The notes beneath the pieces are model-generated. The model did not search any database. It worked only from the letters and a program-made list of their open reading frames with translations, and was not told the DNA's origin. A stretch of 64,000 bases of DNA, taken from the NCBI RefSeq assembly GCF_003284895.1, contig NZ_QMDV01000001.1:461080-525079 (forward strand). Direction: 5' to 3'. This document shows positions 1 to 64,000 of the stretch, in pieces (positions within the stretch are counted from its first letter, which is position 1; each line of letters opens with the position of its first letter). A program made the position numbers and the translations under genes. The stretch comes from Pontibacter arcticus. Its GTDB lineage: Bacteria; Bacteroidota; Bacteroidia; Cytophagales; Hymenobacteraceae.

Positions 1-2030
1 ACAGCGCCTCGCTTGTCTTTTTGCGCCATTTGCGCTATTGTGGGTTCAAGTGTTGTGGCTTGTTCTTTTGACAGGTTACTTAAAAGGTTAATAGCTGTAC
101 TTCTGACAACCCAATAGTCATCTTTCAAGGCTGTTTCTAACAGCTTTCTTACTTCTGGTTCAGCTACTTTTTCTTTTAACTTTACTATTGCCTCCATTTT
201 AGGAGCAAACTGTTTGGCGTTATAGAACTGGTAAGTTAATTCAGCGCCTGTTTTCGCATGTGCTATTGTTCCGAGCAACTGGTTTTCTGCATCAAATAAA
301 ACGGATTGCGGCTGTGTACTTACCGGAAATGTAAACGTCTGCTCTGCTTTTGTGATCTCAATCGGGTACAGGCTTTTCTTTCCTTCGTTCCAGATGGCTA
401 TTTGTAGTGGCAGCCTGTAAACCGGGGTATAGGTGGTATCCTGAAGTTGTTTTACACGAATAGCAAGTTGCCCATTGGCATAGGTATGATTCACTTCCAG
501 TTCAGGGTGGCCAGGCTTCATAAACCACTGGTCGAAAAACCACATCAGGTCTTTGCCGGTTATGTCTTCAAAGGCCATGCGCAGTTCAGCTACCTCCACT
601 GCACTAAATTTATTTCTGGTTAAGTATAAATTCAGCGAAGCCCAGAAAGCCTCATCGCCTACATACTTGCGCAGCATGTGCAGCACACGACCACCCTTTG
701 CATACGAGTGGCTGTCAAACATATCATCCTGGTTTTTATAATGATACCGGATGAGCGGTTCGCGTTTCGTTTCTGCCTCATCCAGGTACTGGTTTAATTC
801 ATCCAGCTGGCTGTAAGCTGCTTCATCAGGGCCATACTTGTGTTCTGCCCACAGGTATTCTGAATAGTTGGCGAACGCTTCGTTCAGTGGCAGATTAGCC
901 CATGATTCCGTGGTTACATAATCACCGAACCATTGGTGGAAAAGTTCGTGCGCTATAATGCCATCCCAGTTCTTATCCAGCAGTTCGCGCTCGTTTAGTT
1001 GCAGGTCTTCCATAAAGGTAGAAGCTGATGTATTCTCCATCGCACCAGATACAAAATCGCGCACAACAACCTGCGAATACTTCGCCCACGGATACGCCAC
1101 GCCAAGCTTTTTAGAGAAGAACTCCATCATTTCCGGCGTATTGCCAAAGATTTTCTTTGCAGTGCCTTTGTAAGCCGGTTCTACATAATAATTTACTTCC
1201 TTGTCGCGCCATTTATCTTTTACTACAGCATACTCTCCTATAGCCAGCATGGCTAAGTATGGTGCGTGCGGTAATTCCTGTTTCCAGTAATCTGTTTTGG
1301 TACCGTCGGCGTTCTGGCGCGAGTAAATAAAAGCCCCGTTAGACAGCGTGGTATACTTTGGATCTACCGTAATATAGATCTCCTGCGTCATGCGCTCGTT
1401 GGGTGTATCTATTGTAGGGAACCAAGCGGAGTTAGCTTGGGTTTCGCCCTGCGTCCAGATCTGCTTTGGCTTATCTGGCTCCTGCCCTAACGGATTTATA
1501 AAGTATAAACCTTTGTCTTCCGTAATGGCATCGCTCCCGCCTTTGGCTAGTTCGTTTGGTTTGGCTGTGTACTCTATCTCGATTATGTATTGCTCGGTGC
1601 GGGTATAGGTCTTATTTAACTGTATGGTCAGCTTGCGGCCATCGTACTCATATTTTAGGGGCGTTCCGTCGTTATCTTTCAGCAGGTTTATACTATGTAC
1701 ATCGAAACCCTGTGCATCCAGTACCAGTTTATTCTGCGGATAAAAGTATGGCTTTAAGGTAAGCTCGGCTAAGCCGTTGAGTTGCTGTTTTTCCCAGTTA
1801 AAACTAATGCGCAGCTTGGTGTGCAGCAGGTCATGCTCCAGCGTGCGCGATGGGTTGAACGTATGCTTTTGAGGCGCTATTGTAAGTATGGAATCTGTTG
1901 GCGCTACTTGCGGTTTTGGGGTTGCAGCAGCTGTAGTGCCGCCGGCCGTTACGCCTTTATTTGTGTTACAGCCAGTAGTAAAGGCCAGCGTGGCAGCCAT
2001 ACTTATAACACTCAAAAACCTATAATTCAT
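1..2030 (-). CDS. M1 family metallopeptidase, lipoprotein (3' end outside window)
   Basis: Zinc aminopeptidase of the M1 (gluzincin) family, which removes N-terminal residues from peptides. The reading frame starts at the ATG at 2030-2028 and stays open to the window edge (about 676 codons), so the C-terminus is missing. The N-terminus has a lipoprotein signal with the cysteine in TTGCN at about residue 21, implying membrane anchoring outside the cytoplasm. The zinc site is HELFH (H361, E362, H365) with the third ligand E384, 18 residues further on. The substrate-binding GAMEN motif is at 329-333. The C-terminal part visible here looks like the HEAT-like helical region of the family. It stands alone, divergent from the biotin carrier gene. 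A second, T9SS-exported M1 enzyme lies at 55.1-57.1 kb. Family certain; substrate unknown. Confidence 0.95.
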   Translation of the reverse strand, partial: MNYRFLSVISMAATLAFTTGCNTNKGVTAGGTTAAATPKPQVAPTDSILTIAPQKHTFNPSRTLEHDLLHTKLRISFNWEKQQLNGLAELTLKPYFYPQNKLVLDAQGFDVHSINLLKDNDGTPLKYEYDGRKLTIQLNKTYTRTEQYIIEIEYTAKPNELAKGGSDAITEDKGLYFINPLGQEPDKPKQIWTQGETQANSAWFPTIDTPNERMTQEIYITVDPKYTTLSNGAFIYSRQNADGTKTDYWKQELPHAPYLAMLAIGEYAVVKDKWRDKEVNYYVEPAYKGTAKKIFGNTPEMMEFFSKKLGVAYPWAKYSQVVVRDFVSGAMENTSASTFMEDLQLNERELLDKNWDGIIAHELFHQWFGDYVTTESWANLPLNEAFANYSEYLWAEHKYGPDEAAYSQLDELNQYLDEAETKREPLIRYHYKNQDDMFDSHSYAKGGRVLHMLRKYVGDEAFWASLNLYLTRNKFSAVEVAELRMAFEDITGKDLMWFFDQWFMKPGHPELEVNHTYANGQLAIRVKQLQDTTYTPVYRLPLQIAIWNEGKKSLYPIEITKAEQTFTFPVSTQPQSVLFDAENQLLGTIAHAKTGAELTYQFYNAKQFAPKMEAIVKLKEKVAEPEVRKLLETALKDDYWVVRSTAINLLSNLSKEQATTLEPTIAQMAQKDKRGA

Positions 2031-2120
2031 GATGGATTGTTTAATTTTGGGGACAAGTTCTAAAAATACTGTAAGAAATCAATTAACTTTAAGGTCGGAA
2101 ACCACACATACTTCAGAAAG

Positions 2121-2618
2121 ATGCTCCAGATAAAAACCGCTGAAAACAAAGCATGGCAGGTTGATATTCAGAAAGACGCCATACTTCTCAATGGAACACC
2201 TTTTGATTGGGACATATCTCCGATCGGCCCTTCTACTTATCACATCATAAAAGGAAACAAGTCGTATACGGCAGAGCTGGTTCAGGCAGATTATCAGTCA
2301 AAATCATTCATTTTTAAAATTAACGGCGCCAAGCTGGAAGTTAGTGTAAAAGATCGTTTCGATTTGTTACTCGACAAGCTGGGTATGAGCAATGCCAACG
2401 CCAGCAAGGTAAACGACATTAAAGCGCCAATGCCCGGTCTTATACTTGATATTAAAGTAGAGATTGGCCAGGAAGTAAAAAAAGGCGATACCATTATGAT
2501 ACTCGAAGCCATGAAAATGGAAAACATCCTCAAGTCTCCGGGCGATGGTGTTGTACGCGATATCAAGGTTTCTGTAAAACAAAATGTCGAAAAAAATCAG
2601 GTCCTGATTTTATTTTAA
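2121..2618 (+). CDS. biotin carboxyl carrier protein (acetyl/acyl-CoA carboxylase subunit)
   Basis: Carries biotin between the carboxylase and carboxyltransferase halves of an acyl-CoA carboxylase in the cytoplasm. The 165-residue protein has an N-terminal region of about 90 residues and a C-terminal biotinyl/lipoyl domain (about 98-165). The biotinylation motif EAMKMEN places the target lysine at K132, and APMPGLI marks the first strand of the domain. In Bacteroidota, free-standing proteins of this build usually pair with a biotin carboxylase and a carboxyltransferase encoded nearby; neither is in this window, so the acyl substrate (acetyl- or propionyl-CoA) cannot be assigned. pyrH follows 83 bp downstream on the same strand. 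Confidence 0.9.
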   Translation: MLQIKTAENKAWQVDIQKDAILLNGTPFDWDISPIGPSTYHIIKGNKSYTAELVQADYQSKSFIFKINGAKLEVSVKDRFDLLLDKLGMSNANASKVNDIKAPMPGLILDIKVEIGQEVKKGDTIMILEAMKMENILKSPGDGVVRDIKVSVKQNVEKNQVLILF

Positions 2619-2701
2619 TTCGTAAGGCAGCTTACAGCAGTTAACTTCTGTTGTTTACCAGATCACCATTCACAGTTATTTAAATTCTAAAAGTATAGAT
2701 C

Positions 2702-3436
2702 GTGAAGTATAAAAGAATATTGCTGAAACTTAGCGGCGAATCGCTTATGGGAGAACAGCAGTACGGGATAGACTCGGGCATGCTGTTAAAATACGCCCAG
2801 GAAATTAAAGAAGTATCAGCGATGGGTGTAGAGGTAGCTGTAGTTATTGGCGGTGGTAACATCTTTAGAGGTGTGCAGGCCGATGAGTTTGGCCTCGACC
2901 GCGTACAAGGCGACTACATGGGCATGCTGGCAACCGTAATTAATAGTATGGCATTGCAAAGCGCCCTGGAGAAAGCCGGCGTTTATACACGTTTACTTTC
3001 CGGTATCAACATCCAGCAGGTTTGTGAGCCTTATATCCGCCGCAGAGCTGTTCGCCACCTGGAAAAAGGACGTGTGGTTATTTTTGGTGCCGGCATCGGT
3101 AGCCCATACTTTACAACAGATTCGGCTGCCTCTTTGCGTGCGATAGAGATCGAAGCCGATGTTGTGTTGAAAGGCACACGCGTAGATGGCATTTACTCCG
3201 CAGATCCGGAGAAAGATCCGAATGCAGAATTCTACTCTAATATTTCTTTTAAGGATGTGTTTGAGAAAGGCCTGAACGTAATGGACATGACCGCTTTCAC
3301 CCTTTGCAAAGAAAACAATCTTCCTATCATTGTATTTAACATGAACAAAGCCGGTAACCTGAAGCGCCTGGTAGATGGCGAATCGGTTGGTACGCTTGTA
3401 TCGATGACGGATATGGAAGAAACCCTTACACAGTAG
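2702..3436 (+). CDS. pyrH: UMP kinase
   Basis: Phosphorylates UMP to UDP in cytoplasmic pyrimidine nucleotide synthesis. The 244-residue length is typical for bacterial hexameric UMP kinases of the amino acid kinase fold. LKLSGESL near the N-terminus and [11 protein letters not shown] are the nucleotide-binding signatures, and DMTAFTLC is a conserved C-terminal segment. The start is GTG (2702); no ATG fits the conserved N-terminus. frr follows 93 bp downstream, the usual pyrH-frr order, although a TAnnTTTG box in the gap suggests frr also has its own promoter. Copies of the heptamer AAGTATA sit just before and just after the start codon. Confidence 0.97.
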
Positions 3437-3471
3437 AGAAAAGCGGCAAAGCTTAATCTGATAAAAAATAA

Positions 3472-3479
3472 TAATTTTG
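3472..3479 (+). promoter_or_regulatory. Bacteroidota -7 promoter box upstream of frr
   Basis: TAATTTTG matches the Bacteroidota -7 consensus TAnnTTTG, about 50 bp before the frr start. No clear -33 TTG is seen, so support is partial. Confidence 0.45.
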
Positions 3480-3493
3480 CCAAAAAGGAAGGC

Positions 3494-3503
3494 AAGTATA
3501 CTT
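3494..3503. repeat. palindromic form of the dispersed heptamer
   Basis: AAGTATACTT is a 10-bp palindrome formed by two overlapping copies of the dispersed AAGTATA/TATACTT motif. Other copies are at 4092-4101, 19731-19740, 48972-48981 and 59308-59317. Its role is unknown. Confidence 0.7.
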
Positions 3504-3529
3504 TCAACAGAACTTAAGTTACAATTGAT

Positions 3530-4093
3530 ATGACGGAAGAAATTCAGTTCTACCTCAGCGACGCCGAGGAATCGATGCAAAAGGCGGTAAATCATACAAA
3601 CGCCGAACTAACTAAAATCCGTGCCGGCAAAGCTTCTCCGTCTATGGTAGAAGATTTACGTGTTGATTACTATGGCACAGCTACCCCAATTTCGCAGGTT
3701 GCTAACATTATAGCCGTTGATGCCCGCACGCTGATGATCAAGCCCTGGGAAAAGAACATGCTGGGCGAGATCAACAAAGCCATCAAAAACAGCGACCTGG
3801 GTCTTAATCCGCAGCAGGAAGCAGATGGCGTACGCCTGAACATTCCGGCATTAACGCAAGAGCGCCGCCGTGAGCTTGTAAAGCAGGTAAAGAACGAAAC
3901 TGAAAGCGGTAAGATCAGCATCCGTAACATCCGTAAAGATGTAAACGAAGCCCTGAGAAAACTGCAGAAAGAAGGCACTGCCGAAGACGCCGTGCGCGAT
4001 GCCGAAGCCAAAGTACAGAAAATGACAGATGCGAACATCGTAAAAATTGACGAGTTGCTTTCTAAGAAAGAAGCTGAAATTATGACTGTATAA
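3530..4093 (+). CDS. frr: ribosome recycling factor
   Basis: Splits the post-termination ribosome together with EF-G so that subunits can be reused. The 187-residue length matches the family. The conserved segment KIRAGKASP near residue 30 and the run of helices with LTQERRRELVKQ support the call. Like most members it is highly charged and two-domain, with no membrane segment. It is the last gene of the pyrH-frr pair and is followed by a 30-bp perfect hairpin terminator. Confidence 0.97.
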   Translation: MTEEIQFYLSDAEESMQKAVNHTNAELTKIRAGKASPSMVEDLRVDYYGTATPISQVANIIAVDARTLMIKPWEKNMLGEINKAIKNSDLGLNPQQEADGVRLNIPALTQERRRELVKQVKNETESGKISIRNIRKDVNEALRKLQKEGTAEDAVRDAEAKVQKMTDANIVKIDELLSKKEAEIMTV

Positions 4094-4106
4094 GTATACT
4101 TCATAC

Positions 4107-4167
4107 TTTTTGTTAAAAGAGAAAGGGCTTATGGTTTAACCATAAGCCCTTTCTCTTTTAACAAAAA
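4107..4167. terminator. bidirectional terminator between frr and nadD
   Basis: A perfect 30-bp stem (4107-4136 with 4138-4167) with A/T-rich ends, so a T tract follows the stem in both directions. It separates the convergent genes frr and nadD. A palindromic AAGTATACTT lies directly to its left (4092-4101). Confidence 0.9.
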
Positions 4168-4222
4168 TTTCTATTTTCTGCTAATATCCCGGCATGAAGA
4201 CCTTGTTTATACTTTTAAAGCC

Positions 4223-4795
4223 TTATCTGTAAAGCTTGTGTACTTTTATGTAGTCTGCTACTTCATCCGGTACCAGGTATTTTATACTTTTCTCTTCGCG
4301 TATACACTGCCGGATAAAAGTGGCAGAAATATCCAGCATCGGCGCTTTCACAAACGAGACATTAGGCAGATTCGTAATTTCTGTTGTATCTGAACCGGAA
4401 CGCGGGTAAACGTATACTTTGTAGTATTTCAGCAGGCTTTCGGCATTCTTCCATTTAGGCAACAGCGCCAGGTTATCTTCCCCAATGATCAGCACAAACT
4501 CGTAGCTCGGATATTTTTCCTGCAGGTATGTAAGCGTATCAATGGTATAACTTGGCTTGGGCATACTGAACTCGATATTGGATACTCCCAGGTTTGGATT
4601 ATCCGCGATGGCCAATGTAGCCATCTGCAACCTGTCGAATTCATGGGCCAGCGTGTTGCTTGGTTTAAAAGGATTCTGCGGCGATACAATTAACCAAACC
4701 GTATCCAGATCAGTGTTAGTGGCCATAAAATTAGCCAATATCAGGTGCCCGGTATGGATGGGGTTAAAGGAGCCGAAGAGCAGCCCTACTTTCAT
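4223..4795 (-). CDS. nadD: nicotinate(-nicotinamide) mononucleotide adenylyltransferase
   Basis: Makes deamido-NAD from nicotinate mononucleotide and ATP in NAD synthesis. The 190-residue protein begins with the nucleotidyltransferase signature GSFNPIHTGHL; the (T/H)xGH motif binds ATP. The C-terminal part has the ISATFIRQCIREEKS type of segment (SxxxIR) seen in the family. Its ATG overlaps the gmk stop region by 4 bp, indicating translational coupling at the end of the sigma/anti-sigma/gmk/nadD operon. The long hairpin at 4107-4167 terminates it. Confidence 0.96.
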   Translation of the reverse strand: MKVGLLFGSFNPIHTGHLILANFMATNTDLDTVWLIVSPQNPFKPSNTLAHEFDRLQMATLAIADNPNLGVSNIEFSMPKPSYTIDTLTYLQEKYPSYEFVLIIGEDNLALLPKWKNAESLLKYYKVYVYPRSGSDTTEITNLPNVSFVKAPMLDISATFIRQCIREEKSIKYLVPDEVADYIKVHKLYR

Positions 4796-5376
4796 ACGAT
4801 GGCAGGTTCTGACCGTAAGAACTCATCTACAAGCTTGGTGGCTTCTGCAAAAGCTTTTTCGAGGTTATCGTTCACGATCACTTCATCAAACTGATCTTCG
4901 AACTCCATCTCGAATTTAGCTTTAAATACCCGGCTGCTTATACTCGACGAAGAGTCGGTGTTGCGGGCGGTAAGGCGGTTAGCCAGCTCTTCGATGGAAG
5001 GTGGCTTTACGAATATGGCTAATGCTCTTTCTTTGTAAAAATGCTTTATACTTAATCCTCCTTTAACGTCTACATCCAGTATCACATGCTTGCCGCTGTT
5101 CCAGATGCGTTCTATTTCTGATTTTAATGTGCCGTAAAAGGCACCTTCGTATACTTCCTCCCACTCCACAAACTCATCATGAGAGATTTTCTCGGTAAAT
5201 TCTTCGGGAGTCATGAAGTAATAATCTTTTCCGTTTTCTTCGGAGCGGCCGCGCTTATCGCGTGTGCAGGCCGAAATAGAAAAGCTGAGGCTTGGGTTTA
5301 CCTGCAGCAAATGTTTTACGATGGTCGTTTTGCCGGCACCGGAAGGAGCCGAAAAGATAATGATTTTGCCTTGCAT
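4792..5376 (-). CDS. gmk: guanylate kinase
   Basis: Converts GMP to GDP with ATP in the cytoplasm. The 194-residue length is usual for bacteria. The P-loop SAPSGAGKTT lies at about residues 9-18, the GMP-binding region includes SISACTRDKRGR and GKDYYFM, and the lid ends with SRVFKAKFEM. It starts 6 bp after the anti-sigma gene and overlaps nadD by 4 bp, so it is probably co-transcribed with the sigma factor pair. That would link nucleotide metabolism genes to a stress sigma operon. Confidence 0.97.
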   Translation of the reverse strand: MQGKIIIFSAPSGAGKTTIVKHLLQVNPSLSFSISACTRDKRGRSEENGKDYYFMTPEEFTEKISHDEFVEWEEVYEGAFYGTLKSEIERIWNSGKHVILDVDVKGGLSIKHFYKERALAIFVKPPSIEELANRLTARNTDSSSSISSRVFKAKFEMEFEDQFDEVIVNDNLEKAFAEATKLVDEFLRSEPAIV

Positions 5377-5382
5377 CAGGGG

Positions 5383-5664
5383 CTATACGGTTTCTTGAAT
5401 CTTCGCTTTGATGGAAAGCGCCAGGCTTTCTGGTACAATAATACGCTTTAAATGCCCACTTACCAGCCCTTTTAGAAGTTTTTGCTTGTCATGGCTCTCG
5501 AAACAACTGATACAATCCTCAATATGAGCGTTAAAAAACTCTTGTTCTTCGGCTGTTACTTCGCCATCCACTACGGCATTTAGAAGGTCAGCAACCTTCT
5601 CGCAATCCGTGTCATTACATCTTTCCGACTTACCGGAAACTGCTTCTTTAAATTTAGATTCCAT
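5383..5664 (-). CDS. zinc-binding (ZAS/RsrA-like) anti-sigma factor
   Basis: Small cytoplasmic anti-sigma factor expected to hold the ECF sigma factor encoded just upstream. The 93-residue protein has the ZAS motif HX3CX2C (H47, C51, C54) plus an upstream cysteine, C21. The C21-to-H47 spacing equals that between the zinc-ligand Cys and His of Streptomyces RsrA (as remembered), which releases its sigma factor on thiol oxidation. A further cysteine, C16, is present, but the C-terminal Cys pair of RsrA is absent. No membrane segment is seen. It starts 29 bp after the sigma stop and ends 6 bp before gmk. A redox-sensing role is inference from the motif. Confidence 0.85.
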   Translation of the reverse strand: MESKFKEAVSGKSERCNDTDCEKVADLLNAVVDGEVTAEEQEFFNAHIEDCISCFESHDKQKLLKGLVSGHLKRIIVPESLALSIKAKIQETV

Positions 5665-5693
5665 CTTAATTCAATCGCTTGAAATTTTCTTTA

Positions 5694-6287
5694 TTAACTA
5701 TTATAACCCATGCTTTTTGCATACTTCTCCAACTTCTCCTTTAAAGAATTTCGCGCGCGGTGCAACCTGGAACGTACTGTACCAATTGGTATATCCAGGA
5801 TTTTGGCCATTTCCTCGTAAGTAAAGCCTTCCAGGTCACAAAGTATAATTACGGTTCTAAAATCGACAGGCAAGGCATTCAGGGCACCGGCAACCTCATC
5901 TCCAATCAGATCCTGCACACTTTGGGTGCGCATATCGCTGGTAGTGGCCACGCCGGACTCGCCTTCTACATCATCAGTATTATAATATCCTTCTACTTCG
6001 CTATAGTCAACTTTAGCCGGCTGCTTGCTTTTTTTGCGAAATTCGTTGATAAACGAGTTCTTCAGGATGCGGAACAGCCATGCTTTTGCATTAGTTCCTT
6101 GCTCAAAATAATCAAAAAAGCGGTACGCCTTCAGGTATGTTTCCTGAACAAGGTCATTTGCATCATCTTCGTCTAAGGTTAACCTGTAGGCAAAATTGTA
6201 CAGGGGGTCGAGCACGGGTAATAATTCTGCCTCGAAGCGGGCGTCCTTTTCCTCTTTGCTCATTTGTTTACCTGTTTGATCGCTCAT
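5694..6287 (-). CDS. RNA polymerase ECF sigma factor
   Basis: Directs RNA polymerase to an alternative promoter set. The 197-residue protein has sigma region 2 (about 25-95, with DANDLVQETYLKAYRF and AWLFRILKNSFINEFR) and region 4 (about 130-190, with EEMAKILDIPIGTVRSRLHR). These are joined by an acidic linker rich in D, E and S. It is the first gene of an operon with its putative anti-sigma factor, gmk and nadD. A TATATTTG box lies 51 bp upstream. The pairing with a ZAS protein suggests a SigR-like stress role; the regulon is unknown. Confidence 0.94.
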   Translation of the reverse strand: MSDQTGKQMSKEEKDARFEAELLPVLDPLYNFAYRLTLDEDDANDLVQETYLKAYRFFDYFEQGTNAKAWLFRILKNSFINEFRKKSKQPAKVDYSEVEGYYNTDDVEGESGVATTSDMRTQSVQDLIGDEVAGALNALPVDFRTVIILCDLEGFTYEEMAKILDIPIGTVRSRLHRARNSLKEKLEKYAKSMGYNS

Positions 6288-6337
6288 CTATATTGGGTTT
6301 TTGTACTTTACAAAAGATTTCAAAGATGCCTATTACG

Positions 6338-6345
6338 CAAATATA
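6338..6345 (-). promoter_or_regulatory. -7 promoter box upstream of the ECF sigma gene
   Basis: Reads TATATTTG on the minus strand, a full match to TAnnTTTG, 51 bp before the sigma start. No convincing -33 TTG is visible. Confidence 0.5.
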
Positions 6346-6447
6346 GAAACTTTACTTACATACCTTACATGCACCGTTTGGGTTGCAGCATACACCTTCT
6401 GTATCAAATTTTATAGGAACAGACTTACATCTGATGCGGCAGCTAAA

Positions 6448-6500
6448 AGTTTTTAAACTCTAAACCGGTTCTTTTATAAACGTTTTAGAGTTTAAAAACT
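6448..6500. repeat. 17-bp perfect inverted repeat between divergent genes
   Basis: AGTTTTTAAACTCTAAA at 6448-6464 is repeated inverted at 6484-6500 with a 19-nt spacer. It lies between the divergent sigma and glycosyltransferase genes and ends exactly at a TAATTTTG box (6500-6507), so neither gene needs a terminator here. An operator or an RNA hairpin is possible. Confidence 0.7.
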
Positions 6501-6507
6501 AATTTTG
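6500..6507 (+). promoter_or_regulatory. -7 promoter box upstream of the glycosyltransferase
   Basis: TAATTTTG matches TAnnTTTG, 35 bp before the start at 6543, and abuts the inverted repeat. Confidence 0.5.
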
Positions 6508-6542
6508 ACCTTTTAGAGGATTACCATGCATCTTCGATAAAT

Positions 6543-8087
6543 ATGAATCAGCTTATAGCAGTAACCATACTTACCAAAAATAGCCAGAAGTATCTTCCTG
6601 CATGTCTTGGAGCGCTTCAGGCTTTTAAAGAAGTAATCATACTAGACAACGGTTCCACAGATGATACGGTAAAAATTGCAGCAGCATTTGCTAATACCAA
6701 AATAGTAAATTCTCCTTTTATTGGTTTCGGACCGTTAAAAAACCTGGCTGCCCAACATGCTATAAGCCCCTGGATATTATCTATCGACAGTGACGAGGTA
6801 CTTTCAGAAGAATTGGCCCGCGAGATATTACAACTCGATTTGAGTAATCCGCTTCTGGTTTACTCTTTTCTGCGGCACAATTATTACGGCACTAAACTGA
6901 TAAAAGCCTGCGGCTGGGACAACGATTATGTACTTCGCCTGTACCATAAAAGCACTACCCGCTTTACAGACCTCCCCGTGCATGAGTATATCCAGACGGA
7001 TGGACTGATAACACAGCGGCTTAACGGTACCCTGAACCATTACTCTTTTGATAACATTTCGCAGTTGCTCCACAAGATGGACCATTACACCACATTGTTT
7101 GCAAAAGAGAACAGATTCCGGAAAGCATCATCTCCAGCCAGGAGTTTTTTTAAGTGGAGCTTCTCATTCTTCCGGAACTATATGCTGCAACGCGGCTTTT
7201 TGTATGGGTACGAAGGATTAGCAATCGCTTTTTCTAACGCTAACGGCACTTTTTATAAGTATATGAAACTGCACGAAGAGAACCAGCACCTCAGCATCAG
7301 CCTGATCGTGACTACTTATAACTGGAAAGAGGCGCTGGCTGCTGTCCTGAAAAGTGCCTTTAACCAATCTGAACTGCCAAAAGAAATTATTGTAGCCGAC
7401 GATGGATCCAGAGATGATACCCGTATGCTGATCGAAGAACTGGCAAAGATATCGCCGGTGCCACTGCTGCACAGTTGGCAGGAAGACAGGGGTTTTCGGG
7501 CGGCTGAAAGCAGAAACAGAGCAATGGCATTGGCAACAGGCGAGTACCTTGTTATCATAGACGGAGATATGGTGCTCCACCCTGATTTTCTAAAATCACA
7601 TAGGCAAGCGGCAAAAAAAGGCTGGTTTATACAAGGCAAACGGGTGTTGCTAAACCCTAAAACTACCAGTGCTGTAATTGCCGGCACAAAGCAACACATA
7701 CACCCTCTTTCAAAAGGGATTAAGAACAGGCTGAACGCTATAAGCTCCGGCTTTCTGGCTGGCATATTCCATCAGGAGCAAAAAAACCTGAAAGGCATTC
7801 GTAGCTGCAACATGGGTTTTTGGCAACAGGATGTGCTGCACATCAACGGTTTTAACGAAGACTTTGTAGGTTGGGGCCGCGAAGACAGCGAGTTTGCTGT
7901 ACGTTTGCATAATAGTGGGCTGAAACGAAGGAATCTAAAGTTCGGCGGAGTTGCTTATCATCTTTTCCATAACGAGTTTTCACGCAAAAGCCTGCCTGAA
8001 AACGACCTCATTCTCAACACTTCTATTAACGAAAAAATAGTTTTCTGCCCGAACGGCATTAACAAACATTTACCTGCCTCATCTTAA
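6543..8087 (+). CDS. two-domain glycosyltransferase (GT2-GT2 fusion)
   Basis: Predicted to transfer two sugars onto a cell-surface glycan, probably lipopolysaccharide core. The 514-residue protein contains two complete family 2 domains. The first (about 1-235) has VTILTKNSQKYL, ILDNGSTDD and the metal-site-like SIDSDE, and resembles WaaE/KdtX-type core transferases. The second (about 250-495) has SLIVTTYNW, VADDGSRDDT, IIDGDMVLHPDF and a C-terminal galactosyltransferase-like segment, FNEDFVGWGREDSEF. No signal peptide or membrane helix is obvious, so it should act at the cytoplasmic face. Both catalytic cores look intact. Linking the two steps in one chain is the notable feature; sugar and acceptor are not deducible. 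Confidence 0.9.
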   Translation: MNQLIAVTILTKNSQKYLPACLGALQAFKEVIILDNGSTDDTVKIAAAFANTKIVNSPFIGFGPLKNLAAQHAISPWILSIDSDEVLSEELAREILQLDLSNPLLVYSFLRHNYYGTKLIKACGWDNDYVLRLYHKSTTRFTDLPVHEYIQTDGLITQRLNGTLNHYSFDNISQLLHKMDHYTTLFAKENRFRKASSPARSFFKWSFSFFRNYMLQRGFLYGYEGLAIAFSNANGTFYKYMKLHEENQHLSISLIVTTYNWKEALAAVLKSAFNQSELPKEIIVADDGSRDDTRMLIEELAKISPVPLLHSWQEDRGFRAAESRNRAMALATGEYLVIIDGDMVLHPDFLKSHRQAAKKGWFIQGKRVLLNPKTTSAVIAGTKQHIHPLSKGIKNRLNAISSGFLAGIFHQEQKNLKGIRSCNMGFWQQDVLHINGFNEDFVGWGREDSEFAVRLHNSGLKRRNLKFGGVAYHLFHNEFSRKSLPENDLILNTSINEKIVFCPNGINKHLPASS

Positions 8088-8410
8088 TAGTCAGGTGGTA
8101 TTTTCTGTTCTGTTGAATATTGAATGAGCTATTATAGTTTCTACATTGACTTCTATTATATAAATTACCCTTTAAAAGCTTTAAACCCAACGATTGCTCT
8201 CTTTTGGGCAAGTATAGATTCTCTAAAGGCTGGTACTGACTTTTAAAATTTGCTACGCCTTTGTTTACCTACGGAAAAACCTGCTTTCTACTTCTGCGAA
8301 TCTTAGCACTCATCATTTTTTATCTTTGTTTAGCTCCTATAATGTAACTAAAACAATATTATTTTTTGTTTTGGCACCATTTATAAGAAATCAACGTAGA
8401 AACAAATGCT
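8088..8410. other. intergenic region before the LytTR regulator
   Basis: About 320 bp without an ORF of note. It contains one AAGTATA copy near 8214 and a promoter-like TATCTTTG at 8331-8338. No tRNA or strong hairpin was seen. Confidence 0.6.
8331..8338 (+). promoter_or_regulatory. -7 promoter box upstream of the LytTR regulator
   Basis: TATCTTTG matches TAnnTTTG, about 72 bp before the start codon. No matching -33 TTG was found. Confidence 0.4.
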
Positions 8411-9154
8411 ATGCTAAAACCAAAGATTCTTATTTCGGAAGACGAAGTTATAATCGCGGAAAATCTTATTAATTGCCTGGAAGGCCTTGGTTACGAAACC
8501 TGTACCATAAAACCCGGCGAAGACGCCCTAACGATTATCAGAGAGAAAAGCCCGGATCTGGTTTTGCTTACTATCTGCGCGCATAGTACAAAGGATGGCA
8601 TAGAAACCGGTATGCATATAAAGCAGGAATTCAGTATCCCCGTTATTTACCTTACCACCCACGCCGATACAGCTACTTTAGAAAGGGCAAAAAAAACAGA
8701 GCCTGCCGGCCTTCTCTTAAAGCCTTACAACGAAAACAGCCTGCGCTGCGCCATAGAAATAGCCTTGTATAACCATGGCCATCAGCATAAAGATGGTAAG
8801 TTAAACGGCCACCCTTACGCACACAAAGGCTATGAGGTAGCTGCCGATTATATTTTTGTGAAGGTAAAGCACCGCATCATTAAAGTGCTTTACAAGCACA
8901 TACTTTGGGTGGAGGCTTATGATAACTACTCTTTTATTGTTACAGCTGATCAGAAGTACCTGGTAAGCTCTACTTTAAAGGATATGGAAGGGAAACTGCC
9001 GCCTCATACTTTTGTACGCGTACACCGCTCTTATATAGCCAACCTGGATATGATCGAAGCCCTAGAGGAAAATTCCGTTGTTTTTGCGAAAGGCGATATT
9101 CCGATTGGCAAGTCTTATAAGAAAACTCTGATGTCGCGGTTCAATATTATTTAA
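8411..9154 (+). CDS. LytTR-family response regulator with a degenerate receiver
   Basis: DNA-binding regulator of 247 residues: receiver domain (about 4-120), short linker, LytTR DNA-binding domain (about 140-245, with DYIFVKVKHRI, ILWVEAYDNYS and FVRVHRSYIAN). In the receiver the acidic pocket (E10, D11), the switch Thr in YLTTHAD and the conserved Lys in LLKPYN are kept. The phospho-acceptor Asp is replaced by Thr: LVLLTI, T54 (codon ACT), where the family has LVLMDI. It should therefore not be phosphorylated in the usual way. No histidine kinase gene is adjacent. It may be constitutively active, respond to another signal, or be regulated only by expression; this is inference. Confidence 0.93.
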   Translation: MLKPKILISEDEVIIAENLINCLEGLGYETCTIKPGEDALTIIREKSPDLVLLTICAHSTKDGIETGMHIKQEFSIPVIYLTTHADTATLERAKKTEPAGLLLKPYNENSLRCAIEIALYNHGHQHKDGKLNGHPYAHKGYEVAADYIFVKVKHRIIKVLYKHILWVEAYDNYSFIVTADQKYLVSSTLKDMEGKLPPHTFVRVHRSYIANLDMIEALEENSVVFAKGDIPIGKSYKKTLMSRFNII

Positions 9155-9165
9155 AACACTAACAC

Positions 9166-9214
9166 TTATAAACAGAAAGGCCGGTACAACTTGCACCGGC
9201 CTTTCTGTTTATAA
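9166..9214. terminator. bidirectional terminator between the LytTR gene and ahcY
   Basis: Perfect 20-bp stem (9166-9185 with 9195-9214), 9-nt loop, A/T-rich outer ends giving T tracts both ways. It separates two convergent genes. Confidence 0.88.
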
Positions 9215-9233
9215 TAAGGGAAATATCCCCAAA

Positions 9234-10541
9234 TTAATATCTGTAGTATTCCGGCTTAAACGGACCTTCTACTTCTACGCCAATGTAAGATGCCTGGTCA
9301 GGAGAAAGCTCATCCAGCTCAACACCAATTTTGCTCAGGTGCAGGCGGGCAACTTTCTCATCCAAATGCTTTGGTAAAGTATAAACCTGGTTTTCGTAAG
9401 CAGCTGCATTTGTCCAAAGTTCGATCTGGGCAAGCGTCTGGTTAGAGAACGAGTTAGACATTACAAACGACGGGTGGCCAGTTGCACAACCAAGGTTTAC
9501 CAGACGGCCTTCAGCTAATACAATCACATCTTTTCCGTCAATGTTGTAAAGGTCAACCTGTGGCTTAACGGTATCTTTTGTATGGCCGTAGTTGTCGTTT
9601 AACCAAGCCATATCAATCTCGTTGTCGAAGTGGCCAATGTTACAAACAATCGCTTTATCTTTCATGCTGCGGAAATGTTTTTCCGAGATGATATCTTTGT
9701 TACCGGTTGCTGTTACTACGATATCTGCTTCTTTAACGGCATCTACCATTTTCTTAACGGCATAACCATCCATTGCAGCCTGCAGCGCACAGATCGGGTC
9801 AATTTCAGTAACGATGACACGGGCACCGGCTCCACTTAACGAAGCGGCAGAACCTTTTCCAACATCACCATAACCAGCCACAACCGCTACTTTACCAGCC
9901 ATCATCACGTCTGTAGCACGACGAATAGAATCTACTAAAGACTCTTTGCAGCCATACTTGTTATCAAACTTGGATTTTGTAACAGAGTCGTTTACGTTGA
10001 TAGCAGGCATTGGAAGTGTGCCGTTTTTCATACGCTCGTACAGGCGGTGTACACCTGTTGTAGTTTCTTCGGAAAGGCCTTTGATGCCAGCAGCCATTTC
10101 AGGGTATTTATCTAATACCATGTTAGTCAGGTCACCACCATCATCCAGGATCATGTTCAGTGGCTGGCGATCTTCACCAAAAAATAAAGTTTGCTCGATG
10201 CACCAGTCAAATTCTTCTGCAGTCATACCTTTCCAGGCGTAAACCGAGATGCCGGCAGCAGCAATGGCAGCGGCAGCATGATCTTGTGTAGAGAAAATAT
10301 TGCAGGAAGACCAGGTAACTTCAGCACCCAGCTCAACCAGTGTTTCAATCAGAACTGCCGTCTGAATCGTCATGTGAAGGCAACCGGCAATGCGGGCTCC
10401 GGCAAGTGGCTTGCTTGGGCCATACTCTGCCCGGATAGCCATTAAACCTGGCATTTCTGCTTCAGCAAGTTTAATTTCTTTGCGGCCCCACTCAGCCAGC
10501 GAAATATCTTTTACTTTGTAATTAAGCTGTGTATCAATCAT
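9234..10541 (-). CDS. ahcY: adenosylhomocysteinase
   Basis: Splits S-adenosylhomocysteine to adenosine and homocysteine in the activated methyl cycle, using bound NAD. The 435-residue length matches the bacterial family. The NAD-binding loop [12 protein letters not shown], the N-terminal substrate region [13 protein letters not shown] and the C-terminal PFKPEYYRY ending are characteristic. It has its own promoter (10570-10600) and a strong shared terminator. metK, the other cycle gene in this window, lies 23 kb away. The gene carries only one copy of the dispersed heptamer. Confidence 0.97.
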
Positions 10542-10569
10542 TATATCTGTTATTTATTCTCAAGAACAA

Positions 10570-10600
10570 CAAAATTACACAAATTGTTGCGGAACATCAA
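10570..10600 (-). promoter_or_regulatory. ahcY promoter
   Basis: On the minus strand, TTG (10600-10598), 20 nt, then TAATTTTG (10577-10570): a full Bacteroidota -33/-7 pair, 29 bp before the start codon. Confidence 0.7.
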
Positions 10601-10636
10601 CTTTTGGTATTAACGGCCTGGGCCTGCCGCCTATAA

Positions 10637-10670
10637 AAAAGCACAGCCAATTTAAAACGGCTGTGCTTTT
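10637..10670 (-). terminator. terminator of the DUF4397 gene
   Basis: 12-bp stem (10637-10648 with 10659-10670) followed on the minus strand by six T residues. It lies downstream of the DUF4397 lipoprotein gene. Confidence 0.8.
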
Positions 10671-10695
10671 GGTTTTATACGTAGCGTTCAGGTTA

Positions 10696-11385
10696 TTATT
10701 TATTTACAATAATCTCCGCACCGAGCGTGTTTGTATTGCCGCTGGGAGGAGTAAGAAAGCCTTTCGCAAATACAGTGTAGATCTTACCGTTCTGTAACTG
10801 TACGTTAGGCACTGTTAATACAACTGTGGTTGTGCCGGCCGGGCGGACTTCTAAAGTATACGTTCCGGCAGCTACCGGCGTGAATGCTGTAGCGGATTCC
10901 AAGCTTCTGTTGGAAAATACAACCGGGCCTCCTTGAACTGCAATATCAACTGCTGGCGCATCTGGTGCCAGGTGTACAAAACGTAAGTGCGCCTGGCCTG
11001 ATGCCGGAGCTGTCAGGTTATCTTCTAATACAATAGGTTTAATACCCGAAAGCCTTCCGGCTGCGAAGACAGTATAGTTTGCGCCTGCTTTCAGGTCAAG
11101 GTTTGCATCAATAACGGAAGTAGAAGTACCAGCCGCGTTAATTTTAATGTTACGTCTGCCTTGTTCTACAGTCAGGTAACCGGTGTTGTTAGGGTACATC
11201 AGTGCTGCTGAGTTAACCTTTTTATTATCTACCAGCAGGTCAACGCCAGGGGCATCCGGAGAGGCGTGTACCGCCATTACCTGAGCATTACTCACCATAG
11301 GTAATTCATCATCGTCGTCGTCGCAGGCCGTAAAAGCCAAACTAGGGACAACTAAAAGCATTAAGAGTTTCATCCAGTTTTTCAT
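10696..11385 (-). CDS. DUF4397 domain lipoprotein
   Basis: Secreted lipoprotein of 229 residues with no known enzymatic role. The signal peptide ends in a lipobox (LAFTAC, C21), followed directly by a run of Asp and Glu. Such an acidic stretch after the lipid cysteine resembles the surface-export signal of Bacteroidota lipoproteins. Two DUF4397-type repeats follow, marked by VHASPDAPGVDLLV (about 40) and VHLAPDAPAVDIAV (about 137). Each is a short beta-rich unit. It is monocistronic, with its own terminator. Function unknown; a surface-exposed structural or binding protein is likely. Confidence 0.85.
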   Translation of the reverse strand: MKNWMKLLMLLVVPSLAFTACDDDDDELPMVSNAQVMAVHASPDAPGVDLLVDNKKVNSAALMYPNNTGYLTVEQGRRNIKINAAGTSTSVIDANLDLKAGANYTVFAAGRLSGIKPIVLEDNLTAPASGQAHLRFVHLAPDAPAVDIAVQGGPVVFSNRSLESATAFTPVAAGTYTLEVRPAGTTTVVLTVPNVQLQNGKIYTVFAKGFLTPPSGNTNTLGAEIIVNK

Positions 11386-11522
11386 AGAGGTAATTTTTAA
11401 ATTGTTTGTGGATTAGTAAGGATTAGTGTAATAATCAATAAACTAGCCGTTAATTATTTTGTTTAACATTTTTTGAAAAAATTTAAACAAAATATTCTTT
11501 TCAACTACTTCTCCAAAACCAA

Positions 11523-11530
11523 TACCTTTG
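11523..11530 (+). promoter_or_regulatory. -7 promoter box upstream of the methyltransferase
   Basis: TACCTTTG matches TAnnTTTG and lies 25 bp before the ATG at 11555. It overlaps a possible TTG start at 11528, which argues against that start. Confidence 0.5.
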
Positions 11531-11554
11531 CCGGGCATACCAGTTTATACTTTG

Positions 11555-12742
11555 ATGCGAAGATTTACTGCAGAAGAAATAACGTTTATACAAGCACATT
11601 TGCACCAGGATGCAGCCACACTGATGTTGCAGGCCAGCCGCTATCCGGGTTTGCCCGTGCTTGAGTTGGTGCAGCAAATTAAGGCCCGCCAGAAAGCCAC
11701 TACAAAACTCCCGACCTGGGCTGAAAATCCGGAAACCGTTTTCCCGGTCACGTTATCTGTAGAGCAAAGTTCCTCTGAAGCCACAGCGGCCTTTAAAGCT
11801 TTTTTGGTTAAAGGAAAACTGCTGATAGACCTGACAGGTGGCTTTGGGGTGGATAGTTTATACTTTGCCAGGAGCTTTGAACAGGTCATCCACGTGGAAC
11901 AGAACCACGAACTTCAGGAAATTGCTGCTTATAACTTTAACCTGCTGGGCGCAACCAACATCCAAAGTATAGCTACTACTGCCGAAGCTTTTCTGAACAG
12001 CTTTACACAAAAGGCGGATGTTATTTACCTGGACCCGGCCCGACGCGGCAACCGCGAAGAAAAACTGCATTTGCTTCAGGATTGCGAACCAGACATCCTG
12101 GGCCTGTTGCCTGTACTTTTAGCCAAATCAGATGCTATTCTTCTGAAAACTTCGCCAATGCTGGATATAGAACTGGCGCTGGAGCAACTACTGCAGGTAG
12201 CTAAAGTGTGGGTAATAGCTGTACACAACGAAGTGAAAGAGGTTTTATACTTGCTGCAACCCCACACAACAGCACCCGAGCTGGCAGAACGAAAAGCTGT
12301 GAATCTACTCGCTAGCGGGCAGCAACAGACACTAACGTTTACCAAAGCCACGGAAGAAGCAGCCATACCGGTTTATACTTTGCCGCAGGCATTTGTATAC
12401 GAACCCAATGCAGCCATTTTAAAAGCCGGCGCTTACCGGTACCTGGGCGCACAACTGGGCTTAAATAAATTGCACCCCAACAGCCATCTTTATACTTCCG
12501 AACAACTGGTCCCTGACTTTCCGGGGCGCTCTTTCAGGTGCGTGCACGTAAGCAGCTACAACAAAAAAGAATTATTACGGCTGGTGCCGGGCAAGCAAGC
12601 CAATATCACGGTTCGTAATTTTCCTGAATCGGTAGCTGAAATCCGTAAGCGCACCGGTATAAAAGAAGGTGGCCGTTTATACTTGTTTTTCACTACAGAT
12701 ATGCAGCAGAAACCTACGGTCCTGATCTGCGAGAAAGTATAA
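11555..12742 (+). CDS. THUMP-like domain class I SAM-dependent methyltransferase
   Basis: Putative RNA methyltransferase of 395 residues. An N-terminal helical region (about 1-85) leads into a Rossmann methyltransferase core with LIDLTGGFGVDSLYFA (SAM loop, about 90-105) and the motif IV-like DVIYLDPARRG (about 155-165), in which DPARRG replaces the NPPY type. The C-terminal part fits the THUMP-like region of this Bacteroidota family. The ATG at 11555 is chosen over an upstream in-frame TTG at 11528 because the latter sits on a promoter box. The gene is unusually rich in the dispersed motif: six copies in 1.2 kb, in different frames, plus one overlapping the start. Substrate unknown. Confidence 0.85.
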   Translation: MRRFTAEEITFIQAHLHQDAATLMLQASRYPGLPVLELVQQIKARQKATTKLPTWAENPETVFPVTLSVEQSSSEATAAFKAFLVKGKLLIDLTGGFGVDSLYFARSFEQVIHVEQNHELQEIAAYNFNLLGATNIQSIATTAEAFLNSFTQKADVIYLDPARRGNREEKLHLLQDCEPDILGLLPVLLAKSDAILLKTSPMLDIELALEQLLQVAKVWVIAVHNEVKEVLYLLQPHTTAPELAERKAVNLLASGQQQTLTFTKATEEAAIPVYTLPQAFVYEPNAAILKAGAYRYLGAQLGLNKLHPNSHLYTSEQLVPDFPGRSFRCVHVSSYNKKELLRLVPGKQANITVRNFPESVAEIRKRTGIKEGGRLYLFFTTDMQQKPTVLICEKV

Positions 12743-13011
12743 ACTGCCATCCTTTTGCAGTAACCAAACAGGTAAGATTATACTTTCCGCTTCCCTCTCC
12801 TACTTATTTATACTTGTAACTGCTACTGCTACGCAGGATTGGCTACTTGCTGCACTTTAAACTTTAGCAGATAGAAAAACAGGTTTTGCACAGTTTTTCG
12901 TGGCATTACATGAACCCATCCTGGCACAAAGCGTAAACTATTAGATAATCAACTAGTTAAGTTTACATGCTTTGTATTAAAAGTTCTTGTTCTATTTAAC
13001 CTATTAAAGTT

Positions 13012-13224
13012 ATGAAAGACAGCAAAGACAAAAAGCAACCGAATATCAGCCCACCAATTTCTAAGGCGAATCCGAATACTGCAGCAAAAGGCAGCGCTTC
13101 GGGTGCACGTAGCAACAGTGCTTCCTCTAACGAAGGCCGCGGCTGGCACGGCGACCCGGAAGGCCACGCCAGAGCAGGTAGTCAGAGCCATAAAAACTCT
13201 GACTCAAACAAACGAAGTTCTTAA
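13012..13224 (+). CDS. small hydrophilic KGG-like stress protein
   Basis: A 70-residue, very hydrophilic protein rich in S, K, N, G and A with no hydrophobic core, so it is probably disordered. The segment GWHGDPEGHARAGSQSHKN resembles the KGG stress-protein repeat (G-[FW]-x-DPE-x-AG), known from enterobacterial and Bacteroidota general stress proteins. It is the first of three small hydrophilic ORFs in tandem (13.0-13.7 kb) ending at one terminator. Protection during desiccation or osmotic stress is inference. Confidence 0.75.
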   Translation: MKDSKDKKQPNISPPISKANPNTAAKGSASGARSNSASSNEGRGWHGDPEGHARAGSQSHKNSDSNKRSS

Positions 13225-13306
13225 GTATAGACGTTACGTAAAAAGCTTTGGCTATAATGGCTTTTTTAATGGTGATGTACTGCAAATACCTTAAACAGAA
13301 GTAACC

Positions 13307-13513
13307 ATGCAGCAGGATAAAGGGAAGATAAACCAACCCGGGAGCAACCCGGAAAAAAGCTTTGAAACAGGCAGGAAAGGTGGCAGTTCTCCTATTGATG
13401 CCGCCAATAAATCATCAAACCAAGTCAACAACTCGAAGCCGACCGGCCAGCAAAACATCAGAAGTAAGCAAAATAACCAGGACAAAGACCAATCATTAAA
13501 CTTTATAGATTAA
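13307..13513 (+). CDS. small disordered hydrophilic protein
   Basis: A 68-residue protein dominated by N, Q, S, K, G and D, without aromatic clusters, signal peptide or helix-forming hydrophobics. It contains FETGRKGGSSPIDAANKSS, which loosely recalls KGG-type repeats. It lies 82 bp after the previous small gene and 17 bp before the next, so the three probably form one transcript. No family was recognised. Its composition, like its neighbours' and unlike ordinary proteins here, supports real coding. Confidence 0.6.
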   Translation: MQQDKGKINQPGSNPEKSFETGRKGGSSPIDAANKSSNQVNNSKPTGQQNIRSKQNNQDKDQSLNFID

Positions 13514-13530
13514 CCTTCAAAACTAAAACT

Positions 13531-13713
13531 ATGGATAAGAACAAAAATAAAAACCAGCAATCTGAGTTAAGCGACAAAAGCAAAGGCAACAAAAAAGATA
13601 TTAGCAATAGCCTAAACCGCGATGCGGTGGGCAAAACAGGATCGAATAATCCTACGCCTCAAGCCCGCACCGATAACGAACAAGACAACGAAAAAAGAAA
13701 ACATACTTTATAA
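13531..13713 (+). CDS. small disordered hydrophilic protein
   Basis: A 60-residue, Lys/Asn/Gln-rich protein with no predicted globular or membrane part. It begins 17 bp after the previous small gene and is followed within 25 bp by a strong terminator, which supports it as the last gene of a three-gene transcript. No family was recognised. It could be a hydrophilin-like protectant. Confidence 0.6.
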   Translation: MDKNKNKNQQSELSDKSKGNKKDISNSLNRDAVGKTGSNNPTPQARTDNEQDNEKRKHTL

Positions 13714-13733
13714 AGTATAAACCAGGTAAAAAG

Positions 13734-13769
13734 AGCAGCGCAAATCATAACCTTGCGCTGCTTTTTTTT
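13734..13769. terminator. bidirectional terminator
   Basis: 10-bp stem AGCAGCGCAA/TTGCGCTGCT (13734-13743 with 13753-13762) followed by eight T; the opposite side has an A tract. It separates the small-protein cluster from the convergent DNA glycosylase gene. A motif copy, AAGTATAAACC, lies just upstream (about 13714). Confidence 0.88.
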
Positions 13770-13773
13770 AACC

Positions 13774-14373
13774 CTACTTTTTCCTGCTTACCCACTTATT
13801 TTCTTTTAGCCAGAAGCGCCACGGCAAGTTTGCATCTTCGCCGGCATAATCAATACCTATCCTCGGGCCGGCAGCTATACTTGCTGCAGGTACTATATTA
13901 CCCTTGTCTTCTATCCAGATAACATTACCAGTCAGGTCGGCGCCGTAGAGGTTGCGGTTTATGCCCAACGCTATACTTAGCACGCCCGGCCCTGCGGTTA
14001 AGTTAGGTTTTATACTTGCCATGTTGCGCCGCAGCAGCATTTCTTCGATACCTTCTTCCGGCTCAATAGCCCGGATAAGCACGGCATCGGCTTTGCCTGC
14101 CACATTTGTGATAATGTTGAAGAGGTTATACATGCCGTAAACAAGATACACATAAGCCACGCCGCCTTGCTGGTACATAATTTCGGTGCGTTGGGTGCGG
14201 CGGCCGAGGTGCGCATGGCAGGCTTTGTCGTTCTCTCCGGAGTAAGCTTCTGTTTCTACAATTTTGCCGCCGGTAAGTACGCCATCTATGTTCGTGTACA
14301 GGTATTTGCCAACCAGTTCCTGCGCCAGTTGCACTACATCGGGGCGGGTATAAAAGGAAGCAGGTAATTTCAT
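13774..14373 (-). CDS. DNA-3-methyladenine glycosylase (AAG/MPG family)
   Basis: Removes alkylated purines such as 3-methyladenine from DNA to start base-excision repair. The 199-residue length is typical. GGKIVETEAYSGENDKACHA includes the catalytic Glu region (ETEAY), RTEIMYQQGGVAYVYLVYGM forms the substrate pocket, and GPGVLSIALGI is conserved. It acts in the cytoplasm as a monomer. It lies convergent to the small-protein cluster. Confidence 0.94.
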   Translation of the reverse strand: MKLPASFYTRPDVVQLAQELVGKYLYTNIDGVLTGGKIVETEAYSGENDKACHAHLGRRTQRTEIMYQQGGVAYVYLVYGMYNLFNIITNVAGKADAVLIRAIEPEEGIEEMLLRRNMASIKPNLTAGPGVLSIALGINRNLYGADLTGNVIWIEDKGNIVPAASIAAGPRIGIDYAGEDANLPWRFWLKENKWVSRKK

Positions 14374-14403
14374 ACTTTGTAGTTGTAAGAAAAGATCGCA
14401 AAA

Positions 14404-14440
14404 GCAAAGCCTGCCTTCCGGTTCAGAAAGCAGGCTTTGC
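14404..14440 (-). terminator. terminator of the small acidic lipoprotein gene
   Basis: 11-bp stem GCAAAGCCTGC/GCAGGCTTTGC (14404-14414 with 14430-14440), with a short T run on the minus-strand side, 17 bp after the stop at 14458. Confidence 0.75.
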
Positions 14441-14457
14441 CATACTTGATTTTATGT

Positions 14458-14736
14458 TTATTGCTTTTGGTTGGTACCGTTGCCCTGGCCATCGCCGGCA
14501 TGTACAGCGCTGCCAGAATCGTTTCCGTCGTAGTATTTACTTTCCAGCGTATCCTGTGTTACATCTGTGTTATTATTCGTAGCCGGGTCATCAACTGTCA
14601 TGGAGCCTTCTTCTTCCAGGTCGCTGCGCTCTGTGTTTGTTTCGCCGGGCTCGGTGCCGGTGTTGCACGAAGTTAGGCCAGTAAAAGCAACAAAGGTTAC
14701 AGCAAGTAAAGCAGCTTTTATTTTGATCGTATTCAT
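14458..14736 (-). CDS. small acidic lipoprotein, hypothetical
   Basis: A 92-residue protein with a lipoprotein signal (lipobox LTSC, C24) and a mature part that is strongly acidic and rich in T, E, D, G and N, probably disordered. No family was recognised. It has its own hairpin terminator. The acidic mature region and small size resemble its small hydrophilic neighbours, but this one is exported. Confidence 0.65.
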   Translation of the reverse strand: MNTIKIKAALLAVTFVAFTGLTSCNTGTEPGETNTERSDLEEEGSMTVDDPATNNNTDVTQDTLESKYYDGNDSGSAVHAGDGQGNGTNQKQ

Positions 14737-14883
14737 AGTGTTTCTGGTTCAGGTTATACATAAGGCTGTATACTCGATAGCAGCCTGCACTTGCATGTAC
14801 GACCTTCGGGCAAATAGAGTTAAGCAACAGCCAGCGCATTGCCACGTAAACCAATCAGACTATCATACTTTAAAAACCTGCTT

Positions 14884-15033
14884 ATGCATCCGGATAAAGC
14901 AACTACCTCAACAGAAAAAGAACAGAACCAAAGAAATGAGCCCGCTCAGGAAAGCCAGCCACAACAGCCTCATCCCGAACAAGAGATTACACAGCAGCAG
15001 GAAGAAGCGGAAATAGAAAAAGGGCACTCCTGA
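14884..15033 (+). CDS. small Gln/Glu-rich hydrophilic protein
   Basis: A 49-residue ORF from the ATG at 14884, composed almost entirely of Q, E, P, H, K and T; no family recognised. A longer version from an upstream TTG adds a dissimilar hydrophobic stretch and is less likely. It resembles the disordered proteins at 13.0-13.7 kb in character. Short length keeps confidence low. Confidence 0.45.
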   Translation: MHPDKATTSTEKEQNQRNEPAQESQPQQPHPEQEITQQQEEAEIEKGHS

Positions 15034-15085
15034 TAGGGGAAAACTGTAAAATGTTGCTGTAATTTGCACCCTAGATTACAGCCTG

Positions 15086-15313
15086 ATGAAAAAGCCATCA
15101 CTTACCAAAAAGAATAAAGTAAAGTTATTTGTTGTTGCCCTGATCAGTTTGTTACTGGCCCTGGCCCTGGAGCTTTATACGTTTGGCGTGGCTTCGGATT
15201 TTATACTTCGCTGGCTGCGCGCTTTCTTCGTTTTCTTTGTGATGATCGGCAGTACAGTATTTGTTATTGTTCCGCTGGTAGCGTATGGTGTGGCAAAAGC
15301 AGGTCGCAGCTAA
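15086..15313 (+). CDS. DUF2798 small membrane protein
   Basis: A 75-residue inner-membrane protein with two hydrophobic helices (about 13-36 and 44-68) and a basic N-terminus, matching the two-helix DUF2798 family. The second helix contains FVMIGSTVFVIVPLVAYGV. Function unknown. It is convergent with the next gene, with only about 40 bp between stop codons. Confidence 0.75.
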   Translation: MKKPSLTKKNKVKLFVVALISLLLALALELYTFGVASDFILRWLRAFFVFFVMIGSTVFVIVPLVAYGVAKAGRS

Positions 15314-15351
15314 ACTGTATTTATACTTAATAGAGCGTAACCCGCAGTATT

Positions 15352-15720
15352 TTATCTACGGGTTGCTGCGTTTGTATCAAATCTTTTCCCGGACTCCAGG
15401 GAATGTATAGCAGGTTTTCCGGCTAGCGCAACGCGCGCGCTAACCGACTGCATTGCTTTTGCAAGGCTGTCAAAACCGATCATATCCAGTGATAAGAAAT
15501 CCTGATCGGTTATCTTTTTGGTTTCAGCTTTCGATAATTCTTCTGAAGTAGCGCTTAACGTATGTTGATCAGGCAATTGGTGAGGAGTAGTTGCTGGCGG
15601 GTCGAGAGACAGCGTGAAAAGATAAGGTACACGAATATCTTTTTCGAATAACGGACAGGCGGCTGCAAGGAGCAACAACACAGTCGTTACGACCATCTGA
15701 GTATTTTTCCAGAAGTTCAT
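15352..15720 (-). CDS. hypothetical exported protein, possibly frameshifted near its C-terminus
   Basis: A 122-residue product with an N-terminal hydrophobic signal ending in LLLLAAAC, a possible lipobox. The middle contains DQDFLSLDMIGFDSLAKAMQSVSARVALAG. After about residue 101 the protein becomes Arg/Ser-rich. The +1 frame from the same point encodes ENLLYIPWSPGKDL and then KILRVTLY, ending at a stop at 15327-15329, which looks more natural. A one-base indel around 15413-15425 (a TTTTCC run) is suspected. No family was recognised; the frameshift is inference. Confidence 0.55.
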   Translation of the reverse strand: MNFWKNTQMVVTTVLLLLAAACPLFEKDIRVPYLFTLSLDPPATTPHQLPDQHTLSATSEELSKAETKKITDQDFLSLDMIGFDSLAKAMQSVSARVALAGKPAIHSLESGKRFDTNAATRR

Positions 15721-16019
15721 GGCTAAAAAGTAAATCTGTTTTCTAAGGGGTAAGCAGGCGCGAGTTCGTAATATTATTCAATCCGTTCTTTTGATTGAAC
15801 AATACAAAATTAAGCAAACTTCTCAGTATATAAAATATTTTAGAATAAATATTCTGATTAATTTATATAAAAGGTTACCTATGTTGTTAAATAATTTCTT
15901 ATCCCTGAACCCCTTTCTGTAGCCGGCTGTTTAAAAAAGGCTGGCTTTTTCTTAAATAGTGCCGGAAGCCGTACTTTTGTTTTAAGCCCGATTGCCCTTT
16001 TATACTTTAGATTTATACT
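15721..16019. other. intergenic region between divergent genes
   Basis: About 300 bp, very AT-rich around 15800-15890, with a promoter-like TACTTTTG at 15972-15979 and two TATACTT copies at 16001-16020. It should hold the promoters of both flanking genes. No RNA gene was seen. Confidence 0.6.
15972..15979 (+). promoter_or_regulatory. -7 promoter box upstream of the radical SAM gene
   Basis: TACTTTTG matches TAnnTTTG, 40 bp before the TTG start. Confidence 0.45.
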
Positions 16020-18224
16020 TTGGAGAAGCCCCATATTTTAATCATTACCCCGCCGCTCACACAACTTAACACGCCTTACCCGGCCACAGCCTACATTAAA
16101 GGCTTTTTAACCGGGCAAGGCTACCAAGTAACGCAAGCCGATTTTGGCATCGAACTGGTGCTGCGTATGTTCTCCAAAGCCGGACTGACACGTATATTTT
16201 CAGCTATAGAAACCGGCAATTTTGAGCTTTCTGATAACAGCCTGCGCATGCTTCGTTTAAAGCGCGAATATCTGCAAACCGTTGAGCCTGTTATCCGGTT
16301 TCTGCAAAACAAAGACCTGACGCTGGCACAGCAGATCAGTTACAGCCGCTACCTGCCCGAAGCCGCGCGTTTCGACCAGGTGGAAGACATCGACTGGGCT
16401 TTCGGAAGTATGGGCATTACCGACAGGGCACGCTACCTGGCAACTTTATACCTGGAAGACCTCGGCGACCTGATTAAGGAAACCGTTTGCCCGCACTTTG
16501 GCTTTAGTCGCTACGCCGAAAAACTGGCGCTTTCCGCTATATCGTTTGATCCCTTAGAAGATGCCTTGCAGCAGGAACCCGGTGTAGTAGACCAAATGCT
16601 GCTGGAATTGTTCGAAGAACGATTACAGGCAGTAAACCCAGCTATTGTTGGCTTCTCGATTCCGTTTCCGGGCAATTTGTATGGTGGCCTGCGACTGGCG
16701 CAATACATCAAACAAAAGTACCCGGGTATAAAAACCATTATGGGCGGCGGCTACCCCAATACAGAACTCCGCAGCTTACGCGAGCCCCGCCTGTTTAAGT
16801 ACATTGATTTTGTAACGCTGGATGATGGCGAAGGCCCGTGGCTGAAACTGCTGGAATACCTGCAAGGCAACCGGCAAGTAGATTTTCTGCAGCGCACCTT
16901 TATACTTTTGAATGGCAAAGTTGAGTACATTAACGGTTGCCTTGATAAAGATATTCCGCACACCGAAGTAGGCACGCCTGATTACAGCGACTTGCCGCTG
17001 CGCGATTACCTTTCCGTAATTGACGTGATAAACCCGATGCACCGCCTTTGGAGCGATGGCCGCTGGAACAAACTAACCGTAGCCCACGGCTGCTACTGGA
17101 AACGCTGCTCTTTCTGCGATATCACTTTAGATTATATTAACCGCTACGATGTGGCCCCGGCCTCGCTGCTGGTAGACCGCATCGAACAGATCATTGCTCA
17201 GACCGGCCAAACAGGTTTTCATTTTGTAGACGAAGCTGCCCCTCCTGCCCCACTCCGCGACATGGCCATCGAGCTTATCCGGCGCGGCGTTAAAATTTCG
17301 TGGTGGGGAAATATCCGCTTCGAGAAAACCTTTACCCCTGATCTTTGCCGCTTGCTGGCTGCTTCAGGTTGTATTGCCGTTTCGGGCGGCCTGGAGGTAG
17401 CCTCGGACAGGTTACTGACCTTGATGGAGAAAGGCGTAAGTATAGAGCAGGTGGCCCGTGTTACCGACAGCTTTACCCAGGCCGGCATTATGGTGCACGC
17501 GTACCTGATGTATGGCTTCCCGACACAAACTGCCCAGGAAACGATAGATTCTTTAGAAGTAGTGCGCCAGCTTTTCCTGAACAATGTGATACAATCCGGT
17601 TACTGGCACCGCTTTAGTATGACCGCCCACAGCCCGATCGGTAAGAACCCGGCGAAGTATAAAGTTGTAAAAGTTGGCCCTGAAGAAGGCGACTTTGCAA
17701 ACAACGACCTTTGGCACGACGACCCAACTGGCACCGACCATACGTTATTTGGCGCCGGCCTGGCAAAAGCCTTGTATAATTACATGCACGGTATTGCCCT
17801 GGAAGAGCCGCTTTCGTTCTGGTTTGATTTTAAAGTGCCGCGCGTTACCGTAAAGCCTAACTTAATTGGCAATGCCATCGCGCAGCCGCACCGCCCGGAT
17901 AGTATGAAACTATCAGCCCGTGTACTGTGGCTCGGCAACCTCCCGGAAATAGAGTTCACCATGCTCGCTAAAAAAGGCCAGACCATTGAGCGTTGCGTGC
18001 TCACGTTTTACGAAAAAGCCGAAGACTTCGAAATTAAGACCACCGCAAGTATAGGCCAGTGGCTGTTTGATGTAGTGCAGAAAGCTACTCCGGATAACCC
18101 GGAAGCAGTTACGTTGAGACAACTGGAAGAAACTTACCCGGCCGAAGCTCACTTAAATTTTGCAGAGTTCCTTGCCTCGCCAAGCTGGTTTGATTTGCGG
18201 GAAAAAGGATTGCTGCTACTGTAA
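16020..18224 (+). CDS. B12-binding-like radical SAM protein
   Basis: Putative radical SAM enzyme of 734 residues. An N-terminal cobalamin-binding-like Rossmann region (about 4-300, with IMGGGYPNTEL and FVTLDDGEGPW) precedes the radical SAM core (about 345-560). The iron-sulfur motif is GCYWKRCSFC (C358, C363, C366), that is CX4CX2C, one residue longer than the usual CX3CX2C. GGLEVASDRLL and AYLMYGFPTQT are typical later core motifs. A C-terminal domain (about 600-734) is unrecognised. The start is TTG, because no ATG precedes the conserved N-terminus. The last 62 bases and the stop are repeated perfectly downstream (18228-18292). Reaction unknown. Confidence 0.85.
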   Translation: MEKPHILIITPPLTQLNTPYPATAYIKGFLTGQGYQVTQADFGIELVLRMFSKAGLTRIFSAIETGNFELSDNSLRMLRLKREYLQTVEPVIRFLQNKDLTLAQQISYSRYLPEAARFDQVEDIDWAFGSMGITDRARYLATLYLEDLGDLIKETVCPHFGFSRYAEKLALSAISFDPLEDALQQEPGVVDQMLLELFEERLQAVNPAIVGFSIPFPGNLYGGLRLAQYIKQKYPGIKTIMGGGYPNTELRSLREPRLFKYIDFVTLDDGEGPWLKLLEYLQGNRQVDFLQRTFILLNGKVEYINGCLDKDIPHTEVGTPDYSDLPLRDYLSVIDVINPMHRLWSDGRWNKLTVAHGCYWKRCSFCDITLDYINRYDVAPASLLVDRIEQIIAQTGQTGFHFVDEAAPPAPLRDMAIELIRRGVKISWWGNIRFEKTFTPDLCRLLAASGCIAVSGGLEVASDRLLTLMEKGVSIEQVARVTDSFTQAGIMVHAYLMYGFPTQTAQETIDSLEVVRQLFLNNVIQSGYWHRFSMTAHSPIGKNPAKYKVVKVGPEEGDFANNDLWHDDPTGTDHTLFGAGLAKALYNYMHGIALEEPLSFWFDFKVPRVTVKPNLIGNAIAQPHRPDSMKLSARVLWLGNLPEIEFTMLAKKGQTIERCVLTFYEKAEDFEIKTTASIGQWLFDVVQKATPDNPEAVTLRQLEETYPAEAHLNFAEFLASPSWFDLREKGLLLL

Positions 18225-18292
18225 GTACAGAGTTCCTTGCCTCGCCAAGCTGGTTTGATTTGCGGGAAAAAGGATTGCTGCTACTGTAAGTA
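18163..18292 (+). repeat. perfect 65-bp tandem duplication over the gene's 3' end
   Basis: 18163-18227 is repeated without mismatch at 18228-18292. Copy 1 holds the last codons and stop of the radical SAM gene; copy 2 is untranslated. The identity implies a recent event, or an assembly artefact. Confidence 0.95.
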
Positions 18293-18313
18293 TAAAGTGA
18301 TATTACTCTAAAC

Positions 18314-18353
18314 AAAAACTCCCCTGCAGGTTTATACTTGCAGGGGAGTTTTT
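18314..18353. terminator. bidirectional terminator with a dispersed-motif loop
   Basis: Perfect 15-bp stem (18314-18328 with 18339-18353) with a 10-nt loop GGTTTATACT, the complement of AGTATAAACC. It separates the convergent radical SAM and lipoprotein genes. The same loop, in the other orientation, occurs in the uvrB terminator. Confidence 0.9.
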
Positions 18354-18370
18354 GTTTGTATAATTTATAC

Positions 18371-19006
18371 TTAGTAGGTAGCCATGATGTACTTATCTTT
18401 CCGGAGTTTACTGAAAAGTGAGCGCGCCAAGTGATTGTTGAGTGTATCGTACCCGGCAGAAATGCCATACACCTGCGAATCGGCATACCAGACAGGCTGC
18501 AATGTGTTTGTATCAACCAGGTAGGTATGGAAAGCAGCATTGGGTTCTGAATCGGCAAAGGTGTTACTTACGTTTGTCTGATGTATAGTAGTATAATCTG
18601 TGGTATACCAGTAATTACTTTGCTTCACAAAAAGTATTCCGTCAACGCCTGTTCTCCTTACTTTCTCCAGAAACTGGCTGTAGCTTAAATCAGTGTTCAG
18701 GTCAAATACATCCGAAGATTTAACCAGCCTGGTTTGGGCACCGGGTCTGTCGAAGTTGCGGGCAAGTGTTTTCTCGAGTTGCTTGCGGTAAGTTAAGTTC
18801 TCCAGGTTGTTAAATTTCCCTCTGATGTGCTCTTCATACGTCAGCGAGTCCAGTCCCTTAAAATCTATCTGTGTGTTTACCACCAATGTCATCAGGCCAT
18901 TATAGTATTTATCAGTTTTCCTAACCTTTGCTGTTGAGGTAGAGGTAGTTGCGCACCCCGAAAAGAGTAGCAGAACAGAAAGCAGAACAGGAAGTATAGT
19001 TTTCAT
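18371..19006 (-). CDS. hypothetical lipoprotein
   Basis: A 211-residue protein with a lipoprotein signal (lipobox LFSGC, C18) followed by a Ser/Thr-rich linker and a globular part. That part includes KSSDVFDLNTDLSYSQFLEK and GVDGILFVKQSNYWYTTDY, so it looks like a folded periplasmic alpha/beta domain. The pattern of a parsed variant plus 'GVDGIL' recalls lipoproteins that assemble or sense surface material, but no family could be named. It is monocistronic, with its terminator shared with the radical SAM gene. Confidence 0.75.
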   Translation of the reverse strand: MKTILPVLLSVLLLFSGCATTSTSTAKVRKTDKYYNGLMTLVVNTQIDFKGLDSLTYEEHIRGKFNNLENLTYRKQLEKTLARNFDRPGAQTRLVKSSDVFDLNTDLSYSQFLEKVRRTGVDGILFVKQSNYWYTTDYTTIHQTNVSNTFADSEPNAAFHTYLVDTNTLQPVWYADSQVYGISAGYDTLNNHLARSLFSKLRKDKYIMATY

Positions 19007-19155
19007 AGCTGAAGCTTAAAGGTATATTTTATTCACCTAATATATAAAAATTATCAAAACCAAGCAAACTTTGTATCTGAGCATTTATAGCATTAAGCGC
19101 TATTTATAGCCTGACGATGTCGAGGTTAAGGTTAATAGTATAGTTATTACATGCT

Positions 19156-19566
19156 TTACTCTTGCGTTACAGTTTTGGTGCAATCTTCCGTTGTACCACA
19201 GGGCGTGCAGCTTTGGCCATCTGCCTGAGGTATGCAGCCATCACCATTACCACAGTTCTTTGATGTACAGGAAATTCCTGCACTAACCAAGGTGTTGCCT
19301 TCTCCCTTTTTCAACAAAGTAGTAGACACATATTCGTCATTCTTAGCAACTAAATAATAGGCACCGTCAATTTTTTTGAGCTCTGAGGTACTGAAAGTTA
19401 TCACCGAATCCGGGTTTCCGGCCGATAAACTCGCTTCTAAACCCTTTAGTATTGCTTTGGAGTCTGCTGCTTCAAGCTTTAAGTTGCCTACAGTAAGCTG
19501 ATCATCTAACCCATCAGAGCAGGACGCAGCTACAATCAGAAAGAACATAAATGTTACTTTTTTCAT
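19156..19566 (-). CDS. small lipoprotein with a Cys-rich C-terminus
   Basis: A 136-residue lipoprotein (lipobox VAASC, C16). The mature part has an unremarkable N-terminal region and a C-terminal cysteine cluster: six Cys in the last 40 residues with spacings C-X4-C-X5-C-X8-C-X2-C-X5-C, surrounded by G, N, D, T and P. Such a cluster in an exported protein suggests disulfide-bonded loops or metal binding. No family was recognised. AT-rich DNA without genes surrounds it on both sides. Confidence 0.7.
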   Translation of the reverse strand: MKKVTFMFFLIVAASCSDGLDDQLTVGNLKLEAADSKAILKGLEASLSAGNPDSVITFSTSELKKIDGAYYLVAKNDEYVSTTLLKKGEGNTLVSAGISCTSKNCGNGDGCIPQADGQSCTPCGTTEDCTKTVTQE

Positions 19567-19831
19567 AAAATAAACATTTAGGGAATAATAATTTCATTAG
19601 TAAGTATACTAATGAAAATAACACAAGTTCCTAAAAAGTACAATTTATACTTACTATTTTTATTATTAATTTAATAACCTTATTATTCATTAATTATAAA
19701 AAGGCATTGATAATATTAAGGCTATTAGCAAAGTATACTTTCGTTGTTTTCAATTAATTACACTGGGGCAGACCTATTAACCATACTTCGCTGTAAGAAA
19801 AAGTACATTTTGCCCATTTCAATTTAAACCA
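19567..19831. other. AT-rich intergenic region
   Basis: No ORF of note. It holds four AAGTATA/TATACTT copies, including a palindromic AAGTATACTT at 19731-19740. The start of the Cys-rich lipoprotein lies at its left edge, so its promoter should be here, but no TAnnTTTG box is clear. Confidence 0.5.
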
Positions 19832-19867
19832 AAACACCCCGGCAAGTATAAACCTGCCGGGGTGTTT
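19832..19867 (-). terminator. uvrB terminator with a dispersed-motif loop
   Basis: 13-bp stem AAACACCCCGGCA/TGCCGGGGTGTTT (19832-19844 with 19855-19867); loop AGTATAAACC. It lies 20 bp past the uvrB stop on the minus strand. Confidence 0.85.
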
Positions 19868-19887
19868 CCAATTCATACTTTATACTT

Positions 19888-21915
19888 CTAATCCCGCTTC
19901 GTTTTCAGCAATTTGCGGAGTTCGGCTAGTTCGTCTCTGTACTTGGCGGCTTGCAGGAAGTCGAGGTCTTTGGCAGCGGCTTCCATTTGCTTCTCAGTTT
20001 TCTTGATAAGCTTTTCGAGGTCGTCGCGCTTCATGGTCTGGATGATCGGCTCGGCTGCCAGCGATACTTCTTCCGGACCGGCATACATGTGCACTTCGCG
20101 CTTGCGCATATCGGCTACAGAAGTCTGCTCAAAAATCTCACCTTTCGATTTAAGGATAGTGCGTGGCGTAATGCCGTGTTCCTCGTTATAAGCTATCTGG
20201 GTAGCACGGCGACGGTTGGTCTCGTCTATCGCGCGTTGCATAGAACCCGTAATCCGGTCGGCGTACATAATTACTTTACCCTGGTCGTTACGGGCGGCGC
20301 GGCCTATGGTTTGTATGAGCGAGCGCTGGTCGCGTAGGAAGCCTTCTTTGTCGGCATCAAGTATGGCTACCAAACTAACTTCCGGTAAGTCAAGGCCTTC
20401 GCGCAACAGGTTTACACCAATCAAAACATCAATAGTACCTAAACGCAACTCACGTAAAATCTCTACACGGTCCAGGGTTTTTACTTCGGAGTGCAGGTAT
20501 TTTACTTTGATGTTGAGCTTTTCCATGTACTTGGTCAACTCCTCAGACATGCGTTTGGTAAGCGTGGTTACCAGTACACGGGCACCGGTTTTTATACGTT
20601 CATCTATTTCGTCCAACAGGTCATCAACCTGGTTGGTGCTTGGTCTTATTTCGATCTCAGGGTCCAGCAAACCAGTTGGCCTGATGATCTGCTCCACAAT
20701 AACGCCTTCTGCTTTCTGCATTTCATAGTCGCCGGGCGTTGCGCTTACAAACACTACTTGTCGCATCATACTTTCGAACTCGTTAAAGGTAAGTGGGCGG
20801 TTATCCATAGCAGCCGGTAACCGGAAGCCATACTCTACCAGCGCCACTTTACGCGAGCGGTCGCCGCCCCACATGGCACGCACCTGGGGTATGGTGGCAT
20901 GGCTTTCATCAATCACCATCAGGAAATCCTTCGGGAAATAATCGAGCAAACAGAACGGGCGCGCACCTGGCTCCCGCCGGTCGAAGTAACGGGAATAGTT
21001 CTCGATGCCGGAGCAATAGCCCAGTTCGCGTATCATCTCCAGGTCAAATTCAGTGCGTTCTTTAATGCGTTTTGCTTCGGCTGGCCGGTCTTCTTTCAGG
21101 AAGTACTCGTTTTGCGCCACCATATCAAACTGAATTTCCTGGATGGCCTGGTGCAGCGTGTCTTTTCCGGTTACGAATAGGTTGGCCGGATACAAGGTAA
21201 CTTCCTTCTCATCCGACAGCTTTTTGCCCGACTCCGGATCGATGCGGTGAATCTGCTCCAGTTCGTCTCCGAAAAAGTATAAACGGTAAGCAAAATCAGC
21301 GTAGGCCGGAAAAATATCGACGGTATCGCCTTTTACTCTAAATGTTCCACGTGTGAACTCGGCTTCGGTGCGGCTGTAAAGTATCTGTACAAACGTATAA
21401 AGCAGGTTATTGCGGGTATATTTTTGCCCGGGCGCCAAGTAGATCACGTTCTTGCCAAACTCCTCAGGGTTACCAATACCGTAGATACACGAAACCGAAG
21501 CAATTACGATAACATCGCGCCTGCCCGAAAGCAGTGCCGATGTAGTATGCAGACGCAGTTTCTCAATCTCCTCGTTTATCTGAAGGTCTTTTTCTATAAA
21601 CACATCCGATGAAGCGATATAGGCCTCTGGTTGGTAGTAATCATAGTATGAAATAAAATACTCGACGGCATTATCTGGGAAAAACTGCTTAAACTCACCG
21701 TATAGCTGGGCGGCCAGTGTTTTGTTATGGCAAAGTACCAGCGTAGGCTTTCCTGTGTTTTTGATGACGTTGGCCATGGTAAAGGTTTTACCAGTACCGG
21801 TTGCGCCCAGCAGTACTTGTGCAGGCTCACCATTTTTTACGCCTTCGGTGAGTTTGGCTATGGCCTTGGGCTGATCGCCGGTCGGCTTGAATTCTGATGT
21901 TAGTTTAAAATCCAT
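19888..21915 (-). CDS. uvrB: excinuclease ABC subunit B
   Basis: Helicase-like damage verification subunit of nucleotide-excision repair; it receives damaged DNA from UvrA and recruits UvrC. The 675-residue length is standard. Walker A LGATGTGKTFT (about 38-48), the beta-hairpin with YYDYYQPEAYI, the helicase motifs (VIDESHATIP; IQTIGRAARN) and the C-terminal UvrB/UvrC coiled coil (about 630-675) are all present in order, with no sign of damage. It ends at the 19832-19867 terminator, whose loop carries the dispersed motif. uvrA and uvrC are not in the window. Confidence 0.98.
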   Translation of the reverse strand: MDFKLTSEFKPTGDQPKAIAKLTEGVKNGEPAQVLLGATGTGKTFTMANVIKNTGKPTLVLCHNKTLAAQLYGEFKQFFPDNAVEYFISYYDYYQPEAYIASSDVFIEKDLQINEEIEKLRLHTTSALLSGRRDVIVIASVSCIYGIGNPEEFGKNVIYLAPGQKYTRNNLLYTFVQILYSRTEAEFTRGTFRVKGDTVDIFPAYADFAYRLYFFGDELEQIHRIDPESGKKLSDEKEVTLYPANLFVTGKDTLHQAIQEIQFDMVAQNEYFLKEDRPAEAKRIKERTEFDLEMIRELGYCSGIENYSRYFDRREPGARPFCLLDYFPKDFLMVIDESHATIPQVRAMWGGDRSRKVALVEYGFRLPAAMDNRPLTFNEFESMMRQVVFVSATPGDYEMQKAEGVIVEQIIRPTGLLDPEIEIRPSTNQVDDLLDEIDERIKTGARVLVTTLTKRMSEELTKYMEKLNIKVKYLHSEVKTLDRVEILRELRLGTIDVLIGVNLLREGLDLPEVSLVAILDADKEGFLRDQRSLIQTIGRAARNDQGKVIMYADRITGSMQRAIDETNRRRATQIAYNEEHGITPRTILKSKGEIFEQTSVADMRKREVHMYAGPEEVSLAAEPIIQTMKRDDLEKLIKKTEKQMEAAAKDLDFLQAAKYRDELAELRKLLKTKRD

Positions 21916-21995
21916 TCGGTTATATACGGATAGTAAAGATAAACTTTATCCTTTAAAACACGCCGGAAGTTTTCAGGGTTTCGGATGCACTCTAA

Positions 21996-22022
21996 AAGTA
22001 TAAGTTTATACTTTGAAGTATA
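21996..22022. repeat. cluster of three dispersed-motif copies
   Basis: AAGTATA (21996-22002), TATACTT (22007-22013) and AAGTATA (22016-22022) lie within 27 bp, in alternating orientation, just outside a terminator stem. This is the densest packing seen apart from 59308-59339. Confidence 0.7.
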
Positions 22023-22024
22023 AA

Positions 22025-22057
22025 AAAAAGCCTGCCGAAAGATCCGGCAGGCTTTTT
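22025..22057 (-). terminator. terminator of the small lipoprotein gene
   Basis: 13-bp stem AAAAAGCCTGCCG/CGGCAGGCTTTTT (22025-22037 with 22045-22057). It gives a long T tract on the minus strand. Confidence 0.85.
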
Positions 22058-22119
22058 AGGAATCGTCTCGTTCCTAATTAAAAACAACATTAATTCAATT
22101 GTAAAACCTTAAATTCTTA

Positions 22120-22488
22120 TCACTCATTTTTGCAGATGCGTTTCACTTTTACAGCCGGGTACATGGTATGGATGGCGACACAAACCGGGCCATCCTCGCC
22201 ATTTAATTCCAGTCCAAGCGATACTATTTTGCCTTCCTGCTGATAGGCTGCAGGCAGATTATCCGTCGTTACCAAACCGGATTCTAACTGGCCTTTAAAA
22301 TTGCCTCCAGCGTTTCTGTTCGGCATATCGTCTTCCAGCACTTTCAAAATAAACCAGCCGCTTTCGCAGGGGTCCGGGCCTACTACTTCGGCTGTGATGC
22401 AGGCAGGTTCGGGCTCATTTTTAGTGCAACCTATACTTAACCAGGCAAGCATTACGTATACCAGCGAACTATATAAAAGGCTTTTCAT
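22120..22488 (-). CDS. hypothetical small lipoprotein
   Basis: A 122-residue exported protein starting at the ATG at 22488; a longer frame back to 22593 lacks a sensible N-terminus. The signal peptide ends in a lipobox (WLSIGC). The mature part contains ACITAEVVGPDPCESGWFILKVLEDD, a beta-rich segment with a pair of Cys, then LGLELNGEDGPVCVAIHTMYPAVKV. No family was recognised. It is alone between terminators. Confidence 0.65.
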   Translation of the reverse strand: MKSLLYSSLVYVMLAWLSIGCTKNEPEPACITAEVVGPDPCESGWFILKVLEDDMPNRNAGGNFKGQLESGLVTTDNLPAAYQQEGKIVSLGLELNGEDGPVCVAIHTMYPAVKVKRICKNE

Positions 22489-22734
22489 AGTTTGTAAAGT
22501 ATGGCAGCCTGAATTACTCCTGTGGCAGTAAAACAGAAAAGAGAAGAAGGGCCAGTAACACATACCAGCCCGAAAGGTTGCATTTTGTAACAACCTGTAT
22601 TGTAGTGAGCGCGTCTGACATTGTTTTCATAGTTTTATCCGGCTTTTGTGCTTGCGCTGGCTCCTTCTTTTATTTCTTGTCTTTATGATTCCAAATGGGC
22701 ACTTAAGGTTGCATGGGTATGTACAAAAAGTAAA

Positions 22735-24486
22735 TTATTTTTTACCGCCCAGGTCGTAGCTCACGGCCATGTTAAGGCCAACCGTGTAAGGCCTACCCTG
22801 TGGGGCCAGCGCTTTTTCAGAATCTGATAGCATGGTATCAAAAAAACCACGCAGCTCCGGCCCAGCCGACACACTGATGTTATTTGAGATGCGCTTGGCC
22901 ACACCTACCGATACGTTACCTGAAAACTGCATTTTGCGGAAAGGCGAATGGTCGGTGCGGGAATAATGCACGTCTTCAACTTCATTGTTCGATGCCATCA
23001 CAGATGTTTCCAGGAGGAGGTTGGCCGCTATACTTCCGGCTGCGTACCATTGCCACGATTTACTGATGTTACTTTCGAACTGCATCCCAACCGGAATGGT
23101 CAGGTGGCGGTAGCGGTAGTTCACATAAAAAGCATCGGTCTTGGCTACACTAACCGAGTCGGTGAAAACGCTGCTGCCTAATGATGGTAGAAAAACAGTA
23201 GTAGTGTTTAGTTGCTCCTGCTCTTTTGTATTGGGTTTAAGCCAGAACTGTTTGATGATGTAGCTAGATTTAGTACGTGCGGTGTTCTGTGTAAACCCTA
23301 ACCCTGAAAATATTTTCCATTTTTTACCGATCCGGTAGCCGGCCTTGGCCTCTACAGCAAACGAAAAGGCCGGATCTGTATTTTGCTCAAACTCGCTTCG
23401 GGCCTCCTGCATGTTCTGCTCCATTTCAGCCTCAGCAGTTGTCGCGCTCATTCTAAAGCCCATGATATTTGCTGGCAATACACTGCCCATCTGCTGGGGT
23501 ATGCCAATGTTCTGATCAAAATAGCTGGGCACATAAGCCATCCCGATGCTCCAGCGCCCTTGTTCTTTTGGTTCGTCTTCTTTTAGTGCTTTACTTTTCT
23601 GATCTGCATTCACTATATCCAAAGAGAGTAGCTTTACAGGTTCAGTTTGTGCGCTGGCTGCCTGGGTTGTAAAACTGTTATTCAGCTGCCTGAAAGTTCC
23701 AGGAAGTTCAGCAGGTGCCGCTGCCTGTTGCTGCAGTAATTGGTTTGCTGCGATCGGATAGCGTCTCATTTCGTCTGCAGTTGGCATGGCTGTCAGCATT
23801 TGGCGGGCAGTGGTGTAGGCGTTAAAACGTACCTGCGGCTCCGGAGTGATTACTGAAGTTCGGGAAAAATTATTCCCGCTTGCAAAGTAACTGCTTGTGT
23901 TGCCCGTGTTGCTTTGCACTCTAACTTCCGTCTTATCTACTGTTAATACTGAAGTATAATTTTCCGCATTCTCCTTATTTGCCTGCGTTACTTCAGCCAG
24001 CATACTTTCTTTCTCAATAACTGAAGCAGGCGCTGCATCCTTTTCAGCAAGTATAAAGTTATCTGTGGATGGTTGCTGTATGGTTTCCGCTGAATTCCCG
24101 GTTCCGGAAGTAGCAGCTATACTTGCAGCAGGCAGTTGTTTTGTCTCCTGCACGGCTGGTTGCGCTATATGGTTGGCCTCCTCAGCTACAGGTATATGTT
24201 GCTGCTGATCCGGAGCCGTTCTGGCAAGCGGTTGAGCCGCCTGTTGATTATCTTTGCTGATTTGGTAGAAAAATATGCTGCTCGCTGCTACAAGTAATAC
24301 CAGGCAGGCGGCTGCCAGCTGGCGGTACCAAACCATACTACTTTTATAGCGAGCACTTTCCTGCACGGTCAGGTCGTGGTCTATGCGTGCCCACAGGTCC
24401 GGAGACGGCTTCGCCTCAGCGTCGTGCATCCGGCCCCGGAAAGCATCTTCCAGGTTGTCGTGCTTATTGTTTGCTGCTGATGACAT
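22735..24486 (-). CDS. membrane-anchored protein with a C-terminal outer-membrane beta-barrel domain
   Basis: A 583-residue protein encoded by the gene overlapping the ECF sigma gene (23-bp overlap). The N-terminus (1-50) has the FRGRMHDAEAKPSPDLWARI pattern of Bacteroidota anti-sigma-type proteins. It is followed by one membrane helix (about 56-75) and a long low-complexity Gln/Ala-rich region (about 80-290). The C-terminal part (about 310-583) is a PorT-like outer-membrane beta-barrel domain with alternating strands such as WSIGMAYVPSYF and HLTIPVGMQFE. Having both an inner-membrane helix and a barrel domain in one chain is unusual. A sigma-regulating sensor is plausible; this is inference. 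Confidence 0.75.
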   Translation of the reverse strand: MSSAANNKHDNLEDAFRGRMHDAEAKPSPDLWARIDHDLTVQESARYKSSMVWYRQLAAACLVLLVAASSIFFYQISKDNQQAAQPLARTAPDQQQHIPVAEEANHIAQPAVQETKQLPAASIAATSGTGNSAETIQQPSTDNFILAEKDAAPASVIEKESMLAEVTQANKENAENYTSVLTVDKTEVRVQSNTGNTSSYFASGNNFSRTSVITPEPQVRFNAYTTARQMLTAMPTADEMRRYPIAANQLLQQQAAAPAELPGTFRQLNNSFTTQAASAQTEPVKLLSLDIVNADQKSKALKEDEPKEQGRWSIGMAYVPSYFDQNIGIPQQMGSVLPANIMGFRMSATTAEAEMEQNMQEARSEFEQNTDPAFSFAVEAKAGYRIGKKWKIFSGLGFTQNTARTKSSYIIKQFWLKPNTKEQEQLNTTTVFLPSLGSSVFTDSVSVAKTDAFYVNYRYRHLTIPVGMQFESNISKSWQWYAAGSIAANLLLETSVMASNNEVEDVHYSRTDHSPFRKMQFSGNVSVGVAKRISNNISVSAGPELRGFFDTMLSDSEKALAPQGRPYTVGLNMAVSYDLGGKK

Positions 24487-25048
24487 GCTCTTTATATAAA
24501 TTGTCCTGCCGAGAAATCATACTTTGAAGTATGGCTCTCGCTCTTGAATACTGTGATTTTGATGTTCCTTCCGAGATATCCAGCATCTCTGCTATTTCTT
24601 TGTGGTTGTATCCCTCAATGGCATATAAGTTAAATACCATGCGGTAACGGGGGGCCAGGCTCTGGATCATAGTTACCAGCTCATCCATAGTATAACCAGT
24701 CAGGTTTACAGATTCGGAAGGCAGGTTGGTTATTTCTTCGCCCTCGTAAGAAACGGTAAGCAGTTGTTTGTTTCGGATGTGTTTAAGGGCCGTATTCACC
24801 ATGATCCTGCGAATCCAGAACTCCAGCGGGCAATCCTTTTTAAAGGTGTGTATGTTGTTAAAAACCTTTACAAAAGCATCCTGCATCATATCTTCGGCTT
24901 CGAAGGTGGTAGGTGCATAGCGCAGGCAAACCAGCATCATTTTACTGGCATACTGCTCATACAAAAGCCGCTGCATCTCACGCTTACCCGCAAGGCATCC
25001 TTCTAAGAGTTTATCTTCGTCTGATTTTGACTTTGTAAAAAGCTTCAA
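24464..25048 (-). CDS. RNA polymerase ECF sigma factor
   Basis: A 194-residue alternative sigma factor with region 2 (about 15-90, FEAEDMMQDAFVKVFNNI and FWIRRIMVNTALKHIR) and region 4 (about 125-180, HKEIAEMLDISEGTSKSQYSRAR). Its end overlaps the start of the membrane-anchored barrel protein by 23 bp, which indicates translational coupling and a sigma/anti-sigma-type partnership. The regulon is unknown. It is not related closely enough to the sigma factor at 5.7 kb to be a recent copy. Confidence 0.92.
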   Translation of the reverse strand: MKLFTKSKSDEDKLLEGCLAGKREMQRLLYEQYASKMMLVCLRYAPTTFEAEDMMQDAFVKVFNNIHTFKKDCPLEFWIRRIMVNTALKHIRNKQLLTVSYEGEEITNLPSESVNLTGYTMDELVTMIQSLAPRYRMVFNLYAIEGYNHKEIAEMLDISEGTSKSQYSRARAILQSMISRQDNLYKEHVISSKQ

Positions 25049-25354
25049 TGCCTTGCGTTTTATGCCTTACATACCACTAAGAGCACTGCAACGCCAAAAG
25101 GGTTGCAAGCATGCTATAATATTTATCTGATACAGATTTACTACCTGATGAATAACTCTTAAAGATAAAGAAAACGAGATATAAAGAAATTTAAGAAGAG
25201 GTATACTTTAAGGAATTGCAGTTGCAGCTGCTAAAGTATAAACACAGTAGTAATGGCTCTAAATAGCGAAAGCCTCCCAAAGGAGGCTTTCTACAGTTAA
25301 AGTAAGTTTAATTAGTTGTAAATCATCTTAAACCATACTCAACTATCTTTCATA
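25049..25354. other. intergenic region
   Basis: About 305 bp with two TATACTT/AAGTATA copies (near 25203 and 25235), a weak hairpin (25268-25291) and no ORF or RNA gene. Confidence 0.5.
25268..25291 (-). terminator. weak hairpin, possible terminator of the DUF1232 gene
   Basis: 10-bp stem GAAAGCCTCC/GGAGGCTTTC with a 4-nt loop, but no good T tract on the minus side. Confidence 0.45.
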
Positions 25355-25801
25355 TTACAGAAGTTGTATAAACATAAATTTATAGCAGAACATAAAAAGC
25401 AATGTGAGGGCAAGTATCCAGAAATAACCAATTATTCTGTACGCCAACTGGTTATTACCTATCTCTTCGTATGCCTTTAATCTCGTTTCGTTTAATATGG
25501 TCTTATCTATCAGATGATATGAGATACTAAAGCCCAGTGCTACAATAATTACATCATCCAGAAAACCAAATACGGCTACCAAATCCGGAATAAAATCGAT
25601 CGGGCTAAGCGCATAGCCAATAACAAATGCCAGTAACACAGGGATATACCACTTAACGCGGCTATCTTTGTAAGCTAAATAAGACGCGTAAATCTCCGTG
25701 TTAAGTGCGTGCGTTTTTTGTTTAAGAGTATGTAATTGGGCCATAGCAGGTTTGGTTCGGTATAGCCTCTTATACGATGCAAATATAGTTGAAAGTTGCA
25801 C
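25355..25801 (-). CDS. DUF1232 (YkvA-type) membrane protein
   Basis: A 148-residue protein with two or three hydrophobic helices. The central ALSPIDFIPDLVAVFGFLDD motif is the DUF1232 hallmark and sits between helices. An N-terminal helical region precedes it. Function unknown, though YkvA-type proteins are common in bacterial membranes. It follows aroE by 42 bp on the same strand and may share its transcript. Confidence 0.85.
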   Translation of the reverse strand: MQLSTIFASYKRLYRTKPAMAQLHTLKQKTHALNTEIYASYLAYKDSRVKWYIPVLLAFVIGYALSPIDFIPDLVAVFGFLDDVIIVALGFSISYHLIDKTILNETRLKAYEEIGNNQLAYRIIGYFWILALTLLFMFCYKFMFIQLL

Positions 25802-25843
25802 ATAATCATGGCATTAACCCATGAACTTAATTGTACTATTTTC

Positions 25844-26572
25844 TTATTCCTGCCAGATTGCCCACGCTTCCTTTGCCTGCCGGTATAACATAGGCAGGCC
25901 GCTCAGCACTTTTGCGCCCTTGTCTAGTCCTTTTTGCATGAGTAAGGTAGTTTCCGGATTGTACACCAGATCGTAAATATAGTGCTGCGGTGTTATACTT
26001 TGGAAAGGCAGCAATGGTACTGTATCCTGATCGGGAAACATACCCAGTGGTGTTGTATTAATGATCAGATCATACTTTTGTAACACTCCCTGGTCTATTT
26101 GCTCATAAGTAAGTGCGTTGTTACCACCCTGCCTGCTAACAGAAGTATATAGTATTCCCAAATCCTGCAGCGCTACGCAAACTGCTTTGGCTGCGCCACC
26201 TGTACCTAGCACCAAGGCCTTACCCGCACCAGTATAAAACTCCGAAAGGGTCGCGCTGAAGCCAATGTAATCGGTATTAAAGCCTTTGGTTTTTCCATTG
26301 GATATCCTGATCGTATTTACTGCGCCAATGCGTGCAGCTGCTTCGTCCAGTTCATCCAGGAAAGGAATAACAGCTTCTTTGTAAGGAATAGTTACGTTGA
26401 GGCCGACAAGTTCCGGCTCCTTTGCAAGCAGGCCGGGCAGCTCATTTATACTTTCCAGTTCGTATAGATCATATGCGGCATCATGTATACTTTCATTTTT
26501 AAATTTTTCGGTGAAATAGCGTTTAGAGAACGAATGCCCCAGCTTTTTACCGATCAGACCATACTTGCGCAT
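25844..26572 (-). CDS. aroE: shikimate dehydrogenase
   Basis: NADPH-dependent reduction of 3-dehydroshikimate in aromatic amino acid synthesis. The 242-residue length is usual for the short Bacteroidota forms. The substrate site GKKLGHSFSKRYF, the catalytic region NVTIPYKEAVIPFLDELD (Lys of NVTIPYK), and the nucleotide-binding LGTGGAAKAV are present. DxxYNPxxT appears as DLVYNPETT. Upstream lies the terminator of the comA-type gene, so aroE probably has its own promoter. Confidence 0.96.
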   Translation of the reverse strand: MRKYGLIGKKLGHSFSKRYFTEKFKNESIHDAAYDLYELESINELPGLLAKEPELVGLNVTIPYKEAVIPFLDELDEAAARIGAVNTIRISNGKTKGFNTDYIGFSATLSEFYTGAGKALVLGTGGAAKAVCVALQDLGILYTSVSRQGGNNALTYEQIDQGVLQKYDLIINTTPLGMFPDQDTVPLLPFQSITPQHYIYDLVYNPETTLLMQKGLDKGAKVLSGLPMLYRQAKEAWAIWQE

Positions 26573-26622
26573 AAGCTACAATTCCGTTAAAAGATGTTAG
26601 AAAGTATAAACCTGTTAAAACA

Positions 26623-26656
26623 AAATTGCCCGTTCGGTAGCTCCGACGGGCAATTT
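26623..26656 (-). terminator. terminator of the phosphosulfolactate synthase gene
   Basis: 11-bp stem AAATTGCCCGT/ACGGGCAATTT (26623-26633 with 26646-26656), then TTTTGTTTT on the minus strand, 21 bp after the stop. An AAGTATAAACC copy follows immediately. Confidence 0.8.
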
Positions 26657-26676
26657 ACTATTTCTATATTTTTGAT

Positions 26677-27462
26677 TTAGCAATCTTTCAGGTTACCAGT
26701 TTCCTGGTTCAGGAAATGAAAGAACGTATCGCCGCGTAAGCCAAGACGTACAGTTTCGAGTGGTACGATTTCGCTTGGCGCAATATTTCCCAGATTTACG
26801 TTAGCGCCCAGCAGTTTCACAAACCATACTTGCTGTGCTTTTATAGGAGCTTCCCAGATTATCTTTTCAAACGGAATTTTGGTCAGGATCTCTTCTACCA
26901 GGCCGCTTCTTACCTCGCCCGTAGACCGGAATAAACCAACATTACCACCTTCGCGGGCTTCCCCGATCACTTTCCAGGCGCCTGCATCCAGTTCGGCCTG
27001 CATCAGGTTTATCCACTTATAAGGCGGAATAATCTTCTCTGCATCTTTCGACCCCACCTCAGATAATACAGTTACCTGCTCTGCCAGGGTTTTAATATAG
27101 CCGCACTTCAGATCATGGTCCAGTTCAATCGAGCCATCCGATACTTCAGCGAACGTCATTTTATACTTGTCCAGCACGCGGCGGTAATCATCAAACTGAT
27201 TGCGCACGATAAATGCTTCGAAAAGTGTGCCTCCAAAATAAGTTGGAATGCCGGCTGCGCGGTAAACATCCAGCTTTTTCTCCAGGTTTGGCACAACATA
27301 CGATGTACCCCAACCCAACTTCACGATATCAACATACTCTCCGGCTACTTCCAGAAAATCTTCTACTTCCCGGATGCTCAGGCCTTTGTCCATGGCCATC
27401 GTGAAACCTCTTTCACGTGGTTTAACTTCACGTGCAGGCAGACTGTTCAAACTATAGTTCAT
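26677..27462 (-). CDS. phosphosulfolactate synthase (ComA family)
   Basis: Adds sulfite to phosphoenolpyruvate to make phosphosulfolactate, the first step of coenzyme M synthesis in methanogens; the fold is a TIM barrel. The 261-residue protein has VDIVKLGWGTSYV (the conserved Lys strand), GGTLFEAFI, AEVSDGSIEL and VIGEAREGGNVGLF, as in the family. In Bacteroidota with no coenzyme M, the sulfonate probably feeds cysteate and sulfonolipids (capnines); that is inference. It starts 6 bp after the TPR gene and ends at a terminator, so the two form a pair. Confidence 0.92.
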   Translation of the reverse strand: MNYSLNSLPAREVKPRERGFTMAMDKGLSIREVEDFLEVAGEYVDIVKLGWGTSYVVPNLEKKLDVYRAAGIPTYFGGTLFEAFIVRNQFDDYRRVLDKYKMTFAEVSDGSIELDHDLKCGYIKTLAEQVTVLSEVGSKDAEKIIPPYKWINLMQAELDAGAWKVIGEAREGGNVGLFRSTGEVRSGLVEEILTKIPFEKIIWEAPIKAQQVWFVKLLGANVNLGNIAPSEIVPLETVRLGLRGDTFFHFLNQETGNLKDC

Positions 27463-27468
27463 GTAATT

Positions 27469-28872
27469 TTATTTGCGGTACTGGTCAATTAATCGGGCTA
27501 AGGCACGCTGCGATTCCAGTTCAGGAAAGAACTCGAACAGCAGCTTGTGCTTATCGAAGTCCAAAATTAATGCATTTTCCAGATAATTGTATGCTTCGCG
27601 GTATTTTCCTGCAGAAAGCATGTACGCGCACGCTCTGTAGTATAACTCAGCCTCGTTGGGCTGCAGTTCTATGGCGTTCAGTATAATATCGATCGCTTCC
27701 TCAAAATTGCCCTGCTCATATAAGATAATAGACCAGTTGAGATAAATGTTCTTATCATCCGGCTGAATCTCGGCGGCTTTTGCATAGCTTTCCAGTGCAG
27801 AAACCACATGCCCCACATGATACTCGGCGGCGGCCAGCGCTACCCAGTATTCCGGACTATCATCGTACAGGTCTACTGCTTTTTTAAAGAAATGTATAGC
27901 TTCGTACCACTTACCCTGCGCATCCAGAATAACACCGATCCCAAACCAGGCTTCGTCCATTTCCTGGTCCAGGTCGATGGCTTTCTGATAGTAGCGCCGC
28001 GAAAGGTCCCATTGCAGCAGCTTTTCGTAGCACTCCCCGATGTTGCAGAACGCCTCAGCTGATGGCCCGCCATGCTCTACAATGGCATTGAAGCCTTCGA
28101 TCGCTTTGGTGTATTGCCCCAGAAAAACATAGGCATTTGCCATGTTGTTGTAAGCCGTAATAAAATCGGGTTTGATGATGGTAGCATAATCGTAAGCGGC
28201 AATGGCTTTGTCGTAAATACCCATCTTGTTGTACACATTCCCTAAGTTAAACCAGGCTACATACGAGTAAGGATCTTTATCAACAAACTCCTGAAAGAAA
28301 CCGACGTGCTCTTTAATGGTGCCGGTTAGCTCCATGCAGTAAATTACTTCCTGCATCGCTGCCTCGTTCTCAATATTAAGGGCAATGCACTTTTTGTAAT
28401 ACTTGATGGCCGATTCGAATTTAGCCCAGCTCTGGTAAGCCAATGCAATGTTAAAGTATATATCATCGCGGTCGTCGGCGTAGGCAAGGGCTTTCTTAAA
28501 ATGATCTATGGCATCGCGGTAATCGCCCCGCTGCGTAAAAATAATACCCAGCGTTAAGTATACATCCGGATTGGCGGGCTCTACCTGCGCTACTTCGTTA
28601 ATTACTGTAAGGGCATCATCAAAATTACCGGACATAGCCAGCAACTGCGCCTTGTCTATCTGCAGCTCCCACGAAAAAGGATATTGCATGATAGCAGAGT
28701 TGCAGGCTGCCAAGGCTTTGGTGTAATCAAAGTTTATGGTATAATGATCTATGATAAATTCATAATCGCTTAAATCGAAAAAAACGGTTTCATTTGTTCC
28801 GAGCATCTGCTCAAACCGTTGTATCAGTTCCAGCTCTTCGCTGTTGTCGTCAAAGTTGTCTTTCATCTCCAA
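27469..28872 (-). CDS. tetratricopeptide repeat protein
   Basis: A 467-residue protein made almost entirely of about 34-residue TPR helix pairs (roughly residues 35-460), which usually scaffold protein-protein contacts. Repeats include YFNIALAYQSWAKFESAIKY and AWFNLGNVYNKMGIYDKAIA. No signal peptide was seen, so it is probably cytoplasmic. It precedes the ComA-family gene by 6 bp; this pairing suggests co-expression but not a shared reaction. Start 28872 is an ATG (MEMKDNF); the second Met is also possible. Confidence 0.92.
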   Translation of the reverse strand: MEMKDNFDDNSEELELIQRFEQMLGTNETVFFDLSDYEFIIDHYTINFDYTKALAACNSAIMQYPFSWELQIDKAQLLAMSGNFDDALTVINEVAQVEPANPDVYLTLGIIFTQRGDYRDAIDHFKKALAYADDRDDIYFNIALAYQSWAKFESAIKYYKKCIALNIENEAAMQEVIYCMELTGTIKEHVGFFQEFVDKDPYSYVAWFNLGNVYNKMGIYDKAIAAYDYATIIKPDFITAYNNMANAYVFLGQYTKAIEGFNAIVEHGGPSAEAFCNIGECYEKLLQWDLSRRYYQKAIDLDQEMDEAWFGIGVILDAQGKWYEAIHFFKKAVDLYDDSPEYWVALAAAEYHVGHVVSALESYAKAAEIQPDDKNIYLNWSIILYEQGNFEEAIDIILNAIELQPNEAELYYRACAYMLSAGKYREAYNYLENALILDFDKHKLLFEFFPELESQRALARLIDQYRK

Positions 28873-28941
28873 TATCCAACAGGCTGCAAAAACAGCCTTT
28901 CCTAACTACATTTTAAGAAGGCAAATAGTTTAATGGTTATA

Positions 28942-29934
28942 CTACCTGCCAGGTGCGGCTGCTGCTGTCCTGAAATTTTCCAGAAGCTGCGCGCAGCACC
29001 ATGCAACAGAGGCACTCACAGGCCTGAATTGTATGTTTGTTACTTTTGAAACTTTCCGGTTGCTGAACACATGGTTTTTGGATGCAACCCGAGCCGTTTC
29101 TTTTGTGATAAGTGGCCGGCTGCCGGTTAATAAAGATCTGAGGTGTTCGGCGCGCCATATTATTTCAGAAATGGCCGACGGCACTTTAATGGAAGGCGCT
29201 TTCTTGCCAAAACACGCTGCCATTTGCCCGAAAAATTCTTTATAAGTTACTTTTTCCGAAGTCAGGATAAACCGTTCTGCCGTTGTTTCCGAAAAAGTAA
29301 GCTTTAGCATGGCTTCCACCACATCGCGTACATCTACAAAGTTGGCAGCGCCATCGGTATAAAACGTATTCTCGTTGTACACATATTTAAACAACTGTGT
29401 GCTGCTTCTGTTCCAGTCTGCGGGCCCTAAAACCACCGATGGGTTTACGATTACAGCATTTAATCCTTCGGATATGCCCCGCCATACTTCCAGCTCGCCA
29501 AAGTATTTAGAACTTGCATAAGCAGAGTGTTCGTCTGCAGCATCCCATTTATTTTTTTCGGTGAGCACGTCTGCGGTTCTGGAGTGACCAATAGCAGCGA
29601 TAGAGCTTACATGGCAGAGTTTTATACTTTCGTGGGCAAGACACGCATTTACGATGTTGGCCGTACCCTCTATGTTCACCTGCTTCAGAAGTTCTTTATC
29701 CTGCGGCGCATAAGATACAAGTCCAGCGCAATGGAAAACATACTGAACACCTTCCAAAGCATCTCTCAAAAACAAAGGATCCAGGATATCGCCTTCGGCC
29801 CATTGTGCTTTTTCTGCCTGCGGGAATTGCGGGATTTGATTGCGGTAAATAGCCCTTACCTCGTGCCCACGCGCGATAAGTGTTTCGATCAGGAAACTTC
29901 CTATTAAGCCACTGCCTCCTGTTACCAGAACCAT
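28942..29934 (-). CDS. NAD-dependent epimerase/dehydratase (extended SDR)
   Basis: A 330-residue Rossmann protein of the extended short-chain dehydrogenase group. The dinucleotide loop VTGGSGLIGSF opens the protein, HVSSIAAIG holds the Ser of the active site, and SAYASSKYFGE holds the catalytic YxxxK. The C-terminal part binds substrate; it is atypical beyond residue 280 (short Ala/Arg ending). The substrate could be a nucleotide sugar or a dihydroflavonol/steroid-like compound and cannot be settled here. It lies 32 bp after the CpsB-type gene and 69 bp before the TPR gene on the same strand, suggesting one transcript. Confidence 0.88.
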   Translation of the reverse strand: MVLVTGGSGLIGSFLIETLIARGHEVRAIYRNQIPQFPQAEKAQWAEGDILDPLFLRDALEGVQYVFHCAGLVSYAPQDKELLKQVNIEGTANIVNACLAHESIKLCHVSSIAAIGHSRTADVLTEKNKWDAADEHSAYASSKYFGELEVWRGISEGLNAVIVNPSVVLGPADWNRSSTQLFKYVYNENTFYTDGAANFVDVRDVVEAMLKLTFSETTAERFILTSEKVTYKEFFGQMAACFGKKAPSIKVPSAISEIIWRAEHLRSLLTGSRPLITKETARVASKNHVFSNRKVSKVTNIQFRPVSASVAWCCAQLLENFRTAAAAPGR

Positions 29935-29966
29935 TGTTACGGATTTTTAAAAGTAGGAAGCTTCAT

Positions 29967-30713
29967 TTATAATTGCTGGTTACGCAGTGGTAAAGCCAGT
30001 ATTTTAGCGTAATATTTGCTGTTGAGCACCTTCCAGAGTGTGTTGGTATGCTTATGCCCATGTGTATCGGAACCAACAAAATCTACTAAACCTTCATCTA
30101 TCAATAACTCTGCCTGTGTTTTGGCGTTGGGCGTATAATAGCCGGTTAGCGAGTTTAAGTTTGGTTGAAACAGAACACCCAGTTCGCGCAGCGAGGCAAG
30201 CTCATTAAATTTACCATAAAAGTATGAATACCGCTCCGGATGAGCCAGCACCGGATTGTAACCGTTCGAGCGCATCTTAAAAATAGCTTCGCGCAGGTTT
30301 AGCGGCTCGTTCAGGAAAGATGTCTCGAATAGCAGATAGTTATTTCCGAACGTCAATAACTCTTCGCCGGCATCCAGTTTCTGCAAAAGGCCTTCGTCCA
30401 GGTAATATTCGGCAGCACAGCCCAACTCCATCTCAATGCCGGCCTGCGTTACTGCGGATTGCAGTAATTGCAATTTTTCGCGGATGCCCTGCGGCGTATT
30501 TTTGTAGAAGTCGTTCATGATGTGCGGCGTCATGATCAGCTTTCTATAGCCCAAAGCCTTCATGGCCTGTACCAACTCTAAAGACTGTTCCAGGTTCTCT
30601 GATCCGTCATCGAGGCCCGGCAGAATATGGGAATGCATATCCACACCAATAGCGCTGAAGGATTCCTCCTGCGCCACGTTCCCATTAAACAGACTCTTTA
30701 GGTAATGTATCAT
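29967..30713 (-). CDS. CpsB/CapC-type tyrosine-protein phosphatase (PHP fold)
   Basis: A 248-residue metal-dependent phosphatase of the PHP superfamily; relatives dephosphorylate tyrosine kinases that control capsule or exopolysaccharide assembly. Metal ligands are visible in DMHSHILPGLDDGS (HxH), MTPHIM, LAHPERY and GSDTHG. The 30-residue N-terminal extension before DMHSH is short and polar. It is first of a minus-strand run with the epimerase, TPR and ComA-family genes. No tyrosine kinase lies in the window, so its partner is unknown. Confidence 0.9.
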   Translation of the reverse strand: MIHYLKSLFNGNVAQEESFSAIGVDMHSHILPGLDDGSENLEQSLELVQAMKALGYRKLIMTPHIMNDFYKNTPQGIREKLQLLQSAVTQAGIEMELGCAAEYYLDEGLLQKLDAGEELLTFGNNYLLFETSFLNEPLNLREAIFKMRSNGYNPVLAHPERYSYFYGKFNELASLRELGVLFQPNLNSLTGYYTPNAKTQAELLIDEGLVDFVGSDTHGHKHTNTLWKVLNSKYYAKILALPLRNQQL

Positions 30714-30865
30714 CTTTTGGCCTCCTGCGCCTTTGGCATTTTAGCCTTAGAGGTGCAAACTAACTTCAAAATAAAGCAAATTTAAGGCGGCATCAAAATA
30801 CATGCCTTTTATGCCTTAAACAAGTATAATTATACCTTCGCTTACGTCAATTTATACCTGGCAGA

Positions 30866-30896
30866 TTGGCTCTTTGGCTGTAATTGCCTAACTTTG
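30866..30896 (+). promoter_or_regulatory. acyl-CoA dehydrogenase promoter
   Basis: TTG (30866-30868), 20 nt, then TAACTTTG (30889-30896): a full Bacteroidota -33/-7 pair, about 60 bp before the ATG at 30956. Confidence 0.75.
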
Positions 30897-30955
30897 TAAA
30901 CGATGGCATGTGTAGGCCTTGTAAATACACAACAAAACACTACAAAAAACTACGA

Positions 30956-32095
30956 ATGGATTTTAAAGCTACTGAAAACCAGCGCATGATCGCGGACATG
31001 ATCCGTGAATTTGGCGCCAAACAAATCAAGCCAAAAATGCGCGAGTGGGACGACAGCCAGGAATTTCCGGTGGAAATATTTAAGCAGTTAGGCGAGCTTG
31101 GCCTGATGGGCGTGCTGGTACCAACGGAGTATGGCGGGTCTGGTTTCGGATACCTGGAGTATGTTACAGCCATTGCAGAACTTTCTAAGATTGATGGCTC
31201 TATCGGACTTTCGATGGCAGCGCACAACTCGCTTTGCACCGGCCATATCCTGCAGTTCGGAAACGAAGCGCAAAAGCAAAAATACTTACCAAAGCTGGCA
31301 ACTGCCGAGTGGATTGGCGCATGGGGCTTAACAGAGCCGAATACTGGTTCTGATGCCGGTAACATGCGTACGGTTGCTGTGCAGGATGGCGATTATTGGG
31401 TAATTAACGGAGCCAAAAACTTTATTACACACGGCAAAAGCGGTAACGTGGCTGTTGTAATTGTACGTACCGGCGAAGTAGGCGATTCGCATGGCATGAC
31501 TGCTTTTGTAATCGAAAAAGGTACTCCAGGTTTCAGTGCAGGCCGCAAAGAAGATAAAATGGGCATGCGTGCTTCTGAAACAACAGAGCTTATCTTCCAG
31601 GATTGCCGCATACACAAAGACCAGATTCTGGGCAATGTAGGTGAAGGCTTTATTCAGTCGATGAAAGTGCTGGATGGTGGCCGTATTTCTATTGCAGCTT
31701 TATCATTGGGTATTGCGCAAGGTGCTTTTGAGGCTGCTTTAGCGTATTCACAGGAGCGCCACCAGTTCGATAAGCCGATCTCATCTTTCCAGGGCATCGC
31801 TTTTAAACTGGCTGATATGGCAACCGAGATCGAAGCTGCGTCTTTGTTAACCTACCAGGCTGCTGATATGAAGAACCGAGGCTTAAACGTGAACAAAGAA
31901 TCGGCTATGGCAAAACTGTACGCATCTGAAGTTGCTGTAAGAACAGCGAACGAAGGTGTTCAGATTTTCGGTGGCTACGGCTTCACGAAAGATTACCCGG
32001 CAGAGAAGTATTACCGCGATTCTAAACTTTGCACGATTGGCGAAGGAACCAGTGAGATACAGAAACTGGTTATATCAAGAGCTATACTTAAGTAA
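30956..32095 (+). CDS. acyl-CoA dehydrogenase
   Basis: FAD-dependent enzyme that introduces the alpha-beta double bond in beta-oxidation or amino-acid breakdown. The 379-residue protein has GAWGLTEPNTGSDAG (FAD/substrate loop), the C-terminal FGGYGFTKDYPAEKYYRD and IGEGTSEIQKL with the catalytic Glu. The start is the ATG at 30956 (MDFKATENQ); a longer TTG version from 30884 would run back into the promoter. The acyl-chain preference (short-chain likely) cannot be read from sequence. It is alone and has no motif copies except at its 3' end. Confidence 0.94.
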   Translation: MDFKATENQRMIADMIREFGAKQIKPKMREWDDSQEFPVEIFKQLGELGLMGVLVPTEYGGSGFGYLEYVTAIAELSKIDGSIGLSMAAHNSLCTGHILQFGNEAQKQKYLPKLATAEWIGAWGLTEPNTGSDAGNMRTVAVQDGDYWVINGAKNFITHGKSGNVAVVIVRTGEVGDSHGMTAFVIEKGTPGFSAGRKEDKMGMRASETTELIFQDCRIHKDQILGNVGEGFIQSMKVLDGGRISIAALSLGIAQGAFEAALAYSQERHQFDKPISSFQGIAFKLADMATEIEAASLLTYQAADMKNRGLNVNKESAMAKLYASEVAVRTANEGVQIFGGYGFTKDYPAEKYYRDSKLCTIGEGTSEIQKLVISRAILK

Positions 32096-32111
32096 TACCG
32101 CTGAAATGTGC

Positions 32112-32142
32112 CTCTAAAGTATAAACCAGCGGTACTTTTGAG
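32112..32142 (+). terminator. weak hairpin after the acyl-CoA dehydrogenase gene
   Basis: Ten-bp arms with one mismatch (32112-32121 with 32133-32142) followed by an AT-rich run. The arm and loop contain the dispersed AAGTATAAACC. Confidence 0.4.
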
Positions 32143-32180
32143 AATATTTTATACTTCGAAATAAAAAAACATTCAAACTG

Positions 32181-32212
32181 TTGATTTTTAAGTAAAAGCT
32201 TGCTTAAATTTG
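32181..32212 (+). promoter_or_regulatory. rpsU promoter
   Basis: TTG (32181-32183), 21 nt, TAAATTTG (32205-32212), then C: a strong Bacteroidota -33/-7 pair, 32 bp before the rpsU start. Confidence 0.78.
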
Positions 32213-32244
32213 CATCCCTAATTCTAAGAGACGAGAACTAAAAA

Positions 32245-32439
32245 ATGATTATTGTAAACGTAAAAGATAACGAGTCAGTAGACCGCGCATTAAAGAGATT
32301 TAAGAAAAAATTCGAAAGAACTGGTGTTCTTAAAGAGCTTAGAGCAAGAACTTTTTTCTTGAAACCATCTATTTCTAAAAGAAAGCAGAAGGAAAGAGCT
32401 AAGTATAAGCAAACGCTTTTCGCAAAGGAAAACTACTAG
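32245..32439 (+). CDS. rpsU: 30S ribosomal protein S21
   Basis: Small-subunit protein bS21, 64 residues, very basic (many K and R), which fits near the 3' end of 16S rRNA. VNVKDNESVDRALKRFKKK is the usual N-terminus. In Bacteroidota the S21 contact helps hide the anti-Shine-Dalgarno sequence, in line with the lack of Shine-Dalgarno sites in this window. It has a strong promoter and is followed 71 bp later by xerC and then hpf, a conserved local order. Confidence 0.96.
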   Translation: MIIVNVKDNESVDRALKRFKKKFERTGVLKELRARTFFLKPSISKRKQKERAKYKQTLFAKENY

Positions 32440-32510
32440 TCTTTCGTAGCTACATATTTTATTTTTCCATAACTTAGTATACCTGCTGTTTAAGTAGGGT
32501 ATACTAAGTT

Positions 32511-33389
32511 ATGGAATTATTTTTTAAGTACCTGCAATACGAAAAGCGGTATAGCCCGCACACCCTTACCTCCTATCATACCGATCTGGGACAGTTTGCG
32601 CTGTACCTGGAGCAAGTATACCAGATTACTGATGCTGCCGAGGCAGATCATACAATCATTCGTTCCTGGCTCCTGACGCTTGTTCAAAACAACATCCAGC
32701 CCAGATCAATCAACCGCAAGATAGCCTGCCTCCGGTCTTACTACCGCTTTCTGCTTGCCCAGCAACGGATTCCGGCAAACCCCATGCTTCGTATTAAAGC
32801 ACCAAAAGCTTCTAAAAAGCTGCCTGCTTTTGTAGCCGAAGAGCCTTTCAATAATTTCCTGGATAGCTTTACTTTTGAAGATTCTTTCGAAGGGCAACGC
32901 GACAGACTTATACTTGAGTTTCTGTACGGAACGGGTATGCGATTAGCAGAACTTATAAATGTGACAGAGGCTGATGTAAACTTTTCGGCTAAAACAGTGC
33001 GTGTGCTGGGCAAAGGGAACAAAGAAAGAATACTGCCCCTGAACGAGTCTTTGGTACAAAGTATAAGCAGTTATTTGAAGTATAAGAAAAGCCTGCAGGC
33101 AGATAACAATTCTGAAAAGCTCCTCGTTACTACTAAAGCACTTCCACTATATCCGAAGTTTGTTTATCGTGTTGTAAAAAAACATATTAGCTTGGTAACC
33201 ACATCCGAACATAATAGCCCGCACGTGCTGCGCCATTCTTTTGCTACACACTTATTAAACAAAGGCGCAGACCTGAATGCTATAAAGGAATTACTTGGCC
33301 ATGCCAGCCTTGCTGCCACGCAGGTTTATACCCATAATTCGATTGAGCGGCTTAAATCAATTTTTGAGAAAGCTCACCCAAAAGCATAA
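32511..33389 (+). CDS. xerC: tyrosine recombinase XerC/XerD type
   Basis: Site-specific recombinase that resolves chromosome dimers at dif. The 292-residue protein has an N-terminal SAM-like DNA-binding domain (about 1-85) and a C-terminal catalytic domain. Catalytic residues are visible: R144 (GTGMRLAEL), K168 (LGKGNKER), H238 and R241 (HVLRHS), H264 (LLGHASL) and the nucleophile Y273 (QVYTH). Its place between rpsU and hpf is conserved in Bacteroidota, so this is the housekeeping enzyme, not a mobile-element integrase. Confidence 0.92.
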   Translation: MELFFKYLQYEKRYSPHTLTSYHTDLGQFALYLEQVYQITDAAEADHTIIRSWLLTLVQNNIQPRSINRKIACLRSYYRFLLAQQRIPANPMLRIKAPKASKKLPAFVAEEPFNNFLDSFTFEDSFEGQRDRLILEFLYGTGMRLAELINVTEADVNFSAKTVRVLGKGNKERILPLNESLVQSISSYLKYKKSLQADNNSEKLLVTTKALPLYPKFVYRVVKKHISLVTTSEHNSPHVLRHSFATHLLNKGADLNAIKELLGHASLAATQVYTHNSIERLKSIFEKAHPKA

Positions 33390-33414
33390 GTTTAATCTTT
33401 TAATTTTAATGATT

Positions 33415-33714
33415 ATGAAGCTACAGATGCATTCAATCCACTTCGAAGCTGATAAACAGCTGAACGATTTTATCCAGGCTAAAGTAGATAAGTTATCAAC
33501 TTTTTATGATCGGATTGTGGAAGGGGAAGTTTTCCTGAAACATAATAACAGCGACGGAAACGATACCAAAACTGTGGAAATAAAACTTTATGTACCGGGC
33601 TCAACGCTGTTCTCTGAGGAAGATGCCCCCTCTTTTGAAGCGGCTGCCGACGCTGCTGTTAATGCGATGCGCCGCCAGCTAAAAAGGTTTAAGGAAAAGC
33701 AACTTGCCCATTAA
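33415..33714 (+). CDS. hpf: ribosome hibernation promoting factor (HPF/RaiA family)
   Basis: Small protein (99 residues from this ATG, 101 from the ATG at 33409) that binds the small ribosomal subunit and silences it in stationary phase. The fold of a four-strand sheet with two helices is typical: MHSIHFEADKQLNDFIQ (helix 1), VEIKLYVPGSTLFSEE (strands) and AADAAVNAMRRQLKRFKEK (helix 2, basic). It is short, lacking the C-terminal dimerization tail of long HPF. The longer frame starting at 33295 overlaps xerC and is not supported. Confidence 0.9.
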   Translation: MKLQMHSIHFEADKQLNDFIQAKVDKLSTFYDRIVEGEVFLKHNNSDGNDTKTVEIKLYVPGSTLFSEEDAPSFEAAADAAVNAMRRQLKRFKEKQLAH

Positions 33715-33745
33715 CCTGTCATGGAATTTATACTTAGTATATAGC

Positions 33746-33791
33746 TATAAACAAAAAGGCCTGCTTTAAGAAGCAGGCCTTTTTGTTTATA
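33746..33791. terminator. bidirectional terminator between hpf and metK
   Basis: Perfect 21-bp stem (33746-33766 with 33771-33791), 4-nt loop, A/T-rich ends giving T tracts in both directions. Confidence 0.9.
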
Positions 33792-33804
33792 AAAATTAGT
33801 CTGA

Positions 33805-35109
33805 TTACAAATTAAATTCAGCTTTGATCTGATCAACAAAATCAAGTTTCTCCCAGGTAAAGGTTTCAAACTCTTTTGTTGTCTTTTTGCCATCTACCAG
33901 TACTTCTACCATCTTCGTACCAGGCGTTCTGCCCATGTGGCCGTAAGCTGCAGTCTCAGAGAAGATAGGATTTTGCAATCCAAAACGCTGCACAATTGCA
34001 TATGGGCGCAGATCGAACAACTTGTTTACTTTGTCAGCAATCTCTCCATCGCTTATTAAGTTACCGTTTGCATCTTTTACTTTAGTAGAGCCATACGTGG
34101 TAACATACACACCTACCGGGTTTGCAACTCCAATAGCATACGCTACCTGTACCAGCACCTGATCTGCAACGCCTGCTGCTACTAAGTTTTTAGCAATGTG
34201 GCGCGTGGCATAAGCTGCTGATCGGTCTACTTTAGAAGAATCTTTACCAGAGAAAGCGCCTCCGCCGTGTGCGCCTTTGCCGCCGTACGTATCTACAATA
34301 ATTTTACGACCGGTTAAGCCTGTATCGCCGTGCGGGCCACCAATTACGAACTTGCCGGTTGGGTTGATATGATGAACGATATCGTTATCAAATAACTTCT
34401 GGGTGCGCTCAGGCAATAGCTTCAGTACACGTGGTATAAGTATGGATTCGATGTCTTTCTCGATCTGCTGGAGCATTTCTACTTCAGCTGTGTTCTTCGC
34501 CTCATCCGAATCGCCCTCAGGGAGAACAAACTCATCATGCTGCGTGGAAATTACGATCGTATCGATTCTCTGAGGTACGTGGTTGTCGCTATACTTAATT
34601 GTTACCTGCGATTTTGCATCCGGGCGCAAATAGGTCATCTCTTTGCCTTCCTTACGGATAGCAGACAGCTCCTGCAGCAGCAAATGCGAGATGCTAAGTG
34701 CCAACGGCATATAGTTATCTGTTTCGTTTGTTGCATACCCGAACATCATGCCCTGGTCGCCAGCGCCTTGTTCTTCCGGGTTGGCACGCTCAACGCCCTG
34801 GTTTATATCACTTGATTGCTCATGTATGGCTGAAATAACACCACAGGCATCTGCATCAAACTTATATTCTGATTTTGTATAACCAATTCGCTTGATAACA
34901 TCGCGTGCTACTTTCTGCACATCAACGTAAGCTTCTGTTTTAACTTCACCGCTAAGTACCACTAAACCAGTAGTTACAAGCGTTTCGCAGGCAACTTTGG
35001 ATTGTGGGTCCTGCTTTAAAAATTCATCTAATAATGCATCCGAGATTTGATCGGCAACTTTATCCGGGTGCCCTTCTGACACAGACTCAGATGTAAATAA
35101 ATATGGCAT
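33805..35109 (-). CDS. metK: S-adenosylmethionine synthetase
   Basis: Makes SAM from methionine and ATP, the methyl donor whose by-product is handled by AhcY. The 434-residue length is long compared with the E. coli enzyme but usual for Bacteroidota forms. [17 protein letters not shown] is the substrate loop, [15 protein letters not shown] the ATP/methionine loop, and [16 protein letters not shown] the P-loop-like region. It stands alone with a TACATTTG box upstream. No SAM riboswitch structure was recognised in its leader. Confidence 0.97.
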
Positions 35110-35167
35110 TTTACAATTGTGTTATAGGTACAAAGTATAAAAGCATCTGCCTACGCGGCAGCGGGTA

Positions 35168-35175
35168 CAAATGTA
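35168..35175 (-). promoter_or_regulatory. -7 promoter box upstream of metK
   Basis: TACATTTG on the minus strand, 59 bp before the start. No clear -33 TTG was found. Confidence 0.5.
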
Positions 35176-35382
35176 CGGGTTATTAAACACTTTAAAAATG
35201 AATGTTTGCATAACCTTATTTCATACTTGTACCTCGTTTAAAAAATTAAAAATTCAGGTTTGTAAAAAGTAAAGCATTCGGAAGTCTAAATGTTTACATA
35301 ACAACCCGCCTGAGTGCATAACTTTTTAAACATTGACTCGTTCCTTACCTTATCCAATTTATACTATAGGCATACAATACTT

Positions 35383-36189
35383 ATGAAGCGATTAATAACC
35401 CTACTCTCACTTATCACTATTTTTACACAACATACTTTTGCTCAGGATGATTCTCCATATAAAACAAGCGTAAAAGTTGATTTACCGATTATAGCAGCCG
35501 GCATGGGTCTTAGCTACTATGGCTTAACATTGATGCAGGATAAAGATGGCCTCTCAGAAGTTGAAGCGGCTAACCTGAATAAAAATGATGTAAATGGTTT
35601 TGACAGGTTCTCTGCCGGTTACCATTCTGAGCGTGCAAATACAATCAGTGATTATCCTTTTTACGGTTCTTTTGTAGCCGTGCCGGTTCTTACCTTACTT
35701 AATGAGAACATGCGTGGCAAGGCAGGCCAGATCTTTGGTTTATATGTAGAAACGATGGCCATAACAGGTGCCTTGTTCACTATGACCAATGGTAACGTAG
35801 TACGTAACCGCCCTTTAACGTACAGCCCCGAGGTTGATTATTCTGAGAAGAATTCTTCTAATGCACAAAACTCTTTTTATGCAGGCCATACAGCTGCGGC
35901 TGCTACAGCATCTTTCTTCGCTGCAAAAGTGTTCCATGATTTTAACCCGGATTCGCCGATGCGCCCCTTCGTTTGGGCTGCCGCCGCTACAGTTCCTGCT
36001 GTGGTAGGTTATGCCAGACTAAAGGCCGGTAAACACTTTTTAAGTGATAACTTATTAGGATACGGCATCGGTGCAGCGGTAGGTATACTTGTACCACAGT
36101 TGCACAAAAAATCAAACAAGACGAACTTAAGCTTATTCCCTGTTTCGGGCGGCGATTACAATGGCGCCATGATGACCTATTCTTTCTAA
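35383..36189 (+). CDS. exported PAP2-family phosphatase
   Basis: A 268-residue membrane-associated phosphatase of the PAP2/acid phosphatase type, with an N-terminal signal peptide ending near TFAQ. Start ATG 35383 (MKRLITLLSL) is chosen over the longer frame from 35314. Catalytic motifs are present in order: VRNRPLTY (phosphate-binding Arg-Pro), FYAGHTAAAAT (AGH for SGH) and ARLKAGKHFLSDNL (R-x5-H-x3-D). Several hydrophobic helices follow. It may act on lipid or isoprenoid diphosphates at the periplasmic side. Confidence 0.87.
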   Translation: MKRLITLLSLITIFTQHTFAQDDSPYKTSVKVDLPIIAAGMGLSYYGLTLMQDKDGLSEVEAANLNKNDVNGFDRFSAGYHSERANTISDYPFYGSFVAVPVLTLLNENMRGKAGQIFGLYVETMAITGALFTMTNGNVVRNRPLTYSPEVDYSEKNSSNAQNSFYAGHTAAAATASFFAAKVFHDFNPDSPMRPFVWAAAATVPAVVGYARLKAGKHFLSDNLLGYGIGAAVGILVPQLHKKSNKTNLSLFPVSGGDYNGAMMTYSF

Positions 36190-36200
36190 AAGTATAGCCT

Positions 36201-36242
36201 AAACAAAAAAGGCCACCCTATATAGAGTGGCCTTTTTTGTTT
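36201..36242. terminator. bidirectional terminator between PAP2 and the first SusD gene
   Basis: 16-bp stem (36201-36216 with 36227-36242) with A6/T6 flanks; convergent genes on either side. An AAGTATA copy sits just left of it. Confidence 0.88.
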
Positions 36243-36263
36243 GAATTAAGCTGAATTAACTCA

Positions 36264-37838
36264 TTAGTTATTCAGTACCGGGTTGTTGAGTATTTCTGCT
36301 TGCGGGATAGGGAAAGTCAATTCGTCAGAATCCCAGGCAAAAGATTTACCAGCTTCAAACAAGTGGTTTTCGCCTCTTGTAACAGTAGCTTTATTTCTCT
36401 TCATGGCCAAGTAGGCTTTACCTTCACCCCATAGCTCAATACGAGTTTGCAGGTAAATTTCATCTTGCAAAGCTTTACCGCTCAAAGCATCTAAGTAGCT
36501 AAGATTTGGAATTCTGCTGGCTAATACTTCCTTCAGTCTGTCTCTTGCAGGGCCATCCTGACCAAGCTTTGCTTTCGCTTCTGCATTAAGCAGATACATT
36601 TCTTCAATACGCATGTATACGTAATCAGTTATTACAGTGCGTTGGCCGCCGGGTATTCTGGATGGATCGAAAAACTTATTTACAGGCATCAGGTCAAAGC
36701 TACCTTCCGTGTATCCGTCTCCTTTATAAAACTTCTCGATTCCACCACCAATCGGATCAAACTGCCTTTTTCTGATATCATCCGTTCTAATAGCATCATA
36801 CAGGCTTTTGTCAATTACTTTCGGGTCGCCGGCCCAGGTATAACTGTAAGTAAAAATATCCATTTGCCCCCACCACGAAACAATATCCAACTCATTAGCG
36901 ATAGTTAAATCCACGCCCCACATCCAGCTCGGATTTGCAACATTGTTAAAACCTGCCTGTGAGTTTGTTACAGTTCCGGTTTCCGGATCCACATTAGCGA
37001 CTAGTTCAGTAGAGGTCATTAATCTGTAGCCACCAGTTGCAATAACTTCGTCTGTTAATGTTACTACACGATTCAGATCTGGGGTAGCCCCCCTCGCAGC
37101 TAAAGCATAAGCTAAAAGCCCTTTCACTACTGATTGATCTATCTGATCTTTAGACTTCCGTTTAAACCCTTGCAAATTTACCAAAGCATCATCCAGATCA
37201 CTAATAATCAGATTGTATACTTCGGCTGAGGTACTTTTAGGCTGATTAGGAACTTTGGTCGAAGTATAAATCGGCAATATTTTCTCAGAGCCTGTTCCAT
37301 ATCCAGTTGCATAAAACTGCGCTAAGTAAAAATAAGCATATGCTCTCACTGCTTTTGCCTGGCCCATAATCAAACGATTTATAGGTTCTATCTGCTTTGC
37401 ATCTGTTCCTCCCAAAGCATCTATTACAGTGTTTGCTCCCAGGATCAAACGGTAGTAGTAACGCCAGGGCTTATACGCATCAATTCTGGTAAAATCTTTG
37501 GTAGACTGATGCCTTACTAAGGTCTCATACCATCCGTAATTCAATCCAGCTACTGCTACATCAGATGCAAGCATATCGCTGTAAATGTCATATCCTTTCT
37601 GTCCGAAATCATCATGATCAAGGTTATCATCACTAATACCACCTGTGCCTGTATCATACATAGTGGCATACAACCCGGCTATACTTCCCATCAACAATGA
37701 AGGGTCTTTTGCTGCTGCTGCTGCTACTTGTTCTGGTGATAGTTCTTCGTTGGGCTGCTTTTCCAGAAATTCATTTTCACAACTTGTTAATGTAAAAGAC
37801 AGCATTGCTGCTGTAAGTATGTAAAAGATTTTTTTCAT
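36264..37838 (-). CDS. SusD/RagB-family outer-membrane lipoprotein (locus 1)
   Basis: Surface substrate-binding lid of a SusCD pair, 524 residues. The lipoprotein signal ends in LTSC (C20), and the mature N-terminus FLEKQPNEELSPEQVAAA is a typical SusD start. The helical TPR-like scaffold (about 50-300) and the C-terminal SusD domain (RIEEMYLLNAEAKAKLGQ) are complete. It follows its SusC partner by 9 bp, so both are one transcript with SusC first. The ligand is not deducible. Codons show few dispersed motif copies. Confidence 0.95.
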   Translation of the reverse strand: MKKIFYILTAAMLSFTLTSCENEFLEKQPNEELSPEQVAAAAAKDPSLLMGSIAGLYATMYDTGTGGISDDNLDHDDFGQKGYDIYSDMLASDVAVAGLNYGWYETLVRHQSTKDFTRIDAYKPWRYYYRLILGANTVIDALGGTDAKQIEPINRLIMGQAKAVRAYAYFYLAQFYATGYGTGSEKILPIYTSTKVPNQPKSTSAEVYNLIISDLDDALVNLQGFKRKSKDQIDQSVVKGLLAYALAARGATPDLNRVVTLTDEVIATGGYRLMTSTELVANVDPETGTVTNSQAGFNNVANPSWMWGVDLTIANELDIVSWWGQMDIFTYSYTWAGDPKVIDKSLYDAIRTDDIRKRQFDPIGGGIEKFYKGDGYTEGSFDLMPVNKFFDPSRIPGGQRTVITDYVYMRIEEMYLLNAEAKAKLGQDGPARDRLKEVLASRIPNLSYLDALSGKALQDEIYLQTRIELWGEGKAYLAMKRNKATVTRGENHLFEAGKSFAWDSDELTFPIPQAEILNNPVLNN

Positions 37839-37847
37839 ATTGCTTAA

Positions 37848-40800
37848 TTAAATCTTAATTTTTAAACCTGCCGTTACAGTTGATAAAGGAGAATAGCGGT
37901 AAGAACTTGATCCTCCTGCTTCTGAAGTAGTAGGGTTAAAGCCCTTCCGTGCCGAGTTGATCCATAAATTATCTCCTGAAACCCATACAGAAAGGCCCCC
38001 TATACCAAATTTGTTTGTATAAGATGCGGGCAGCGCATATCCTAGCCTGATATTATTAAGAATCAGATAATTTGCTTTGGTTAAGAAGCGGGTTGATGCC
38101 GAACTAGCATTTGGATCATAGTTATTGGAAAGTCTTGGCACGCCATTTCCTGGGTTTTCTTCACTTTGCCATCTGCCTAATATGTCTGTATGCCAGTTAT
38201 TTCTGCCTACTATCCCATTGTCCATTAACAGAGCATAAGCACCATCATAAGCATATCCGCCAACACTATATAACATTTGCGCGCTGAACTCAAAGCCTTT
38301 GTAACCTGCTACTAGATTAAACGCTCCCCGGATTTTAGGAATAGAAGATTTGCCAACAAATCTGGTGGTAGCTAAAGAATATATTTTAGTTGTAGTTGAT
38401 TTCAAACTCCCCTCTTTAACATCAGGATTGTTTGCTAAATAATCGGCTAAACTCTGAATACCTTCTCCTTCATCAAGTATATCGTTGCTATTTGCATCAG
38501 CATAATACCTGTTCCAGGTTCCTACGCCTTCTATAGGGTCTACGCCAGCCCACTCACGTAAATAATAATCGTATACCGAATGTCCTTTTGCCCAGGCAAC
38601 AGTACCTTGCACATCAAGAAATTCTTGCTGGCCTTTAGTAGGATCGATTGGCATAGAAGTGATCTCGTTATCGAACATCTCACCGTTTACACCCAAGTCA
38701 ATAAAGAGATCCTTTTTCTTTATAAGATGCCCGGTCAAATCAAACTCTACTCCCCTGTTTCTAAGTTTACCATCATTTACTTTTATTGTAGCATAGCCAA
38801 GGGAAGGTCCAACTCCTCTATCAAAGATAAGGTCTTCGGTATTTTTAATATAATAGTCCACGGACCCTGACAGGTAGTTACCAAGGCCGAACTCTATACC
38901 TGTCTGGAACATTTTAGATGTTTCCCAGGTCAGATCCGGATTACCTTTTGTACCGTTAGATAAAGCAGGTTCATCATTCAGGTTACCTACTTTAAGCAGA
39001 TCATATCCTGGGTAATAGCCTACGCCAGCCTGATCACCGATAAGGCCGTAACTAGCTTTCAGTTTCAAGGAGTTGAATATATTCTGATTGGCCATAAAGC
39101 CTTCGTTTGAAAGAAGCCATGCTGCACCAACTGAGCCGAAATTGCCCCATTTATCATTCCTGAATTTAGAGGATCCATCCCTGCGGAGGGTAGCCGATAC
39201 AAAATATTTCTGGTCGAAGCTGTAATTGATCTGCCCAAAATAACTTTCTAAAGCATACTCTTGTGTAAAAGACTTTGAGGGCTGAGAAACGACTGCATTG
39301 TTTAATTCTTCAATATTCGGATCAACTAAGTTAAAACCGGATGCAGTTAAGGTATTAAGATTCCAGTCAGTTGCTTCGTGGGCGCCCAGTACTTCGAGAT
39401 TATGCTGGCCGAAGGTCTTGTTATACCTTAGTAGATTTAAAAGATTGTAAGTAAACAGCTCCCTTCTTTGATGCGTTAAACTGCCATTCTGCGAAGCTGA
39501 ATTGCCGTAGTATTTATTTCCTCTGTTGATGAATTTATTGTGATAGTACTGTACGCCTATGCGGTTCTCCAGTGTTAAGCCATCCAGAATAGTAACGTTC
39601 AAACTTGCGCTGCCATTTAGCTCGTTACGGTTGTTTCTGTTCGTATTGTATGTTGCATCTGCAATAGCATTTGTAAAACCTCCAAAACCACGTGGTGTAA
39701 CTGTACCATAATCAAACTGGTTGCCGCCAAAGATCGGGTCAGTAACAAACTGACCGGCAGCATCCCGCATAAACAAAGGATAAATAGATGGAATGTTATC
39801 TACAAACCAGAATATACTTCCTGCATCTGCAGTCTGGCCTCCGTTATTGGTTTCGGTTCTGGCATATCCAATATTTACCGATCCATTCAACCATTTATTT
39901 ATCTCCTGATTAACATTTAAACGTGCCGAAGTACGCTCGAAATCAGATTTAAGCAAGTATCCCTTATCCTTTAGGTAGCCGAACGAAGAAAAGTAACACG
40001 TCTTGTTAGACGACCCGCCAAACTTAACATTAACTTCTTGCCGTGCAGAGTTCTGAAAGCCGTAGTCTTCCCAGTTTTCAGGCGTATACTTTCTCGTTAT
40101 ACCTTCTCTTACATTTCTTGTAACAGGGTCAATCAGTTGAGCGCCGTTGGCTGCATTCCACATATTATACCCCGGGCTTATTCCATTAGCAGAAAACAAA
40201 ACTGAATTTGCATAGTTAGTAGGGTTTGCCAGGTTATAAGCTGCACCTTGGTTATATAAGCTTTCCCATGCTAAACCGATATATTGCTCTGGTGATTTAA
40301 TAGTGCTGTATCGGGGTAATAAATTCATGTTTGTACCTACATTTACATCAGCTTCAATGTAAGACTTTTGCCCTTTACCAGTTTTGGTAGTAATAAGAAC
40401 TACACCGTTGGCACCTCGTGCGCCATATATAGCAGTCGCAGCCGCATCTTTCAAAACAGTAGTAGACGCAATATCAGCAGGGTTGATTGAATTAAGGCTA
40501 CCAGAAAAAGGAATACCATCCACTACATACAAAGGATCACGGTTACCGTTCACAGAACCCAGACCACGGATTCGGATTGTTGCTACTGTACCAGGCTGGC
40601 CACTGGTATTTACAACACGTACACCTGCCACTTCTCCGGCTAACGCCTGTGAAACGTTAGAAACACTCTTGCTTTCTAATTTAGCTGCGCTAATTACTTT
40701 TGCAGTACCGGTAAAAGATTCTTGTGTACTGGTAGAATAACCAACTACTACAACTTCGTTGAGTGCTCTGGTATCTTCAGCCAGTTGCACATTTAAAGTA

Positions 40801-41069
40801 TTTCTACCATCTAATGCAATTTCCTGGGTTTGATATCCTAAGAATTTAAAGAGCATAGTAACATCTCCTGATGGTGCATTTATGGTATAGGCTCCATTAG
40901 CACTAGTATAAGTACCAACAGAAGAGCCGTTAACAGTTACTCCCACACCGGGCAAGCCCTGCCCGGTAGTAGCATCCGTTACCGTTCCTGAAACAGTGTG
41001 ACTTTGCGCCCATGCCTGATTAATCAGACAAAGCAACAGAGCCAAATTCAATAGTAGAATTTTTCTCAT
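37848..41069 (-). CDS. SusC/RagA-family TonB-dependent receptor (locus 1)
   Basis: Outer-membrane barrel of 1073 residues. A signal peptide (ending INQAWAQ) precedes a carboxypeptidase-D-like domain (SGTVTDATTGQGLPGVGVTV), then a TonB-box-like region (LNEVVVVGY). The plug is at about 115-220, with LYVVDGIPFSG, and a 22-strand barrel ends at the C-terminus in a hydrophobic strand. It works with the SusD lipoprotein to import a polymer breakdown product using TonB energy. A promoter-like TATCTTTG lies 66 bp upstream. Complete, with no frameshift visible. Confidence 0.95.
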   Translation of the reverse strand: MRKILLLNLALLLCLINQAWAQSHTVSGTVTDATTGQGLPGVGVTVNGSSVGTYTSANGAYTINAPSGDVTMLFKFLGYQTQEIALDGRNTLNVQLAEDTRALNEVVVVGYSTSTQESFTGTAKVISAAKLESKSVSNVSQALAGEVAGVRVVNTSGQPGTVATIRIRGLGSVNGNRDPLYVVDGIPFSGSLNSINPADIASTTVLKDAAATAIYGARGANGVVLITTKTGKGQKSYIEADVNVGTNMNLLPRYSTIKSPEQYIGLAWESLYNQGAAYNLANPTNYANSVLFSANGISPGYNMWNAANGAQLIDPVTRNVREGITRKYTPENWEDYGFQNSARQEVNVKFGGSSNKTCYFSSFGYLKDKGYLLKSDFERTSARLNVNQEINKWLNGSVNIGYARTETNNGGQTADAGSIFWFVDNIPSIYPLFMRDAAGQFVTDPIFGGNQFDYGTVTPRGFGGFTNAIADATYNTNRNNRNELNGSASLNVTILDGLTLENRIGVQYYHNKFINRGNKYYGNSASQNGSLTHQRRELFTYNLLNLLRYNKTFGQHNLEVLGAHEATDWNLNTLTASGFNLVDPNIEELNNAVVSQPSKSFTQEYALESYFGQINYSFDQKYFVSATLRRDGSSKFRNDKWGNFGSVGAAWLLSNEGFMANQNIFNSLKLKASYGLIGDQAGVGYYPGYDLLKVGNLNDEPALSNGTKGNPDLTWETSKMFQTGIEFGLGNYLSGSVDYYIKNTEDLIFDRGVGPSLGYATIKVNDGKLRNRGVEFDLTGHLIKKKDLFIDLGVNGEMFDNEITSMPIDPTKGQQEFLDVQGTVAWAKGHSVYDYYLREWAGVDPIEGVGTWNRYYADANSNDILDEGEGIQSLADYLANNPDVKEGSLKSTTTKIYSLATTRFVGKSSIPKIRGAFNLVAGYKGFEFSAQMLYSVGGYAYDGAYALLMDNGIVGRNNWHTDILGRWQSEENPGNGVPRLSNNYDPNASSASTRFLTKANYLILNNIRLGYALPASYTNKFGIGGLSVWVSGDNLWINSARKGFNPTTSEAGGSSSYRYSPLSTVTAGLKIKI

Positions 41070-41574
41070 ATAACTCTAATAACAAAAATTGATTTAATTA
41101 GAATAGTGTAACAAATTGTATTTAGTCCTAACTTCAAAGATATATTATTCTAATAACATTAAATAAACTAAGAAACAGAACATGTTTTCATACAACTTTA
41201 TGTCTTATCCAAGATTCAATCTAGCTATATCAAGCCACAAGGATTTTCATATTTTTTCATTAAGACACATCGACTAGTATTTACTTTAGCAAGTATAGAA
41301 GCGATTAAAACTTGATTTTTTTACCTGCCATAAGTTCACAGAACCTCCTTTTTTAGCTTTTATAACTCTACAAATAAAGCATAATAAGAATTAAAAAATA
41401 CAATTTAATAATCTTAAAATTTATAAAATAAAGAGATAGCTCACGAAGGAAACCACCTCTCTATTTTGCAAATAAACTTCTAATCTCAGCTATATCTTCC
41501 TGAGACTTTCTTTAAAGATTTTATAAATTATCTTACAAAGTCTAAGTAAGTATACCATACGATATTAGCATATA
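41070..41574. other. AT-rich intergenic region upstream of SusC locus 1
   Basis: About 500 bp with no ORF of note. It contains a promoter-like TATCTTTG for the downstream susC-type gene (41142-41135) and two AAGTATA copies (near 41291 and 41549). It has no RNA gene. Confidence 0.6.
41135..41142 (-). promoter_or_regulatory. -7 promoter box upstream of SusC locus 1
   Basis: TATCTTTG on the minus strand, 66 bp before the start. Confidence 0.5.
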
Positions 41575-41620
41575 TGTAAAACAAAAAGGCCACTCATGTG
41601 AGTGGCCTTTTTGTTTTACA
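41575..41620 (-). terminator. terminator of SusCD locus 2
   Basis: Perfect 22-bp stem (41575-41596 with 41599-41620) with a 2-nt loop and a T-rich minus-strand side; 13 bp after the SusD stop. Confidence 0.88.
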
Positions 41621-41632
41621 TACCAATAATGG

Positions 41633-43135
41633 TTATGGGTTTTGCTGCCCTTTCAATTTTGGATTGTTATCTATCTCTACCTGAGGTATCTGATGGATAA
41701 ACATATCTGAATTGGCTTTCGTCTCACCTAATACTGCCGTGTGGTTACCCGTACGGATCAGAGGCTTTTGCAGACGTTTGATGTCAAGTAAGCCAAAGCC
41801 TTCGCCATAAAGTTCTTTTCTTCTCTCTACAAAGATCTCTTCCAGCAGAGCATCTCCTACAGCCAGTGTTGGCAACACAAGCATTGCATCTGTATAACGC
41901 TGCTTACGCAGCTCTAACAGCAGCAGCTGGGCAGCCGCTGGGTTGTCTAGTCTTGCCTGAGCTTCTGCCTCTATGAGGAGCATTTCAGCAGAGCGCATCA
42001 ATGGTATATGCCCCCCGAGTGTAGTAAGATCTTTGAACTTGGTGATGGTATAACGGTCAGAAGTCCACACTTTATTGCCATTGCTGGTTACAAATGCTTT
42101 CTCATCTTCCTGGAACTCACGACGCGCATCGTTTGCATCAAATAACGCAACGAAGGTATCATTCGCACGCAGGTTGTTATAACCTACACGTGTATAGGCG
42201 CGGCTTCCGCTGGCAGACAGAGTATAGCGGCCATCTATGAAAGAGTAAAAGGAAGCAAAGGCGTTGTTCTGGTCAGCTGACTGTGGCAATCCCCAGATCC
42301 ACTCACCATTGCTATAACTATTGAATCCGCTTTTATAAGTTGCAGCAGTCATCAGAGGATAACCTGTACGTGCCTTCTGGGCAAATTCAACAGCTTTAGT
42401 CCACTCTCCCATCTCCAGGTAAACGCGTGCCAGCATACCTTGCGCTACGTTCTTGTTGATACGGCTCTTGCTTGGACGGGCATCTGTAAGAGTTCCTTCC
42501 GCAGTAGTCAGATCCAGCAGGATTTGTGCGTATACCTGCTCCAATGTTGCTCTTTCCTTGCCCTCTGTCTGAGGAGTAGCAGGTTCCAGCATAAGCGGAA
42601 CAGCCAGCGCATTTTTATCTTTCAGGTACGTGTGCTGATACGCACGAGCCAGGTTAAAGTAAGAGAAAGCTCTGATTACTCTTGCTTCAGCTTCCAGAGA
42701 CTTTATCTCAGCTTCTGTAGCATCCGGCAACTTGGACGAAAATGCAATGATGTTGTTTGCATTCGTAATCAGGTTATAGGCATGGCCCCAGAGAATACGC
42801 GTACCACGGTATGTGGCAAGCTTATTCGCATGTTCGTACTGGAAGACAAACCAGTTCGTGTTTGCCATAACATCCTGTCCCATCACGTCGAATGTCATCA
42901 TATAGGAAGGAACCCCGTAGCTATCATGGCTTATAGCTCCTTGATTAACAGGTGCCTGGCGCATCAAACGTATGGTGCCTTCCAATGCTGCCTCAGCACC
43001 AGCTTTATTGCTGAAAGCCTGATCATAAGACACCTTGTTGGACGGTACTGTCTCAAGGTAATCTTTTTCACAAGCAGTTAAGCTCAGCGTAGCGCCAAGT
43101 ATAACTGCTAAAAATTTTATATTCTTGATTCTCAT
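41633..43135 (-). CDS. SusD/RagB-family outer-membrane lipoprotein (locus 2)
   Basis: Surface-exposed binding lipoprotein of 500 residues. The lipobox is LTAC (C22), followed by EKDYLETVPSNKVSYDQAF, a usual SusD start. The helical scaffold with FSYFNLARAYQHTY and the C-terminal SusD domain (LMRSAEMLLIEAEAQARL, then RRKELYGEGF) are complete. It follows the locus 2 SusC by 25 bp and ends at a terminator. Ligand unknown. Confidence 0.95.
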   Translation of the reverse strand: MRIKNIKFLAVILGATLSLTACEKDYLETVPSNKVSYDQAFSNKAGAEAALEGTIRLMRQAPVNQGAISHDSYGVPSYMMTFDVMGQDVMANTNWFVFQYEHANKLATYRGTRILWGHAYNLITNANNIIAFSSKLPDATEAEIKSLEAEARVIRAFSYFNLARAYQHTYLKDKNALAVPLMLEPATPQTEGKERATLEQVYAQILLDLTTAEGTLTDARPSKSRINKNVAQGMLARVYLEMGEWTKAVEFAQKARTGYPLMTAATYKSGFNSYSNGEWIWGLPQSADQNNAFASFYSFIDGRYTLSASGSRAYTRVGYNNLRANDTFVALFDANDARREFQEDEKAFVTSNGNKVWTSDRYTITKFKDLTTLGGHIPLMRSAEMLLIEAEAQARLDNPAAAQLLLLELRKQRYTDAMLVLPTLAVGDALLEEIFVERRKELYGEGFGLLDIKRLQKPLIRTGNHTAVLGETKANSDMFIHQIPQVEIDNNPKLKGQQNP

Positions 43136-43160
43136 TTTATCTTAGACTAAAAAATTGTTC

Positions 43161-46100
43161 TTATAACGTCACACGCAGGCCAACAGAATATGTCTTCTGT
43201 GTAGGGAAACGGCTATTTGTAAGACCATCTATACTTTGCTCTGGATCTAACCCATCTGTTTTGAAAGCTGTCCATAGGTTGTCGCCTTGCACAAACACAC
43301 GTGCATTCTTCAACCCAACACGCTCCTGCAGAGACTGTGGCAACGTGTAACCAAGCGTTACGTTACGCAGGCGTAGATAAGAAGCATCAACCAGAAATCT
43401 GGAAGATTGGCCGTTCGTATTCAAATCCTGCGATGTACCTAGTCTTGGCACATTAGTTACGTCGCCTGGCTGCTGCCATCTGTTCAAGATGTCTGCATTC
43501 CAGCTTGTACCGGCTCTGTCGCCACCATGCATCAGACCGCTGTAATCCGTGTTCAGGATTTCGCCACCAAGGCTATAAGTGAAGAATACGCTTAGGTCAA
43601 AGCCTTTGTAAGCAAAGTTATTGGTAACACCGCCCGTTACATCCGGAAGCGCATTGCCTACATAATAACGGCCAGCCTCGTTGTAATTAGAAGTAGTTAC
43701 TCTCTCAGTCACATTGCCATTAGTGTCCTTTACATCTTTGTACCACAAACTCAAACCTGTTTGTGGATCCACCCCAGCAAACTCCTGGATAAAGAAATCA
43801 TAGATAGAATGACCAACTTTCAGCTGCTTGGTTCCCTGAAGAATAGTCTCCTGCGGAAGCTTGGTCAGTTCATTTCTGTTGTGGGCCGCATTGAAGTTTG
43901 CATTCCAAACAAAGTCACTTCCATTGATGATGTCGGCGTTCAGGTTAAACTCAACACCTCTGTTTCTAATAGCTCCTAGGTTATCAAACACGGTAGAAAA
44001 ACCAGTAGAAGGAGACAATGGCTTGTTAAACAACAGGTCTTCAGATCTTCTATCGTAGTAGTCTAAGGAAACATCAAATCTGTCGAATATTGTTGCGTCT
44101 ATACCTACGTTGAAAGCCGCCTGCTTTTCCCAGCTCAGGTTACGGTTTTCCATTTTCTCCAGAATAATACCAGGAGCAGAAAGATTGCTGTAACCAGTCT
44201 GGTATAAACCTCTGAACGAATAGTAGTCAGCGCTGCCTCCTGAAGTCAACAACCCTTCGTTACCGGAAGTACCATAGCTTGCGCGGATTTTAGCATCTCC
44301 TATCCAGGATAGGTCGCTCATAAAGTCTTCCTGAGAGATTCTGTAAGAACCGCCAATAGAGAAGAAGTTACCCCAACGTTTTTCATCAGCAAAGCGAGAA
44401 GAACCATCACGTCGGAATGAGCCGGACAGGTAGTACTTGTCCATAAAGTTATAGTTAACCTGACCCAGGTAGCTCATAAGTGAACGTCTGTCGTTTTGGC
44501 TATCTAGTGAGGTTAGCGTAGAAGCGTTGTCAAGCTCAGTTAAGCCAGGTAGTGGCAGGAAATTGGTCTTCTGGCCATAGATGTAATCATACTTGTTGTT
44601 GAATGCCTCAAAACCACCCAACGCGTCGATTTGGTGTTGACCAAAAGATTTGCTATAGCTTAATATGTGGTTGATGGTGTATTCTACAAAGGAACTTCTC
44701 CACTGTGTTCCACGACCACCAACACCAGCTCCGTCACCGTAAAGTGGGTTATAGAAAGTAAAGTCTTTCGTGTTGTCGCCGGTTAGCGCAAAAGTAGTCT
44801 TATACTTCAAATCAAAAGGAAGTGCAACTTCTCCGAATGTGTTTAAGCTCCAGGTAAGTACATTGCGCTTTAACATGTCCAGTTCAGTAGTACCTACTGG
44901 GTTACCATTACCACCGTAAGGTCGGGAGGTATTGAAGTCGTAAATAGATGGGTTAGCGATGAAAGAGCCATCAGCATTTCTTCTATTCTGAATCGGGTAT
45001 ACCGGCGCAATATTTCTACCCCAGGATACTACGTTACGGAAAGATGTACCGCTTGAAGTTGGAGAGTTCTGGTCTGTATTCGAGATCAAGGCGTTTACAC
45101 CAAACTTAATCCTATCAGTAACTTGTGACGTTACACGCAGACGGGAAGTATAACGCTCAAAACCAGAAGTAATGAAAGCACCTTCCTGATTTAAGTAGTT
45201 TCCAGAGAAGTAGTAGTTGGTTTTATCATTACCGCCTTGAATGCCGAAGTCATACTCCTGGCGAACAGCTTTTCTGAAAAGAGCATCTCTCCAGTCATCT
45301 TCCCAGGCTGGCGTAAGACCTGCTTTCAATTTACCATCAAGTCCAATCGGTTCATTGTCGTTGTATGGGTTGTATTGTTGGCCATTGGCACCTCCACCCG
45401 CAATGCGGCTTACAACGTTTTTAGCAGCATACTCCTCAGGCGAAGCAAATTTACCTTGCCACAAAGATGAAGTTGCTCTTGCATCGTTTCTTAAAGCTTC
45501 CCAGGTAAGCTCATAATACTCATTTGAGTTTACGTTCTTATAATCTTTTACAGCGAAGTCAGAAACACCATAAGTAGCACCAAATGTAATGGTTGGACTC
45601 TTAGGAGCGCTTCCACCTTTAGTTGTGATCACGATTACACCGTTCGCAGCGCGGGATCCGTAAAGGGCAGCGGCACTGGCATCTTTCAATACAGTCATCG
45701 ACTCGATGTCGTTCGGGTTGATGGCATTCAGATCACCTGAATAAGGAGCACCATCCACAACATACAATGGAGTTGAGGAGGAAGCAACTGAGCCTACCCC
45801 ACGGATACGAACCTGGCCGGTTGAACCAGGCTGGCCGCTTGTCTGAACAACCTGTACACCCGGTGTTAAACCACCCAGCGCTTTGGTCACATCATTCACC
45901 TGAAGCTTCTCAATTGATTCTGACTTGATAGCAGATGCAGAACCTGTAAATGATTTTTGGTCTGCTGTACCATAAGCCACAACTAATACTTCCGCTAATT
46001 GCTTGTTATCAATCGGAAGTGCCACATTTACTACATTTCCCGCTATCGGGCGTTCTGTAGTTATATAACCTACAAAACGAAATGTAAGCGTGTTACCTTC

Positions 46101-46301
46101 AGCAGGTAAATTCAGCGAGTACGTACCATCATAATTGGTAGCAGTACCTACTGTTGTACCTTTAACAATTACTGCAACACCTGGCAATGGCTGTCCATTG
46201 GAGGCATCTGTAACTGTTCCGGAAATGGTTCGATTCTGCGCCCACGCCTGAGTTACCAGCGCAAGGAACATAACCAAACCAAATAATAGAACTTTTCTCA
46301 T
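43161..46301 (-). CDS. SusC/RagA-family TonB-dependent receptor (locus 2)
   Basis: Outer-membrane barrel of 1046 residues: signal peptide ending TQAWAQ, carboxypeptidase-D-like domain (SGTVTDASNGQPLPGVAVIV), TonB-box-like LAEVLVVAYG, plug with PLYVVDGAPYSG, and a long barrel. Paired with the SusD lipoprotein 25 bp downstream. Promoter: TATATTTG at 46354-46347, part of a 14-bp sequence shared with the locus 3 SusC gene. Complete. Confidence 0.95.
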   Translation of the reverse strand: MRKVLLFGLVMFLALVTQAWAQNRTISGTVTDASNGQPLPGVAVIVKGTTVGTATNYDGTYSLNLPAEGNTLTFRFVGYITTERPIAGNVVNVALPIDNKQLAEVLVVAYGTADQKSFTGSASAIKSESIEKLQVNDVTKALGGLTPGVQVVQTSGQPGSTGQVRIRGVGSVASSSTPLYVVDGAPYSGDLNAINPNDIESMTVLKDASAAALYGSRAANGVIVITTKGGSAPKSPTITFGATYGVSDFAVKDYKNVNSNEYYELTWEALRNDARATSSLWQGKFASPEEYAAKNVVSRIAGGGANGQQYNPYNDNEPIGLDGKLKAGLTPAWEDDWRDALFRKAVRQEYDFGIQGGNDKTNYYFSGNYLNQEGAFITSGFERYTSRLRVTSQVTDRIKFGVNALISNTDQNSPTSSGTSFRNVVSWGRNIAPVYPIQNRRNADGSFIANPSIYDFNTSRPYGGNGNPVGTTELDMLKRNVLTWSLNTFGEVALPFDLKYKTTFALTGDNTKDFTFYNPLYGDGAGVGGRGTQWRSSFVEYTINHILSYSKSFGQHQIDALGGFEAFNNKYDYIYGQKTNFLPLPGLTELDNASTLTSLDSQNDRRSLMSYLGQVNYNFMDKYYLSGSFRRDGSSRFADEKRWGNFFSIGGSYRISQEDFMSDLSWIGDAKIRASYGTSGNEGLLTSGGSADYYSFRGLYQTGYSNLSAPGIILEKMENRNLSWEKQAAFNVGIDATIFDRFDVSLDYYDRRSEDLLFNKPLSPSTGFSTVFDNLGAIRNRGVEFNLNADIINGSDFVWNANFNAAHNRNELTKLPQETILQGTKQLKVGHSIYDFFIQEFAGVDPQTGLSLWYKDVKDTNGNVTERVTTSNYNEAGRYYVGNALPDVTGGVTNNFAYKGFDLSVFFTYSLGGEILNTDYSGLMHGGDRAGTSWNADILNRWQQPGDVTNVPRLGTSQDLNTNGQSSRFLVDASYLRLRNVTLGYTLPQSLQERVGLKNARVFVQGDNLWTAFKTDGLDPEQSIDGLTNSRFPTQKTYSVGLRVTL

Positions 46302-46710
46302 AAAGTTAGATTAGAATAATTGGTTAATTTGTTAATTGTTTGTTTCCAAATATAACTCAATGTTACAACAATCATAAGCAGAAGCTTATTTTTTTAACTC
46401 TACCCTAACTTTGTGTTTACACTTTAATGTCAAAACATTAATATCACTTTCTTAAATATCTGTTATTTAGAGCATTACAAGCCATTTTTTTTGAAAAATG
46501 TTATTCCCAACAAAATGGACTTTGATACACTTAAATCACATTTATAAAGCAAAAGCAAAAACTGGATTAGTTAAATAAAGTATAAACCAGGACTCAAACA
46601 CAATCACATGAACAATATAACATTATCACTATTTTTAGACCACCTCTAACCTGTGTTAAGAAACTCTAACACTTTTATTTACTTCAATGTTTATCTTAGA
46701 TGTAAAACAG
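46302..46710. other. AT-rich intergenic region upstream of SusC locus 2
   Basis: About 400 bp with no ORF. Contains the locus 2 promoter (46347-46354) and one AAGTATAAACC copy near 46580. No RNA gene seen. Confidence 0.6.
46347..46354 (-). promoter_or_regulatory. -7 promoter box upstream of SusC locus 2
   Basis: TATATTTG on the minus strand, 46 bp before the start; continues as TTATATTTGGAAAC, identical to the locus 3 leader. Confidence 0.55.
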
Positions 46711-46745
46711 AAAAACGCAGAGCACTCTTGGCACCCTGCGTTTTT
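46711..46745 (-). terminator. terminator of the S9 peptidase gene
   Basis: 10-bp stem AAAAACGCAG/CTGCGTTTTT (46711-46720 with 46736-46745), 20 bp after the stop codon, with T tract on the minus side. Confidence 0.78.
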
Positions 46746-46765
46746 TCAAATTGAAGAATGTTTTT

Positions 46766-49141
46766 CTACTTTTTCTTCAGATTCTCTTCGAAGAGTTTAT
46801 AGATCCGCTTATACTCGTCTGTCCAGCTGGATGGTTCTACAAAGCCATGGTCCTCGACAGGGTAAACTGCCAGTTCCCAGTTATCTTTACCAAGCTCAAT
46901 CAAACGTTGCGATAACCTGACAATATCCTGGAAGTGCACATTGGTATCGATCATCCCGTGGCACATAAGCAATGCTCCTTTTAAACCATCGGCATAATAG
47001 ATAGGTGAGCTTTTAGCATAAGCTGTGCTGTCTGTGTAAGGAGTATTCAGGATATTGGAAGTATAACCATGGTTGTAATGTGCCCAATCCGTTACAGAAC
47101 GCAGAGCTGCTCCTGCTGCAAATACATCCGGCTCAGTAAACATAGCCATCAACGTAATAAAACCGCCATACGATCCGCCGTATATACCGATGCGTTTCGG
47201 ATCTACGTTATACTTATCTGCTAAAAGCTTTGCCCCATCTACATGGTCGCTTAAGTCTTTGCCACCCATAAACTGGTATATACCGGTGCGCACATCACGG
47301 CCATAACCAGCACTGCCCCTGTAGTCAATATCCAGCACAGTATAGCCTTGCTCAGCCAGCAAGTTATGGAACATGTACTCTCTGAAGTATGAGCTCCACC
47401 ATTTATGCGCATTCTGAAGGTAACCTGCACCATGCACAAAAATTACTGCGGGGCCATTCTGAACAGCATTGGCAGGGCGGTAAACACGTGCATACACATC
47501 CACGCCATCCTGTGCTTTATAGGAAATAACTTCCGGCTCACGCCATTTGTAGCTCTTAAATTCTGGAGTAAGGGAGTTTGTTACCTGCTTAGGTTTTGCC
47601 CCTTTCTGGTTGTCCATTAAGTATAACTCCCAGGGTTTATTGCTATAAGAGTAACGGATGGCCAGCTTTTTCTCGTCCGGCGACATAGTTACTTCCGAAG
47701 CGCCCGGCATTGTTGTAAGTTGCACCATTTCGCCACCTCTTACAGGCATCCTGTAGAAATGCTTCTCACCCGGGTGTACTTTATTTGCCGTGAAATACCA
47801 GTTCTTTTTGTCTTTAGATAAGTACACATCAGACACTTCATACTTACCGGACGTTAATGCCTTCTTAGCGCCTGAATTAACATCTACTGTATAAAGGTGC
47901 GAGTAGCCACTCTCTTCGGATTGGAACCATACTTTATTATCAGGTAGCCATCCCATTTCTCCGGTGCCATACCCAATACCAGGTCCAGCAATCCAGGCAT
48001 CATCATGTTGTCTGTCTAATAAAGATACAGTGCCTGCGGCTGGATCCAGTTTCATTATCCAACGGTCTTTATTGTCTGCAGCACGCGCAACTACTACGGC
48101 ATGCTTGCCATCTTCTGACCATACAGGGCCAAACATGGATGTTGCTCTTAAATCAGCTGCTCCGTTCGGTTTGCCGGCTTGCTTGGCATCTGTACTTTTT
48201 ATGTAATGCGGTTTGTCTGTAATGCCAGCTATCCCTTTCATCGTTACCTGGTAGGCTGTGTCGCGTCGGGCATCATATAGAAAGAATTCTGAGGTCGTTT
48301 GCGCATCTCCTACTTTGGTGCGTGTGTTCAGATCTTCTGTATAACCACTTGCTGTTACAAAATCCGGAACGATCGTAATTTTAGCGTTTTTCGGACGGCT
48401 GATCAATTGATAGGATATGTAGCGCTCATCTGGACTCAGAGTGACATTACTTACAATTTTATCATCCAGGTAAATTTCAGCCGGGCGGGCTGGTGCATCT
48501 ATTTCCTGTTGCTTTTTAGTAGCTTCCTTTGCAGCTTCTCTTTCCTTGATAACGTCAAAAAGGCCTAGCTGCTGTTTTTTTAACCAGGCGCGCTGCGGGT
48601 CTTTGTCGTCAGTGGCAGCTGGCTTCCTTCCTTTACGGAAATCTGTTAACTGGTTTAGTTGGCTCGTAGCTGTATTAAAAGCATACAAGTTGCTATCTCT
48701 CAGATAAAGTACTTTCTTTTCATCAAAACTGAAAGACGGGCTGCTTTCACGTTCTACTGTGTTGGTAAGCTTTTGCGTTTTCCCTGATTTAATATCCAAC
48801 AAAAAGATATCTCCGTTTTTTTCGTACACTTTTTTTGTTCTGGCCTTGTTGTAACTGCCAGCCATGGAAGGCAAGTTGCGGCGCTCACTTGCAGCAACCT
48901 TTTTTATATCTTTCCCGCTTGTTGATACACTGTAGAGCGAATCAAACTTTGTCGCATCCGGGTTCCAGTTAAAGTATACTTTCTTTCCATCTTCCGACCA
49001 GAAGACGTTACTTGGCGAAGTTCCGATCCATTTAGGATCCCGCATAATCTTTTCAACTGTTAATCCTGGTGTTTGCGCTTGTACAAATACTGTCAGCAGC
49101 AATAACCACGAAAACATTAACCCTTGTTTTTTTGATAGCAT
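46766..49141 (-). CDS. secreted S9 family peptidase (prolyl oligopeptidase/DPP type)
   Basis: Exopeptidase- or oligopeptidase-type serine protease with a C-terminal alpha/beta hydrolase domain, 791 residues from the ATG at 49141 (MLSKKQGLMFSW). A longer frame back to 49249 adds a second hydrophobic stretch and is less likely. The signal peptide ends near VFVQAQ. The N-terminal part is a beta-propeller with repeated SPDE/SEDGKKVY strands. The catalytic triad is visible: Ser in YGGSYGGF, Asp in GMIDTNVHFQD, His in VEDHGFVEP. It lies between SusCD loci 2 and 3 on the same strand, fitting peptide harvest. Confidence 0.93.
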   Translation of the reverse strand: MLSKKQGLMFSWLLLLTVFVQAQTPGLTVEKIMRDPKWIGTSPSNVFWSEDGKKVYFNWNPDATKFDSLYSVSTSGKDIKKVAASERRNLPSMAGSYNKARTKKVYEKNGDIFLLDIKSGKTQKLTNTVERESSPSFSFDEKKVLYLRDSNLYAFNTATSQLNQLTDFRKGRKPAATDDKDPQRAWLKKQQLGLFDVIKEREAAKEATKKQQEIDAPARPAEIYLDDKIVSNVTLSPDERYISYQLISRPKNAKITIVPDFVTASGYTEDLNTRTKVGDAQTTSEFFLYDARRDTAYQVTMKGIAGITDKPHYIKSTDAKQAGKPNGAADLRATSMFGPVWSEDGKHAVVVARAADNKDRWIMKLDPAAGTVSLLDRQHDDAWIAGPGIGYGTGEMGWLPDNKVWFQSEESGYSHLYTVDVNSGAKKALTSGKYEVSDVYLSKDKKNWYFTANKVHPGEKHFYRMPVRGGEMVQLTTMPGASEVTMSPDEKKLAIRYSYSNKPWELYLMDNQKGAKPKQVTNSLTPEFKSYKWREPEVISYKAQDGVDVYARVYRPANAVQNGPAVIFVHGAGYLQNAHKWWSSYFREYMFHNLLAEQGYTVLDIDYRGSAGYGRDVRTGIYQFMGGKDLSDHVDGAKLLADKYNVDPKRIGIYGGSYGGFITLMAMFTEPDVFAAGAALRSVTDWAHYNHGYTSNILNTPYTDSTAYAKSSPIYYADGLKGALLMCHGMIDTNVHFQDIVRLSQRLIELGKDNWELAVYPVEDHGFVEPSSWTDEYKRIYKLFEENLKKK

Positions 49142-49285
49142 ATTCAGATTAGATAAGAAATGATATGTATACTTTAATATCCAAATAAAAGCAATAACTA
49201 TAAGTTTGACAAACTGAAGTATATAAGATGCTTTTATTGGCTTTTGCATTTACCGTATGTAAAGCATTTTACTGTGCTGACTAAA

Positions 49286-49325
49286 AAACAAAAGGTGATG
49301 CTAGATCTAGCATCACCTTTTGTTT
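49286..49325 (-). terminator. terminator of SusCD locus 3
   Basis: Perfect 20-bp-arm palindrome (49286-49305 with 49306-49325) with T-rich minus side, 30 bp past the stop of the small lipoprotein gene. Confidence 0.85.
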
Positions 49326-49355
49326 AATTGTATTACTATTATATCAAATCAAGTA

Positions 49356-49904
49356 TTAACCCTTATTGATAAGTATGCCTACACGCTTATCAGTTGGATT
49401 AGGACTATACTTTGCATTTCCCTGAATTTCTAACACGATCAGCTTTTCAGTAGCTAAAGGCTCAACAGAATTCAGAATTTCTAACTCGATATAACCAAAG
49501 CTTGAGTTAGCAGGAATAGTAAACTTACCAGATGTTTTAAAATGAGTACCCTGTACAGCAGCTTCACCGTTAATAGTTGCTGTAGTATATGTTTCGTTAG
49601 GAACAACAACATAAGTAAACTCCTGGGCTACATCAGATTGTCTGGCTACTAAGTTCACCCTTAACTTAATTATCCCGGTAGATTTTGAAATCAATGGATC
49701 TGCTGTAGTCCCTTGCGTAAGTACTTGTCTGCCTTCTCCTGGTTTTCTATTCAGAACTGGATAGTCTTTTCCTAAAGCATTTGAATTGTAAGTAGCAGCA
49801 TCTATTTCAATGAACTCCTTGGTTGGAGTTATTTCATCGTTCTCTATGCAGGATGTAGCTGCTAAAGAGACAAATGCTAATAGAGCAAATAATATTTTTT
49901 TCAT
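49356..49904 (-). CDS. SusCD-linked lipoprotein (DUF4843-like)
   Basis: A 182-residue lipoprotein (lipobox LAATSC, C19) of the sort found downstream of SusCD pairs. The C-terminal half is beta-rich, with FTIPANSSFGYIELEIL and LIVLEIQGNAKYS, resembling Calx-beta/DUF4843-like adhesive domains. The first half is loop-rich. It lies 18 bp after SusD 3 and is followed by a strong terminator, so it is the last gene of locus 3. It probably helps bind the ligand at the surface; that is inference. Confidence 0.78.
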   Translation of the reverse strand: MKKILFALLAFVSLAATSCIENDEITPTKEFIEIDAATYNSNALGKDYPVLNRKPGEGRQVLTQGTTADPLISKSTGIIKLRVNLVARQSDVAQEFTYVVVPNETYTTATINGEAAVQGTHFKTSGKFTIPANSSFGYIELEILNSVEPLATEKLIVLEIQGNAKYSPNPTDKRVGILINKG

Positions 49905-49922
49905 GATGTAAATTCTAAAAAA

Positions 49923-51476
49923 TTAATAACCTGTGTTATTCACTAAATTCGGATTACCATCTAACTCTCTAACTGGCAGAGAAGGAAGAATTTTATAATC
50001 AGAGAATGGAAGAGTTGCAGGAGATTTTACGATGTCTCTACCTAATCTCTTAAGATCGAAGAAGCGATGACCTTCGAAAGCGAACTCAATTCTTCTTTGA
50101 CGAATGATTTCGTTTAATAAGTCCTGCCCGCTAAGTAACAGATCCGAAACTGCAGCTGTAGAAGCCCCATAATCTGTATATCTGTTCTCTTTGATCTTTT
50201 TCAGATCTAAACGTGCTGCAGCTTCATCCAATACTGGAGACCCAGGTGTTGAAAGCGCTTCAGCTCTGATCAGGAACATATCCGAGATTCTCAAAACAGG
50301 TACGTTGTCTAAGTTGATAGAACCGTTCTTACCTAAGAATTTGGTAGTTTCTACAAAAGCAGCACCACGACCAGCAGTACCTATTTCATATAATAAATTT
50401 CTTACGTCTGTAGAACGGGAAGCTATTGCAACTGCTGCAGTACCACTTGTGCTAGCACCAGTTGCTGTTTTGGTCATTACAATACCTAAATCAGTAAGTA
50501 GAGCTTCTGTTGGAACTAGATCACCGAAGCCACCTGTCTGAGATCTATTGCCTGCTATTACTATAGTTGTAAATGAAGTCTGTAATGATTCGTTTACACC
50601 AATGTTTTCAGCATTAATTGTAAAAGCAACTTCGAATAAAGATTCTGGGTTAACTCTATTTCTCCAGCCATTTACATAGCCACCTGCCGTTAATAAACGG
50701 CTGCCGTGTGTAGCTATTACTTTATCAGCATATTCTTTAGCTGTTGCATAATCCTTATTATACAAAGCTACACGTGCTAATAAACCTTGAGCAGCTTGCT
50801 TAGAAGCTATAGAAGGAGTTGTAGTTAAATTACCTAATTTAGCTTCTGCTGCTTGAAGATCTGCATAAACCTGCTTATAAACATCAGCTACAGATGAACG
50901 GGCTGGCAATCTTAAAACAGCATCCTCTAAGGTTTTAACACCATTCAATAACAAAGGCACACCGCCTTTATCCTGGCTCGAAATTGCAGTACCCGGATCA
51001 TATGCATAACTGCGTACCAGATCAAAGTAGCATAATGCTCTCAAAAACTGCAACTGGCCTTCCCAAGTTGCTTTTTCTGCATCTGTTACAGCAGGAGTAA
51101 CATTAAGATTAGGGATTGCCTCCAGTGCCAGGTTTATATCATTAATCGCATAATAGTAATTCTGCCAGTGAATGAAATGAGCATTCGGCTGATTATTGCT
51201 TTCGTTAACAAATCGACCTGATCTATTTGTTGCACGACCGTTATCTGAAAGAGCTTCCGGTAATGCAATCATATCTCTGCCGTAAACACGGGCAGATTTT
51301 AAGCGTGAGTAAACCCCTGTTATAGCTGCGTTCACGTTTTCTCGTGAATTTAAAGCGGTGGCAATATCAACAGATTGCCTTGGGTCTACCTCTAGTGCTT
51401 TCTCACAAGAAGAGAAAGTTAAAGCAGCAGCTAAAAGCGCTATTGACGATAATTTATATTTGATATTCATTTTCAT
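49923..51476 (-). CDS. SusD/RagB-family outer-membrane lipoprotein (locus 3)
   Basis: A 517-residue surface lipoprotein. The lipobox is LTFSSC (C24), followed by EKALEVDPRQSVDI. The helical scaffold (ALCYFDLVRSYAYDPG) and the C-terminal SusD domain (LRISDMFLIRAEALSTPG; RRIEFAFEGHRFFDLKRLG) are complete. The first two Met codons are close together, so the exact start is uncertain by two residues. It is 12 bp after the locus 3 SusC gene. The DNA here is nearly free of the dispersed heptamer. Confidence 0.95.
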   Translation of the reverse strand: MKMNIKYKLSSIALLAAALTFSSCEKALEVDPRQSVDIATALNSRENVNAAITGVYSRLKSARVYGRDMIALPEALSDNGRATNRSGRFVNESNNQPNAHFIHWQNYYYAINDINLALEAIPNLNVTPAVTDAEKATWEGQLQFLRALCYFDLVRSYAYDPGTAISSQDKGGVPLLLNGVKTLEDAVLRLPARSSVADVYKQVYADLQAAEAKLGNLTTTPSIASKQAAQGLLARVALYNKDYATAKEYADKVIATHGSRLLTAGGYVNGWRNRVNPESLFEVAFTINAENIGVNESLQTSFTTIVIAGNRSQTGGFGDLVPTEALLTDLGIVMTKTATGASTSGTAAVAIASRSTDVRNLLYEIGTAGRGAAFVETTKFLGKNGSINLDNVPVLRISDMFLIRAEALSTPGSPVLDEAAARLDLKKIKENRYTDYGASTAAVSDLLLSGQDLLNEIIRQRRIEFAFEGHRFFDLKRLGRDIVKSPATLPFSDYKILPSLPVRELDGNPNLVNNTGY

Positions 51477-51488
51477 TTTTCTAAAAAA

Positions 51489-54400
51489 TTAAAAACCTAA
51501 CTGGATACCTACAGTGTAATTTTTGCCTTGTGGTATGATACCAGTTGCTGAACCAAAGAACTCTGGGTCATAACCTTTGAAATCATCATATGTGAATAGG
51601 TTAGAGCCCTGAGCATACACTTTAGCGCTGCTTAATCTAGCAAACTGCAGGAATGGAGTTGGGACATTATAAGCGAAAGTGATTGATTTCAGACGGATAT
51701 AATCTACTTTATTGTAAATGCGGCTTGAAGCTGATACATGGTTCACGCCACCTGGTTCAATACCATTATTGTATGGTCTTGGTACGCTGGTGATCTGGCC
51801 TGGAGTTGTCCAACGGTTATCAAAGAAATATTGCAATGTATTGAACTGACGGTTACCATTTTCTGATAAGAAGTTTAACTGTCCGTCCGACTGAATTCTA
51901 CCATACTCATACTGGAACATGAAGTCTAATTCAAAACCTTTGAATGCAAAAGTGTTTGTTAAACCACCATACCACTCAGGCTGTGTATCACCAATGATTC
52001 TTCTGTCAGCAAGCACAGGAGTATATGTAATGTTATCGTTGATATCATAAAACATCGGACGACCAGTTGCAGGGTTTACACCAGCATACTTTTGCGTAAA
52101 GATCGTTCCTACAGGATATCCAACACGAATTGTGTTATCAGAAGGAAGTACATCTAAGCCACCATAAAGCTCCATTACTTCGTTTTCGTTACGAGCAATG
52201 TTGAAGTTGGTATTCCAGGTAAATCCACCAGCACTCTGAATGTTTGCAGTTCTGATTTCCAGTTCGATACCACGGTTGCGTAACTCACCCACGTTTGAAG
52301 TGAAGGCACCATAACCTGCAGTCCATGAAACTGGCTGATCTAATAATAGATCTCTGCTCATTCTATTGTATACTTCAATAGTACCAGCGATACGATCGTT
52401 AAAGAATCCGAAGTCTAAACCTAAGTTAACCGTTTCGTTTCTCTCCCATTTCAGGTCTGGGTTAGGCAACTGTGATGGGTTGATACCGGCAGAACCATTG
52501 TAAAGAGCACCTGAACCATATAAACCTCTGGAAGCAAAGTTTGAAATCTGGTCGTTACCAGTTGTTCCGTAAGATGCACGCAGTTTCAGGAATGAAAGAA
52601 AGTCAACTGATTTCAAGAATTCCTCTTCTGAAACATTCCAACCTAACTGAACTGATGGGAATAAACCAAACTGGTTGTTTGTACCAAATCTAGATGAACC
52701 ATCGTATCGCGCTGTAACAGCAACCAGATATTTACCACCAAAGCTATAGTTTACACGGCCGAAACCAGAAATACGCTTGAAGTTTGTAAAGAACTCACTT
52801 GCAGAAAGTGGATTAGCAGCAGAGTTCAGGTATCTGAATTCCGGAGACGGGAAACCATCTGCTGACGTGAAAATACCTTCCTGTTGCTCAGTTTTGTATT
52901 CGAAACCAGCTAATGCTGTAACAGTGTGCTGATCATTAAACGTCTGATTGTAATTTAAAGTCTGGGAAGTGATGAAGTTAGTATTCCAGGTACTTTCTAC
53001 TTGGCCTAAACCTTTTCTTGCGTATGCATCAGATGTACGAGGGTCACGGTAAGATCTACCCTGAACTATTCGATAATCAAGACCATAGAATGACTTGAAC
53101 GATAAAGAAGGGATGATCTGATATGTTGCAGAAATATTACCTACAACAAAATTATTCCGCTGACTTGCATCATTATAATCATTTACAGCAACGATGTTCT
53201 GGTTCAGAATTCCAGGGAATGTTTGACCACTACCTAACATACCAAAGTAAGAACCATCTTCATTATAGATTCTATTGCTTGGAATTATCAGAGAGGAAGA
53301 GAACGCTGGATTTCCTAAAGAAGAACCATCTGTAGCAAATGGAGCTTTCTGACTGAAAGAAGAAAGGTTCACAGAAGAGGCAAGCGTTAACTTGTCAGTA
53401 GCTTTGTGCGTAAGATCCATTTTAGCTGTACCTCTTCTAAAGTCTACTTTCTTAAACATTGCTTCGTTCAGGTTATAAGAACCAGCTATATAGAAAGTGG
53501 TTTTATCATTACCACCGCTTGCAGATAATTCATAATTCTGAATTTTACCAGTCTGCATTACTGCATCCTGCCAATCATAAGTAGGAAGCGCAGCAATTTG
53601 CTCCGGAGTTAAGGTAGCCCCATCAGGAATTCTCATTTCTGTACCAATAACAGCTTGACGGTTTGCATCCAAACCATTCCTGTTAGCGTTATTAGTTGCC
53701 TCTGTACGCATCTGGATGTAATCCTGCGTGTTAAGCACATCAAGTTTCTTAAGTGGAGCAGAAACACCACCGTAAGCATTTGCAGTAAATACTGTTTTTC
53801 CGGCTTTACCTTTCTTAGTGGTAATAAGAACTACACCGTTTGCAGCCTGAGCACCATAAATGGCAGCCGTTGCTGCATCTTTCAACACTTCAATAGAAAG
53901 AATGTCATTCGGGTTTAAGAATGCAAGTGGGTTTGATTGCGTAAATGAAGCATCGCTACGAACGTTTAACTGCACTCCATCTACAACGTAAAGTGGTTGC
54001 GTACCAGCCTGAATTGAACCTACACCTCTGATTCGCACGTTAATAGCACCACCAGGGATACCATTGTTAGCTTGTACTAATACACCTGCAGCCTGGCCTT
54101 GCAATGCTTTATCAAGTGAAGGCATTGGCTTGTTCTCGATGTTTTTGGCAGCTACCTGAGAGATAGCACCTACAGCATCGCGTTTTGTCTGTACTGTACC
54201 GTAACCTGTAACAATAACTTCAGAAAGTTGCTTGTTATCAAGCGCTAAAGTAGTGTTAATAGAAGTTTGCGAACCTATAGCTACTTCTTTCGCTACATAT
54301 CCGATAAACCTGAATACAAGTGTATTCGCATCAGCTGGCACACTTAATGTGTAAGAGCCATCTGTGTTGGTAGCCGTACCAATAGTGGTACCTTTAACAA

Positions 54401-54545
54401 GAACAGCTACACCTGGTAGTCCCTGACCATTCTCCTGATCAGTTACTTTCCCGGAGACTGTCCGATTTTGCTGAGCATACGTTTGTACGACAAACGCAAG
54501 CAAAAACAAGAAAGTGAGTAGTAAACTCTTTCTCATACTAGACAT
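51489..54545 (-). CDS. SusC/RagA-family TonB-dependent receptor (locus 3)
   Basis: An outer-membrane barrel of 1018 residues: signal peptide (ending VVQTYAQ), carboxypeptidase-D-like domain (SGKVTDQENGQGLPGVAVLV), TonB-box-like LSEVIVTGYG, plug with PLYVVDGVQLN, then the barrel. The MSSMRK start could also be the Met at residue 4. Promoter at 54594-54587 (TATATTTG). Only one dispersed heptamer copy occurs in this 3-kb gene, against about one per 500 bp elsewhere. Confidence 0.95.
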   Translation of the reverse strand: MSSMRKSLLLTFLFLLAFVVQTYAQQNRTVSGKVTDQENGQGLPGVAVLVKGTTIGTATNTDGSYTLSVPADANTLVFRFIGYVAKEVAIGSQTSINTTLALDNKQLSEVIVTGYGTVQTKRDAVGAISQVAAKNIENKPMPSLDKALQGQAAGVLVQANNGIPGGAINVRIRGVGSIQAGTQPLYVVDGVQLNVRSDASFTQSNPLAFLNPNDILSIEVLKDAATAAIYGAQAANGVVLITTKKGKAGKTVFTANAYGGVSAPLKKLDVLNTQDYIQMRTEATNNANRNGLDANRQAVIGTEMRIPDGATLTPEQIAALPTYDWQDAVMQTGKIQNYELSASGGNDKTTFYIAGSYNLNEAMFKKVDFRRGTAKMDLTHKATDKLTLASSVNLSSFSQKAPFATDGSSLGNPAFSSSLIIPSNRIYNEDGSYFGMLGSGQTFPGILNQNIVAVNDYNDASQRNNFVVGNISATYQIIPSLSFKSFYGLDYRIVQGRSYRDPRTSDAYARKGLGQVESTWNTNFITSQTLNYNQTFNDQHTVTALAGFEYKTEQQEGIFTSADGFPSPEFRYLNSAANPLSASEFFTNFKRISGFGRVNYSFGGKYLVAVTARYDGSSRFGTNNQFGLFPSVQLGWNVSEEEFLKSVDFLSFLKLRASYGTTGNDQISNFASRGLYGSGALYNGSAGINPSQLPNPDLKWERNETVNLGLDFGFFNDRIAGTIEVYNRMSRDLLLDQPVSWTAGYGAFTSNVGELRNRGIELEIRTANIQSAGGFTWNTNFNIARNENEVMELYGGLDVLPSDNTIRVGYPVGTIFTQKYAGVNPATGRPMFYDINDNITYTPVLADRRIIGDTQPEWYGGLTNTFAFKGFELDFMFQYEYGRIQSDGQLNFLSENGNRQFNTLQYFFDNRWTTPGQITSVPRPYNNGIEPGGVNHVSASSRIYNKVDYIRLKSITFAYNVPTPFLQFARLSSAKVYAQGSNLFTYDDFKGYDPEFFGSATGIIPQGKNYTVGIQLGF

Positions 54546-55094
54546 TGTTTAATTAGAAAATTAGTGGATTTGTTTGATTGTGTTTCCAAATATAAGTACA
54601 AATTTAGAAATGCAAAATTATTATTCATCCCTAAAGCCGCAATCTACTTTAATATTCATAAATTTATATCTATTATATCAAAAGTTATAAATTTGAAGTT
54701 TAAACATCAAATATTATTTTATTTTATCCTTGTTTAAACATTAATTAACCTTCTTTAAAAGTTTCTTTAAATAGTCATATTCTTAAATTAATACCACAAA
54801 TACCAATACCAGTAAATTTTTCATGATTATAAAGAAAACCTCTGCAAGCATTAAGAAAAAATGTGAAAATAATTATACTTTGTAAAGGATCTATATTTTA
54901 TCAGACTATTATACTGCTGCTTTTAAATATATTGTAATTCTATCATATCATTACTAATAGCTTATATAGTATTTGTGCACTCTAATATAATATAGCACAC
55001 CCAGGAAGTGAATCATATGCTCACAATTCCATATTACTTCAATAAGTAATTGTTAAAAATCAGTACAATTATTACCTACAACACAAAGAATTTT
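54546..55094. other. AT-rich intergenic region between divergent genes
   Basis: About 550 bp, extremely AT-rich at 54600-55000, with the locus 3 SusC promoter (54587-54594), one TATACTT copy and no ORF of note. It probably also holds the promoter of the M1 peptidase, but no clear TAnnTTTG was found for it. Confidence 0.6.
54587..54594 (-). promoter_or_regulatory. -7 promoter box upstream of SusC locus 3
   Basis: TATATTTG on the minus strand, 42 bp before the start, within TTATATTTGGAAAC, identical to the locus 2 leader. Confidence 0.55.
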
Positions 55095-57059
55095 ATGGCG
55101 CAATTTAAGTTACTTATCTACCTGATATACTTCATGTTTCCTGTGTTATCAGCAGCGCAACCTCAGCAGGTGAGCAGGATAAATACACACCGCCTGGCAG
55201 TTGCCAGCCCTGAGCATAAGCACCTGATGGACCAGTATGACGTCACGTTTTACAAGCTGGATCTTAACCTGGAGCGCAACACTACTTACATAGAAGGAAG
55301 CGTAACCATAGAGGCTAACGTAAAAGCAGCACCGTTAACAGCTTTCGGGTTCGAGCTTGCTTCTGATTTTGTAATTGAAAGTATAACAGTAAACGGCGTA
55401 CCGCAACCAAGTATAAACCGCACAGGCAGCGACGTTACAGTGCAGTTAACCTCCGCTATTGCCACACTTGGAAAAGTAAGCACTGTGATCAAGTATAAAG
55501 GTACTGCCCCATCCGGAAACAGCGCAGCTATTGGGAATGGATTTAATACAGCTACCGAAGGCACCTGGAAAAACCAGGTAACCTGGAGCCTGAGTGAGCC
55601 TTATGCAGCCTACGAGTGGTGGCCCACCAAACAAGTGTTAACCGATAAAGCAGATTCGGTGCATGTGTTTGTTACCACCAGCCCGGAAAATAAAGTAGGA
55701 TCTAATGGGTTACTGAAGCAGGTAGTTACCTTACCAAACGGCAAACGCCGCCACGAATGGAAATCCGGTTACCCAATTGCTTATTACCTGATCTCGGTTG
55801 CTGTTTCTGATTACGAAGAGTACACCACCTTTGCACAACCAGCCGGCGCTCCAAAACCTATTCCGATCGTGAATTATGTATACAAAGGAGGCGCAGCCAA
55901 TTATTTTAAACCGCAACTGGACGCTGTAGCACCAATGGTGGAGTATTTTTCTGAGATCTTTACGCTTTACCCTTTCGCTAAAGAAAAGTATGGCCACAGC
56001 ATGGCTCCCATTGGCGGCGGCATGGAACACCAGACCATGACCACCCAAAGCACCTTCGATTTTACGCTTACGGCGCACGAACTGGCACACCAGTGGTTTG
56101 GCGATAATGTAACCTGCGCATCTTGGGAAGATATCTGGCTGAACGAAGGCTTTGCTTCTTACGCCGAATACCTGGCCTTGCACAAACTGCAATCACCTCA
56201 GCAGGCCACACAATGGATGCAGAATGCCCACAACAATGTTTTGAGTCGCTTGAATGGAACATTGCGTGTACCCGACACAACCAACGTAGGCCGCATTTTC
56301 GATTACCGTTTAACTTATAAGAAAGGAGCCGCTGTTGCGCACATGCTGCGGTTTACGGTAAATAACGATGTTTTATACTTTAAAGCCCTCCAGAACTATC
56401 AGCAAAAGTATAGTGGCAAAACGGCTACCACATCAGACCTGAAACAGGCTTTTGAAGAAACTACCGGACTGGAACTGGATTACTTTTTCGAGCAGTGGTA
56501 CAATGGCGAAGGCTATCCGGATTTTGAGGTGGAATGGGAACAAAAAGATGGCCAGCTACATATCACCTCAAAACAAAAAGGAAGCGGCGCTACACCCTTC
56601 TTTAAAACGGATATGGAATACCGTCTTACCACCGCTTCCGGCGATACCACCATCCGTGTAACGCAAAACCTGCCGGAAGAAAAATATAGCATCAAAACAA
56701 AACGACAGGTACAAGCCATGACCCTTGACCCTGACAATTGGGTACTGAACACCAACTCGTCGCTCATCCAACTTGGTGTACCGCTTGGCTTGCCCAACGA
56801 ACTGCCATCTGATAAAATAACGCTGTACCCCAACCCTGCTTTCGATAAGCTATACTTTGCAGACGTACCATTTTCGCCTCTGGAAGCCCGCATTTACGAC
56901 ACCACCGGCCGAACTGTAAAGCAGCTTATACTTTTACGGCAAGGCCAAGCCATACTTCAGATAGCAGACCTTCCGGCCGGGTTGTACCATGTCGTGCTTA
57001 GTGATGAGCAAAACAGCATCCGGAAAACTTTCGTGAAAGTAACTGAGCCTATTAAATAA
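55095..57059 (+). CDS. M1 family metallopeptidase with T9SS sorting domain
   Basis: Secreted zinc aminopeptidase, 654 residues from the ATG at 55095; a longer frame from 55050 is unsupported. A signal peptide ends near VLSAAQ. The zinc site is HELAH (H328, H332) with E351 18 residues on, and GGGMEHQTM replaces the GAMEN motif. The last 75 residues (about 580-654) form a type IX secretion sorting domain: LYPNPAFDKLYF, then GQAILQIADLPAGLYHVVL. It is thus exported through the outer membrane by the T9SS. It is divergent from SusCD locus 3 and dense in the dispersed motif. Confidence 0.95.
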   Translation: MAQFKLLIYLIYFMFPVLSAAQPQQVSRINTHRLAVASPEHKHLMDQYDVTFYKLDLNLERNTTYIEGSVTIEANVKAAPLTAFGFELASDFVIESITVNGVPQPSINRTGSDVTVQLTSAIATLGKVSTVIKYKGTAPSGNSAAIGNGFNTATEGTWKNQVTWSLSEPYAAYEWWPTKQVLTDKADSVHVFVTTSPENKVGSNGLLKQVVTLPNGKRRHEWKSGYPIAYYLISVAVSDYEEYTTFAQPAGAPKPIPIVNYVYKGGAANYFKPQLDAVAPMVEYFSEIFTLYPFAKEKYGHSMAPIGGGMEHQTMTTQSTFDFTLTAHELAHQWFGDNVTCASWEDIWLNEGFASYAEYLALHKLQSPQQATQWMQNAHNNVLSRLNGTLRVPDTTNVGRIFDYRLTYKKGAAVAHMLRFTVNNDVLYFKALQNYQQKYSGKTATTSDLKQAFEETTGLELDYFFEQWYNGEGYPDFEVEWEQKDGQLHITSKQKGSGATPFFKTDMEYRLTTASGDTTIRVTQNLPEEKYSIKTKRQVQAMTLDPDNWVLNTNSSLIQLGVPLGLPNELPSDKITLYPNPAFDKLYFADVPFSPLEARIYDTTGRTVKQLILLRQGQAILQIADLPAGLYHVVLSDEQNSIRKTFVKVTEPIK

Positions 57060-57287
57060 TATCGGTCTGGCATTTTATACTTTAAAAGGACACCTCCAAC
57101 CTGTAACCCCTTTGCTTATACTTTGTTAGCCTATCAATTTATCTGGATACAGTTCTAAGTTATACTTTGCAGCGCATCACGTTGTGAAAAGTGCTTAATT
57201 CTATAGTAATTGCAGAACAGCTAAATTCTGCTTTAAACGTATTGCTAAAACAGGCCTGTAATTCAGGCTTTGCTGCAACAGCCAACC
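57060..57287. other. intergenic region dense in the dispersed motif
   Basis: About 230 bp containing three TATACTT copies (near 57075, 57118 and 57161). No ORF or terminator hairpin was recognised. Confidence 0.5.
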
Positions 57288-58598
57288 ATGGAAATACTCG
57301 TAATTTTTATACTTACACTTTTAAACGGATTTTTTGCGCTCTCCGAAATTGCGCTTGTATCAGTTAAAAAAAGCCGCATCGAGCAACTCGCTTCTGAAGG
57401 AAGCAAAAAGGCAAAAACCGTTTTAAAACTCCTCAATAACCCCGAAAATTTCCTTTCATCGGTGCAGGTGGGCATTACCCTGATCGGGATTGTGGCAGGT
57501 GCCTATGGCGGGGCGGCTTTGTCCGATGACCTGACCCCGTATATTGCCTCCATCGAACCACTGGCCCGGTACGCTTCCCAGATTGCGATCACAATTATCA
57601 TCGGCCTGATTACGTATTTTACCATTGTTATTGGCGAGCTTATCCCTAAAACCATCGCCATGAAAAACCCGGAAAGTATAGCCCTGAGTGTAGCGCCGGT
57701 TATCAGAATTTTTACAGCCGTTACGTTTCCGCTGGTTAAACTTCTCTCGGGCTCTACGAGCTTATTATTACGGATTTTCGGTTTTAAAAAAGATGCTGAT
57801 GGGGCGTCGCTAACAGAAGACGAACTGCGCCATTTGATAAAAGTAGCCGGAAAAGAAGGCGTGCTGGAAGCTGAGGAAGAACGCCTGCACGACAACCTTT
57901 TTTACCTCTACGACCTGCGCAACCGCAGTCTGATGACTTACCGCACCGAAGTAGAATGGCTGGATGTAACCTGGCCCCAGGAAAAAATCCGCGAAGTAAT
58001 CACCTCGAGTGCACATACCCGCTTCCCGGTGTGCGAAGGCGATATTGATAAGGTTATTGGCGTGCTGTCGGTAAAAGATTATTACCAGTGCCCGGAAGGT
58101 ACACCGCTCAAAAGTATACTGAGTAAGCCTATTTTTTTATCGGAGCACATGCTGGTCATGAGTACGCTGAAAGTTTTCCAGAAGAAGCGTAAGTATATGG
58201 CCTTTGTTGTGAACGAGTTTGGTACGGTAGAAGGTATTTTAACGCTGCACGACATTATGGAGGCCATCGTAGGCGACCTGCCGGATGTTGATGAATCGAT
58301 GGAACCGGATGTTTTTGAGCGCGAAGACGGCTCTTATCTTGTAAACGGCGCTGTTATTATCCGCCACCTTAACCAGGCCCTGAATACCAACCTTATTCCG
58401 GATATACCCGAACGCTATGCCACCCTGGCCGGATTTATACTTTACGAGCTATCCAACATCCCCCGGATCGGTACTAAGCTCACCATCGAAAATTTTGAAC
58501 TGGAAGTGATTGACCTGGATGGCAGCCGAATAGACAAAGTGCTGCTGACGCGCTTGCCTGAACCTGTATTGGATGAAGACGAAGACAGCATTTTCTAA
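57288..58598 (+). CDS. CNNM/CorC-HlyC-type membrane protein (hemolysin family)
   Basis: A 436-residue membrane protein from the ATG at 57288 (MEILVIFIL). It has an N-terminal DUF21 domain with four hydrophobic segments (about 1-190, GFFALSEIALVSVKKSRIEQL), then a CBS pair (about 210-330) and a C-terminal CorC/HlyC domain (about 350-436). CNNM relatives move Mg2+ or Co2+ ions or regulate such transport. No regulatory RNA was recognised in the leader. The 'hemolysin' label is historical. Confidence 0.92.
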   Translation: MEILVIFILTLLNGFFALSEIALVSVKKSRIEQLASEGSKKAKTVLKLLNNPENFLSSVQVGITLIGIVAGAYGGAALSDDLTPYIASIEPLARYASQIAITIIIGLITYFTIVIGELIPKTIAMKNPESIALSVAPVIRIFTAVTFPLVKLLSGSTSLLLRIFGFKKDADGASLTEDELRHLIKVAGKEGVLEAEEERLHDNLFYLYDLRNRSLMTYRTEVEWLDVTWPQEKIREVITSSAHTRFPVCEGDIDKVIGVLSVKDYYQCPEGTPLKSILSKPIFLSEHMLVMSTLKVFQKKRKYMAFVVNEFGTVEGILTLHDIMEAIVGDLPDVDESMEPDVFEREDGSYLVNGAVIIRHLNQALNTNLIPDIPERYATLAGFILYELSNIPRIGTKLTIENFELEVIDLDGSRIDKVLLTRLPEPVLDEDEDSIF

Positions 58599-58644
58599 CG
58601 TATAAATTACCTACTTTTGCTGTGTTTTACCTACTCTTTATACT

Positions 58645-59115
58645 TTGGAGAACAAAATCAAAAATCAACTGAAGGCGCTGGCAATTTACCAGGTAGCAGG
58701 TGGTATTTTAGGAATTGGCTTGCTTGTATGGGTACTGTTTAGTGGCAGCGTGCCTGTTACCATTCAAACGCTTCGTATTAGCTTGTTCGGAACGGCACTA
58801 TTTGTGTTTTCTATACTTTGCGGCCGCATGCTTTTCCGGAACGCCCGCCGCGGGCTTATACTTTCATTGGTAAACCAATTGCTGCAGGTCGTGTATTTTG
58901 CCTTCGGGTCGTACGGCTTTTTGTATGTAGCCGGCGTGCGCATCGGCCTTGGTTTAGACCTGGTTGGCTCCTGGACCTTTAAATTCAGGTTAGCAATTTC
59001 GTCGTTTGAGGTTTACTTTAATACCGATACCGGCCAGAAGCTAATTGGTGTTAACCTTGTTGCTCTGGCTCTTATTTTCTGGATTGAGAGTTTGTTACAG
59101 AAGGTAAAGGCGTAG
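58645..59115 (+). CDS. hypothetical four-helix membrane protein
   Basis: A 156-residue protein with four hydrophobic helices (about 12-32, 42-60, 74-96 and 132-152) and short charged loops; no family recognised. The start is TTG, within TTTATACTTTGGAGAA, which is identical to the start region of the radical SAM gene at 16.0 kb. It lies 46 bp after the CNNM-type gene on the same strand, so co-transcription is likely. TTG starts are less common, but no ATG fits better. Confidence 0.7.
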   Translation: MENKIKNQLKALAIYQVAGGILGIGLLVWVLFSGSVPVTIQTLRISLFGTALFVFSILCGRMLFRNARRGLILSLVNQLLQVVYFAFGSYGFLYVAGVRIGLGLDLVGSWTFKFRLAISSFEVYFNTDTGQKLIGVNLVALALIFWIESLLQKVKA

Positions 59116-59232
59116 GATGAGCTTATACTTTGCTGGCGTAGCTTCCGTATTCTTGATTGTAAGTTTTTTGTTGTATAGTTCGCTTTTCCGCTCCAAGTCC
59201 GCTGGGCCATACTTTTTTGTTTGATGAGTTTA

Positions 59233-59278
59233 ACCACCCCGCCTGCGGCACCCCTCCTTGAAAAAAGGAGGGGAGTTA
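59233..59278. repeat. GC-rich hairpin resembling dispersed Bacteroidota intergenic repeats
   Basis: ACCACCCCGCCTGCGGC followed by CCCCTCCTT, a 5-nt loop and AAGGAGGGG (59251-59259 with 59265-59273). Segments of this kind are common intergenic repeats in Bacteroidota genomes; that is from memory, not a search. Terminator-like, but no gene end is near. Confidence 0.55.
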
Positions 59279-59307
59279 GCTCAACCAAAGCCACCTGCTT
59301 TGAACAG

Positions 59308-59339
59308 AAGTATACTTTATACTTTCTGTAAAGTATAAA
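59308..59339. repeat. cluster of dispersed-motif copies with a hairpin
   Basis: A palindromic AAGTATACTT (59308-59317) is followed by TTTATACTTT and its inverted copy AAAGTATAAA (59316-59325 with 59330-59339), giving three motif copies in 32 bp that can form a small hairpin. Confidence 0.7.
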
Positions 59340-59606
59340 TCGGCTGATCGAAGAAAAAAAATTATCCCAGTTCTTGGGTTGAGCGCCTTTTAATTGTTGC
59401 GGTGCCACGTGAGTGGCAGTCCGCAGCGGAGCGAGGACAGCTTCAAGTAAACAGCGCGATGCCCGAGAACGAGTCCCAGCGGACTTGGAGCGAAAAAGCC
59501 AGCTATACAATAGGACCTTCCTAACTAACCAAAGCAGCCAGTCACGCTAGCAAAAAAATATATACTCTCATATTCAAATCCTTAACACGCCAGCAAAAAC
59601 CCCAAC

Positions 59607-60875
59607 CTACTTCTTCTTTTTCTTCGCTTTCTGCTTTGCCTTCTTGCTTTTCATCGCTTTATCCTGTTCCTCCTGCTGTTCGGCTTCTTTCATCAGGGTT
59701 TTCCAGTCATAGGTAGCGGCGGCGCTGAAATCGATGGTGGCCTCGTAATCCTCTTTATCAACTTCCAGCACTTTAATTTCTTTCGTCAGATAGGTTTGAA
59801 TCTCCTGTAATATTGGTTTTTCTTCAGGGGCACAGAACGAAACAGCAATTCCTTTCTCATTCCCGCGACCGGTACGGCCCACACGGTGTACATAATTTTC
59901 GGGCTGTTCTGGCAGGTCGTAATTCACCACATACTCCACGCCCGAAATATCAATACCACGCGCACTTACATCGGTAGCAATCAGCAATTTAACATCACCT
60001 CTCCGAAACCTATCCATGGCTACGTTACGGTCTTTCTGGTCTTTGCCGCCGTGCATACTTACCGCTTCTATTTCTACGCGCTCCATAGCAGCTACCACAC
60101 GCTCTGCCCGCACTTTGGTGCGCACAAAAGCCAGTATTTTCTTATCCGGGTTCTCTTTTACCACACGCTCCAGGAAAAAGCGCTTGTCATCCATGCTTAC
60201 ATACATCACCGAGTGGTCTACGTTTTTAGCAACAGGGTCTTTTGGCGAGATCTGGATGCGAACCGGCTTGTTTACAAGCGAATAGGCCAGGTCTTTGATC
60301 TTTTCGTTAATGGTAGCCGAGAAAAACAAGGTCTGCCGCTGGCGCGGTAGCTTTGTGATCAGCTGCTTGATATCATGTATAAAACCGAGGTCCAGCATGT
60401 GGTCCGCCTCATCCAGTACCAATACTTCAACAGTACTCAAATCAATATAGCCCTGACTGGTAAGGTCGAATAAACGGCCTGGTGTAGCTACCAGTATATC
60501 AATTCCAGCTTCGAGTTTAGCAATCTGCGGCCCTTGCTCCACTCCTCCGAAAACGCAGAAGGTCTCGACGTTGGTATAGCGGCCAATCTCTTTAAAAACC
60601 TCGGTTATCTGTACGGCAAGTTCGCGTGTGGGCACCATAACCACGCACTTAATGCCGGCGTTATGACGCTTGAATTTAATGTACTGCAGCTTATCTAAAA
60701 CCGGAATAGCAAAAGCGGCTGTCTTGCCTGTACCTGTTTGGGCAATGGCTAGTACGTCCTCTCCTTTAAGGATCGGTGGGATGGCTTTATATTGAATATC
60801 CGTAGGCTTTCTGAAATCGAGCTTATGCAGGCTTTTCTTTATTTCGTCGGAGATGCGGTAATCTTCAAACTTCAT
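59607..60875 (-). CDS. DEAD-box RNA helicase
   Basis: ATP-dependent RNA helicase of 422 residues from the ATG at 60875; the longer frame to 60932 is not supported. All conserved motifs are present in order: Q motif FRKPTDIQYKAIP, Walker A AQTGTGKTAAF, DEAD box VLDEADHML, SAT, and HRVGRTGRG. The C-terminal tail is Lys/Ala-rich and very basic (RNA binding). It probably acts in ribosome assembly or RNA turnover. A TACCTTTG box lies 55 bp upstream. Confidence 0.95.
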   Translation of the reverse strand: MKFEDYRISDEIKKSLHKLDFRKPTDIQYKAIPPILKGEDVLAIAQTGTGKTAAFAIPVLDKLQYIKFKRHNAGIKCVVMVPTRELAVQITEVFKEIGRYTNVETFCVFGGVEQGPQIAKLEAGIDILVATPGRLFDLTSQGYIDLSTVEVLVLDEADHMLDLGFIHDIKQLITKLPRQRQTLFFSATINEKIKDLAYSLVNKPVRIQISPKDPVAKNVDHSVMYVSMDDKRFFLERVVKENPDKKILAFVRTKVRAERVVAAMERVEIEAVSMHGGKDQKDRNVAMDRFRRGDVKLLIATDVSARGIDISGVEYVVNYDLPEQPENYVHRVGRTGRGNEKGIAVSFCAPEEKPILQEIQTYLTKEIKVLEVDKEDYEATIDFSAAATYDWKTLMKEAEQQEEQDKAMKSKKAKQKAKKKKK

Positions 60876-61187
60876 GGTGCTGGTGTTTATACTTGGTGGC
60901 TGCCTGTGTTTTACGGCAACAGTAGGCCACAAAGGTAAAGCTAATTGTTGATTGTTGAATTGTTAGATTATTAAAAGGACCTGGTAGGGCTTTCATACTG
61001 CTGTTATACCAGCTGCCTGCTCTATACTTTTAAAATAATCAAAAAAATTTAAACTAAACACTATACTTCTTTGTATGATAGCAATACTATTATTCAAGAA
61101 AGTTTAAGTATTATTGCATTACTAACTATACTTCCAGAGTAAAACGCAGCTTAAACCCTTTCGTAATTTTATTTAGTAACCAGACCA
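60876..61187. other. intergenic region between divergent genes
   Basis: About 310 bp with the helicase promoter box, four TATACTT copies (one near 60889, three near 61023-61130) and no ORF. The TetR gene's promoter is not clear. Confidence 0.55.
60930..60937 (-). promoter_or_regulatory. -7 promoter box upstream of the DEAD-box helicase
   Basis: TACCTTTG on the minus strand, 55 bp before the start; no clear -33 TTG. Confidence 0.5.
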
Positions 61188-61892
61188 ATGGCCGCCAATA
61201 TCCACATCAGCCTTAAACACCAGTCTTACCTGCGCGATCCGGAGAGTACAGAACTAGGTAAAACCATTATTGCCCAAAGTATAAACCTGCTGGATGAACT
61301 GGGTTTTGAGGATTTTACATTCAGGAAACTGGCCGCTGCCATAGGCTCCACGGAAGCATCTGTATACCGGTATTTTGAGAACAAGCACAAACTGCTGGCC
61401 TATCTGGTATCGTGGTACTGGGCATGGCTGGATTATCTTGTCACGTTTCAGACACATAATATACCAGACCCGCGCGAACGCATGAGCCGCGCCATTGAGG
61501 TAATTGTGAAAGCAGGCCAAAACGATGATCCAACCATCGTATACATAGATGAGCGTGTGCTGCACCGGGTAGTGGTAGCCGAATCTGCCAAGGTACACCA
61601 CACCAAGGAAGTAGATGCCGAAAACAAAGCAGGCTATTTTTTAGAGCTGAAACATTTCTGCCACTCGCTGGCGCTGCTTATACTGGAAATAAACCCTGCT
61701 TACTCCTACCCGCACGCGCTTGTAAGTACGATGCTGGAGGCAGCGCATCAGCAATTATTTTATGCACAGCACCTGCCTTCCCTTACCGATGTTAAAGCAG
61801 ACCGTTATAACGAGACAGCAGATTTTCTCAAACATATCGTATTTGCTGTAGTTGATAGTAAAAAACACGCTAATCCTGAGCAGAATGGGTAA
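61188..61892 (+). CDS. TetR/AcrR-family transcriptional regulator
   Basis: A 234-residue repressor-type regulator with an N-terminal helix-turn-helix (about 25-70: LLDELGFEDFTFRKLAAAIGSTEASVYRYFENK) and a ligand-binding C-terminal domain. Its stop overlaps the start of the ABC exporter gene by 8 bp, so it probably regulates its own operon. No operator palindrome was identified. The ligand could be an exported compound or lipid. Confidence 0.9.
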   Translation: MAANIHISLKHQSYLRDPESTELGKTIIAQSINLLDELGFEDFTFRKLAAAIGSTEASVYRYFENKHKLLAYLVSWYWAWLDYLVTFQTHNIPDPRERMSRAIEVIVKAGQNDDPTIVYIDERVLHRVVVAESAKVHHTKEVDAENKAGYFLELKHFCHSLALLILEINPAYSYPHALVSTMLEAAHQQLFYAQHLPSLTDVKADRYNETADFLKHIVFAVVDSKKHANPEQNG

Positions 61893-63621
61893 TAAATCAG
61901 ATAAGAAGGCCACGCCTGTACAACGCTTCCTGCAATTACTGTCGTTGGAGCGGCGCGAGATTGTGTACCTGTATGTTTACGCAATTGCGGCCGGAATCAT
62001 CAGTTTGGTGCTTCCGTTGGGTATCCAGAGCATCATCGGGTTTGTATCCAGCGGGCAGGTAACGGTATCGGTTGTAGTACTGATCAGCCTGATCGTGCTG
62101 GCGCTTTTAATAGTGGGAGGCCTGCAGGTAATGCAACTTTGGCTAGTGGAGTATATGCAGCAACGCCTGTTTGCGCGCACCGCTTCCGATTTTGCGTACC
62201 GTGTACCACGCCTGCAACCCGAAGCGCTGCGCAAGCACTATCCTCCCGAGCTGATGAACCGCTTTTTTGATGTTGTTACGGTGCAAAAGGGCCTTGCTAA
62301 AATTCTGATAGACTTTTCGACGGCAGTCATACAGATCGTTTTCGGGTTGATCCTGCTTTCTTTTTATCATCCATACTTCATCGTTTTCGGTTTTATTTTA
62401 ATCCTGACGCTAGGGCTTATTATCTGGCTGACAGGCGGCAAAGGCATCGAGACAAGTATAAAAGAGTCTACTTACAAGTATAAACTGGTTGCCTGGCTCC
62501 AGGAAATGGCTCGCTCGCTCAGCACGTTTAAGCTGGTAGGACACACCAACCTGCCCATGGACCGCACCAATAATTATGTACAAAGCTACCTGAATGTCCG
62601 GAAGAAACATTTCAGTATTCTAATGACGCAGTATTTCAGCTTTGTAGGGTTTAAGACGTTTATCACAGGCGGCTTGCTGGTGCTGGGTTGTGTGCTGGTG
62701 GTGCAGCAGGAAATAAATATCGGGCAGTTTGTAGCTTCCGAGATCATTATCATCCTTATCATGACCGCTGTCGAAAAGATCATCATCAAATTGGATACAG
62801 TATATGATGTATTAACCAGCCTCGACAAAATAGGGCATGTAACAGATTTACCTCTTGAACCAGAAGGCGGCTTCAACCTGGACGAATTAGCTTTGAATGG
62901 CGGGCTAAGTATAACAGCCAGGAACCTGAGCTATAAATTTGAAAACGCTAAAAAAATGGCTTTGCAGGATATTAGCTTTACTATAAATCCTGCTGATCGT
63001 ATCTGTCTATCAGGGTTTGATAGCTCGGGCAAAAGCACACTCATTAGCCTGATGCTTGGGTTATTCCCGTCTTATGAAGGCAGCCTGGTATACAACGGCA
63101 TTTCGCTGCACGATCTGCATAAAGGCAACCTGCGCAGCCTGATTGGTGATAACATTTCGAATGAACAGGTTTTTGACGGCACATTGCTGGATAATATAAC
63201 GCTTGGCGCCGATTTACCTATACAGGATGTGTTATGGGCCATTGAACTGACGGGCTTATCAGAATTTGTACATACCCTGCCGGATGGCTTGCACGCTTAC
63301 CTGACCGGCGGCAGTATGCGGTTGCCAGGCAGCGTAGCCCGTAAAATAGTACTGGCCCGTAGCCTGGTGAAGCGCCCGAAACTCCTCATCATCGAAAACC
63401 TGTGGGCAGGCATGACCAAAAAGGAAAAGATAAATTTCTTCCGGCTGCTTGCAAGCCCGCAATTCGACTGGACCATTATTATTGTATCCAACGACAGGGA
63501 AGTAATGCAGTTGTGTACCCAGACCCTGGTGCTACAAGACGGCAATCAGGTAGCTTTTGGCCCGTACGAAGAACTAAAGCACCTTGCCATTTTACAAGAG
63601 TTAACCGATATAACAGCTTAA
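61885..63621 (+). CDS. ABC-type exporter with a degenerate ATPase domain
   Basis: A 578-residue fused transmembrane and nucleotide-binding protein, like type I exporters (permease helices about 20-330, ATPase about 345-578). Walker A is kept (GFDSSGKST, K383). Other ATPase motifs are not: the signature LSGGQ is LPGSV (480-484), Walker B ends in E504-N505 for DE, the H-loop His is N536, and the Q-loop Gln appears to be Ser. It is encoded between a TetR regulator and an HlyD adaptor gene, with 8-bp and 3-bp junctions. It may bind ATP but seems unable to hydrolyse it normally; a partner subunit or a non-transport role is possible. Confidence 0.88.
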   Translation: MGNKSDKKATPVQRFLQLLSLERREIVYLYVYAIAAGIISLVLPLGIQSIIGFVSSGQVTVSVVVLISLIVLALLIVGGLQVMQLWLVEYMQQRLFARTASDFAYRVPRLQPEALRKHYPPELMNRFFDVVTVQKGLAKILIDFSTAVIQIVFGLILLSFYHPYFIVFGFILILTLGLIIWLTGGKGIETSIKESTYKYKLVAWLQEMARSLSTFKLVGHTNLPMDRTNNYVQSYLNVRKKHFSILMTQYFSFVGFKTFITGGLLVLGCVLVVQQEINIGQFVASEIIIILIMTAVEKIIIKLDTVYDVLTSLDKIGHVTDLPLEPEGGFNLDELALNGGLSITARNLSYKFENAKKMALQDISFTINPADRICLSGFDSSGKSTLISLMLGLFPSYEGSLVYNGISLHDLHKGNLRSLIGDNISNEQVFDGTLLDNITLGADLPIQDVLWAIELTGLSEFVHTLPDGLHAYLTGGSMRLPGSVARKIVLARSLVKRPKLLIIENLWAGMTKKEKINFFRLLASPQFDWTIIIVSNDREVMQLCTQTLVLQDGNQVAFGPYEELKHLAILQELTDITA

Positions 63622-63624
63622 CCT

Positions 63625-64000
63625 ATGGCACCCGAATTAAAAGGAACCGAACATATAAGCACGTCCCGTCCGGACATCATGCAGCAGGTGCAAACCCCGC
63701 GCTTCGGCCACAGAGTAACCTACTGGATCGGTGGTATATTTCTGGTCATTTTTCTTTGCCTGTTTCTGCCCTGGACGCAAAACATCCGGTCGCAGGGGGT
63801 GCTAACGGCACTTTCGCCAGAGGACAGGCCCCAGACATTGCAGGCCACTATTGCAGGCCGCATTGAACGCTGGCATGTGATGGAAGGCGCTTTCGTGAAA
63901 AAAGGAGATACCATTGCCAGCATTTCAGAGATCAAGGAAAAGTACATGGACCCCGATTTTCTGGCCCGTTTAGGCGAACAGGTAGATGCCAAGAAAGGAG
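63625..64000 (+). CDS. HlyD-family periplasmic adaptor (3' end outside window)
   Basis: Membrane fusion protein linking the inner-membrane transporter to an outer-membrane channel. About 125 codons are visible from the ATG at 63625: a cytoplasmic N-terminus, one membrane helix (about 36-53, IGGIFLVIFLCLFLPW), and the start of the biotinyl/lipoyl-like hairpin domain, TLQATIAGRIERWHVMEGAFVKKG. It begins 3 bp after the exporter gene, so the operon TetR-ABC-HlyD continues past the window, where a TolC-type gene would be expected. Confidence 0.9.
   Translation, partial: MAPELKGTEHISTSRPDIMQQVQTPRFGHRVTYWIGGIFLVIFLCLFLPWTQNIRSQGVLTALSPEDRPQTLQATIAGRIERWHVMEGAFVKKGDTIASISEIKEKYMDPDFLARLGEQVDAKKG

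Follow-up and report, generated by a model that had tools for sequence, protein, structure and literature searches.

The window, the 64,000-nucleotide stretch of Pontibacter arcticus DNA analysed here, encodes an HlyB/PCAT-like ABC exporter subunit whose nucleotide-binding domain (NBD) lacks catalytic residues. Full-length relatives share these losses, and relatives without the domain form two clades. The comparison of sequences inclines us, by a narrow margin over even, to see an ATP-independent HlyD-TolC exporter with a broken or deleted NBD, perhaps proton-driven. The features are listed below by window position, or by genome locus beyond it.

61188..61892, plus strand: TetR-family regulator, first gene of the operon (Pfam TetR_N, E 4.8e-9)
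61885..63621, plus strand: degenerate ABC-exporter-like gene (P0001), 578 aa, ATG at 61885
61912..62859, plus strand: transmembrane domain (TMD), residues 10-325, six TM helices and an elbow helix
62149..62151, plus strand: Glu89 in TM2 (alignment)
62518..62538, plus strand: coupling helix 2, for NBD docking, residues 212-218 (AlphaFold, alignment)
62740..62742, plus strand: Glu286 in TM6, conserved acid (alignment)
62773..62778, plus strand: Glu297-Lys298 in TM6, conserved acid-base pair (alignment)
62908..63579, plus strand: degenerate NBD, residues 342-565 (Pfam, alignment, AlphaFold)
63013..63039, plus strand: Walker A, GFDSSGKST, K383 kept, S380 in place of the second Gly
63157..63159, plus strand: Q-loop position, S425 in place of Gln (alignment)
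63322..63336, plus strand: signature motif, LPGSV (L480-P481-G482-S483-V484) in place of LSGGQ (alignment)
63394..63399, plus strand: end of Walker B, Glu504-Asn505 in place of Asp-Glu (alignment)
63490..63492, plus strand: H-loop position, Asn536 in place of His (alignment)
63625..64000, plus strand: periplasmic adaptor of the HlyD family, truncated at the window end; its full length in the genome is 452 aa (L033:5705-7063)
L033:7060-8487: TolC-family outer-membrane gene, after HlyD and beyond the window

The exporter-like frame is open from the ATG to the stop at 63621 with no internal stops; the preliminary description had called the gene otherwise complete. If translation began at a TTG lying 33 nt farther upstream, the protein would have 589 aa. 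Pfam matched ABC_membrane at residues 29-295 and ABC_tran at 360-503, the latter scoring 44.4 bits where 25 is the cut-off. The model from AlphaFold, with a mean pLDDT of 88, has a complete exporter protomer fold, with query TM-scores up to 0.86-0.88 against chains of TM287/288, HlyB and PCAT1. Its transmembrane helices, numbered in the present analysis, are TM1 23-55, TM2 61-109, TM3 120-161, TM4 163-210, TM5 223-273 and TM6 279-320. The TMD is the part kept across all architectures, and TMD-only relatives match about residues 9-326.

Motif positions were assigned by alignment with six canonical exporters. These controls retain 6-7 of 7 scored features, so the losses in the window protein are not an alignment error. 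The alignment bore out the earlier readings of the signature, Walker B and H-loop replacements, as well as the Ser that had been proposed at the Q-loop; the D-loop Asp position is T511. Walker A, which had been called intact, is so only in part: K383 is present, but S380 breaks the second Gly of GxxGxGK[S/T].

The gene occurs in many environmental bacteria. Among the genomes searched, 225 of 291 from the window's order and 150 of 295 from its class have relatives, which mostly adjoin HlyD and TolC genes. Proteins whose last 300 aa matched those of another were dropped; of 336 proteins this left 309 rows, including 6 canonical ones. Among 246 full-length members, from loci taken by best score or hand-picked and after removal of rows identical over the C-terminal 300 aa, the Q-loop Gln is kept in 1, H-loop His in 14 and the signature S-G-G in 1. 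Walker B Asp is found in 129, Glu in 12 and Asp-Glu in 10. The Walker A Lys is retained by 223, with Arg in its place in 18, and the P-loop is absent from several members, including L042, L202 and L208. Glu and His occur together in 2 members, and Gln, Glu and His together in none. The highest retention was 4 of 7 features, in 8 members. The alignment check that had been proposed thus found the losses to be common to the same-class full-length members examined.

The selection on the domain was estimated from dN/dS, with pairs whose dS fell outside 0.1-1.5 set aside. Median values were 0.11 for the TMD and 0.21 for the NBD in the window's genus (37 members), and 0.15 and 0.36, respectively, in Hymenobacter (35 members). 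The NBD is under purifying selection. A decaying pseudogene, which the preliminary description had thought unlikely, is accordingly extremely improbable. Isolated broken copies do occur: L042 carries an IS-like insertion, L043 has a frameshift-like end and the frame of L335 is split. However, for the family as a whole the losses are conserved among the members examined, all but a few of the frames listed are open, the dN/dS of the NBD lies well under 1 and the linkage to HlyD and TolC is kept, and we rejected decay on these grounds.

It had also been argued that homologues with canonical motifs would mark this copy as simply decaying. No such homologue was seen among the same-class members examined, but a near-canonical deep clade exists in other classes. 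Its 14 members have a full Walker A in 14, Walker B Asp-Glu in 13, His in 11 and Gln in none. Because this clade is still near-canonical, the NBD loss has a direction and is not decay of the window copy alone. The broader statement that all relatives beyond the window's class are near-canonical did not hold, as 4 of the 18 loci fetched from outside that class (L394-L397) are of the degenerate form and the other 14 make up the deep clade.

Two kinds of relatives have no NBD. A TMD-only form of about 335 aa was found in 32 of 128 matching genomes of the window's own family and in 36 of 112 of family f11; L199, seemingly TMD-only, runs off a contig end and was left out. The other kind is a TMD-HlyD fusion, seen at 6 loci and then at 20 more. 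These 26 loci are 25 distinct genes, since one gene (G566) was fetched twice, as L191 and L358. An HMM search confirmed the HlyD part in all fusions, and a motif check in 19 of the 20 newer ones. In a 93-row tree the TMD-only proteins formed one clade (100/99) and the fusions another (100/100), and the fewest changes of NBD state were two. This was the second tree made; besides the window protein it covered full-length rows (45 sampled, 7 added), TMD-only representatives (18 of 20), fusions (8) and deep loci (13 of 14), and it left out L204, L200 and the canonical outgroups. L042 was dropped as gappy. The hit lists had given the impression that NBD loss recurs in many genera; the trees reduce the losses to two. 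Horizontal spread of the TMD-only form is likely, as its members from families f1, f11 and f61 fall into a single clade.

The NBD-less members have also changed where the NBD docks. Among them coupling helix 2 has either dissolved or become shorter, and its region falls in the alignment segment with the greatest excess entropy. F215 is found in 98% of full-length but 29% of TMD-only proteins, R210 in 93% against 19%, and L223 in 83% against 4%. Among the 6 fusions tabulated, residues 220-225, near this helix, are deleted in 5, and ICL1 (the coupling helix 1 region) is shortened in 5. In TMD-only proteins ICL1 stays conserved, an observation that was counted against the best explanation.

The operon of TetR, ABC and HlyD genes reported earlier is real and runs on past the window end into the TolC-family gene. 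Its TetR and exporter-like genes overlap by 8 nt. TMD-only genes neighbour HlyD in 48 of 48 loci and TolC in 47 of 47 with room; for full-length loci with room the counts are 128 of 134 and 123 of 126. A TetR relative lies no more than 500 nt upstream, in the same orientation, at 84 of 134 full-length loci having at least 1 kb upstream, compared with just 1 of the 49 loci then classed as TMD-only. This failure of TMD-only loci to keep the TetR linkage was counted against the best explanation. Few other neighbours recur that might hint at the substrate: once TetR (107 loci) and the genes of the operon are set aside, every neighbour family was found at no more than 20 of 224 loci. At least one minor neighbour family is an antisense reading of the exporter gene itself. 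An anti-phage defence role was considered and dropped, as three proteins scanned with PADLOC gave no match.

It had been suggested that the protein needs a second ATPase. A separate active ABC ATPase that docks on and drives the TMD is disfavoured, because the operon holds no ABC gene, no family NBD was found in the NBD-less genomes searched and coupling helix 2 is dissolved or shortened in NBD-less members. Downstream of the window gene, the next ABC_tran match on the contig lies about 37.6 kb away. For 45 of 48 TMD-only members and 6 of 6 fusions, the loci fetched contained no NBD-like ORF; the NBD-like ORFs near the TMD-only loci L034, L038 and L041 are several kb off and occur at single loci. 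A search of NBD-less genomes, 30 of them chosen, found a family NBD in none, while 4 of 4 controls were positive, one of them being the query's own source genome. An unrelated generic NBD could still serve, since ordinary ABC proteins occur in every one of these 30 genomes. The conserved ICL1 of TMD-only proteins speaks for an ATPase in trans. A YddA-type ABC protein with its TMD and NBD genes split between operons is also reported (PMC13316013). On balance we consider an ATPase in trans improbable. We give as little credence to residual or unusual ATP use, by which the degenerate NBD would bind ATP and either dimerise or hydrolyse it slowly in a non-canonical way, and so serve as a switch. 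The retained Walker A Lys and Walker B Asp, the purifying selection and the complete NBD fold predicted all speak for it, and the Lys count suggests that nucleotide binding may still matter. Against it stand the Arg substitutions, the members with no P-loop and the existence of members with no NBD at all.

The membrane domain has near-invariant charged residues along TM2, TM3, TM4, TM5 and TM6 in all architectures. Residue 89 is Glu in 261 of 261 full-length proteins, 48 of 48 TMD-only proteins and all fusion loci, and Glu or Asp in 14 of 14 deep relatives. Acids at both 286 and 297 were found in 259 of 261 full-length, 48 of 48 TMD-only, 25 of 25 distinct fusion and 12 of 14 deep proteins. 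Canonical exporters had them in 0 of 11, on a weak TMD alignment of about 20-26% identity; two of seven own-genome candidates for these controls (L379, L380) gave no usable match and were left out. E286, E297 and D308 are spaced by 11 residues and so lie nearly on one helical face. In two Sphingomonadales relatives that were read, E297 is not conserved and the NBDs also look dead; the loss of E297 there was counted against the best explanation. The idea that the acids arose to replace ATP is weakened, because deep relatives with near-canonical NBDs already carry the network. This was counted against the best explanation; the charges may instead bind substrate or hold gates.

These charges also bear on another alternative, that the TMD is a passive scaffold or anchor that aligns HlyD with TolC, a motorless conduit exporting periplasmic material. 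The role of a non-hydrolysing scaffold for the adaptor had been among the first suggestions, and it gains weight from the direct fusion of the TMD to HlyD. The unbroken linkage of NBD-less loci to HlyD and TolC fits it as well, and the closest folds include solved complexes of HlyB with HlyD. A pure anchor, however, is not expected to keep near-invariant charges from TM2 to TM6 in all architectures. We regard the scaffold as possible but doubtful. Nothing in these comparisons pointed to the repurposed receptor that had been the third suggestion.

Among known systems, the type I secretion exporters HlyB and PCAT have the same neighbours as the window family, and the window operon has both their HlyD adaptor and TolC-family gene. 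Long family members show the same apparent order of N-terminal domain, TMD and NBD. Their N-terminal domain is about 150 aa; Foldseek aligned a 739-aa model with PCAT1/HlyB chains over about 695-757 columns (rmsd 8.7-21 Å for whole chains), and these counts would imply that the domain is covered. Pfam gave no C39 match in three long members scanned; a C39 or C39-like domain is absent from the window protein, and members of its genus have no N-terminal domain. The window protein stays far below the NCBIfam cut-offs for type I secretion (TIGR03375, 163.2 against 693.1 bits; TIGR01846, 109.1 against 725.55; TIGR01842, 121.9 against 510.15) and has no competent NBD. It does have a type IV exporter TMD fused to an NBD, which TMD-only and fusion relatives do not. 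The family differs from HlyB/PCAT in the loss of catalytic residues and in the deletion of the NBD in two clades. The heterodimeric exporters TM287/288 and TmrAB, also among the closest solved folds, tolerate a degenerate ATP site, but one of their sites stays consensus and the window operon has no partner ABC gene. EmrAB-TolC resembles the family in joining an HlyD-like adaptor and TolC to a proton-driven inner-membrane part, but that part is an MFS protein with an unrelated membrane fold.

Another parallel is SbmA/BacA. The Pfam family SbmA_BacA had no match in the window, TMD-only and fusion proteins scanned (an estimated ORF range was used for L339). These SLiPTs are described in PMC13316013 (2026) as proton-driven proteins with an NBD-less ABC exporter membrane fold and conserved membrane glutamates, and SbmA is proposed there to descend from an NBD-bearing ABC protein by loss of that domain. 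In that account SLiPTs have no coupling helices, whereas the TMD-only members here have lost just coupling helix 2. The paper also derives SLiPTs from YddA-like proteins, while the models that score best for the present family are those of NHLM and of type I secretion ABC proteins. SLiPTs have eight TM helices, with TM0a/b flanking TM1-6, but six are predicted for the window protein, with no TM0 pair. The window protein has an NBD and thus differs from SLiPTs; its TMD-only and fusion relatives match them in having none. The conserved membrane acids of the family would be the likeness of the SLiPT glutamate ladder, and sitting with HlyD and TolC is a difference. The best reading is an exporter analogous to SbmA yet separate. 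Titles and abstract openings among the open-access literature matches listed gave no description of the family.

The ATP-independent exporter that we slightly favour would have arisen from an HlyB/PCAT-like ATP-driven ancestor. In the lineage of the window's class the NBD lost its catalytic residues, and most species would keep it as a folded, docked, structural domain that possibly still binds nucleotide. Two lineages deleted it outright, which left a stand-alone membrane domain once and a TMD joined to HlyD once. The gene product would sit in the inner membrane as one component of an exporter that spans the envelope with the membrane domain, HlyD and TolC, and substrate would still cross through the membrane domain. 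The driving force could be the proton gradient, acting in an SbmA-like way through the conserved TM2 and TM6 carboxylates and basic residues. Since the motor is broken and was twice discarded while the channel and its partners were kept, the exporter probably runs on an energy source other than ATP.

Textbooks use ABC transporters as the standard example of ATP-powered transport. We put at about even the chance that this family represents a second, independent conversion of an ABC exporter to an ATP-independent transporter, inside a two-membrane HlyD-TolC machine and with intermediates alive. The proposed living intermediates have a near-canonical NBD, a dead folded NBD, no NBD, or a TMD fused to the adaptor. 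If so, NBD loss of the SbmA type would be seen here in living species, in order and twice, in a two-membrane system like type I secretion. The relatives whose NBD is dead or missing, and those fused to the adaptor, are ready sets with which to probe what an exporter TMD can do in the absence of ATP and what drives it. Genes annotated "ABC transporter ATP-binding protein", as some database records have it, need not be ATPases.

The ABC-like gene lies in an operon at the end of the window:

61188-61892: TetR regulator, first gene of the operon.
61885-63621, + strand: ABC-like gene, product of 578 aa.
Cut by the window end at 64000: HlyD adaptor, 452 aa, complete in the whole genome.

The TetR-ABC-HlyD operon named in the preliminary description is present and extends past the window into a TolC-family gene, which comes next after HlyD in the whole genome; the gene beyond is on the opposite strand. 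Along the contig, ABC_tran is matched again only ~37.6 kb downstream of the ABC-like gene. At 61852-61892, the ABC-like gene starts inside the end of the TetR gene, the two sharing 8 nt counted from the ATG (41 nt if an upstream TTG is used), an arrangement that suggests translational coupling. The closest named relatives of the product are Pontibacter proteins with 79-80% identity.

An alignment of the window protein and six canonical exporters showed that the catalytic losses claimed earlier are real. The Q-loop residue is S425, the signature is LPGSV (480-484), Walker B is E504-N505, the D-loop residue is T511 and the H-loop residue is N536. Walker A had been called intact; K383 is indeed kept, but Ser380 replaces the Gly of the canonical proteins. 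The predicted structure (mean pLDDT 88) is nevertheless that of a whole exporter protomer, with query TM-scores of up to 0.86-0.88 against chains of the solved ABC exporters TM287/288, HlyB and PCAT1.

To the question whether relatives share these losses, the alignment of 246 full-length members (membrane domain plus nucleotide-binding domain, NBD) answered yes. This set is non-random, consisting of best-scoring and hand-picked loci from which rows with identical C-termini were removed. The Q-loop Gln was found in 1/246, the Walker B Glu in 12 (Asp-Glu in 10), the H-loop His in 14 and the signature S-G-G in 1. Walker A Lys is present in 223, and Arg takes that position in 18. At most 4 of 7 features are retained, in 8 members. 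Glu and His occur together only in L181 and L182, and no member of the 246 combines Gln, Glu and His. At E ≤ 1e-40, homologues were present in 128/150 family, 225/291 order and 150/295 class genomes searched.

The NBD is constrained despite the catalytic losses. For 37 members from the window's genus, 321 of 666 pairs were usable for the NBD and 330 of 666 for the membrane domain, with median dN/dS of 0.21 and 0.11 respectively; for 35 Hymenobacter members the values are 0.36 and 0.15. The evolutionary rate of the NBD is thus about double that of the membrane domain. Two disrupted genes were also seen. At L042:6477-10481 (G003, genus g3), an IS-like insertion, called from ORF reading, divides the gene, with transposase-like ORFs between the halves and HlyD and TolC downstream. 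At L043:7116-8708 (G122, Hymenobacter-like), the NBD loses its reading frame at about residue 480, with HlyD and TolC-like ORFs downstream.

In some relatives the NBD is missing entirely. In the window's own family, 32 of 128 matching genomes have a match ending near residue 326 in an open frame of 337-409 aa; all 32 of these TMD-only genes (membrane domain without NBD) were fetched. Family f11, with 121 genomes searched and 112 matching, has 37 such genes in 36 genomes; 14 of the genes were fetched. In L189-L194 a single protein of ~750 aa contains the membrane domain fused straight to HlyD. One order (87 genomes) adds 34 candidate fusion frames of 746-840 aa, and HlyD was confirmed in 26/26 fusion loci examined (25 distinct genes). 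At L335:2976-5159 (G730), membrane domain and NBD are on two overlapping frames of 498 and 236 aa, which may be an intermediate on the way to NBD loss or may come from faulty sequencing. Matching Hymenobacter-like genomes (L034-L041, L053-L076) hold either the TMD-only or the full-length form, never both (E ≤ 1e-40); f11 genomes G279 and G218 hold both.

The downstream genes are kept in either form. Where the locus had room, HlyD lies within 300 nt downstream in 48/48 TMD-only and 128/134 full-length loci, with TolC next in 47/47 and 123/126. A same-strand upstream TetR gene is found in 84/134 full-length loci versus 1/49 loci then classed as TMD-only. An opposite-strand TetR-like gene, in place of one at the head of the operon, is upstream of eight f11 TMD-only loci and 5/6 fusion loci (L325-L329, L333, L334, L336, L189-L193).

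On the membrane-domain tree (93 rows), TMD-only genes form one clade (100/99) and fusions another (100/100), and NBD presence requires a minimum of two changes. Fourteen loci from other classes of the phylum (31-35% identity) make up a deep clade, represented in the tree by 13 of them (100/100). Full Walker A is retained by 14/14, the Walker B Asp-Glu by 13/14 and the H-loop His by 11/14, but the Q-loop Gln by 0/14. HlyD of the same kind adjoins 13/14. Given the near-canonical state of this clade and the tree, the direction of decay is from a near-canonical NBD to a dead one and then to none. Four loci also outside the class (L394-L397) have the degenerate form, so the split between near-canonical and degenerate follows the gene tree and not taxonomy alone.

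TMD-only genes likely spread horizontally, because Hymenobacter, f11 and f61 (a family of another order) copies group together (100) in an earlier, quicker tree. A relative is present on 22 plasmid records, 15 of them from Sphingomonadales genera. The two Sphingomonadales plasmids read (L399, L400) have the same three-gene operon and an NBD without recognisable Walker A; one of these operons adjoins a DUF2309 gene. In Riemerella anatipestifer, a plasmid record of 102 kb (L403) has the operon beside a murF-alanine racemase fusion gene. A resistance predictor calls this neighbour vanT at only 34% identity, and it is probably a housekeeping gene.

A generic ATPase might drive the membrane domain in trans, though this is unlikely; apparent ordinary ABC proteins do exist in NBD-less genomes. 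With a family NBD as query, we searched 30 chosen ones (22 TMD-only, 8 fusion; two < 90% complete) and found no family NBD, the best match being E 3.7e-28 and the matches listed having 23-32% identity, whereas four control genomes with a family NBD gave E values between 2.5e-47 and 2.9e-158, the strongest of them in the genome from which the query was taken. Docking sites point in both directions. The NBD docks on coupling helix 2 (residues 212-218 of the predicted structure), which is kept in full-length members and dissolved in TMD-only proteins, where F215 falls from 98% to 29%, R210 from 93% to 19% and L223 from 83% to 4%. This helix lies within their stretch of greatest excess variation, although elsewhere these proteins vary less (mean entropy 0.93 versus 1.40 bits). 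Five of six fusions tabulated have lost residues 220-225, along with some of the first coupling region. That region, however, is still conserved in TMD-only proteins, which counts in favour of a motor in trans. In the genomes searched, no family motor in trans was found.

Near-invariant in every architecture and different in canonical exporters are several polar or charged residues of the membrane domain: E89, K135, S195, K198 and R239 (R also in 4/11 canonical exporters), and likewise E286, E297 and K298 in TM6. Acids at both 286 and 297 occur in 259/261 full-length, 48/48 TMD-only and 26/26 fusion loci (25 genes), 12/14 deep relatives and 0/11 canonical exporters, the last drawn from f11 (six) and the window's own genome (five). 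With a spacing of 11 residues, 20 degrees per step on an ideal helix, E286, E297 and D308 (Asp also in 7/11 canonical exporters) share nearly the same face of TM6. They resemble the glutamate ladder of SbmA, a peptide transporter described as having the ABC exporter membrane fold, no NBD and use of the proton gradient (PMC13316013). The charged residues are seen in deep relatives and so are older than the loss of catalysis, and the two Sphingomonadales proteins lack E297; for these reasons we only infer proton coupling.

As to origin, the NCBIfam models nearest to the family are those for NHLM and type I secretion ABC proteins, with scores that fall far short of the cut-offs, and by the catalytic criterion the family is no type I secretion ATPase. 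Many members have an extra ~150 aa at the N-terminus. In the model of a 739-aa member (pLDDT 83), PCAT1 and HlyB chains matched over ~695-757 columns, a span that implies coverage of this domain, with a large whole-chain rmsd (8.7-21 A). The modelled match is consistent with a C39-like domain; Pfam did not confirm that identity.

The computations show a conserved exporter family whose ATPase lost its catalytic residues and then, twice, the whole domain, while HlyD and TolC were kept. The exporter very probably functions with no ATP hydrolysed by its own NBD. A proton gradient, to which we give about an even chance, may power transport instead. The family would work like an SbmA-type conversion, but is no SbmA-family member by the tests made.
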